Shown here: positions 1 to 34,498 of the stretch, piece by piece
How positions within the stretch are numbered: the stretch's first letter is position 1
How the letters are laid out: every line of letters begins with the position of its first letter
Origin: Coriobacteriia bacterium
GTDB lineage: Bacteria; Actinomycetota; Coriobacteriia; Coriobacteriales; Eggerthellaceae
Assembly: GCA_030537255.1 (NCBI GenBank)
Contig: JAUNOE010000006.1
Span: 2,501-36,998, forward strand
Length of the DNA stretch: 34,498 nt
Direction of reading: 5' to 3'
The notes under the pieces: generated by a model
What the model saw: only the letters and a program-made list of their open reading frames with translations
The model's database searches: none
What the model was told of the DNA's origin: nothing
Position numbers and translations under genes: made by a program

Positions 1-16
1 GCCCCAAGCAGTAACA

Positions 17-1138
17 CTACTTGCGCCCAAAAGGCTCCCTGGCCGCTTCCTGGGCAATACTGGCCGCTTCCATGGCAGCGCGCTTGGCTGCCAAGCGTCC
101 CCCTTTTCGCTTGCCGGGAATGGTCGCCGCTGCAGCTTCCTCTGCCTTCCGATACGCCTCTTCCGGATCGACGCCATGCGCAACGGCCACGGCAGCCGCC
201 AGATCGGCTGCAGCCTTGGCCGCCTGCGCCCGTTCGGTCCGCTGCGCACGGGCAGCCTCACGCGCTGCCTTCTTGGCGCGCTTTGCATCTTCGTAGGCCA
301 GGTCCTCTATTTCCTCACGATAGCTTGGACACACATAGCGACCATTTGCCTCGGTGTGTCCCTTCACGTCAATCGCCGAATCAGGACAGCGATGGATGCA
401 GGCGTAGCAGCTGATGCAGTCGGGGCCAAATTCGATGCCATCCTCCGTCATCTTGATGTCGCCAACGGGACAAAACAGCTCGCAGCGACCACAACGCGAA
501 CACTTGTTGCTAACCACGAAATGCTTACTACCAGCTTCATACAGGCGGAACGAGCGATGCATGGCACCTGACTTCAAAACTGCCCGCACGCCGGAAGACT
601 CAAAGGCCAGTTCTCCCTGGTTCCTGATTGCCTCAGCAATTTGGGGAATATGCTCGCGCGCCGCCGCCCGAATCTCCCGCGCACGAGAAGCCGATGGCAT
701 CTTCTTCACCTTGGAGTAAGAACAGGGCATAAGCACCCCTGCAAAACCGCCAAAACGCAAACCTGCCTTTTCGGCCATCTGGGCGCAATAGAACCCCGCG
801 TTTGCTTGATCATCACCATAGGTGGCCACCACGTACAGCAAGTCAGAACCGATGAAGTTCGCACACTCGATGACGCCGCCCACGGATTCCGGAATGCGCC
901 ACCCATAGACGGGACACACCAAAACGAAAGGCTCGCCATCATCGGAGACGAAGGTGGCGCCCGACCTGGAGCCCGACCCCTCCGCCGAGAATCGCTTGTT
1001 CATCGAAGGGTAGGCGCCCCATTCGGCAACGAAATCAGAAACCGCCGGAGCCAAATCAAGGACCATGTCGCCAAGCGACTCGGCGAGCACGTCGGCCACA
1101 TAACGCGAATTCCCCGTTCCGCTGAAGCAAAGAATCAT
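17..1138 (-). CDS. EFR1-type flavodoxin/ferredoxin fusion protein
   Basis: 373 residues. The N-terminus reads CFSGTGNSRYVADVLAESL, the FMN phosphate-binding loop of a flavodoxin domain (about residues 1-175). A double 4Fe-4S ferredoxin domain follows, with Cys 213, 216, 219, 223 and Cys 241, 244, 247, 251. This order is that of the EFR1 family, presumed cytoplasmic electron-transfer proteins of anaerobes; the partner is unknown. Residues about 280-373 form an Ala/Lys/Arg/Glu-rich tail that looks helical and is not part of either domain. The start ATG lies just after a GAGGGG ribosome-binding sequence. The gene points away from the glycine cleavage operon and seems to be a separate unit. Family call is firm; physiological role is not known. 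Confidence 0.85.
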   Translation of the reverse strand: MILCFSGTGNSRYVADVLAESLGDMVLDLAPAVSDFVAEWGAYPSMNKRFSAEGSGSRSGATFVSDDGEPFVLVCPVYGWRIPESVGGVIECANFIGSDLLYVVATYGDDQANAGFYCAQMAEKAGLRFGGFAGVLMPCSYSKVKKMPSASRAREIRAAAREHIPQIAEAIRNQGELAFESSGVRAVLKSGAMHRSFRLYEAGSKHFVVSNKCSRCGRCELFCPVGDIKMTEDGIEFGPDCISCYACIHRCPDSAIDVKGHTEANGRYVCPSYREEIEDLAYEDAKRAKKAAREAARAQRTERAQAAKAAADLAAAVAVAHGVDPEEAYRKAEEAAAATIPGKRKGGRLAAKRAAMEAASIAQEAAREPFGRK

Positions 1139-1339
1139 GAGCTAACCCCTCTGCGAATACCGCCAAGCACTAGCTTCGAACGGAGGCGCGTGCACCCGCC
1201 CAGAAGCCCTCACGACAAGTATCCCACAGGCTCCCTGCTGGCTTTTGGCTACCGTTGGCAAAAGGGCAAAAGGTAAATGTCACCATGTCAGTATCATTTA
1301 AGCACTTGAAGCATCGTGGCAACCGGCATGAAACCACCA

Positions 1340-1396
1340 GCCCCGATGCTAAAGGGGCAGGCTCAAAGAAGAGCCTGGTCGCAGCGGTGCTGCGAC
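1340..1396 (+). other. Three consecutive perfect hairpins in the gcv leader
   Basis: Three short stem-loops lie end to end before the glycine riboswitch: GCCCC/GGGGC (1340-1358), AGGCTC/GAGCCT with loop AAAGAA (1359-1376), and GTCGCAGC/GCTGCGAC with loop GGT (1378-1396). All stems are perfect. None has a T-tract, so they are not ordinary intrinsic terminators. They may belong to the 5' leader RNA, protect its 5' end, or bind a protein. I recognise no known RNA class here. Confidence 0.55.
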
Positions 1397-1419
1397 TCAA
1401 AGACATACCTCGGATGACG

Positions 1420-1575
1420 ACACCGGGAGAGACCCTCAAGGGCGCCGAAGGGGAGGCAGAAACTCTCAGGCAAAAGGACCGGTGTTTGACGAAACCCTGG
1501 AAAGCCCCGCCTTGGGCGGGCGCCGAAGATGCAATTCGCAAGCTTGCGGAGAATCTCTCAGGTCACCAGACAGGG
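1420..1575 (+). promoter_or_regulatory. Tandem glycine riboswitch
   Basis: Two glycine aptamers lie in series. Aptamer I has P1 formed by ACACCGG (1420-1426) and CCGGTGT (1479-1485) and holds core words GGGAGAGACC, GCGCCGAAGGGG and CTCTCAGGCAAAAGGACC. Aptamer II has P1 formed by CCCTG (1495-1499) and CAGGG (1571-1575), with core words GGCGCCGAAGATGCAA and AATCTCTCAGG. The 9-base linker TTGACGAAA is short, as usual in this class. The location just before gcvT is the classic one. The class is known to switch on glycine cleavage genes when glycine is high. Both aptamers look intact. Confidence 0.95.
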
Positions 1576-1612
1576 GCACGGGCGTTGGTACGTCTGTGCC
1601 CCTGTTTCGCTT
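1570..1612 (+). terminator. Riboswitch-controlled intrinsic terminator
   Basis: A perfect 10-bp stem pairs ACAGGGGCAC (1570-1579) with GTGCCCCTGT (1596-1605) and is followed by TTCGCTTT. Bases 1571-1575 of its left arm are the same bases that close P1 of glycine aptamer II, so the two structures exclude each other. This predicts that glycine binding prevents termination and turns the gcv operon on. The structure is seen in the sequence; the direction of switching is inferred from it. Confidence 0.85.
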
Positions 1613-1631
1613 TAGGCCTGAAAGGAGAACC

Positions 1632-2720
1632 ATGAGCGAGCTGAAAACACCCCTTTACGACATCCACGTGGAAGAGGGCGGCAAGATCGTCCCCTTCGCC
1701 GGCTACCTGCTGCCCGTGCAATATGCGACCGGCGTGGTCAAAGAGCACCTAGCCGTACGCACGGCGGCAGGCCTCTTCGACGTGTCCCACATGGGCGAAT
1801 TCGTGGTCAGCGGACCCGGAGCCCTGGCCACCCTCAACCACATGCTGACAAACGACTTCACCAACATGACCGAAGGCCGCGTCCGCTATTCGGTCTCTTG
1901 CTACGAAGACGGCGGCTGCGTAGATGACCTCATCGTGTACAAGTTTGGCGAGGAATCCTATTTGCTGGTAGTCAACGCCGCCAATCGCCACAAGGACTTC
2001 GAGCACCTGTCTCGCTACATCCTTGATGACACCACCTTCGAGGACATCTCCGACACGGTTGCCCAGATCGCCCTACAGGGTCCCAAGGCACCCGAAATCA
2101 TCGCCAAGCTACTGCCTGAAGAGCAGATTCCCCAAAAGTACTACACCGCCGTCAAGTCTGCCCAGATCGAAGGCATCGAATGCATGATTTCGCGCACGGG
2201 CTACACCGGCGAACTGGGCTATGAAATCTACTGCGCCGCAGATAACAGCACCAAGCTCTGGAAGGCGCTGCGCGCAGCCGGCGAAGAATTCGGCTGCATC
2301 CCCTGCGGCCTAGGCGCCCGTGACACCCTGCGCCTCGAAGCCGGCATGCCCCTGTACGGCCACGAAATGGACGAAACCGTCTCGCCCCTGGAGACCGACC
2401 TCGACTTCGGAGTGAAGCTGAGCAAACCAGAGTTCGTAGGCAAGCAAGCCCTGGTCGACGCCGGAACCCCCGCTCGCAAGCGCATCGGCCTGGAAGCCAC
2501 CGGACGCGGAATCATCCGCGAGCACATGCCCGTGTTCAAGGGCGACGAGCAAGTTGGCACCACCACCTCAGGCACCAAATGCCCTTTCATCAACAAGGCC
2601 GTCGCCATGGCCCTGGTGAAGAATGGCTCGCTTGAAATGGGTGACGAAGTGGAAGTGGAAGTCCGTGGCCGTCGCGTGAGCGCACAGGTCATCCCCCTGC
2701 CTTTCTACAAGCGTAGCTAG
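1632..2720 (+). CDS. gcvT: Aminomethyltransferase, glycine cleavage T protein
   Basis: 362 residues, normal for the family. T protein takes the aminomethyl group from lipoyl-GcvH and passes the carbon to tetrahydrofolate, releasing ammonia. Family sequences seen are [11 protein letters not shown], the glycine-rich [12 protein letters not shown]-like block (here [14 protein letters not shown]) and [21 protein letters not shown] placed the start at ATG 1632 because AAAGGAG lies just before it and the family's N-terminus begins here; the frame stays open to 1482 but that part is the riboswitch. First gene of the glycine cleavage operon, 19 bases after the terminator stem. Confidence 0.97.
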
Positions 2721-2747
2721 CAGACAGACGAATCCAAACAACGAACG

Positions 2748-2795
2748 AAGCGGCAACATGCCCGCTTTAACAGGAAAGCCTCACCCCCCTGAGGC
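2748..2795 (+). other. Two small hairpins between gcvT and gcvH
   Basis: The 96-base gap after gcvT holds AAGCGG (2748-2753) pairing with CCGCTT (2762-2767) and GCCTCA (2778-2783) pairing with TGAGGC (2790-2795). Neither has a strong T-run. They may tune mRNA processing or the dose of gcvT relative to gcvH-PA-PB. Function is not shown. Confidence 0.35.
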
Positions 2796-2816
2796 GCACA
2801 AGAAAGGAATTTGACC

Positions 2817-3200
2817 ATGGCAAACATCCCCGCAGACCTCAAGTACGCAGCTTCCCACGAGTGGGTCAAGGAAGAAGATGGCCTTACCGTCATCGGACTA
2901 ACCGACTTTGCCCAGGATGCCCTGGGCGACCTCGTGTTCGTCAACCTTCCCGAAGAAGGCGACGAAGTGACCGCCGGCGAATCCTTTGCGGACGTCGAAT
3001 CGGTCAAGGCAGTCTCCGACGTCTTTTCCCCCGTCAGCGGCACCGTTGCAGCCATCAACGAAGAGCTCCTGGATGCTCCCGAGTCCATCAACGAAGACCC
3101 CTACGGCGCCTGGTTCATCAAGGTCGAAGGCGTCACCGAGACCGAAGACCTGCTCGACGCAGCCGCCTACGAGGCAGCCTGCGCCGCCGAAGCCGAGTAA
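2817..3200 (+). CDS. gcvH: Glycine cleavage system H protein
   Basis: 127 residues, normal length. GcvH carries the aminomethyl group on a lipoyl arm between the P, T and L proteins. The lipoylation site is Lys64 in ADVESVKAVSDVFSPVSG, and the N-terminal YAASHEWVKEEDG block is typical. I chose ATG 2817, 8 bases after AAAGGA. An in-frame TTG lies two codons earlier but sits too close to that site. Lipoate is probably attached by the ligase encoded four genes later. Confidence 0.97.
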   Translation: MANIPADLKYAASHEWVKEEDGLTVIGLTDFAQDALGDLVFVNLPEEGDEVTAGESFADVESVKAVSDVFSPVSGTVAAINEELLDAPESINEDPYGAWFIKVEGVTETEDLLDAAAYEAACAAEAE

Positions 3201-3223
3201 GCCCCTACCGCAAGGATTGACAC

Positions 3224-4531
3224 ATGGGTAGCTACATTCCTGCAACCCAGGCCGAACGCGAGGACTTGATGCGCGCATGCGGTCTCAACTCCCTCGAGGA
3301 CCTATATGCCATCGTGCCCCCTGAGGCACGCGTGTCCGAGCTCGACCTGGAACCCGGCCTCTCTGAAATGGAGGTCGCTGACAAGGTGGGCGCCATCGCC
3401 GACAAGAACGTCCGCTTCAAGAGCATCTTCCGTGGTGCCGGCGCCTACCACCACTACATCCCTTCCATCGTAAAGACGATTACCTCCAAAGAGGAATTCG
3501 TCACCGCCTACACGCCCTACCAGGCAGAGATCAGCCAGGGCGTACTTCAGAGCATTTTCGAATACCAAACCCAGATATGCGAACTGACCGGAATGGACGT
3601 GAGCAACGCTTCCGTCTACGACGGCGCAACAGCAGCAGCCGAGGCCGTGATCATGCTCGAGGAGCGCAAGCGCTCTGGCGTGGTCATCTGCGGCGGAGTC
3701 GACCCGCAAACGCAACAAGTGGTCAAAACCTACTGCGCCAGCCGTAACATACCCACCACCACGATCGAGGGCGGCCTTACCACCCAGCCGGCTGAGCTCG
3801 CCCGCGTCCTTGAAGGCACAACCAACGCATCCGTCCTGGTTCAAAGCCCCAACTTCTTCGGCTCCTTGGAAGACGTGGCGGGTCTTGCCGAAGCAGCACA
3901 CGCAGCCAAAGCCAAGCTCATCATGAGCGCCAACCCCATCAGTCTTGGCATCTTGAAGACCCCTGCCGAATTGGGGGCCGACGTGGCCGTCGGCGAAGGC
4001 CAGCCCCTGGGCATGCCGCTTGCCTTTGGCGGCCCCTACCTGGGCTACATGGCAACCACCCAGAAGAACATGCGTAAGCTGCCTGGCCGCATCGTGGGTC
4101 AGACAGCCGATGACGAAGGCAGGCGCGCCTTCGTACTGACCCTGCAGGCACGCGAACAACACATCCGCCGCGAAAAGGCGTCAAGCAACATTTGCTCGAA
4201 CCAGGCCCTGTGCGCCATGACCGCCTCCGTGTACCTGGCGGCGGTAGGTCCTGATGGCCTGGCCCGCGTCGCTAGCAACTCTGCAGCACACGCCCACTAC
4301 CTGGCCGGCGAACTGGCAGGTCTGGGCTTTAAGACCCTCAACGAAGGCACCTTCTTCAACGAATTTGTCACCAGCTGCCCCATCGATGCCACCGTCCTTA
4401 TGAAGGCGCTCGAGACAAAGGGCATCCTAGGCGGTTTGCCCATCGAGCAGGGCATCCTTTGGTGCTGCACGGAACTCAACACCAAAGAACGAATCGACGA
4501 ACTTGTCTCGGCACTCAAGGAGGTGCTCTAA
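3224..4531 (+). CDS. gcvPA: Glycine dehydrogenase (decarboxylating) subunit 1
   Basis: 435 residues. This is the N-terminal half of the P protein, which is split into two subunits in Gram-positive bacteria and many anaerobes. With GcvPB it decarboxylates glycine and loads the aminomethyl group on GcvH. Family marks include the YIPATQAERE start, FRGAGAYHHYIPS near residue 70, and TPYQAEISQGVLQSIFEYQT. This half carries no PLP lysine, as expected. It starts 23 bases after gcvH. Its last codons contain AAGGAGG, the ribosome-binding site of gcvPB. Confidence 0.97.
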   Translation: MGSYIPATQAEREDLMRACGLNSLEDLYAIVPPEARVSELDLEPGLSEMEVADKVGAIADKNVRFKSIFRGAGAYHHYIPSIVKTITSKEEFVTAYTPYQAEISQGVLQSIFEYQTQICELTGMDVSNASVYDGATAAAEAVIMLEERKRSGVVICGGVDPQTQQVVKTYCASRNIPTTTIEGGLTTQPAELARVLEGTTNASVLVQSPNFFGSLEDVAGLAEAAHAAKAKLIMSANPISLGILKTPAELGADVAVGEGQPLGMPLAFGGPYLGYMATTQKNMRKLPGRIVGQTADDEGRRAFVLTLQAREQHIRREKASSNICSNQALCAMTASVYLAAVGPDGLARVASNSAAHAHYLAGELAGLGFKTLNEGTFFNEFVTSCPIDATVLMKALETKGILGGLPIEQGILWCCTELNTKERIDELVSALKEVL

Positions 4532-5968
4532 ATGCAGCTGCTGTTTGAACGGAGCAAGCCCGGCCGCAGGCTGAGCCTCATCGCCGAATGCGACGTGCCC
4601 GCTGTTGACTTTGGCGACGCCACCCGCGCGCAGGCACCGCGTCTGCCTCAGATTTCCGAGGTCGACCTAGGGCGCCACTACACCGAACTGGCCAAGCAGA
4701 CCCACGGCGTGAACGACGGCTTCTACCCGCTGGGTTCGTGCACCATGAAGTACAACCCCCGCATCAACGAAGAGCTTTCGCAGCTGCCCGGGTTCACGGG
4801 CATCCATCCCCTGCAACCCGCTGAAAGCGCCCAGGGCTGCCTTGAAGTCATCGCACGAACGGGCGAAATGCTTGCCGAGATCACGGGCATGGACGAAATG
4901 ACGCTTCAGCCCGCAGCAGGCGCCCATGGCGAATTCACGGGCCTGCAGCTGATTCGTGCCTACCACTTGGACCGCGGCGATGCCAAGCGCACCAAGATCA
5001 TCGTGCCCGACTCCGCACATGGCACCAATCCCGCCTCCGCGGTCATGGTTGGCTTTGACGTCGTGGCCGTTCCCTCCAACGCACAGGGCGGCGTCGATCT
5101 CGAGGCCCTGAAGGCAGCCGTTGGCGAAGACACTGCTGGCCTGATGCTGACCAACCCCAACACCTTGGGCCTGTTCGACCCCAACATCCTGGAAATCACC
5201 CGCATCATTCACGAAGCAGGCGGCCTGTGCTACTACGACGGCGCCAACCTGAATGCAGTCATGGGCCATGCCCGACCCGGCGACATGGGCTTCGACTGCG
5301 TACATGTGAACCTGCACAAGACCTTCAGCACGCCTCACGGCGGCGGCGGACCCGGCTCCGGCCCCGTTGGCTGCAAGGACTTCCTAGCCAAGTTCCTGCC
5401 TGGTCCTTTGGTCAAAAAGGGCGAAGAAGGCTACGAGTTCTTCACGCCTGAGGCATCCATGGGCCGCGTGCGTAGCTTCTACGGCAACTTCCTCGTGGTG
5501 GTGCGCGCCCTGGCCTACATCTTGACCTTGGGCAAGGAAGGCATTCCCGAAGCCTCCGCAAATGCAGTACTGAACGCCAACTACCTGCTTCACCGCCTGT
5601 GCGACGAGTTCTCCATTCCCTATGGCGACTCCTGCATGCACGAATTCGTCATCGACGTGGAGCCTCTGAAGCACGAAACCGGCGCCTCGGCCATGGACGT
5701 GGCCAAGCGCATGCTCGACTTTGGCGTGCATCCCCCCACGATGTACTTCCCGCTCATCGTGCACGAGGCGCTCATGGTGGAGCCCACCGAGACCGAATCG
5801 CCCGAGACACTTGATGCCTTCGTCGAGATTCTTCGTAGCATCTACGACGAAGCACAGACAGACGGGGAGCTGCTCCACCAGGCACCCTTCACGCGTTTCA
5901 TCGGGCGCCCCGACGAAGTGACGGCCGCGCGCAAGCCTCTCCTTCGTTACCAATTCGACGGAGAGTAG
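4532..5968 (+). CDS. gcvPB: Glycine dehydrogenase (decarboxylating) subunit 2
   Basis: 478 residues, the catalytic half of the split P protein. PLP is expected on Lys263 in NLHKTFSTPHGGGGPG. Other family blocks are GSCTMKYNPRINE near residue 68, LQPAAGAHGE near 125 and PDSAHGTNPASA near 160. The ATG follows the gcvPA stop directly (TAAATG), with the ribosome-binding site inside gcvPA, so translation of the two subunits is probably coupled and their amounts matched. Confidence 0.97.
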   Translation: MQLLFERSKPGRRLSLIAECDVPAVDFGDATRAQAPRLPQISEVDLGRHYTELAKQTHGVNDGFYPLGSCTMKYNPRINEELSQLPGFTGIHPLQPAESAQGCLEVIARTGEMLAEITGMDEMTLQPAAGAHGEFTGLQLIRAYHLDRGDAKRTKIIVPDSAHGTNPASAVMVGFDVVAVPSNAQGGVDLEALKAAVGEDTAGLMLTNPNTLGLFDPNILEITRIIHEAGGLCYYDGANLNAVMGHARPGDMGFDCVHVNLHKTFSTPHGGGGPGSGPVGCKDFLAKFLPGPLVKKGEEGYEFFTPEASMGRVRSFYGNFLVVVRALAYILTLGKEGIPEASANAVLNANYLLHRLCDEFSIPYGDSCMHEFVIDVEPLKHETGASAMDVAKRMLDFGVHPPTMYFPLIVHEALMVEPTETESPETLDAFVEILRSIYDEAQTDGELLHQAPFTRFIGRPDEVTAARKPLLRYQFDGE

Positions 5969-5973
5969 CCACC

Positions 5974-6978
5974 ATGATTGATTCCCTGCTGCTGATAAGC
6001 TCCGATGCCTTTGACCCGTATCGCAACCTTGCGCTTGAGGAATACCTTTTGGGCAAGCTCGTTCCCGGGACGTGCATCCTGTATCTCTGGCAGAACGAAA
6101 ACACGGTAGTCATCGGACGCAACCAAAGCGCACTTGAGGAATGCAATCTGCAGGCGCTCGCCAAGGACGGCGGGCGCCTGGCGCGGCGCCTTTCGGGCGG
6201 GGGTGCGGTGTATCACGACCTGGGCAACCAGAACTTCACCTTCCTCATGCCCAGCAAAGACTTCGACAAGGCTCGCCAAACCGAAGTCATCTGCACGGCC
6301 ATGCGCCTATTGGAGCTTGACGCCCAAGTTAGCGGACGTAACGACCTCACCATTGAAGATCGCAAGTTCAGCGGCCATGCGTACTACCATTCGCGCACGA
6401 AGCTCGGTGCCAAAGGCGACATCACCTGCAGCTACCACCACGGTACCGTCATGGTCTCCGTCGATGGCAACGCGCTGGGGCGCTATCTCAACGTAAACCC
6501 CTTGAAGTTGCAGGCCAAAGGCGTCAAGTCGGTCAAGTCGCGCGTTGCGAACCTGGTAGACTTCCGCCCCGAAACCAAGTGTGCCGAAGTACGTGATGTC
6601 CTGGCTCAAGCCTTTGGGTCGGTCTACGGACTCCCCGTGACGCCTCTGGTCCTAAGCGACGACGACCGGGCGGCCGTCGACCAGCTTGCCGCCCACTACG
6701 CAAGCAAGGAATGGCTGCTTCGTGACGAAGAGCCCCTGGACTCGAGCGCACAAGGACGCTTTGCCTGGGGAACGAGCCGTCTTGACTGGAGCTGCACCGA
6801 TGGCTGCATCGCCAAGGCGGCGCTCTGGTCGGACGGCCTTGACGCCGACCTGCTAGAAGAGCTTCCCCGCAAGCTCGAAGGCATTGCAGTGACGGGCCCA
6901 GGTCTTGGCCAGCGCCTTTGCGAAGCGGGCATCCCTGGCGAAATCGCTGCTGACCTTGCCTCCCTTCTTCAGGAATAA
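5974..6978 (+). CDS. lplA: Lipoate-protein ligase A
   Basis: 334 residues, matching the two-domain form of LplA: catalytic domain to about residue 245 and a C-terminal accessory domain. Blocks seen are GRNQSALEECN, RRLSGGGAVYHDLGNQNFTF (residues about 69-88) and KFSGHAYY, with the lysine used for lipoyl-AMP transfer nearby. The enzyme activates free lipoate with ATP and attaches it to lipoyl domains. It lies five bases after gcvPB, so its main target here is likely GcvH. No octanoyl transferase or lipoate synthase is present in the window, which hints at lipoate scavenging but does not prove it. Confidence 0.93.
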   Translation: MIDSLLLISSDAFDPYRNLALEEYLLGKLVPGTCILYLWQNENTVVIGRNQSALEECNLQALAKDGGRLARRLSGGGAVYHDLGNQNFTFLMPSKDFDKARQTEVICTAMRLLELDAQVSGRNDLTIEDRKFSGHAYYHSRTKLGAKGDITCSYHHGTVMVSVDGNALGRYLNVNPLKLQAKGVKSVKSRVANLVDFRPETKCAEVRDVLAQAFGSVYGLPVTPLVLSDDDRAAVDQLAAHYASKEWLLRDEEPLDSSAQGRFAWGTSRLDWSCTDGCIAKAALWSDGLDADLLEELPRKLEGIAVTGPGLGQRLCEAGIPGEIAADLASLLQE

Positions 6979-6989
6979 GCAGCCAACTA

Positions 6990-7069
6990 CATCCCGGTCT
7001 AGGCACGTTTCAACCCAGGCATAGTTCAACCTAGGCTCATCCCGATCTGGATATATTTCAACCTAAACA
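6990..7069. repeat. Degenerate tandem repeat between lplA and lpd
   Basis: Two 32-base units, 6990-7021 and 7038-7069, share the frame CATCCCG-TCT...TTTCAACC and match at 23 positions by eye. A partial third unit (TTCAACCTAGGC) lies between them. There is no reading frame of note. The repeat ends just before the lpd ribosome-binding site AAAGGAGG at 7085. Confidence 0.55.
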
Positions 7070-7096
7070 CACCCCAACCACCACAAAGGAGGCCCC

Positions 7097-8464
7097 ATGA
7101 AATTTGACATTGCGGTCATTGGCTCTGGGCCTGGCGGATACATCTGCGCCGACGCAGCGGCCAAAGCCGGCAAATCCGTTGTTCTGTTCGAGGAGCGCGA
7201 GCTTGGCGGCACCTGCCTGAACCGCGGATGCATTCCCACCAAAGCGCTCATTCACGCCGCCGAGGTCTACGAAGAGGCACGCTCAAGCGCACACCTTGGC
7301 ATTTCTGCAAAGCAGGTGAGCTTCGACGTCGCCACCATGCACGAACGCAAGAAGGAGGTCATCGCCCAACTGCGCGGAAGCATCGCAAAGATGATAAAGG
7401 CCGACAAGGTCACCGTCGTCGAGGGTCACGCCACCATAACCAACAAGCAGGAAGTCACCTGCAACGGCGAGGTCTACCAGGCCGAAGACATCGTGATTGC
7501 CGCGGGATCCGTCCCCAATCTGGTACCCATCCCCGGCATCGACGCTCCCGGCGTCTACACGTCTGACGACCTACTTGAGGACAATCCTCCCCAACTGGAG
7601 TCAATCGTCATCATCGGCGGTGGCGTCATCGGCATGGAAATTGCCAACATCTATGCCACTTTGGGCCGTGAGGTCCGTGTGCTTGAAGCAGCCGAGCGCA
7701 TTCTTCCCACCATGGACAAGGAAATCTCCCAACGCGTGGCTCTGCTGGGCAAAAAGAACGGCATCTCGATCGAAGCCGGTGTTTCTATCCATGCCATCGA
7801 GGGCACGCCTGGAAACATGAGCATTTCCTACCAGGACAAAAAGGGTGCCGAAAAGACCCTTGTCGCTCAGGGCGTACTTGCGGCAACAGGACGCAAAGCC
7901 AAGCTTGACGGCCTCTTCGACGATGCTTGCACCTGGAAACCCGAGGTCAATCGCGGCATCGTAGCCGACGAAAAGGGCGCCACCAGCCTTGAGCATCTTT
8001 GGGTCATTGGCGATGCCAAGGCATGCAACATTCAGCTTGCCCACGTTGCCAGCGCGCAGGGCCGCAACGTGATTGCCGCCATCTGCGGCGAAGAGCCGCC
8101 GGTCGACATGGGCACCGTACCAAGCTGCGTCTACATCAAGCCTGGCGTTGCCAGCGTTGGAATGACCGAAGCCGAGGCGAAGGAAGCTGGCTACGAAGTG
8201 CGCTGCGGCAAGCGACCTACGGGATCGAGCGGCAAGTGCCTCATCGAAGATTCGCCTTCAGGCTACGCCAAGATTGTCACCGATGCCGCAACTGGCACGA
8301 TTCTTGGAGCCCAGCTGGTATTCCCCCGCGCAACCGACCTCATTGCCGAGCTTGCCTTGGCAGTCCAGCTCAAACTCACGGTGAAGCAGCTGGCCCGCGT
8401 AATTCATCCGCATCCAACCTTCTGCGAAATCATCGGCGACATTGCAGGAGACTTGAGCAACTAG
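7097..8464 (+). CDS. lpdA: Dihydrolipoyl dehydrogenase (glycine cleavage L protein)
   Basis: 455 residues, typical size. It reoxidises dihydrolipoyl-GcvH with NAD+ through FAD and a disulfide. The FAD-binding loop IGSGPGGYICADAAAKAG begins at residue 8; the redox disulfide is Cys40/Cys45 in GGTCLNRGCIPTK; the NAD-binding loop is IIGGGVIGMEIANIY; the catalytic His-Glu region is HPHPTFCEI near the C-terminus. The start follows AAAGGAGG by four bases. Last gene of the operon, closed by a strong terminator. Confidence 0.96.
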   Translation: MKFDIAVIGSGPGGYICADAAAKAGKSVVLFEERELGGTCLNRGCIPTKALIHAAEVYEEARSSAHLGISAKQVSFDVATMHERKKEVIAQLRGSIAKMIKADKVTVVEGHATITNKQEVTCNGEVYQAEDIVIAAGSVPNLVPIPGIDAPGVYTSDDLLEDNPPQLESIVIIGGGVIGMEIANIYATLGREVRVLEAAERILPTMDKEISQRVALLGKKNGISIEAGVSIHAIEGTPGNMSISYQDKKGAEKTLVAQGVLAATGRKAKLDGLFDDACTWKPEVNRGIVADEKGATSLEHLWVIGDAKACNIQLAHVASAQGRNVIAAICGEEPPVDMGTVPSCVYIKPGVASVGMTEAEAKEAGYEVRCGKRPTGSSGKCLIEDSPSGYAKIVTDAATGTILGAQLVFPRATDLIAELALAVQLKLTVKQLARVIHPHPTFCEIIGDIAGDLSN

Positions 8465-8495
8465 CCGAGCCCTTCCAACAACCGACCACAGCCCC

Positions 8496-8530
8496 AAGCC
8501 CGGAACGACCCTTCGTTCCGGGCTTTATTG
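8496..8530 (+). terminator. Intrinsic terminator of the gcv operon
   Basis: A perfect 12-bp stem pairs AAGCCCGGAACG (8496-8507) with CGTTCCGGGCTT (8514-8525) over a 6-base loop, followed by TTATTG. It lies 31 bases after the lpdA stop. Confidence 0.9.
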
Positions 8531-8660
8531 TTAGCTCACCCTACAGGGACCTCACTATCGGCGTCTTCTTTGCCTAACGGCCATAGATAGAGGCCCAAGA
8601 TCGAGCTGCCGGCCTGGTCGTCGCAGCCTGGCACCCGGAAATCCCCCGCCGTAGCCCACC

Positions 8661-8861
8661 CAGAGTAAAGCGATTCGACCATTTGTGGACAAAAAGCGAG
8701 GCTATGGACGATTCGATCGCCCACAAAAGACAAACCTAGTTCGGGCTCTCATCAAAATGCCTGGTCAGAAGACTGCCATATCTCGGCATCTGCACCAGCG
8801 CAAGAAGGCAATCGTCCATAGCCTCGAATTTCGGCCAATTCCAAGAATTTGCCTTACTCTG
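8661..8861. repeat. 201-bp palindrome-ended repeat element, copy A
   Basis: Ends are inverted: CAGAGTAA (8661-8668) and TTACTCTG (8854-8861). A second inverted pair lies inside, GAGGCTATGGACGAT (8698-8712) and ATCGTCCATAGCCTC (8811-8825), perfect over 15 bp. A second copy at 10981-11181 has the same length and the same offsets of both inner arms (37 and 36 bases from the ends) and of the central word GGTCAGA (offset 102). No protein is encoded. The form resembles a MITE or an intergenic repeat RNA. It sits between the converging lpdA and symporter genes, outside both terminators. I found no convincing target-site duplication. Confidence 0.8.
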
Positions 8862-8892
8862 ACCCCAGTGAAGACCCGGCGACAACCCTGCA

Positions 8893-8953
8893 AGCACAAA
8901 GAAGGGCGGCGAGCCCGAGAGAGGAACCCTAACTCTCTCAAAGCTCGCCGCCC
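8893..8953 (-). terminator. Terminator after the AGCS symporter gene
   Basis: On the minus strand an 11-bp GC-rich stem (8943-8953 with 8904-8914) encloses a further GAGAGAG/CTCTCTC pairing and is followed by TTCTTTGTG. It begins 25 bases after the symporter stop. Confidence 0.8.
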
Positions 8954-8978
8954 GAATAGCAGCGGTCGTGCTGATTAT

Positions 8979-10487
8979 CTACTTTGCCTCAAGAGGCGTG
9001 TCGACCGTGCCTACCGTGGGGATCTCAGTATCGTCCTCTTCCTCGAGACGTCCCTCGTGCACCCAGTACTTGGTTTCCTTTGCGATAACCGCGGACAGAC
9101 CCAGGACTGCGATGCAGTTAGGAACGGCCATCAGGGCGTTCGAGATGTCGGAGCAGTTCCAGACCAGGTCGCCGCCGCCGATGCAGCCCCAGAACACGAA
9201 GACCAGGAACAGGATCTGATAGGGGCGGATGCCCTTGGTGCCGAACAGGTAAGTGACGGCGCGGTCACCGTACTGGCTCCAGCCGAGCATGGTGGAATAG
9301 GTGAAGGTCAGAAGGCCAACAGCGAGAACCAGAGGACCAAAGAAGGGAATGGACTCGAAGCAAGCCGTTGCCAAAGCAGCGCCACCAGAGAAGACGCCAA
9401 GCGTGCTGTCGTAGCTCATGTCGTTGTTAAAGAGCATGGTGTTGTTGTAGATGTTGGCAAGATCGGGATTGCCCAAAATGGAGGTGACCAGCATCAGGCC
9501 AGTAATGGCGCAGATGATAACGGTGTCCCAGAACGTACCAGACATGGAAACCAGTGCCTGACGTGCGGGGTTCTTGGAGATGGCGCTTGCAGCAACCAGG
9601 GGAGCAGAACCCAGGCCAGATTCGTTGGAGAACAGGCCACGCTTGAAGCCGTATTGCAGAGCCAGCATGATGCCAGAACCAACTGCGCCACCGAAAGCGG
9701 CCTGACCAGTGAAGGCGCAGGTGACGATGGTCATGATGGCCTCGCCAAGGTACTGGCCGTTCATACCGATGATGACCAAGCAGCAAACCACGTAGAAGAT
9801 GGCCATGACGGGGACGAGCCTCTCGCAGACCTTGGAGACGCTCTTCAGGCCGCCCACGATGACAATCGCGACCAGAGCGGTGACCACCAGGCCGATTCCC
9901 CACGTGGGGATGTCAGCGGCACCAGGGACGAGAGTGGTGCTGGTGATTGCGCCAGCCAGGGAGTTGGACTGGACGGATGCGCCAATGCCAAAGGAAGCGA
10001 TAGCGGTGAACAGAGCGAACAGAACTGCTAGAACCTTGCCCAAGCCCTTGTGCTTGAAGCCACGCTCGAGCGCATACATTGCACCACCAATCATGCGGCC
10101 ATTAGCGTCCTTGACGCGGTACTTCATGGAGATGTAGGTCTCGGAGTACTTGGTCGCGATGCCGAAAACGCCAGTGATCCACATCCAGAAGATTGCGCCT
10201 GGACCACCACAAAGAAGACCGGTCGCAACACCGACGATGTTACCGGTACCGATGGTGGCCGCAAGGGCCGTGGTCAATGCGCCAAACTGAGAGATGTCGC
10301 CTTCGGCGTAGGGGTCGTTCTTGGAGACCGACAGCTTGATGGCAGTGGGAATCTTCCTCTGAATGAAGCCCGTCCTGATGGTCATGAACAGGTGGGTGCC
10401 CAGCAAAAGCCAGATCAGAGCCCAGCCCCACACGAAGCTGTCTACCGCGTCGACACCCGCGGAGAAGCTTTCGATGAATGCTTCCAT
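8979..10487 (-). CDS. Sodium:alanine/glycine symporter, AGCS family
   Basis: 502 residues with about ten hydrophobic segments, so an inner-membrane carrier. The family signature GTGNIVGVATGLLCGGPG with GAIFWMW is present near residues 94-118, and the later block NESGLGSAPLVAASA is also typical. The family imports alanine and/or glycine with Na+. I chose ATG 10487, preceded by GGAAAGGAAGC; the frame runs 31 codons further upstream without family similarity. Substrate cannot be fixed from sequence, but glycine would fit the neighbouring glycine cleavage operon. Two copies of a 201-bp repeat flank the gene. I looked for a glycine riboswitch in its leader and saw none. Confidence 0.93.
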   Translation of the reverse strand: MEAFIESFSAGVDAVDSFVWGWALIWLLLGTHLFMTIRTGFIQRKIPTAIKLSVSKNDPYAEGDISQFGALTTALAATIGTGNIVGVATGLLCGGPGAIFWMWITGVFGIATKYSETYISMKYRVKDANGRMIGGAMYALERGFKHKGLGKVLAVLFALFTAIASFGIGASVQSNSLAGAITSTTLVPGAADIPTWGIGLVVTALVAIVIVGGLKSVSKVCERLVPVMAIFYVVCCLVIIGMNGQYLGEAIMTIVTCAFTGQAAFGGAVGSGIMLALQYGFKRGLFSNESGLGSAPLVAASAISKNPARQALVSMSGTFWDTVIICAITGLMLVTSILGNPDLANIYNNTMLFNNDMSYDSTLGVFSGGAALATACFESIPFFGPLVLAVGLLTFTYSTMLGWSQYGDRAVTYLFGTKGIRPYQILFLVFVFWGCIGGGDLVWNCSDISNALMAVPNCIAVLGLSAVIAKETKYWVHEGRLEEEDDTEIPTVGTVDTPLEAK

Positions 10488-10646
10488 TTTGCTTCCTTTC
10501 CGTCGTAATTGGGGGGGGCAAAGCAACGCGATTCTCTTTGAACCTTGTTCCACCTCGTGGCCACTTTGGTGGGATTCCAAGGGATTCGCACTTCGGATGG
10601 GCCCGTCGGTCCTCTAAAACAAATCCCCGGAAATCGTCTTGCTTCA

Positions 10647-10679
10647 CATCGTTGGGGAACGATGAAGGCATTATGCCTT
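10647..10679. other. Two adjoining perfect hairpins upstream of the symporter
   Basis: CATCGTT-GGGG-AACGATG (10647-10664) is followed directly by AAGGCAT-T-ATGCCTT (10665-10679). Both stems are perfect 7-bp. They lie about 160 bases upstream of the symporter start and could be part of its leader RNA or paired operator sites. Confidence 0.45.
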
Positions 10680-10740
10680 GGTTCGCATTGCCCACGTGTT
10701 ACACGACGGGCACCATCAGATGAAACGATTCAAAATGGGG

Positions 10741-10792
10741 GTGTGAACGGTTTCTAAGTCCATCTTTAAGCGTTACTTAAAACCTTTCACAC
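10741..10792. repeat. Long inverted repeat with nested palindrome
   Basis: The left arm GTGTGAACGGTTTCTAAG (10741-10758) matches the reverse complement of CTTAAAACCTTTCACAC (10776-10792) with one mismatch and one extra base. The spacer plus inner right arm also holds TTTAAG-CGTTA-CTTAAA (10765-10781), so two alternative hairpins share CTTAAA. It could be an operator for the symporter gene 254 bases away or the end of an old mobile element. Confidence 0.5.
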
Positions 10793-10829
10793 ACGACGAG
10801 CGGCGCTGAACCGCATCGAGTTTCGCTAA

Positions 10830-10925
10830 GAATCAGAGTCAAAGCTGGGGTCGAAACCAAAGCCAGGATCAAAGCCTGAATCTGAGCCAGAGCAAAAATC
10901 AAACTCGAAGCCAGAATCGAAAGCT
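10830..10925. repeat. Sixteen degenerate hexanucleotide units
   Basis: Read in sixes from 10830, the tract alternates words such as GAATCA, GAGTCA, GGATCA with AAGCCA, AAGCCT, GAGCCA. All 96 bases fit the pattern with substitutions. No start codon and ribosome-binding site pair was found in any frame across it. A weaker tract of similar words lies at about 11195-11255, on the far side of repeat copy B. Confidence 0.55.
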
Positions 10926-10980
10926 AAAGAAGTTGCCTTATTGGCTTCGACGGCGAAACACTAGGGGTGGCAACGGTAAG

Positions 10981-11181
10981 TAGAGTCAACAAATTTGGGC
11001 ATTCCTGGACAGAAATTGAGGCTGTGGACGATTCGAAGTTCTCACCAACGCTTGTTCAAGACGACTCTCCAGCAAAAGCCCAGGTCAGATTTCTAACCAG
11101 CTCAAGAGTTGGGGGCCAACCTTCAAGCAAAGCGTCCATAGCCTCGATTTTTGGCCATAATTCAAGAATCCGTTTACTCCG
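10981..11181. repeat. 201-bp palindrome-ended repeat element, copy B
   Basis: Second copy of the element at 8661-8861, in the same orientation. Ends are TAGAGTCAAC and GTTTACTCCG, imperfectly inverted. The inner arms are GAGGCTGTGGACG (11018-11030) and CGTCCATAGCCTC (11133-11145), with one mismatch that would be a G-U pair in RNA. The GGTCAGA word is at offset 102 as in copy A. Similarity is highest in the arms and falls in the centre. It lies upstream of the symporter, between that gene and a PPOX protein gene. Confidence 0.8.
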
Positions 11182-11418
11182 ACCCACGAAATGCGACCAA
11201 GCCCGAGCAAAACCAGCACTAAATCAGCGTCGAAGCCCAGACGGAGCCAGAGCCAAAACCCACCCCACGCCAATACACCCCAAGCTGACTCGTCCAAGCC
11301 AAAGAAAGGCATCGCAAAAAGCGCCCCGTAGGGCACTGGAAATCAGATATTCGGTTCGGGGAAGCCCGTCGCTCCCGCCCGAGGCGAATTGCTGGGTAAA
11401 AAATTGTTAGGCGAATTG

Positions 11419-11949
11419 CTACAGAAGACCAAAGGGAGCCAAGTCGTCCCCTTCAAGCCACTGGCGGACGCTGTAGCCTTGCTTCTTCAAATCCGAGCAC
11501 AGATAGTCCATGCGAACCGGACGCACGCAAATCAAATTAAGCGTGATGGGCAGCGCCTTGACCTCTTCTGGGTCGAGGCCCCTGTGCTTAAGGGCTCGCA
11601 TATAAGTCATGCTCCAAGGCTCCACCACGGAAGCCAGGCCCATCACCTGCAGGCCGGCAAGTGCATCAAAGCTTGGATCCTGGTCGAAAACGGCAAAGCC
11701 GACATTCAGGTTCTCCGCCAGACCGCGGAACTTCAGGCCGCCCTCGGAAAACATCCAAAAGGCTCCCTGGAAGCACTCGTACTGAATGGGAGTGTTGCGC
11801 ACAAACCCATCCGGAAGAGAGGTTGCCAGACATCCCACCTGGTGAGCGTCAACAAAGCGGCGAATCTCGACGCAGAGCTCCTGTGCGGGCATGCGATTTG
11901 TGGTGCATTCCTGGTCGGTCCAGTACGTAGCTGCCTTTTCGTAATCAAC
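11419..11949 (-). CDS. Pyridoxamine 5'-phosphate oxidase-family (FMN-binding split-barrel) protein
   Basis: 176 residues. The pattern FVDAHQVGCLATSLPDG followed by a short strand and FWMFSEGG.KFRGL is that of small flavin-binding split-barrel proteins of the PPOX superfamily. It is not the biosynthetic PdxH; members of this group are often uncharacterised flavin or haem-binding reductases. I chose ATG 11949, preceded by AGGGAAG at a good distance; another in-frame ATG at 11979 has no ribosome-binding site. The gene stands alone with about 230 bases of non-coding DNA after its stop before repeat copy B. Confidence 0.75.
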   Translation of the reverse strand, partial: VDYEKAATYWTDQECTTNRMPAQELCVEIRRFVDAHQVGCLATSLPDGFVRNTPIQYECFQGAFWMFSEGGLKFRGLAENLNVGFAVFDQDPSFDALAGLQVMGLASVVEPWSMTYMRALKHRGLDPEEVKALPITLNLICVRPVRMDYLCSDLKKQGYSVRQWLEGDDLAPFGLL

Positions 11950-12354
11950 CATCTCTGACTTCCCTGTCGGATTACTCATGTCCGCAAATCATAGCCCCAA
12001 AGCACGCCCTTTGCACCCCCTTGCGATACGCCCGGCTCGAACGGTTCCCTGTTGGTCGGCAAAGGCTCAGGAGCCTAGCGGCAAGCCTTTCTGCCACAAC
12101 ATTTTCTACCAATAGACCACGCTGTCTTTTGTCGACAAATCACCTGGTCATTGCAAAATATGCGCCTCGGAATCCTCTACCGCCCAGTGTAAGGCGCATC
12201 TCCAACCAAAACCATCATGAGCAGAAGAATAGCTCCGTCAAACCAAGGACAATACACTCAAGTGGGCAGCCCGCAGGCCCCCACTCCTCCGAGGTGCCCT
12301 CTTCGGGGCCGAATACCGCTGAGGGCGGCACTGTCGCCATTCGTCTCTGGCGGC
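11950..12354. other. Intergenic stretch without a supported gene
   Basis: About 400 bases between the dCMP deaminase stop and the PPOX start. It holds no open frame with a ribosome-binding site, no tRNA and no clear terminator. Its only notable content is a second, diverged copy of the deaminase 3' end at 12281-12317. Confidence 0.6.
12281..12317 (-). repeat. Diverged copy of the dCMP deaminase gene end
   Basis: These 37 bases match the last 38 bases of the deaminase gene (12354-12391); about 28 of 35 aligned core positions agree and nearly all differences are transitions. In the corresponding frame they read VFGPEEGTSEE against [11 protein letters not shown] in the gene. The copies are 73 bases apart and out of frame with each other. 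This looks like a short tandem duplication scar or a trace of gene-end replacement. Confidence 0.55.
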
Positions 12355-12858
12355 CTACTCTTCTGAGGCGTCCTCTTCGGGATTGAATACCCTCAGCTTG
12401 ATGCCTGACTCGCGCAGCAAGTCCATAGCAAGCTCATCGGGATAGGGATTCTTGTAAATGATCTCGGTAATGCCCGCATTGATGAGCATCTTGGCGCACA
12501 CCGCACAGGGCTGAGTGGTCACGTAGATGCTAGCCCCCTGAATGTTGATGCCATGCTTTGCTGCCTGAATGATGGCGTTCTGCTCGGCGTGCAGACCGCG
12601 ACAAATCTCATGGCGCTGTCCGCTGGGAATGTTCATCTGCTGACGAAGGCATCCCGTCTCGATGCAATGCCTCAGGCCGCTAGGGACGCCGTTGTAACCC
12701 GTGGCAAGAATGCGTCGGTCCTTGACGATGACCGAGCCCACAGGACGCCTCAGGCAGGTAGTGCGCGTCTCCACCTGCTCGGCAAGCTTCATGAAATACT
12801 CGTCCCAGCTAGGTCGGTGGTCCCCTTTCCGGGGCTCCTTCTGCTTATCGTCGGCCAT
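12355..12858 (-). CDS. comEB: dCMP deaminase (ComEB-type)
   Basis: 167 residues. Zinc-binding deaminase motifs are present: His90-Ala-Glu92 in [13 protein letters not shown] and Cys118/Cys121 in [12 protein letters not shown]. The extra cysteine/histidine segment about residues 63-85 (HCIETGC...RHEICRG) is as in dCMP deaminases. The enzyme makes dUMP for thymidylate synthesis. Downstream of glyA on the same strand, separated by a terminator-like hairpin, it continues the theme of one-carbon and thymidylate supply. Confidence 0.92.
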
Positions 12859-12981
12859 GCCTGGCTCCCTTCATAGCGCTTGTATGCGCGGGTATTCGTT
12901 CCTTTGCAGTCTAGCCGTTTGAGAAAGCACGGTCGATGAACCTTGCCCCCGAACAGCTATCAAACATATCCCTATGCGAAA

Positions 12982-13013
12982 CGAGGGCTGCGTCCGCATG
13001 GACACAGCCCTCG
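12982..13013 (-). terminator. Terminator after glyA
   Basis: A 14-bp stem pairs 12982-12995 with 13000-13013 over a GCAT loop, with one G-T position. On the minus strand it is followed by TTTCGCATAG, a weak T-tract. It lies 38 bases after the glyA stop and would also lower readthrough into the dCMP deaminase gene. Confidence 0.75.
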
Positions 13014-13051
13014 ATGCTATCGATTACTTACGCGCAAATCGCACGTAGCCC

Positions 13052-14302
13052 CTACAGCTCGGGATACAGGGGATGAGCAGCCAGCAGAGCGTCAACCTCG
13101 GAACGGACCTCGGCAAGAACTGCCTCGTCTTCGATGTTGAAGACGGTCTTGGCAATCAGGGCACCGATCTTCTTGAAGTCAGACTCATCGAAGCCACGGG
13201 TGGTGCCAGCGGCGGTACCTACGCGGATGCCAGAGGTAACGAAAGGAGAACGGGTCTCGTTGGGGATGGTGTTCTTGTTGACGGTCAGGCCAACCTGGTC
13301 AAGCACGCGCTCGGCGTCCTTGCCGGTAACGTCTGCGGGGGTCAGGTCAACAAGCACCAGATGGTTGTCAGTGCCGCCGGAGACCAGGCGCAAACCGCCT
13401 TCGGTCATGCCCTCGCCCATAGCTGCGCAATTCTTGACCACGTTTTCGATGTAGGTCTTGAACTCGGGCTTCAGAGCCTCGCCAAAGGCAACAGCCTTGC
13501 CAGCGATGACGTGCTCCAGAGGACCGCCCTGGGTGCCGGGGAACACGGCAGAATTGATCTTCTTTGCGATGGCTTCATCGTTGGACAGAATCAGGCCGCC
13601 GCGAGGACCACGCAGGGTCTTGTGCGTCGTAGTGGTGACCACATGTGCATAAGGAATAGGAGAGGGATGCAGACCGACGGCAACCAGGCCAGCAATGTGG
13701 GCCATGTCCACCATGAGGTAAGCGCCCACCTTGTCAGCGATCTGGCGCATGCGGGCAAAATCAATGACGCGAGGGTAGGCAGAAGCGCCACCGACGATCA
13801 GCTGGGGCTTGCACTCGACGGCAATGCGCTCCATCTCGTCGTAGTTGATGACTTCGGTCTCGGGGTCAACTCCGTAGGCAACAAAGTTGTACAGCTTGCC
13901 AGAGAAGTTAACGGGGGAGCCGTGGGTCAGGTGTCCACCGTGATCGAGGCTCATGCCCAAAACGGTGTCGCCGGGCTTGATGAGCGCCTGGTATGCAGCC
14001 AGGTTGGCATTGGCACCAGAGTGAGGCTGAACGTTAGCGAAGTTGGCGCCGAAGATCTCCTTGGCGCGCTCGATGGCCAGGTTCTCGACGATGTCGACCT
14101 GCTGGCAGCCACCGTAGTAGCGCTTTCCGGGATAGCCCTCAGCGTACTTGTTGGTAAGAACTGAGCCCATGGCCTCCATGACAGCGGGTGAAACGATGTT
14201 CTCAGAAGCAATCAGCTCAATCTGGTTGCGCTGACGGTTGAGCTCACCGTCGATCGCGGCAGCAACCTCAGGATCGGTCGCGGAAACATAGGTCAGAGGC
14301 AT
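13052..14302 (-). CDS. glyA: Serine hydroxymethyltransferase
   Basis: 416 residues, normal length. It interconverts serine and glycine with tetrahydrofolate. PLP binds Lys228 in [16 protein letters not shown]; other family blocks are [10 protein letters not shown] near residue 30 and [17 protein letters not shown]-like residues 51-66. I chose ATG 14302, preceded by GAAAGGAGAG; the frame extends 61 codons upstream but that part is the structured leader and shows no family similarity. Together with the gcv operon it completes glycine, serine and one-carbon interconversion in the window. Confidence 0.97.
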
Positions 14303-14328
14303 CGAAGCTCTCCTTTCAAGACGTACGA

Positions 14329-14391
14329 CCCCAGGCGGGACCGGCCGCCTGTGGGGCATCCCCGGGAGCCGACACGCATGCGCCCCTCCCG
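14329..14391 (-). other. Structured leader upstream of glyA
   Basis: Bases 14332-14338 and 14345-14351 form a perfect 7-bp hairpin, extended by CCCC/GGGG across one bulge; CGGGAG (14363-14368) and CTCCCG (14386-14391) form a second. The structures end within 30 bases of the start codon, so they could affect translation. I do not recognise a riboswitch class: the minus-strand word CCGCCTGGGG recalls the 3' end of ZTP aptamers, but the 5' half is not visible. Confidence 0.4.
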
Positions 14392-14600
14392 AGCTGTTAG
14401 ACATTCGAACTGTACACCCCCAGGCAATAACAACCGGCTGGCTTTTTGCGGATGTAGCGCAATCGAAACCCAAAAGGCGGGCCAATCAAGAAAAGGCAGC
14501 CCCTCCTCTTGGACAGACATCCCCAAAAGCCCAAATCGGGGCTTGACGGAGCGTAGGTCCAAGCAGACGAAGCTGCCCAGCTCAACAAAAAAACGAAAGA

Positions 14601-15041
14601 CTACTCGTGATCGAGCGCGTTAAGCTTTGCCACGCGGTCGGCATGGCGTCCACCTGCGAATTCGGTGGTCAAGAAGGTATCCAGGATTGCCTTATTTTCA
14701 TCCAAGGAGACGAAACGACCAGACAGCGTGATGACGTTGGCATCGTTGTGCTCGCGGCACAGTTCGGCAAACTGGGCGTTGATGATGTTGGCCGCACGTA
14801 CGCCGGGAATCTTGCAGGCGGCAAGCGCCATGCCAATACCCGTGCCACACACCAAAACGCCGCGCTCGGCGCGACCCTCGGCAACGTCCTTGCCTACCAG
14901 GGCGGCAAAATCGGGGTAGTCGACGCGGTCATCGCTCTGAGGACCTTCATCGATAACCTGATGGCCCGCCTCTTCCAGATAGGCAACCAGCTGCTGCTTC
15001 TGCTCAAAGCCTGCGTGGTCCGAACCAACCGAAATAATCAT
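14601..15041 (-). CDS. rpiB: Ribose-5-phosphate isomerase B
   Basis: 146 residues, normal for RpiB. It interconverts ribose 5-phosphate and ribulose 5-phosphate. Family blocks are GSDHAGFEQK at residue 7 and VLVCGTGIGMALAACKIPGVRAA near residue 63, with the active-site cysteine in VCGTG. The ATG follows GGAAAGGGA. It lies about 300 bases upstream of glyA on the same strand; rpiB next to glyA is also a common neighbourhood in Firmicutes. Confidence 0.95.
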   Translation of the reverse strand: MIISVGSDHAGFEQKQQLVAYLEEAGHQVIDEGPQSDDRVDYPDFAALVGKDVAEGRAERGVLVCGTGIGMALAACKIPGVRAANIINAQFAELCREHNDANVITLSGRFVSLDENKAILDTFLTTEFAGGRHADRVAKLNALDHE

Positions 15042-15195
15042 GAGAGTCCCTTTCCTCCCTCAAAGCAGGTCTCGAGCATCGAAGGCCCAAACCCCCGCGA
15101 AAACATGTGAACATGAGCATCGTACCAAACTCCCGCACCCAAACGGACTCCCTAGCGCAGAGCCAGCAAAGCACCTTTGCTCCTCAACCCTCGCC

Positions 15196-15231
15196 AACAA
15201 AAATAAGGGGGTCCGCATCAGCAGACCCCCT
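15196..15231 (-). terminator. Terminator after the anchored hydrolase gene
   Basis: On the minus strand GGGGGTC (15224-15230) pairs with GACCCCC (15207-15213) over a 10-base loop and is followed by TTATTTTTGTT, a good T-tract. It begins within ten bases of the stop codon. Confidence 0.9.
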
Positions 15232-15236
15232 AAACG

Positions 15237-16289
15237 CTAGAAGTTCTTGTCGAGGAATTTGTCCACGGTATTCCAGTAAAGCTCCGGATCGACCTGGGCG
15301 GACCGGGCATGTGCAGCCCCTTCCACCACGAGCTTCTGCTTGACCTTGCTTGCGCAGGCGTCAAAGTTCTGGTCAAGCATGCTGTAAGGAACGAAAGTGT
15401 CCGCATCACCATGGATGAAGAGCATGGGCACTTCCGCCTTCTTCAGCTGCTCAAGGGAGCTTGCGGCGTGGAAGTCATATCCCGCACGCAGGTTGCATAC
15501 CACGTTGGCAACGTCGAGCAAAGGGAAGCTTGGCAGTCCGAAGACATCGGCGAGCTGGACGGAAAATTCATCCCACACGCTCGTGTAGCCACAATCCTCG
15601 ATGATGCACTTGACCTGGCTGGGCAGCTCTTCACCAGCCACGTTCATTGCGGTGGCAGCACCCATGGACTCGCCGAACACCAGAATGCGTGCCTCGGGGT
15701 CGCGCGAAACGATGGCCTCGATCCACTTGACCACGTCAAGACGCTCGGGCCAGCCCATACCAATGTAGTCGCCGCCGGAACCAGCATGCGCACGCGCCGC
15801 CGGCGCAAGCACGGTCATGCCACGATCGTAAAAACGCTTGACGTAGAGCGCCATGCTCTGCGGATCATTGGTGTAGCCATGCAGGCAGATGGCATATTCA
15901 TGCTGGGAACCGCGTTCACCCGCCGTGTCCTGTCCCGACGCATTTTGGACGTCCATCTGGGATGCAACTCCTGATTGCCCCTTTTGGGCAAAGTAGTAGC
16001 CTGCAAGCGGCGTTCCGTCATCGGCGGTCATGCTGCACGGTACGCCCTTCTTCTCAAACCAAGAAAGGGCAGCGTCCTCTTCGGCATACGTCTGCTGGGG
16101 TTCGTCTTCGGCCTCGGAATCCTGCATCTGCTTCATGGTGTAGGACGCATGGGGGTTAAGGGCAAAGTCGAACAAGAAGTTGCCCAGGCCACCCAAGGCC
16201 AGAACGACAAGGACACCTATGATGACCAGGGAAATCTTAAGCTTGCGATGACGTTTGGGCGCCTGGTCGCCCTGAGGGAGATGGGACAC
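15237..16289 (-). CDS. Membrane-anchored alpha/beta hydrolase
   Basis: 350 residues. A basic N-terminus is followed by one membrane segment (about residues 18-41), so the catalytic domain is probably outside the membrane. The nucleophile elbow is GESMG with Ser208; the likely acid is Asp297 in HGDADTFVP and the base His327 in EGAAHARS. An oxyanion region HGYTNDP is at residue 137. This is the BAAT/FrsA-like serine hydrolase type; substrate is unknown. The start is GTG 16289, preceded by GAGGAGC. Residues about 105-130 are a low-complexity Gln/Ser/Gly insert. Confidence 0.85.
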   Translation of the reverse strand: MSHLPQGDQAPKRHRKLKISLVIIGVLVVLALGGLGNFLFDFALNPHASYTMKQMQDSEAEDEPQQTYAEEDAALSWFEKKGVPCSMTADDGTPLAGYYFAQKGQSGVASQMDVQNASGQDTAGERGSQHEYAICLHGYTNDPQSMALYVKRFYDRGMTVLAPAARAHAGSGGDYIGMGWPERLDVVKWIEAIVSRDPEARILVFGESMGAATAMNVAGEELPSQVKCIIEDCGYTSVWDEFSVQLADVFGLPSFPLLDVANVVCNLRAGYDFHAASSLEQLKKAEVPMLFIHGDADTFVPYSMLDQNFDACASKVKQKLVVEGAAHARSAQVDPELYWNTVDKFLDKNF

Positions 16290-16368
16290 GAATGCTCCTC
16301 GAAAATAGTTTGATTATCTAACTAATTACCGAGGGCATTATTGGCCAAACAAACAGAGGCCGTCAACT

Positions 16369-17871
16369 CTAAATGGACTCGGAGGTCCTGGTTCGACGCA
16401 CCGCATCAGCCCATCCAGCCAGCAGTTCTTCGCGGCGGGACTTTGGCAAGGTGGGTTCAAACAGGTGGTCGACCCTTCGCATAGAGCGAATCTCGTCCGT
16501 GCTCGACCAAAAGCCCGAAGCAAGGCCCGCCAGATATGCTGCGCCCAGGGCCGTCGTCTCAACATTTCCGGGACGAACGATCGAGGCATCAATGGCATCT
16601 GCGCAGAACGAACACAGAAAATCGTTCCGGCAGGCACCGCCATCAACGGCAAGAGAGGTGAGCTTGACCCCGGCATCTTTCTGCATGGCAACAAGTACGT
16701 CGTTCACCTGATAGCCCTGAGCTTCCAGGCAAGCCCTCACCAGATGCGCCCGTTGGGCGCCACGCGTCAGGCCAAAAATGGCGCCCCGCGCATCGGCATC
16801 CCAGTAGGGAGCGCCCAACCCCGTAAAGGCAGGCACCACGTACACGCCAGCGGAATCCTCCACGCTTTGAGCCACCCGCTCCGAGTCGGCGACGTCCTCA
16901 ATAAGGCCGAGACCATCACGCAACCACTGCATCAGGGCTCCCGCCATAAACACGCTACCCTCGAGGGCATATTCCAGATGATCCGTGCCAGGAGCCGACG
17001 CTGCCACCGTGGTAACCAGACCATGCTCCGACGAGCAGGGCTCGGCCCCGGTATGCATCAAAAGGAAGCAGCCCGTGCCAAAGGTGGCCTTTGCGCCACC
17101 AGGCGCGAAGCAGCACTGACCGAACAAGGCCGACTGCTGGTCGCCCGCAACACCCCGGATGGGGATGCCGCCCTTGATGACGGGATGGTCGATCACACCA
17201 AAATCCCCCGATGAAGGACGTACCTCGGGAAGAAGAGATTCCGGAATGCCAAACAACTCACACAGATAAGAACTCCATTTGCCCGTGCGAATGTCGAAGA
17301 GCATGGTGCGGCTCGCGTTGGTTGGGTCAGTGGCATGGACCGCACCACGAGTCAGGTTCCAGATCAACCACGTATCAACCGTGCCAAACAGCAGCTCGCC
17401 TGCCTCGGCACGCTCCCTGACGCCCGGAACGTTTTCCAAGATCCACGCAAGCTTGCTCGCCGAATAGTAGGCATCGGGAATGAGGCCCGTGAGCTCGGTG
17501 ACGCGCTGGCGAATTTCGGCCGTGCAGCAAATCCGCTCGACCAGCTCCGCGGTCCGACGGCACTGCCACACGATGGCGTTATATACGGGCTCTCCCGTTG
17601 CACGGTCCCACACGATGGTGGTCTCACGCTGATTGGTGATGCCAACACTGTCCAAGTCGGCAACCGTAATGCCCCGTTCCACCAGAACTTCGGTCAACAC
17701 CTTGAGCTGGCTGGCCAAGATCTCCTTGGGATCATGCTCCACCCAACCCGGACGGGGGAAATGCTGCGGGAAGACACTTTGAGCCACGCCGGCAACCTCG
17801 CCCGTACGGTCAATCAAAACAGCGCGCGACGAAGTAGTGCCCTGATCAAGAGCAACGACGTAGCGACCCAT
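16369..17871 (-). CDS. glpK: Glycerol kinase
   Basis: 500 residues, the usual FGGY-kinase length. It phosphorylates glycerol with ATP to glycerol 3-phosphate. The N-terminal phosphate loop VALDQGTTSSRAVLID, the WEHDPKEI-like HDPKEILASQ block, GITNQRET near residue 78, GVAGDQQSALFGQCCF and the late GLGAPYWDADARGAIFGLTRG are all family marks. The start ATG overlaps the stop of the upstream lipase-like gene by one base (TGATG), which implies coupled translation. No glycerol facilitator or GlpD is present in the window. Confidence 0.96.
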   Translation of the reverse strand: MGRYVVALDQGTTSSRAVLIDRTGEVAGVAQSVFPQHFPRPGWVEHDPKEILASQLKVLTEVLVERGITVADLDSVGITNQRETTIVWDRATGEPVYNAIVWQCRRTAELVERICCTAEIRQRVTELTGLIPDAYYSASKLAWILENVPGVRERAEAGELLFGTVDTWLIWNLTRGAVHATDPTNASRTMLFDIRTGKWSSYLCELFGIPESLLPEVRPSSGDFGVIDHPVIKGGIPIRGVAGDQQSALFGQCCFAPGGAKATFGTGCFLLMHTGAEPCSSEHGLVTTVAASAPGTDHLEYALEGSVFMAGALMQWLRDGLGLIEDVADSERVAQSVEDSAGVYVVPAFTGLGAPYWDADARGAIFGLTRGAQRAHLVRACLEAQGYQVNDVLVAMQKDAGVKLTSLAVDGGACRNDFLCSFCADAIDASIVRPGNVETTALGAAYLAGLASGFWSSTDEIRSMRRVDHLFEPTLPKSRREELLAGWADAVRRTRTSESI

Positions 17872-18890
17872 CAGGCGTCTTCCTTACGGCGGGCATGCTT
17901 GCCGGCGTGTGCGGGAGTGCGAAGCTGAGCAGAATCAGGCAGATGCTCCTCGATCCAGGAAAGAATGTCAGCTTCCACCTGGGCATGCTCGTATTCGTTC
18001 AGGATCTCATGACGTAGACCGGGATATAGGCGCATCCGGCAATCCAGGACGCCCGCATTGCGATAGAGTTCGCAAGCCTCCAGCACGCCCTTGCCAAAAT
18101 CGCCCACTGGGTCCATTGTCCCCGAAACGAAAAACAGAGGCAGCCCATGAGGCACCTTCAAGGCATGGTCACGCGTTGCAACCTCAGCCGTGAGCATGGT
18201 CAGGGACGCATAGGCACCCACGCTGAAGACTTCGCCGCACAGAGGGTCCTCGCGATACCGCTCAACGTTTTCGGGGTTCACGCTGAGCCAGTCCAGCTTG
18301 CCCGTGGCACCCTCGATGCGCTTGGAGTAGCCACCCGCACCCAAGGCGTCAATCTTGTACGAACGATGACGCTCGCCCTTCCTCCTGGCAACCGCCTTGC
18401 ACAGCGCATTCGCCGCCAAGGAAACCGGCAAGGGAACCGAACCCGTACCGCAAAGGATGGCGCCTGCAAGCTCGCTGCCGAATTCCTCGCAACAACGGCG
18501 TGCGATAAAGCTGCCCATGGAATGACCAAACAAGAAGAAGGGGAGCTCAGGATAGGCGCCACGGTACAGCAAGCACAGGCGGCGCACGTCGTTAACCATG
18601 ATATCGGCTCCCTCGATGGGCATGTGACCCAGATCAGCAGAGCCAACGACGCTCTTGCCATGACCGACGTGATCGTCGCCCACCACAATAAAGCCAGCAC
18701 CCGCGAGCACCTGCGCAAAGCCTTCGTAGCGGCCGACATGCTCTGACATGCCATGAACCACTTGAACGATGCCCCTCAGTTCGCCCTCAAGGGGAATCCA
18801 GGTCAACGTGCGAATCCGAGATCTCCCATCCGAAGAAGGGAAGGAGTCCTCGAAGCGGCCCACGCCAGGGGCCGAAATCTCAATGTCCAT
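17871..18890 (-). CDS. Alpha/beta hydrolase, monoacylglycerol lipase-like
   Basis: 339 residues. The blocks VVHGMSEHVGRYEGFA near residue 44, DDHVGHGKS and FFLFGHSMGSFIARR (nucleophile Ser124) are those of the serine aminopeptidase S33/monoglyceride-lipase group; the acid is probably Asp in SGTMDPVGD and the base His in LRHEILNE. No signal peptide, so cytoplasmic. I chose ATG 18890, preceded by AAGGAGGAAAAC; the frame extends 15 codons upstream without support. Its stop overlaps the glpK start, so the likely product, glycerol, would be handed to GlpK. The lysophospholipase alternative is also possible. Confidence 0.88.
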   Translation of the reverse strand: MDIEISAPGVGRFEDSFPSSDGRSRIRTLTWIPLEGELRGIVQVVHGMSEHVGRYEGFAQVLAGAGFIVVGDDHVGHGKSVVGSADLGHMPIEGADIMVNDVRRLCLLYRGAYPELPFFLFGHSMGSFIARRCCEEFGSELAGAILCGTGSVPLPVSLAANALCKAVARRKGERHRSYKIDALGAGGYSKRIEGATGKLDWLSVNPENVERYREDPLCGEVFSVGAYASLTMLTAEVATRDHALKVPHGLPLFFVSGTMDPVGDFGKGVLEACELYRNAGVLDCRMRLYPGLRHEILNEYEHAQVEADILSWIEEHLPDSAQLRTPAHAGKHARRKEDA

Positions 18891-18950
18891 GTTTTCCTCC
18901 TTGCATCGGGCGCCCAGGCAGAAAGCGAGCACCACTCGTCAGGCCAAGCG

Positions 18951-19559
18951 CTAGGAACGGGCCTGGATATCCTCTATCGAAATCGAGCCCTCGCGCACCA
19001 GGACAGGATGGCCCTGGGAGCAATCGATGATGGTCGAGGCGATGCCGCTCTTTTCATCTGGGTCAACCAGCACGGCCGCCACCTGCTCGCACAGGGCGGG
19101 GTCAAGCTCGTCAGCTCGCTTGGGGGGCCGCCTCCCCGAAAGGTTTGCCGAAGTGGTGGCAATGGGGCTGCCCAGCTCGCGAATAAGGCGCAAGGCCGTC
19201 TCGCCCTTGGGGCAGCGCAGACCGATGGTGCCCAACGACGAACGGAAGGGCTCGGGCACGGCAGCGCTTGCCTTGACGATGATGGTCAGGGGACCAGGCC
19301 AGAACGTGCGCGCCAGGGCAAACACGAAATCAGGGACGTCCAAACCGTATTGCGCCAAGTCATCGACCCCCGAGACCAGCCAGGCGACAGGCTTTCCCGA
19401 TGGACGCTGCTTCAAGTCAAAGAGCACCGAAGGATCCCCGGCATCACGAATCGAAACTCCCAAACCATACAAGGTGTCTGTAGGAAACACGACAGGCTCG
19501 CCTGCCTTAAGGGCAGACAGAGCCGCAGAAAAGTCAGTGAATTCGGATGCAGGCTCCAA
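18951..19559 (-). CDS. tsaC: L-threonylcarbamoyladenylate synthase (YrdC/Sua5 family)
   Basis: 202 residues, a single YrdC domain without a Sua5 C-terminal domain. It makes threonylcarbamoyl-AMP for the t6A modification of tRNAs that read ANN codons. Typical blocks are VVFPTDTLYGLG at residue 23, KQRPSGKPVAWL near 50, FWPGPLTIIVKA near 87 and SPIATTSANLSG near 131. The start appears to be TTG at 19559: an in-frame TGA lies three codons upstream and there is no ATG before the conserved domain. AGGTGA lies at a workable distance. It is 60 bases upstream of the lipase-glpK pair on the same strand. Confidence 0.92.
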   Translation of the reverse strand: MEPASEFTDFSAALSALKAGEPVVFPTDTLYGLGVSIRDAGDPSVLFDLKQRPSGKPVAWLVSGVDDLAQYGLDVPDFVFALARTFWPGPLTIIVKASAAVPEPFRSSLGTIGLRCPKGETALRLIRELGSPIATTSANLSGRRPPKRADELDPALCEQVAAVLVDPDEKSGIASTIIDCSQGHPVLVREGSISIEDIQARS

Positions 19560-19773
19560 GACACATCACCTACCAAAAGGTCATCGAACACAGGGGTTGT
19601 CGCATCGATTCTATCACCCCAGCAAAAGCACCCGCCTGCCTGAAAGTCGCCGTCGCAAGGCCTCCATCTCTTTATTATTCCTCACGATATCTTTGTCGCG
19701 TGTGGGTCCTCCGCACGGAAGACGGAAGAACACGACCCGGCATGCGACAAACAGGAATTCAAGGAGTAAGTAC

Positions 19774-21477
19774 ATGTTCCAAGCCACTATCGACCCCGTA
19801 GGAGGAAGCCTCGCAGCCTCGGCAGCCGTCGCATGCCTGCCCCTGCTCTCCTTCTTCATTTGCCTGGTGGGCCTCAAGCTGAAGGCTCACATTTCGGCAA
19901 TCATTTCCCTGGGCATCTCCATCGCCGTTGCCATCTTCGGCTTCAACATGCCCGCAGACCTCACCTTCCTGTCTGCAACCCAGGGTGCTGCCTACGGCGT
20001 CTTCCCCGTCTGTTTCATCATCATTGCAGCCGTCTGGTTCTATGAGGTCACCGTTCTTTCGGGCCGCTCCGAGGACCTGCGCAAGCTGTTCGACTCCATC
20101 GGTGGCGGCGACGTCCGCATCCAGGCCGTCCTGATCGCCTTCTGCTTTGGCGCTCTGCTCGAGTCCCTGGCGGGCTTTGGCGCACCCATTGCCATCACCG
20201 CAACCATGGTTCTGGCCCTGGGCATTCCTCCCCTGCGCGCAGCCATGGCTGTCCTGATCGCCAACACCGCACCCGTCGCCTTCGGCGCCGTTGCCATCCC
20301 CATCACCACGGCTGGCAACATGGCCCCCGGCGCCGAAGGTGCCGCAGCAACCGCCGTGCACGTTGCCCAGCTGGTTGGCTATATCTCCCCCCTGTTTGCA
20401 CTCGTTGTCCCCTGCCTGGTCCTGGTCATCCTTGACGGCAAGAAGGGCCTGAAGGACTGCTGGGTTCCCGGCCTGGTCATCGGCCTTTCCTTCGGCATTG
20501 TTCAGTGGGCCGTCTCCAACCACTTCGCCTACGAGCTCACCGACGTCGTTGCCGCCCTGGTCTCCTTCGGTGTCACCGTCGTGTTCCTGCGCTTCTGGAA
20601 GCTCCGCGGCGTCGACGAATGCCGCGAGCGCTTCGGCCTTGCCCCCCGTGACGAAGCTGCCGAACATGAGCTCACCCCTGTCCGTACCTGGATGTGCCTG
20701 ATGCCCTACGCCGTCATCGTTGCGCTGTTCGCCCTGGCAAAGACCGTGCTTGCCGCACCCTTGGCACTCACTGACATCAAGATTCCCTGGCCTGGTCTGA
20801 CCACCGTCGGCGCCGACGGAGCCGCTCAGTCCCTGGTCCTCAACTACCTGGGCGTCAACCCTGGTACCACCTTCACCTTCAACTGGCTGTCCAACTGCGG
20901 CTCCATCCTGGTCATCGGCGGCATCATCGTTGCCGTGCTCTACGCCATCTTCGACGGCAAGGGTCAGTTCAAGCTGGGCTTCGGCACCGCCATCCTTGAA
21001 CTCTTCAAGACCGTCGTAAAGATGAAGTTCACCATTCTTACCATCGCCTGCGTTCTGGCTTTGGCCTACGTCATGAACTTCTCCGGCCAGACCATCTCTA
21101 TCGGCCAGTTCCTTGCCGGCACCGGCCCCCTGTTTGCCCTCCTCTCCCCCATCCTGGGCTGGATCGGCACGGCTGTCACTGGTTCCGACACCTCCGCAAA
21201 CGCTCTGTTCTCGAGTCTTCAGGCGGAGGCAGCAAAGGCGAACGCATCCCTTGCTCACTGCGACCCCGAGCTGTTCCTGGCATCCAACACCATGGGCGGC
21301 GTCATGGGCAAGATGATTTCTCCCCAGTCGCTGGCCATCGCTGCCGTTGCCACTGGCGAAACGGAATCCACGCTGTTCAAGAAGCTGCTGCCCTGGTCGC
21401 TCTGCATGCTGGGCGTCCTGTGCGTCATCATCTACCTGTACAGCTCGATTCTTGGCTTCGTTCTTCCCACTGCCTAA
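19774..21477 (+). CDS. lldP: L-lactate permease (LctP family)
   Basis: 567 residues with about 13 hydrophobic segments, an inner-membrane proton-linked lactate/glycolate importer. Family blocks include FGALLESLAGFGAPIAI near residue 130, then NTAPVAFGAVAIPITT, and near the C-terminus GSDTSANALFSSLQ and NTMGGVMGKMISPQSLAIA. I chose ATG 19774, preceded by AAGGAG; the open frame continues far upstream through the antisense of tsaC and is not coding there. It is divergent from tsaC and opens the lactate module. Confidence 0.95.
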   Translation: MFQATIDPVGGSLAASAAVACLPLLSFFICLVGLKLKAHISAIISLGISIAVAIFGFNMPADLTFLSATQGAAYGVFPVCFIIIAAVWFYEVTVLSGRSEDLRKLFDSIGGGDVRIQAVLIAFCFGALLESLAGFGAPIAITATMVLALGIPPLRAAMAVLIANTAPVAFGAVAIPITTAGNMAPGAEGAAATAVHVAQLVGYISPLFALVVPCLVLVILDGKKGLKDCWVPGLVIGLSFGIVQWAVSNHFAYELTDVVAALVSFGVTVVFLRFWKLRGVDECRERFGLAPRDEAAEHELTPVRTWMCLMPYAVIVALFALAKTVLAAPLALTDIKIPWPGLTTVGADGAAQSLVLNYLGVNPGTTFTFNWLSNCGSILVIGGIIVAVLYAIFDGKGQFKLGFGTAILELFKTVVKMKFTILTIACVLALAYVMNFSGQTISIGQFLAGTGPLFALLSPILGWIGTAVTGSDTSANALFSSLQAEAAKANASLAHCDPELFLASNTMGGVMGKMISPQSLAIAAVATGETESTLFKKLLPWSLCMLGVLCVIIYLYSSILGFVLPTA

Positions 21478-21486
21478 GAGCTCGCT

Positions 21487-21562
21487 TCTCGGCGGAAGCC
21501 TTACCGCCGAGAGCCTCTGAATGAAAATGGCCGGCACCTCTTTTGGTGTCGGCCATTTTTTA
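21487..21562 (+). terminator. Double hairpin terminator after lldP
   Basis: TCTCGGCGG (21487-21495) pairs with CCGCCGAGA (21504-21512). A second, 13-bp stem pairs 21526-21538 with 21545-21557, with one G-T position, and runs into TTTTTT. The second is a strong intrinsic terminator; the first begins nine bases after the stop. Confidence 0.92.
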
Positions 21563-21609
21563 TGCCCCGCCAGACCAAGACGCCCGCTTGAGCAGACGCC
21601 GAACGAGCC
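21561..21609. repeat. 49-bp exact direct repeat, copy 1
   Basis: The 49 bases from TATGCCCCGCCAGACC to GAACGAGCC recur exactly at 22450-22498, 889 bases away. Copy 1 begins in the T-tail of the lldP terminator. The sequence then diverges, although both copies are soon followed by CCCGGCA-type words, so the original repeat may be longer with an 18-base insertion in copy 2. Confidence 0.85.
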
Positions 21610-21621
21610 CGGCACACCGCT

Positions 21622-21725
21622 TTCCACGCGTCAACCCCTGCAGTCTTCCCATGCATCAGCCCCATGCGGTGCTTCCCTATGTCGGCCCCTACGTTCTTTC
21701 CCTGCATCACCCCATGCGTTGCCGC
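21622..21725. repeat. Degenerate 12-14-bp tandem repeats
   Basis: At least six units start with CCC followed by ATGC-like words: CCCATGCATCAGC, CCCATGCGGTGCTT, CCCTATGTCGGC, CCCTACGTTCTTT, CCCTGCATCAC, CCCATGCGTTGCC. Two weaker units precede them. No coding potential is supported. Confidence 0.6.
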
Positions 21726-21764
21726 AAATTAGGCTACCTATGAGCACATCGATACAAGGCCGGA

Positions 21765-21915
21765 ATGAACGCAGCATCGAGCCGAGGCAAGGATGAAGTG
21801 AGGTTGACAAGGGTCGAAGCAGACCTGACGCAAGCTCAATGCAAGGCTGATGTTAGAGGATGGCGCAAGCTTGGTACTAGGCCGAGGCAAACCTGACGCA
21901 AGGCAGAAGCGAACT
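21765..21915. repeat. Degenerate purine-rich repeat tract
   Basis: Words GCCGAGGCAA and ACCTGACGCAAG each occur twice (about 21780/21881 and 21821/21892), with many further CAAGC/AAGGC words between. It resembles the hexamer tract near 10830 in style. No supported gene. Confidence 0.45.
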
Positions 21916-22085
21916 TGGCCGACAAGCTTCTCCGTGGCGCTACAAATCGGAAACTGTGCGATCGTCTCCTGGAAACGGGCTCTTGTGTACGTTTTCACGG
22001 CGCGAAAAACAACCGTTTCGAGCATAGCTGACAAAAAGAAGCGAAAACAGGCCCACTATCGCGACAGAATCCTCTTAACAGGGAC

Positions 22086-22161
22086 TTTTCGTCACGAAAA
22101 TCGTTCACAAAGGACAGTTTGTAGAAGCAGTTAGCACGAAAGCCAAAAAGTAGCACGAAAG
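22086..22161. promoter_or_regulatory. Cluster of CGAAA-type palindrome and direct repeats
   Basis: TTTTCGT-C-ACGAAAA (22086-22100) is a perfect palindrome. TAGCACGAAAG occurs twice, at 22132-22142 and 22151-22161, 19 bases apart (about two helical turns). Further CGAAA/TTTCG words lie at 21990-22055. This spacing and repetition look like regulator sites. The nearest plus-strand gene is the dehydrogenase starting at 22763. The regulator is unknown. Confidence 0.4.
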
Positions 22162-22449
22162 AGCTGACGAAGGCACGCAGAGAGCGACCGCCAGCAAAAA
22201 CGACGAGAGCATGGACAACGACAACACAAACATACCTGGCCGCAGGATGCCCTCTGAAATACCGACCCCCCGTTGGACCTCTCGCCTTCTTCCCAAGTTC
22301 CAACGGGACACCTGGATCAAATTAGATCTGACCAAACTCTTTTACGTCATCGCTCGAAGAAGCCCCCTCTTTGCCTTTTCTCGTAACCCCCCCCTCCGCT
22401 GCAAGGAAAAGGCCCCATAAAAACCCCTCGCTGCAGCCAGACAGACCTA

Positions 22450-22498
22450 TGCCCCGCCAGACCAAGACGCCCGCTTGAGCAGACGCCGAACGAGCCAA
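22450..22498. repeat. 49-bp exact direct repeat, copy 2
   Basis: Identical to 21561-21609. It lies 264 bases upstream of the dehydrogenase start. The 840 bases between the two copies hold the degenerate repeats and the CGAAA cluster and no supported gene. Confidence 0.85.
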
Positions 22499-22762
22499 AC
22501 GTCATGCCAGAGCCCGGCAGCCCACCGAATCTCAAGTGTTACGCCGAAAGAAAATTCCAACCGAATCCCGATTTGTAGTGCCATTCCGCAAACATGAAAA
22601 ACTGCGCTCTCTATCATCATGCCTTGGTGCGGAAAAGCGAATCCTTCCAAGATTCGTGGCGAAATCAGCAGTTCCCAAAGTCTCCTTGGAGGACCTAGGG
22701 CTCGCCCGATAAAGCCTTACCAAAACCACGGACCAAGCACGTCGGTTTCACAAGGAGACCCA

Positions 22763-24187
22763 ATGACTACTTACAACCAGGTCACCGAAGAGATTGCTCA
22801 GCAAATTGCCGGCATCGTCGGTGGCGAACACTGTGCCTTCGCAGACGCCGTCAACGAAGACTACTCTCACGACGAAATGCCCATCTACGGCACCAAGATG
22901 CCCGAACTCGTAGTTCATCCCGGCTGCACCGAGGAAGTCTCGGCAATCATGAAGCTGTGCTACGAAAACGACATCCCCGTCACCGTTCGTGGCGCAGGCA
23001 CCGGTCTTGCCGGCGGCTCCACCCCCCTGTTCGGCGGCGTAGTCCTGTGCACCATGCGCATGAACAAGATCCTTGCCTACGACATGAAGAACTTCAACGT
23101 GCGCATCCAGCCTGGTGTCCGTCTGTGCGAACTGGCCGCTGACGCACTTGAGCACAACCTGATGTATCCCCCCGATCCCGGCGAAAAGACTGGCTCGGTT
23201 GGCGGCAACGTCAGCACCAACGCTGGCGGCATGAAGGCCGTTAAGTACGGCACCACCCGCGACTACGTCCTGGCTCTCACCGTGGTTCTCCCCAACGGCG
23301 AAATCCTGGAAATCGACAAGGCCGTCACCAAGACCAGCTCTGGCTACAGCCTGCTCCACTTGATCGTGGGCTCCGAGGGCACGCTTGCCGTCATCACCGA
23401 GCTCACCATGAAGCTGATTCCCAACCCCTCCGAGGACATCAGCTTCCTGCTTCCCTTCGACAACATCGATGCCGCCATCACGTCCGTACCCGCCATCAAG
23501 CATGCCGGCCTGGACCCCCGCTCCATCGAGTTCATGGAACGCGACATCGTTGACTCTTCTGCCGACTTCACCGGCAGCCACTTCATTCCCACCGTCGTTG
23601 ACGGTCAGGAAGTGGGTGCCTACATCCTGGTAACGCTCGACGGCAACGAAGAGGACGAAATCATGTCACGCGCCGAAAAGCTCATGGAAGTTGCCGACGA
23701 ACATGGTGCCTTCGACGTTCTGGTCATGAAGGACTCCGACGACAAGGCCGCTATCTGGGCAGCTCGCAGCGCTTTCCTTACCTGCATCGAGGCAGATACC
23801 AAATACCTCGACGAGATGGATGTCGTTGTTCCCGTCGACAAGATTGCCGAGTTCCTTGAGTACGTCCACGAAGTGGGTACCGAAAAGGGCATGCGTATCC
23901 GCTCCTTCGGCCACGCAGGCGACGGCAACTTGCACATTTACTGCTCCTCCAACAACAAGACCGAAGAGCAATTCAAGACGCTTTCCGCCGAAGTCATGCA
24001 AGCAAGCTACGACAAGTGCGCCGAGCTCAATGGCGCCGTCTCCGGCGAACACGGCATCGGTCATGCCAAGAAGACCTACCTGAAGGAATCTGTCGGCGAA
24101 ACCGCCTTCGGTCTGATGGCTGCCATCAAGAAGGTGTTTGACCCCAAGGGCATCCTGAATCCCGGCAAGGTCTGCGACGAACGCTAA
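22763..24187 (+). CDS. FAD-linked oxidase, GlcD/D-lactate dehydrogenase type
   Basis: 474 residues. An FAD-binding PCMH domain covers about residues 40-220 with GAGTGLAGGSTPLFGGVV near 75 and GSVGGNVSTNAGGMKAVKYG near 147. The C-terminal substrate domain shows FGHAGDGNLHIY near 383 and SGEHGIGHAKK near 426, including the metal/substrate histidines of the GlcD family. Expected substrate is D-lactate or glycolate; the lactate permease and LutABC neighbours favour D-lactate. I chose ATG 22763, five bases after AAGGAG. No EtfAB genes adjoin, so the electron acceptor is open. Confidence 0.92.
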   Translation: MTTYNQVTEEIAQQIAGIVGGEHCAFADAVNEDYSHDEMPIYGTKMPELVVHPGCTEEVSAIMKLCYENDIPVTVRGAGTGLAGGSTPLFGGVVLCTMRMNKILAYDMKNFNVRIQPGVRLCELAADALEHNLMYPPDPGEKTGSVGGNVSTNAGGMKAVKYGTTRDYVLALTVVLPNGEILEIDKAVTKTSSGYSLLHLIVGSEGTLAVITELTMKLIPNPSEDISFLLPFDNIDAAITSVPAIKHAGLDPRSIEFMERDIVDSSADFTGSHFIPTVVDGQEVGAYILVTLDGNEEDEIMSRAEKLMEVADEHGAFDVLVMKDSDDKAAIWAARSAFLTCIEADTKYLDEMDVVVPVDKIAEFLEYVHEVGTEKGMRIRSFGHAGDGNLHIYCSSNNKTEEQFKTLSAEVMQASYDKCAELNGAVSGEHGIGHAKKTYLKESVGETAFGLMAAIKKVFDPKGILNPGKVCDER

Positions 24188-24238
24188 ACCCTCCTTGACG
24201 TGACAAGCTTTTCGACTTGCGACCAGCAACAGAGCAAC

Positions 24239-24280
24239 AAAGAAGCGGCCCCGGAAATCCGGAGCCGCTTCTTTCGTTTT
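24239..24280. terminator. Terminator between converging lactate genes
   Basis: An 11-bp stem pairs AAAGAAGCGGC (24239-24249) with GCCGCTTCTTT (24264-24274), with further CCGG pairing inside, followed by CGTTTT on the plus strand. It serves the plus-strand dehydrogenase and may also stop lutC transcripts from the other side. Confidence 0.88.
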
Positions 24281-24341
24281 AGGCTGAGCCTGCGCACACG
24301 TGGCAACAGACCCAACCTGAATAATCCGTGATAAACCGCGT

Positions 24342-25043
24342 CTAGTCCTCGATCATGACGACAGCAGTGTGGACGGGGCCATGGACGCCGACCACACGAA
24401 CCAGCTCGATGTCGGCGGTCGCAGAAGGACCACTGATCACGCTGATGTTGGAAGGCATCGACTGCGCACCATAAGAATCACGCAGGTCATCAAGGAGCTG
24501 CCCCATGCGAGCAAACACCTTGGAACGACGCACCACTGCCACGTGGCAAGGAGGAATGGTGTAGATCGAGCGACCCGTGCCCTCGCTGGAGCACTGCACA
24601 ACAGAGCCCGTTTCGGCAATAGCTCCATAAGCAAAGGTGACGCCCACATCCAGGGAGGAAGCCTCGTGAATGGCGTCACGGCCATGGCTGGCATCCCAAG
24701 CGATGGCCTCAAGGCCAGCTTCGGCAAGAGCTTCAGCCAAGCCGCAGGAAGCGGCCTCGTCCTCATTGGCATACAGGACGGTCTTGTTCGCAGGGTCCAA
24801 GCGACGGACTTCCTCGATGACAGCCTGAGCAACCTCACCGGGAGCGCAGGCCTTGACCAGAACGCCGATCTTTTCGGCTTCGGTCACGAAGGTCTGGACG
24901 ACCTGTTCGGGAGACGTGGCCTTGGCAACGATGAACTGAACCGAATTCTCGACGTCGATGCCTTCAATGTCAGCAGGAACGTCGGTGCGTCCCAGGGCCT
25001 CAGAAAAGGGCTTCAGGAACTCTTCCATGCTTACCGTGCTCAT
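24342..25043 (-). CDS. lutC: LUD-domain protein, lactate utilisation subunit C
   Basis: 233 residues, one LUD domain of the LutC type. LutC is part of the LutABC complex that oxidises L-lactate to pyruvate. Family blocks are VTFAYGAIAETGSVV near residue 133 and IPPCHVAVVRRSKV near 163, with SGPSATADIELVRVVGVHGP near the end. Its ATG overlaps the lutB stop by four bases (ATGA), so translation is coupled. Last gene of the operon. Confidence 0.93.
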   Translation of the reverse strand: MSTVSMEEFLKPFSEALGRTDVPADIEGIDVENSVQFIVAKATSPEQVVQTFVTEAEKIGVLVKACAPGEVAQAVIEEVRRLDPANKTVLYANEDEAASCGLAEALAEAGLEAIAWDASHGRDAIHEASSLDVGVTFAYGAIAETGSVVQCSSEGTGRSIYTIPPCHVAVVRRSKVFARMGQLLDDLRDSYGAQSMPSNISVISGPSATADIELVRVVGVHGPVHTAVVMIED

Positions 25044-26560
25044 GCGCGAGCACCTCCTTCCTGAGAAGCCTTGCGGGCCTCTTCTGCCCTATCGGCAACG
25101 GAGCGACCCTGCTCGTCAAGCTCGGGGGCCACGGCATCGTGCTTGCGGAACCAATCGCGGAAGCGGACGTCAGCAAGCAGGTCCATGTCACGCGAGCTAG
25201 TCCAGCCGCGCAGAACGGGAATCCAGGCCGTTGATGCACCCAGAGCACCATAGGAGCCGCCAAGAATCTTCAGGCCCAAAGCGCCCGATCCCGTGGCAAG
25301 ATCGTACAGACGACGGTTGCCCAAAACCTTGCCTGCCATGTCAAAGGCTGCACGCTCGGGAACTCCGGGGTGGTTTTCCTCGACCAGGTTGATCTTGTGC
25401 TGGTGGATAAGCTCATGCAGAGGCACGCGCACGGGGCACATGTCGTCGCAGGCACCGCACAGAGAACAAGCGTAGGGCAGCTTGTCGGTGTTTTCGTAGC
25501 CTTCCAGCAAAGGAGTCAGGACCACGCCCATGGGGCCAGGGTAAATGGAACCGTAGCCATGGCCCGTGATATGACGGTAGACCGGACAGTTGTTCATGCA
25601 GGCACCACAGCGGATGCAGCGCAACATGTCGCGGAATTCACCAGCAAGGATGTCTGAGCGGCCATTGTTGACCATGATGATGTGCACGTTCTTGGGACCG
25701 TCGGCTTCGCCGTCCTTAGCTGCACCCGTATTCACCTGGAACGAAGAGGTGATCTTCGAGCCAACGGCGCTCGGAACCAGCAGGGTGACCAGCGTATCGA
25801 GCGAACGCAAGTCGGGAACGATGCGTTCGGCGCCCATGACCACGATCTGGGTCTCGGGAACGGTGACGGCCATGCGGGCATTGCCCTCGTTGGTTACCAG
25901 GGTGCAAGAACCCGTCTCGGCAACGCCAAAGTTGCAGCCTGTAACGCCAACCTTGGCAGCGAGGAACTCCTCACGCAGATTGGAGCGCAGGAACTTGGTA
26001 ATCTCCTCGGGAGAGTTGCTGCCGGCGTAGCCCTTCTTTTCGCGATAAAGATCACGAATGGAATCGCGGTTGAAGTGCAGAGCGGGAACAACGATATGGG
26101 AAGGCTTGGAGCCAGCCGTCTGCAGGATGTTCTCTGCGCAGTCGGTCTCGATCGCATGAACGCCATGCTCTTCGAGATACTCGTTCAAGCCGATTTCCTC
26201 GGTGACCATGGACTTCGACTTGACGCAAGACGTGGCCTTGACCTCTTCGAAGATGTCAAGCGCGCACTCTACAGCGTCTTCGGCCGTAGGCGCAAAGTGC
26301 ACCTGGGCACCAGCGGCCTGCGCATTCGTGGCAAATTCGCGAATGTAGTAATCCAGGTTCTCAAGCACGTGATTACGAATATAGGCGGCCTCCCAACGAA
26401 GGTCCTCCCACAAAGGATCGGCTGCGGCACACTTGTTACGGTTGCCCACGATAGTGTCCTGAGCCGTCTTGATGGCATTGTGCTTGAAGTCATCAGCAAG
26501 CGCGTTCTTCACGCGATCTCGCAGAGGCGCGTCGTCATAGATGACATGAGACGTGGTCAT
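25040..26560 (-). CDS. lutB: Iron-sulfur LUD-domain protein, lactate utilisation subunit B
   Basis: 506 residues. A LUD domain (about residues 65-300) with GVTGCNFGVAETGSCTLVTNEGN near 205 is followed by two 4Fe-4S clusters: Cys315, 318, 321, 325 and Cys365, 368, 371, 375. A C-terminal LutB tail follows. It is the central electron-carrying subunit of LutABC. It starts five bases after the lutA stop. Full length compared with about 470-480 for characterised LutB; the extra is at the C-terminus. Confidence 0.95.
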   Translation of the reverse strand: MTTSHVIYDDAPLRDRVKNALADDFKHNAIKTAQDTIVGNRNKCAAADPLWEDLRWEAAYIRNHVLENLDYYIREFATNAQAAGAQVHFAPTAEDAVECALDIFEEVKATSCVKSKSMVTEEIGLNEYLEEHGVHAIETDCAENILQTAGSKPSHIVVPALHFNRDSIRDLYREKKGYAGSNSPEEITKFLRSNLREEFLAAKVGVTGCNFGVAETGSCTLVTNEGNARMAVTVPETQIVVMGAERIVPDLRSLDTLVTLLVPSAVGSKITSSFQVNTGAAKDGEADGPKNVHIIMVNNGRSDILAGEFRDMLRCIRCGACMNNCPVYRHITGHGYGSIYPGPMGVVLTPLLEGYENTDKLPYACSLCGACDDMCPVRVPLHELIHQHKINLVEENHPGVPERAAFDMAGKVLGNRRLYDLATGSGALGLKILGGSYGALGASTAWIPVLRGWTSSRDMDLLADVRFRDWFRKHDAVAPELDEQGRSVADRAEEARKASQEGGARA

Positions 26561-26565
26561 GGCGC

Positions 26566-27312
26566 TTATGCCTCCTTCCCAGAGTCAAGGACTTCGGCAA
26601 TGTGCATGACCTTCATGGGATGAGGAAGGACTCCCTCGGCCTCCATGCGGTCAAGGCATCCCTTGATGTTCATCAGGCAAGCCTGGTCGCAGCCAACCAG
26701 ATAATCGGCACCGGTGGCAAGAGCCAGCTCAGCCTTTTCACGCACCATCTGCTCAGAGATTTCGGGTTCCTTGACGGAGAAGACGCCGCCGAAGCCGCAG
26801 CACCTGTCGGCGGCCTCCATCTCGACGTATTCCAGGCCCTCGACATTTTCCAGAAGCTGCAGAGGGGGCTCTTTCACGCCCAGAAGACGCGTCATGTGAC
26901 AGCTCTTGTGCAAGGTGACCTTGCCATCAAGCTTTGCGCCCACGTTGGTGACGCCCAGGTAGTCAACGATGAATTCGGTGAACTCGTAGATCTTGCCTGC
27001 GAGCTCCTTGATCTTCGGACCGTATTCGGGATCGGCACCCAGATACTTTTCGTAGTCGCACTTAATCGCATAGGCACACGAACCACTGGGCGTGACCACG
27101 ACGTCATACGGCGCATAAGCATCAACTATCGACCTGATGGCGGGCAGGGCCTCTTCGACATAGCCTGCATTCATCAGGGGCTGGCCGCAGCATACCTGGT
27201 TCTTGGGGACGATGAGCTCACATCCCAGACGCTCCAGTACGCGTACAGCCGCTTCGCCAACTTCGGGGTAGAACATGTCAATCATGCACTGCGGGAAGAA
27301 GGCAATCTTCAT
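26566..27312 (-). CDS. lutA: CCG-domain (cysteine-rich) protein, lactate utilisation subunit A
   Basis: 248 residues with two CCG repeats: Cys9 and Cys41-Cys42-Gly with Cys79, then Cys138 and Cys171-Cys172-Gly. These domains bind iron-sulfur cofactors in LutA, GlpC and heterodisulfide reductase subunits. I chose ATG 27312, preceded by AAAGGA; the frame extends 20 codons upstream without similarity. First gene of lutABC. The operon converges on the lldP-dehydrogenase pair, so both parts of the lactate module are adjacent but under separate promoters. Confidence 0.94.
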   Translation of the reverse strand: MKIAFFPQCMIDMFYPEVGEAAVRVLERLGCELIVPKNQVCCGQPLMNAGYVEEALPAIRSIVDAYAPYDVVVTPSGSCAYAIKCDYEKYLGADPEYGPKIKELAGKIYEFTEFIVDYLGVTNVGAKLDGKVTLHKSCHMTRLLGVKEPPLQLLENVEGLEYVEMEAADRCCGFGGVFSVKEPEISEQMVREKAELALATGADYLVGCDQACLMNIKGCLDRMEAEGVLPHPMKVMHIAEVLDSGKEA

Positions 27313-27545
27313 GACTGGTCCTTTCGCTTCGGAAGGCTTCTTTCGTTCTAGCGCAGACGATGCCCACGCCACGCAGAAAGCAGCCCTCCCACCTCGCCGC
27401 GTGCCTCAGTCTGGCAGCAGCGGCACGCCCATTCGTGCCTAGAGCGTACCTTCCTAGTTTAACGGCTTGGAAACAACGCGCCCAGTACCTACGCGGACGC
27501 ACAAGGGAACGGGGCATCGTGACGGTAAACGGCGAACGGAGCGCA

Positions 27546-27614
27546 CCCCATCGCAAGCGGTCGCGATGGGGCAAAAATGTGACGAAATTGGTAGCAATTT
27601 GCCAATTTCGTCAC
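27546..27614 (-). terminator. Palindromic terminator of the 27634-34467 gene block
   Basis: A perfect 13-bp inverted repeat GTGACGAAATTGG (27579-27591) / CCAATTTCGTCAC (27602-27614) is followed on the minus strand by ATTTTTG. A second perfect hairpin, CCCCATCGC/GCGATGGGG (27547-27569), comes next. The first works as a terminator for the flavoprotein gene. Because lutA starts 267 bases further on, either palindrome could also be a lutA operator. The rest of the 320-base gap holds no supported gene. Confidence 0.75.
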
Positions 27615-27633
27615 CAAAAAGCCCTCTGGAGAC

Positions 27634-29673
27634 CTATTTCACGAAGGGGGCTGCGACGGCCTGGGCAACACGAAGACCGTCCACCGCCGCAGACATGATG
27701 CCACCCGCATAGCCAGGACCCTCACCACAGGGATATAGACCCGTGGTGATGGCGAACGTAGGCTCGGCAGGAGCCGCAGCCTCATCGGCACCACAGGCTT
27801 CGCATCCCTTGGCAGGGACGTCGGCGGCACTGGCAGCGTCGGTTACGGCATTGCCCGCCACAGCCGAAGCACTGTTCTCGGATTCGTCTCGCATGACATC
27901 CAAAGGGAAGAAGGCCTGCAGGCCAGCATCACGCTTGATGCGTACCGGAGAAGACGAGCGGGTTTCGGGGGCTGTCATGATGGCGTTGCGATCGTCAAAG
28001 CCCTTGAGCTTCTTTCCCAGCAGGGGCAGTGCTTCGAACAGGGACTCCACCACAAAACCGGGCAGACAGGAATCCAGGGGGACGCTCACCACACCACGCC
28101 CGTAGGTGGGCTTCATTTCCTTTGAGCCGATGGGCTTGGGACCCTTTGGGGCATTCTTGTGCGCAGGGCCCTGACCAGGCTTTACCACCTTGGCATGATT
28201 GCCCCTGCCGCCACGAATGCCACCCTTGGGGGCGTTTTGACGATTGCGCTCTCGGCGCTCCTTTTCGCGCTGATCATGCAGCACCAGCACTTCGTGCTCA
28301 CGGCGAGCATGAATCAGCTCCACGTCGGGGCGATCGGTGGTACCTTGAGCCTTGCGTTCCTCACGTTTCTTTTCACGCATATGAGACATGAACTCGCCCA
28401 CCGTCTGACTGGGCGCCTGATAGGGTTCGCCCCCAGCTTCAACGACTGCCTGATAAGCGGCCCGCTCAATCGAGCGCTGCAGCTCCACACCGGCCAACAC
28501 GCCTTCGCCAGGGAAGTCCGTCGGGTCCACATTGACCAAGAGAGCAGCGTTGGCGTTGTAGCCATCACGGGCAAAATTGCTCATGCCGTTAGTGACCACG
28601 CCGCCTTCCTCGCTGGCGGCTGCCACCACTTCGCCACCCGGACACATACAAAAGGTATAGACACTGCGTCCAGAAGGAAGGTGCTCCACCAGCTTGTATT
28701 CGGCTGCGCCCAAGGCGGGATGGACTGTCGCCTTGCCCCACTGGGACTGATTGATCATGCGCTGGGGATGCTCGATGCGCACACCTACGCTGAATGGCTT
28801 GCGCTCCAGGGCAAAGCCTTCGTCCCTGACCACCTCAAAGGTGTCACGAGCCGAATGCCCACACGCAAGGACCACCTGAGCGGCAGGGCGCACCGATTCT
28901 TCACCCGAGGCAAGATCCTTGAGCGTAACCGCAGAAACGGCGCCGTCCTTCAGTTCGAGAGACGTCAACAAGGTGCCAAAGAGAACCTCGCCGCCACGCT
29001 CGATGACTTCCTCACGCATGGTACGCACGATGCCGGGCAGATTGTCCGAGCCCAAATGAGGATGCGCCTGCCAAAGGATCTCGCTGGGAGCACCTGCGTC
29101 GACAAACCACTGCAACACGTGAGGCGTCAGAGCGTTCTTGAGATTGGTGGTCAGCTTGCCATCGGAAAAGGTGCCAGCGCCGCCTTCGCCAAACTGAATA
29201 TTCGAATTGGGGTCGAGTTCCGCCAGCACGACGAATTCCTCGACGTCCTCGGCGCGGCGGTCAACATCATGGCCGCGCTCCACGACAACGGGGCGCAAAC
29301 CGCAACGAGCGAGATAAAGCGCACAGAACAGGCCCGCAGGACCAGCACCTACCACGATGGGAGGAAGGGCAGTTGTGTCACATTCGGGAATGGGCAGCGG
29401 TTCATAGCCGCCTTCGACCTGCTTCACATGCAGGCCCGCAGGAGCGCCCTCGAGCAAACGCTGCTCATGGTCACCCGCAAGCTCCAAACGCACGGTCACC
29501 ACGGCATGAATGTCCTTCTTGCGGCGAGCGTCGATGCTCCGCTTCACCACGGAAACCGAAACAAAGTCGCCCTGCGGCACCGAAAGGGCCTTTGCACAAG
29601 CGCGCTTCACGCCATCGGGCTTCTCGGGCAAAAACGCATCGAGTGACATGTTCATATTGGAAACTTCGATCAC
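27634..29673 (-). CDS. FAD-dependent dehydrogenase, COG2509 family, with two large inserts
   Basis: 679 residues; relatives as I know them are about 530. The FAD loop PPIVVGAGPAGLFCALYLAR is at residue 104, FGEGGAGTFSDGKL near 161, and the C-terminal GLYPCGEGPGYAGGIMSAAVDG near 645. Two segments lie between conserved blocks: residues about 431-522, very rich in Lys/Arg/Gln/Gly, and about 593-638, Ala/acidic with a CEACGAD motif. The start is GTG 29673; the opening MIEVSNMNMSLDA agrees with the family's usual MIRVSNIKLPLD-like start. Function of the family is unknown; it is a flavoprotein oxidoreductase, cytoplasmic. Confidence 0.88.
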   Translation of the reverse strand: MIEVSNMNMSLDAFLPEKPDGVKRACAKALSVPQGDFVSVSVVKRSIDARRKKDIHAVVTVRLELAGDHEQRLLEGAPAGLHVKQVEGGYEPLPIPECDTTALPPIVVGAGPAGLFCALYLARCGLRPVVVERGHDVDRRAEDVEEFVVLAELDPNSNIQFGEGGAGTFSDGKLTTNLKNALTPHVLQWFVDAGAPSEILWQAHPHLGSDNLPGIVRTMREEVIERGGEVLFGTLLTSLELKDGAVSAVTLKDLASGEESVRPAAQVVLACGHSARDTFEVVRDEGFALERKPFSVGVRIEHPQRMINQSQWGKATVHPALGAAEYKLVEHLPSGRSVYTFCMCPGGEVVAAASEEGGVVTNGMSNFARDGYNANAALLVNVDPTDFPGEGVLAGVELQRSIERAAYQAVVEAGGEPYQAPSQTVGEFMSHMREKKREERKAQGTTDRPDVELIHARREHEVLVLHDQREKERRERNRQNAPKGGIRGGRGNHAKVVKPGQGPAHKNAPKGPKPIGSKEMKPTYGRGVVSVPLDSCLPGFVVESLFEALPLLGKKLKGFDDRNAIMTAPETRSSSPVRIKRDAGLQAFFPLDVMRDESENSASAVAGNAVTDAASAADVPAKGCEACGADEAAAPAEPTFAITTGLYPCGEGPGYAGGIMSAAVDGLRVAQAVAAPFVK

Positions 29674-29692
29674 GAAAACCGCCTGGCCTTCC

Positions 29693-30971
29693 TTACCTCA
29701 ACGTGCGGGCAATCGCTTTTCCCGCCAAGATTCCGCAGGTCCAAGCCCAGTCAAGGTTGTACCCGCCACAAGGGCCATCCACGTCAAGGGCTTCGCCCAG
29801 AACGAAGAGGCCGTCTGTCAGCTTCGACTCAAGAGTCGAAGGGTTAACTTCGCCTACGTCACAGCCGCCACGGCTCACCTGGGGAACACCGTCCTCGTAA
29901 ACGCCGTCCACTGCAAGAGAAAAGCACTTGATGGCCGAAGCCAGCTTGATGATGGCCTCCTCATCGGGCTTCGCCGCCGAAAGCTGAGCCTTGCCAATGA
30001 TGCAGTTCGCAAATTCAGGAACAAACATGCCACCAAGCAGCTCGTCTGCCGAAGTGGCCTCCAGCGAATGCGCAAGGAACATCAGCAGATCGATAAGACT
30101 ATGCAAGTCGTAGTCGGGCGCCAAATCCAGCTCCAGAACGCGACGCATTGAACGACACGATGCCGCTGACGCCGTAATCACGGAAGAGGACCTCGCCTTC
30201 TTCCTCGAACAGGAGCCGCCCGTCACGCATAAGTCTTGCCCGGACATGGGCGCGAACACCAGATAGACCACGGATGGCTTCCATCTCGGTTGCCAAGGGA
30301 GCCAAGACGCCGGAAAGGGGGTGCACAACGTGACCAGGAACCAGGTCCTTTGCCACGCTTCCTCCCACCGCAACGACGACCTTGCCCGCCTTGAACTCAG
30401 CGGGCTCCCAGATAAGCGTGCGCTTGATTCGACCGCGCGCCGTCTTTGTTCGCTCCTGCTCGATGCCGCGTTCGCCCTGGATGGAAAATCCCGTGCCAAT
30501 GCGCACCACTGCCTGCGCCCTGAACTCCGGAACCACCGTGACGCCCCAGCGCTTGCATGCGGCAAGAAGAACGTCCAAAACCGACGAGGCCTTGTTGCTG
30601 TAGGGATAGAGCAAGCCCGAATCGTCCGCAGCACGCCAGACCAGGCCAAGCGACCGAAACCAGGACAAGACCCCCGCGGAAGAGTCCCGCAGGGCCTTCG
30701 TGCTTTGCTCGACAAAAGAAGCGTTGTGATACATGCGACGGTCGGACGATGAAGCCAGCTGCTGATTGCTAAAGTTGCAACGTCCGTTACCGCTGGCCAA
30801 AATCGAACGACCTGGTTTAGAAGAAGACTCCAGCACGAAAATGTGGGCATCATGCCTGCCCTCAGAGCGCAAGGTTCTGGCGCACTCCAAGGCGCACGCC
30901 AAACCGGAGGCACCCGCGCCAATGACGGCCACGTCGCACGTGGTACTGGAATGCTGAACGACCCTAGACAT
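29693..30971 (-). pseudogene. HI0933/YhiN-family flavoprotein broken by a frameshift
   Basis: The first part, from ATG 30971, encodes the FAD loop CDVAVIGAGASGLACALEC and family blocks SSKPGRSILASGNGRCNFSN and GEVLFRDYGVSGIVSFNASR. It then leaves frame near 30137-30150 and stops at 30099. The rest, ELDLAPDYDLHSLIDLL to GGYNLDWAWTCGILAGKAIA, continues in the next frame to the stop at 29693. The total, 1279 bases, is 426 codons plus one base, which fits a full-length gene (about 400-420 residues) with one extra base. Slippery sequence is absent, so programmed frameshifting is unlikely. It could be a true mutation or a sequencing error. It overlaps the lgt stop by eight bases. Confidence 0.85.
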
Positions 30972-31812
30972 GGGCGTCGTCCTTTTGGAGGGGGTCGCAC
31001 GCAGGTCCTTCTTGCGGGAGCTTCTTCTTGGCCGCATACACAAGCAGGCAGACGCCCGCCACCATGAGCGGGAGCGACAAGACCTGGCCCATGGTCAGCC
31101 AACCGCCCCAGAGGTAGCCAATCTGAACATCGGGCTGGCGGACAAATTCCACAAGGAAGCGCGAAACGCCATAGCCCAGCATGAACACGCCGGAAAAGGT
31201 ACCGCGCGGCCGTGCGGGAATCTTGCGCGAAAGGGCAAACAAGATGAGTCCCAGAACAAAGCCTTCGAGACAGGCCTCGTAGAGCTGACTTGGGTGACGG
31301 GCCACTTCTCCTGCGGCGCCACCGAATACCACGCCCCAGGGAAGGTCGGTAGGAGCGCCCCACAACTCGCCATTGATGAAGTTGGCGCAGCGCCCGAAGA
31401 AAAGACCTACCGGAACGCCAATAACGGCAATGTCTACCAGGCTCAGATAGGGCATCTTCAAGATACGGGCGGCAACAAGCCCTGCAAGCAAGGCTCCCAC
31501 GAAACCACCATGGAAGCTCATACCTCCGTGTGAGAAATTAAGGATTTCCAGGGGGTTTGCCGCATAGTAACCAAAGTTGTACACCAGCACATAGCCAAGA
31601 CGCGCGCCCACGATGACGCCCAGCATGGCACAGATGAGCACAATGCTCAGATGGTCGACAGTGAACCGCAGCTTCCAGCGCTTACCTACCAGGTAGATGA
31701 TGCCCATGGCGGCAAGGAAGCCCACGACATAGGCAATACCATACCAACGAGCCGCGAAGGGCCCGACCGAAAAAGCTATAGGGTCAATGCTTTGATACAG
31801 CTCGTTGAGCAT
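30964..31812 (-). CDS. lgt: Prolipoprotein diacylglyceryl transferase
   Basis: 282 residues with about seven membrane segments. It transfers diacylglycerol from phosphatidylglycerol to the lipobox cysteine of prolipoproteins. Family marks are HGGMSFHGGFVGALLAG near residue 95 and GRCANFINGELWG at residue 140, the latter differing from the usual GRxGNFxNxE by Ala for Gly. Loops match bacterial Lgt. The 3' end overlaps the following flavoprotein gene by eight bases. Confidence 0.95.
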   Translation of the reverse strand: MLNELYQSIDPIAFSVGPFAARWYGIAYVVGFLAAMGIIYLVGKRWKLRFTVDHLSIVLICAMLGVIVGARLGYVLVYNFGYYAANPLEILNFSHGGMSFHGGFVGALLAGLVAARILKMPYLSLVDIAVIGVPVGLFFGRCANFINGELWGAPTDLPWGVVFGGAAGEVARHPSQLYEACLEGFVLGLILFALSRKIPARPRGTFSGVFMLGYGVSRFLVEFVRQPDVQIGYLWGGWLTMGQVLSLPLMVAGVCLLVYAAKKKLPQEGPACDPLQKDDAHV

Positions 31813-31828
31813 GTGCCGCCTTTGCTAA

Positions 31829-32197
31829 CTAGAAGTCCTTGAGATCAGTAATTTGATAGCTTTCCGCCAAGAAGTCCGTCGAACCAACTTTGCGCTCGCG
31901 GGCAGCCCTGCGCATTTCGTGAGGCTGCGCCTTGATTTCTTCCTGGCGTTCCTTACTCAGAACCGGACCATAGGTCAGGAAGAACTCGCAGAACTCACAG
32001 GCGTTCTTCTTAATGACCGACCGGTCCAGATCGGTACGGAACAACAGGTCAATATCACTGGTCACCTTATGGGTAGGACGCTCGCAATTCGCCATGTGAC
32101 AGTCCGCAGGACAGCGGCAGCCTTCTTCGTTATGAGGGCAACGGTTCAGAAGCTCCTTGTCTTCGAAGCAACCGCGCAGCTCCCAGCACTTTGCCAT
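31829..32197 (-). CDS. Small cysteine-rich CW-type protein
   Basis: 122 residues. The start MAKCWELRGC is the CW pattern of two-CW-type small cysteine-rich proteins; Cys 4, 10, 20, 27, 29, 33 and 38 lie in the first 40 residues and a CEFCEFF pair near 67-70. It may bind a metal or an iron-sulfur cluster. The last 50 residues are charged and helical. The ATG follows GGAGGTTGAC. It lies 16 bases upstream of lgt, so it probably heads the lgt operon. Function is unknown. Confidence 0.7.
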   Translation of the reverse strand: MAKCWELRGCFEDKELLNRCPHNEEGCRCPADCHMANCERPTHKVTSDIDLLFRTDLDRSVIKKNACEFCEFFLTYGPVLSKERQEEIKAQPHEMRRAARERKVGSTDFLAESYQITDLKDF

Positions 32198-32230
32198 GTC
32201 AACCTCCAGATAATGGCCTAAAGCTCTCCC

Positions 32231-32267
32231 CTAAACATAATGCGCCGCCGCTTGACGCGACGGCGCA
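32231..32267 (-). terminator. Terminator after the NifU-like gene
   Basis: An 11-bp stem pairs 32241-32251 with 32257-32267 over TTGAC, with one G-T position, and is followed on the minus strand by TTATGTTTAG. It separates the alr operon from the lgt operon. Confidence 0.85.
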
Positions 32268-32289
32268 AAAGAAATCTATGCCTGAATGG

Positions 32290-32520
32290 CTACTTTGCGG
32301 GGACGACGCGGGTAACGCCGGGGACGCGGGACTTCAAAATGCGCTCGACGCCGTTTGCCAGAGTCATCTGGGACATGGGGCAACCCTTGCAAGCGCCCTG
32401 AAGCTCGACGGCGACGACGCCCTCTTCGTCGACGGAAACAAACTCGACGTCGCCACCATCAGCCTGGAGGGAGGGACGAATGAGCTCGAGGACTGCCTTG
32501 ACATCGTTCTCGTTAACCAT
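32290..32520 (-). CDS. NifU C-terminal domain protein (iron-sulfur scaffold)
   Basis: 76 residues, just the NifU C-terminal domain. The cluster-binding motif is GACKGCPMSQMTL (Cys44 and Cys47). Such small Nfu proteins hold or pass 4Fe-4S clusters to target enzymes. The start follows GGAGTTCCC by a short space, nine bases after the glycosylase stop. The window encodes many iron-sulfur proteins that it could serve, the nearest being the family-4 glycosylase. Confidence 0.92.
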   Translation of the reverse strand: MVNENDVKAVLELIRPSLQADGGDVEFVSVDEEGVVAVELQGACKGCPMSQMTLANGVERILKSRVPGVTRVVPAK

Positions 32521-32529
32521 GGGAACTCC

Positions 32530-33177
32530 TTATTCGGGGTCTGAAGCGAAGGCCGCAGCCGTTGCCGGGGCCTCACCGTTCTCAGCAATCTGTTTGCTTT
32601 GCTGTTCGGCGGCAATTCTATCACGCACGTATTGACCGATACGGTCGAAGTCGGAAAACAGCACATCGCGCTTCGAACGGTCATAGATGGCGGCCGCTGG
32701 GTGGAAAATCGGAAAGACGACAAACTTGCCCGCTGTCTGCCAGGTGCCGCGCAGGCGCGTAATGCCAACGCCCGTGCGCAAGATGAACTGCGTGGCAAAG
32801 TTGCCCATCGTCACGATGATGTCGGGGTTGATGGAGCGAGTCTGCATGCGCAGGTAAGGAGCGCATGCCTCAATCTCGTCCGAGCGAGGGTTGCGATTCG
32901 AAGGAGGGCGGCACTTCAACACGTTGGCGATGAACACCTCTTCGCGCGCAAGCCCTGCATGAGCCAGCAGCTCATCAAGGAACTTGCCCGCTGCACCCAC
33001 AAAGGGACGACCCTTGAGGTCCTCATTCTTGCCTGGCGCCTCGCCGATGATGAGCACGCGCGCATGAGGGTCGCCTTCGCCAAACACCACGTTCGTGCGG
33101 CCCTCGCACAGCTCGCAGCGCCTGCAGTCGGTCACCTGGGCGCGGATCTGCTCAAGGCTGAGCTTTTCTACCTTCAT
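32530..33177 (-). CDS. Uracil-DNA glycosylase, family 4
   Basis: 215 residues. Type-4 enzymes remove uracil from DNA and carry a 4Fe-4S cluster. Motif 1 is GEAPGKNEDLKGRPFVG at residue 45 and motif 2 is FPIFHPAAAIY near 155. Cluster ligands are expected among Cys18/21/24 and Cys89/Cys105, whose spacing fits the family. The last 25 residues are a low-complexity tail. It lies nine bases after alr and nine before the NifU-like gene. Confidence 0.94.
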   Translation of the reverse strand: MKVEKLSLEQIRAQVTDCRRCELCEGRTNVVFGEGDPHARVLIIGEAPGKNEDLKGRPFVGAAGKFLDELLAHAGLAREEVFIANVLKCRPPSNRNPRSDEIEACAPYLRMQTRSINPDIIVTMGNFATQFILRTGVGITRLRGTWQTAGKFVVFPIFHPAAAIYDRSKRDVLFSDFDRIGQYVRDRIAAEQQSKQIAENGEAPATAAAFASDPE

Positions 33178-33186
33178 TGCAGCCCC

Positions 33187-34467
33187 TTACTTATAGATGC
33201 GCGGCATGCGATGCGAGAAGCCGATAGTGATTTCGTGCTCGATGGTGGAAGCGCGGCGTGCCATGGTCTCAATGGAGCAGTCGACACTGGGGTGGGGACC
33301 GGCGATGAGCACTTCGTCGCCCACCTGCGGATCCAGCGTGCGATGGCCGGCACGGGTGCGCAGATCGACCTCGAACATACATTGGTCCATGCAGATGTTG
33401 CCCACCTGATGGACCGCACGATCCTGGTAGGCAAAGTCGATCTTGCCCGAAAGCAAACGGGTCAGGCCGTCGCAGTAGCCCAGGGGTACCGTGCAGATCT
33501 TCACGCTGCCAGGGCTGCGATAGTTCATGCCATAGCTGACGCCTTCGCTCATAGGAACCGCCATAACGTTGGTAATGCGTGCATGGACGCTCATGGCGGG
33601 CCTGAGCTCGACAAAGCGATGCGTATCAGGCGCGGGCTGGTAGCCGTAAAGGGCAATGCCCAGACGAACCATGTCAAAGTGGGTCTTGGGATAGCGGTAG
33701 ATGGAAGCGGAGTTGTCACAGTGAACGATTCCCGGGTTCATGCCAGCCTGTTCGATAGCGGCCATGGCATCCCAAAAACGATGCATCTGGCGTTCCCAGT
33801 CGAGGGTTTCCATGCTGTCGGCCGTCGCAAAATGCGTGAAGCAGCCCTCCAACTTCAGAGCGCGATGGAAGCTGACCTGGCGGAGGAACTCGACCACGCG
33901 ATCATGACGCACGCCGATGCGGTTCATTCCCGTGTTGACGGCCAGATGATAGGGAGCCTTCAGGCCGTGGGAATCTGCGCATTCGGCATAGGCGATAGCA
34001 AATTCATGCGTATAGATTGCAGGCATGATCTGGTAGAACAGCAGCAGAGGCACGGCTTCTTCAGGAGGCTGAGACAACATGAGGATAGGCTGATTGAGGC
34101 CAGCCTTGCGCAGCTGAATGCCTTCGTCCACAGTGGCGACACCCAGAAAAGTGGCGCCAGAAGCGGTTGCCGCACGAGCCACCTCAACGGCACCGTGACC
34201 ATAGGCATCCGCCTTGACCACGGCCATCAGGCGGGTTCCCGGCTTGAGCAGACGCTTGGTGGACATCACATTGAACTGGATGGCGGAACGGTCGACCTCC
34301 ACCCATGACCAACGGCGATCCTTCACGCCGATCGATTCCAGCTGCTCTTCGTCGAAGGGCGTTTCTTCGGCAGGCACTTCGTCTTCGCTGGCATGGGAAA
34401 ACTCCACATTGGGGTTGTTCTGCACCGAACGGTTGAAACCAGTAAAGCCATTGATAATCTCTGCCAT
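33187..34467 (-). CDS. alr: Alanine racemase
   Basis: 426 residues from ATG 34467, which has AGGAAGG eight bases before it; another ATG two codons upstream lies too near that site. It makes D-alanine for cell wall. PLP is on Lys85 in AVVKADAYGHG and the second catalytic base is Tyr312 in GVSYGMNYRSP. HCDNSASI near 249 and GNICMDQ near 355 also match. The racemase fold starts only near residue 53; before it is an acidic Glu-rich extension (about 50 residues) not usual in the family. First gene of the alr-udg-nifU operon. Confidence 0.95.
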   Translation of the reverse strand: MAEIINGFTGFNRSVQNNPNVEFSHASEDEVPAEETPFDEEQLESIGVKDRRWSWVEVDRSAIQFNVMSTKRLLKPGTRLMAVVKADAYGHGAVEVARAATASGATFLGVATVDEGIQLRKAGLNQPILMLSQPPEEAVPLLLFYQIMPAIYTHEFAIAYAECADSHGLKAPYHLAVNTGMNRIGVRHDRVVEFLRQVSFHRALKLEGCFTHFATADSMETLDWERQMHRFWDAMAAIEQAGMNPGIVHCDNSASIYRYPKTHFDMVRLGIALYGYQPAPDTHRFVELRPAMSVHARITNVMAVPMSEGVSYGMNYRSPGSVKICTVPLGYCDGLTRLLSGKIDFAYQDRAVHQVGNICMDQCMFEVDLRTRAGHRTLDPQVGDEVLIAGPHPSVDCSIETMARRASTIEHEITIGFSHRMPRIYK

Positions 34468-34498
34468 GAGCATGCCCTTCCTATTCGTAGCTAGAAAG

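Follow-up and report, generated by a model that had tools for sequence, protein, structure and literature searches.

Two 201-bp stretches of DNA with inverted ends lie in the same orientation, one on each side of an AGCS symporter gene (about 8979-10490, minus strand), and the question they raise is whether such units are mobile elements, RNAs or sites on which proteins assemble. Their parts are listed in Table 1 by position in the window, i.e. the whole stretch of 34,498 nucleotides that was analysed (contig C86 of the host genome). The geometry proposed for them in an earlier, sequence-only reading (positions, equal length, inverted ends, an inner inverted repeat and a central GGTCAGA) was confirmed in full. 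The inner inverted repeat is perfect in the first copy, C86a (GAGGCTATGGACGATT / AATCGTCCATAGCCTC), and carries an A-to-G change opposite T in the second, C86b. Ungapped, the copies agree at 111 of 201 positions, which are clustered in the arms and the centre. As to interpretation, the view of a multi-copy, non-coding, MITE-like family stood and that of an RNA structure did not, while the conserved centre and the helical spacing of the arms had been missed.

Table 1. Positions of the two element copies and their parts in the window
Feature	Position	Strand	Basis
Element copy C86a (class A)	8661..8861	- (strand where core reads TGACC)	copy comparison, arm profile
C86a left outer tip CAGAGTAA	8661..8668	+	conserved in arm alignment A1
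C86a left 28-bp arm TGGACAAAAAGCGAGGCTATGGACGATT	8686..8713	+	arm alignment
C86a central motif (CTGACCAGGCATTTT on minus strand; differs from the consensus at two positions)	8754..8768	-	
C86a right 28-bp arm, inverted	8810..8837	-	arm alignment
C86a right outer tip TTACTCTG	8854..8861	-	
Element copy C86b (class A)	10981..11181	-	copy comparison, arm profile
C86b left outer tip TAGAGTCA	10981..10988	+	
C86b left 28-bp arm TGGACAGAAATTGAGGCTGTGGACGATT	11006..11033	+	arm alignment
C86b central motif, exact (CTGACCTGGGCTTTT on minus strand)	11074..11088	-	
C86b right 28-bp arm, inverted	11130..11157	-	arm alignment
C86b right outer tip TTACTCCG	11174..11181	-	

An interspersed family in the host genome

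The host genome is an Eggerthellaceae draft (1.57 Mb, 124 contigs, 82% complete), in which copies were collected by DNA and pattern searches and then with a sequence profile of the arm (R1). This profile identified exactly 21 arms genome-wide (E-values of 6e-15 to 1.6e-9, the next match having E = 0.16), a result that chance cannot account for. They constitute 11 copies, named class A, of which 10 have complete arm pairs and one has a pair cut by a contig end; nine are additional to the two in the window. No solo arm was found in the genome with R1, all complete copies being paired. Identities within the class are 71% for the arms, 85% for the core, 38% for the inner spacers and 29% for the outside flanks. 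Judged by eye, the arms are not palindromic. About 7 of 10 copies are placed between convergent genes and 3 of 10 between tandem ones, none lies between divergent genes, and the neighbouring genes of class A copies included no integrase gene. In the copy on contig C73 (L055, about 3340-3390), the outer tip and a neighbouring inverted copy of it form a perfect terminator hairpin (GGTGACGCTG..CAGCGTCACC, followed by a T run).

An origin of the window pair by local duplication around the symporter gene was considered, as C86a and C86b are nearest neighbours in the genome and both have the rarer right spacing of 40 bp. Their inner spacers are 37% and their flanks 29% identical, which is mid-rank among 45 pairs of copies, and nine other copies are found elsewhere in the genome. 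In spacer and flank, the two thus resemble one another no more than they resemble the remaining copies, and a local duplication was rejected as highly improbable. Neither a lack of further copies nor a purely local duplication, the two outcomes that the sequence-only reading had named against itself, was found.

Copying of the unit is indicated by a younger subfamily (C57, C93, C95 and C36) whose members have spacer sequence in common (52-61%) between unrelated flanks. A further comparison concerned the spacer between the YchF and aldo-keto reductase genes, which is 930 bp long with the copy on contig C118 (L054, 3400-4330) and roughly 60-165 bp in three sister species. Since about 500 bp in addition to the element account for part of this difference, the locus, which was the only element-free site found, does not give a clean, exact junction. 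These observations are consistent with an ordinary MITE, i.e. a DDE transposon shortened by deletion, which a transposase mobilises in trans and whose terminal inverted repeats are the arms. As in a MITE, the copies are multiple and have inverted ends and, as had been claimed, no coding capacity. On the other hand, no target-site duplication was seen by eye at class A copies. Of the earlier suggestion that a helper transposase had transposed the elements, the copying between unrelated flanks stood, while neither a transposase with matching ends nor any arm outside element pairs was found in the assembly (82% complete).

Degenerate, short, tandem-like words (GAGCCAGAGC, AAAGCCAGGATC) were observed around C86b (window positions 10840-10935 and 11200-11270), and a comparable spacer expansion was seen near the C118 copy.

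A fixed centre between changing arms

The class A arm pattern had no match in GTDB or IMG/VR contigs, and the arm profile had none in 137 other Eggerthellaceae genomes; the wider family emerged only once the centre was used. In the class A alignment, the common centre is CAAAAGCCCAGGTCAG (CTGACCTGGGNTTTTG on the other strand), and the consensus across the family is CTGACCTGGGNTTTTRC, a fixed and asymmetric motif of 15-17 bp. A search with YTGACCTGGGNTTTT gave matches in 69 of 138 Eggerthellaceae genomes, representing 26 of 48 genera (one match with the reversed-pattern control), so the exact core is absent from half of the genomes; its copy number among related genomes ranges from 0 to 24. Elsewhere in the taxonomic class, the centre was matched once each in about 18 of some 285 genomes. 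Our literature search on the motif string, Eggerthella repeats and an attP motif found nothing relevant.

The part common to different species is the centre and not the arms. In the sister species G013, the element located 3' of the same AGCS symporter gene shares this centre and has different arms, and even the host genome has a class B with arms of its own (C41, C49, C90, C91, C96 and C110). Other genera have different arms around the same core, with inverted-repeat scores that reach 39 where shuffling gave maxima near 12, and in the first set of sites examined inverted arms were well above shuffled sequence at about 55 of 89. The sequence of the arms is thus lineage-specific around a fixed centre. 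About 20 classes of arms, trimmed by eye, may share one skeleton, TG.CA.AAA......GTT.TG.AC (it scores 12.2 bits, and shuffled arms at most 6.8), which is suggestive only. Two genomes have peculiar arrangements. In G104 (L156-L160), with 24 core matches, several cores have a perfect hairpin directly upstream (GAACCAGGAATATGCCTGGTTC) and distant arms are absent, and in G070 (L149, L150, L152 and L153) there are two tandem arms per side, 41 bp (four helical turns) apart.

Positions of elements are common to the closely related genomes G002 and G006. On the 3' side of the AGCS gene, an element is present in G000 and G013, with different arms, and none is found there in G014. Together with the YchF comparison, this indicates that copies come and go and that arms change between species.

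Arm-to-core distances differ within each class only in steps of 10-11 bp. These are: (i) class A, left 40, 51 and 61 bp, right 40 and 50 bp; (ii) class B, left 53, 64 and 75 bp, right 42, 53 and 64 bp; (iii) class C, left 71 and 81 bp, right 60, 70 and 81 bp; and (iv) class E, left 31 and 41 bp, right 41 and 51 bp. Among pairs of similar same-side arms from 137 sites, which are not independent of one another, the spacing differed by 0-2 bp in 257 cases, 3-8 bp in 2, 9-13 bp in 73, 14-18 bp in none and 19-23 bp in 24; this corresponds to about a dozen separate spacing changes, each on whole turns. Spacing by whole turns places the core and the arms on the same helical face, as in a wrapped protein complex. 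Each copy is very probably a DNA site for such a complex, and neither a gene nor an RNA.

A structured RNA or an intergenic hairpin transcript is, by comparison, very improbable. The arms can fold into long hairpins, and in a few copies (C41, C51 and C20 of G013) the centre lies inside a terminator-like hairpin. Nevertheless, over the inner 28 positions of class A, a copy's own arms form 23.7 standard pairs as against 23.9 for arms shuffled between copies, and in the outer arm part own partners pair no better than shuffled ones either. The covariation suggested by the sequence-only reading, in which changes of the inner arm would keep pairing, therefore came down to a single A-to-G change opposite T, i.e. 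one G-U wobble. No element matched Rfam, which together with the failed covariation test rules out an RNA family, and the helical steps have no reason in an RNA. Three related candidates were rejected as well: (i) a resemblance of CCAGGTCAG to SRP RNA (no Rfam match), (ii) an intrinsic terminator as the general function (a second hairpin half is present in few copies only) and (iii) a phase-variable inverton, as the outer flanks of the two arms are of two types, each of which is mostly found on one and the same side of the core; C74 looks flipped, a weak indication.

The centre near dif, oriC and integrase genes

The core was also found outside paired elements. In eight loci, a dif-like site (TTGATAATATATGTTATGTAAAGT, with 1-4 mismatches) is located 36-743 bp from it, several of them in the nrdR/dut neighbourhood, and six genera have a core near dif. 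Several genera also have the core in oriC-like regions, next to rpmH and yidD, and some of these regions contain a DnaA-box-like TTTTCCACA. Most of these dif- and oriC-associated cores have no inverted arms. Near nrdR/dut and dif, the core is joined by another conserved module, GAGGCTCTGAGAGCCGTTCTAAGGCCC, in L084, L086, L098, L099, L101, L102, L142, L419, L432 and L439; in L083 this module seems to sit next to the core in the opposite orientation.

Such positions raise the possibility of a host site for chromosome organisation (parS-like, or architectural at oriC and the terminus), spread or kept for folding, segregation or dif recombination. The positions common to G002 and G006, and the elements 3' of the AGCS gene in G000 and G013 despite their different arms, likewise speak for it. 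However, the copy number of 0 to 24 among related genomes, the YchF locus without an element in three sister species and the fact that the core is not general in Eggerthellaceae make this reading unlikely.

Integrase genes are another recurrent neighbour. Among the actinobacterial and phage loci in the matches listed, 19 bear a tyrosine-integrase gene, and in 9 of these the core is at most 170 bp from it, as against 1.3 expected. The 3' end of a tRNA gene abuts the core in L171, L211 and L233, a sequence like a tRNA 3' end adjoins it in phage loci L295, L346 and L350, and repeated arm-like sequences are found beside it in several integrase loci. The exact 17-mer was present in 19 viral contigs and its reversed control in none. 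Judging by the sequences, the layout appears attP-like, with the core placed where a bending factor would sit. Among the GTDB matches, Streptomyces (L163-L241) has more than its share of the exact 17-mer YTGACCTGGGGTTTTGC, and contexts such as TTGACCTGGGGTTTTGCTCGTATTGCTCACGCGTCAACATCTTGTTAAC recur there.

Against the MITE reading stand the centres that lie near dif and oriC without arms, those near integrases, the helical steps, a conserved part that is central and not terminal alone, and spacers that are saturated whereas the centre and arms are kept. Overall, we consider a MITE of the ordinary kind unlikely, much as we do the chromosome-organising site.

Inverted sites around a putative bend

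The explanation that accounts best for these data, which we hold to be somewhat probable, is that inverted protein-binding arms surround a site for a host bending factor within a non-autonomous interspersed element. A DNA-bending factor of the host would bind the centre, the arms would be bound by a different, rapidly changing protein, and bending would bring the two arms together; units of ~200 bp, non-autonomous, would have spread into gene 3' regions. The bending-factor reading of the centre, a candidate assignment of moderate probability, is based on the occurrence of the motif near integrase genes and tRNA 3' ends in attP-like sites, near dif and in oriC-like regions. That the arms are bound by a putative tyrosine recombinase is possible and rather doubtful; this is among the least certain parts, as is whether the complex would only move the element or also serve the chromosome.

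The first candidate for the bending factor would be the actinobacterial IHF family (NF041260), encoded in all 40 Eggerthellaceae genomes searched and in two copies in the host genome. Against it stands that half of the family lacks the exact core, although 40 of 40 genomes encode the protein. Moreover, mycobacterial IHF bends DNA and was reported to bind without sequence specificity (PMC3724605), and the core-binding factor may therefore be another protein.

Four known systems resemble the elements. In RIB/BIME-1 of E. coli, two inverted REPs surround a centre bound by IHF (PMC2817692); like these, the elements are interspersed and intergenic, lie at gene 3' ends and have two inverted units around a centre. 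However, their arms are ~28 bp long and do not look like REP palindromes, the centre does not resemble the IHF consensus, copies are few (about 11 per class), and it is the arms that change between species while the centre stays. In parS of plasmid P1, inverted protein boxes flank an IHF-induced bend (PMC5016525), which is comparable to inverted sites around a putative bend, whereas here there are many chromosomal copies and no known ParB partner. The Correia/NEMIS elements of Neisseria are also small, non-coding repeats with inverted ends, and an IHF site lies within their 155-bp form (PMC2229807); they make target-site duplications, none of which was seen by eye here, and helical-step spacing is not described for them. 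Finally, the elements have in common with attP sites of tyrosine integrases the central motif, which in actinobacterial and phage loci is found close to the integrase gene and the 3' end of a tRNA gene, and repeated arm sites flanking a bend site; they differ in that the dispersed copies carry no integrase gene and that no crossover site was recognised in them. By analogy, the elements may work like all four, with inverted binding sites around a bend. With no integrase gene present, and neither a transposase nor a duplication found, the elements cannot be assigned to any of these systems. On the best reading, the elements form a family of sites for DNA assembly that are dispersed among gut-type actinobacteria.

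Actinobacterial integrases need a host factor, and we know of no host-factor site for them. A bolder and fairly unlikely proposal is that CTGACCTGGGNTTTTRC is a specific actinobacterial bending-factor site used in attP, in oriC, near dif and in the dispersed elements, that the arms are dif-like tyrosine-recombinase sites, and that the element is a miniature synapse that could invert its middle. If this were true, CTGACCTGGGNTTTTRC would be the missing actinobacterial counterpart of the IHF site. A motif that recurs in helically phased intergenic elements, near dif, in oriC-like regions and in attP-like sites of phages offers a concrete sequence to test, and the family is a case of interspersed repeats whose centre is kept although the arms are replaced throughout the genome from one sister species to the next.

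Apart from the elements, the window carries a glycine riboswitch aptamer at 1414-1491 (Rfam RF00504, 60.9 bits), along with genes for a dihydrolipoamide dehydrogenase and for the AGCS symporter.
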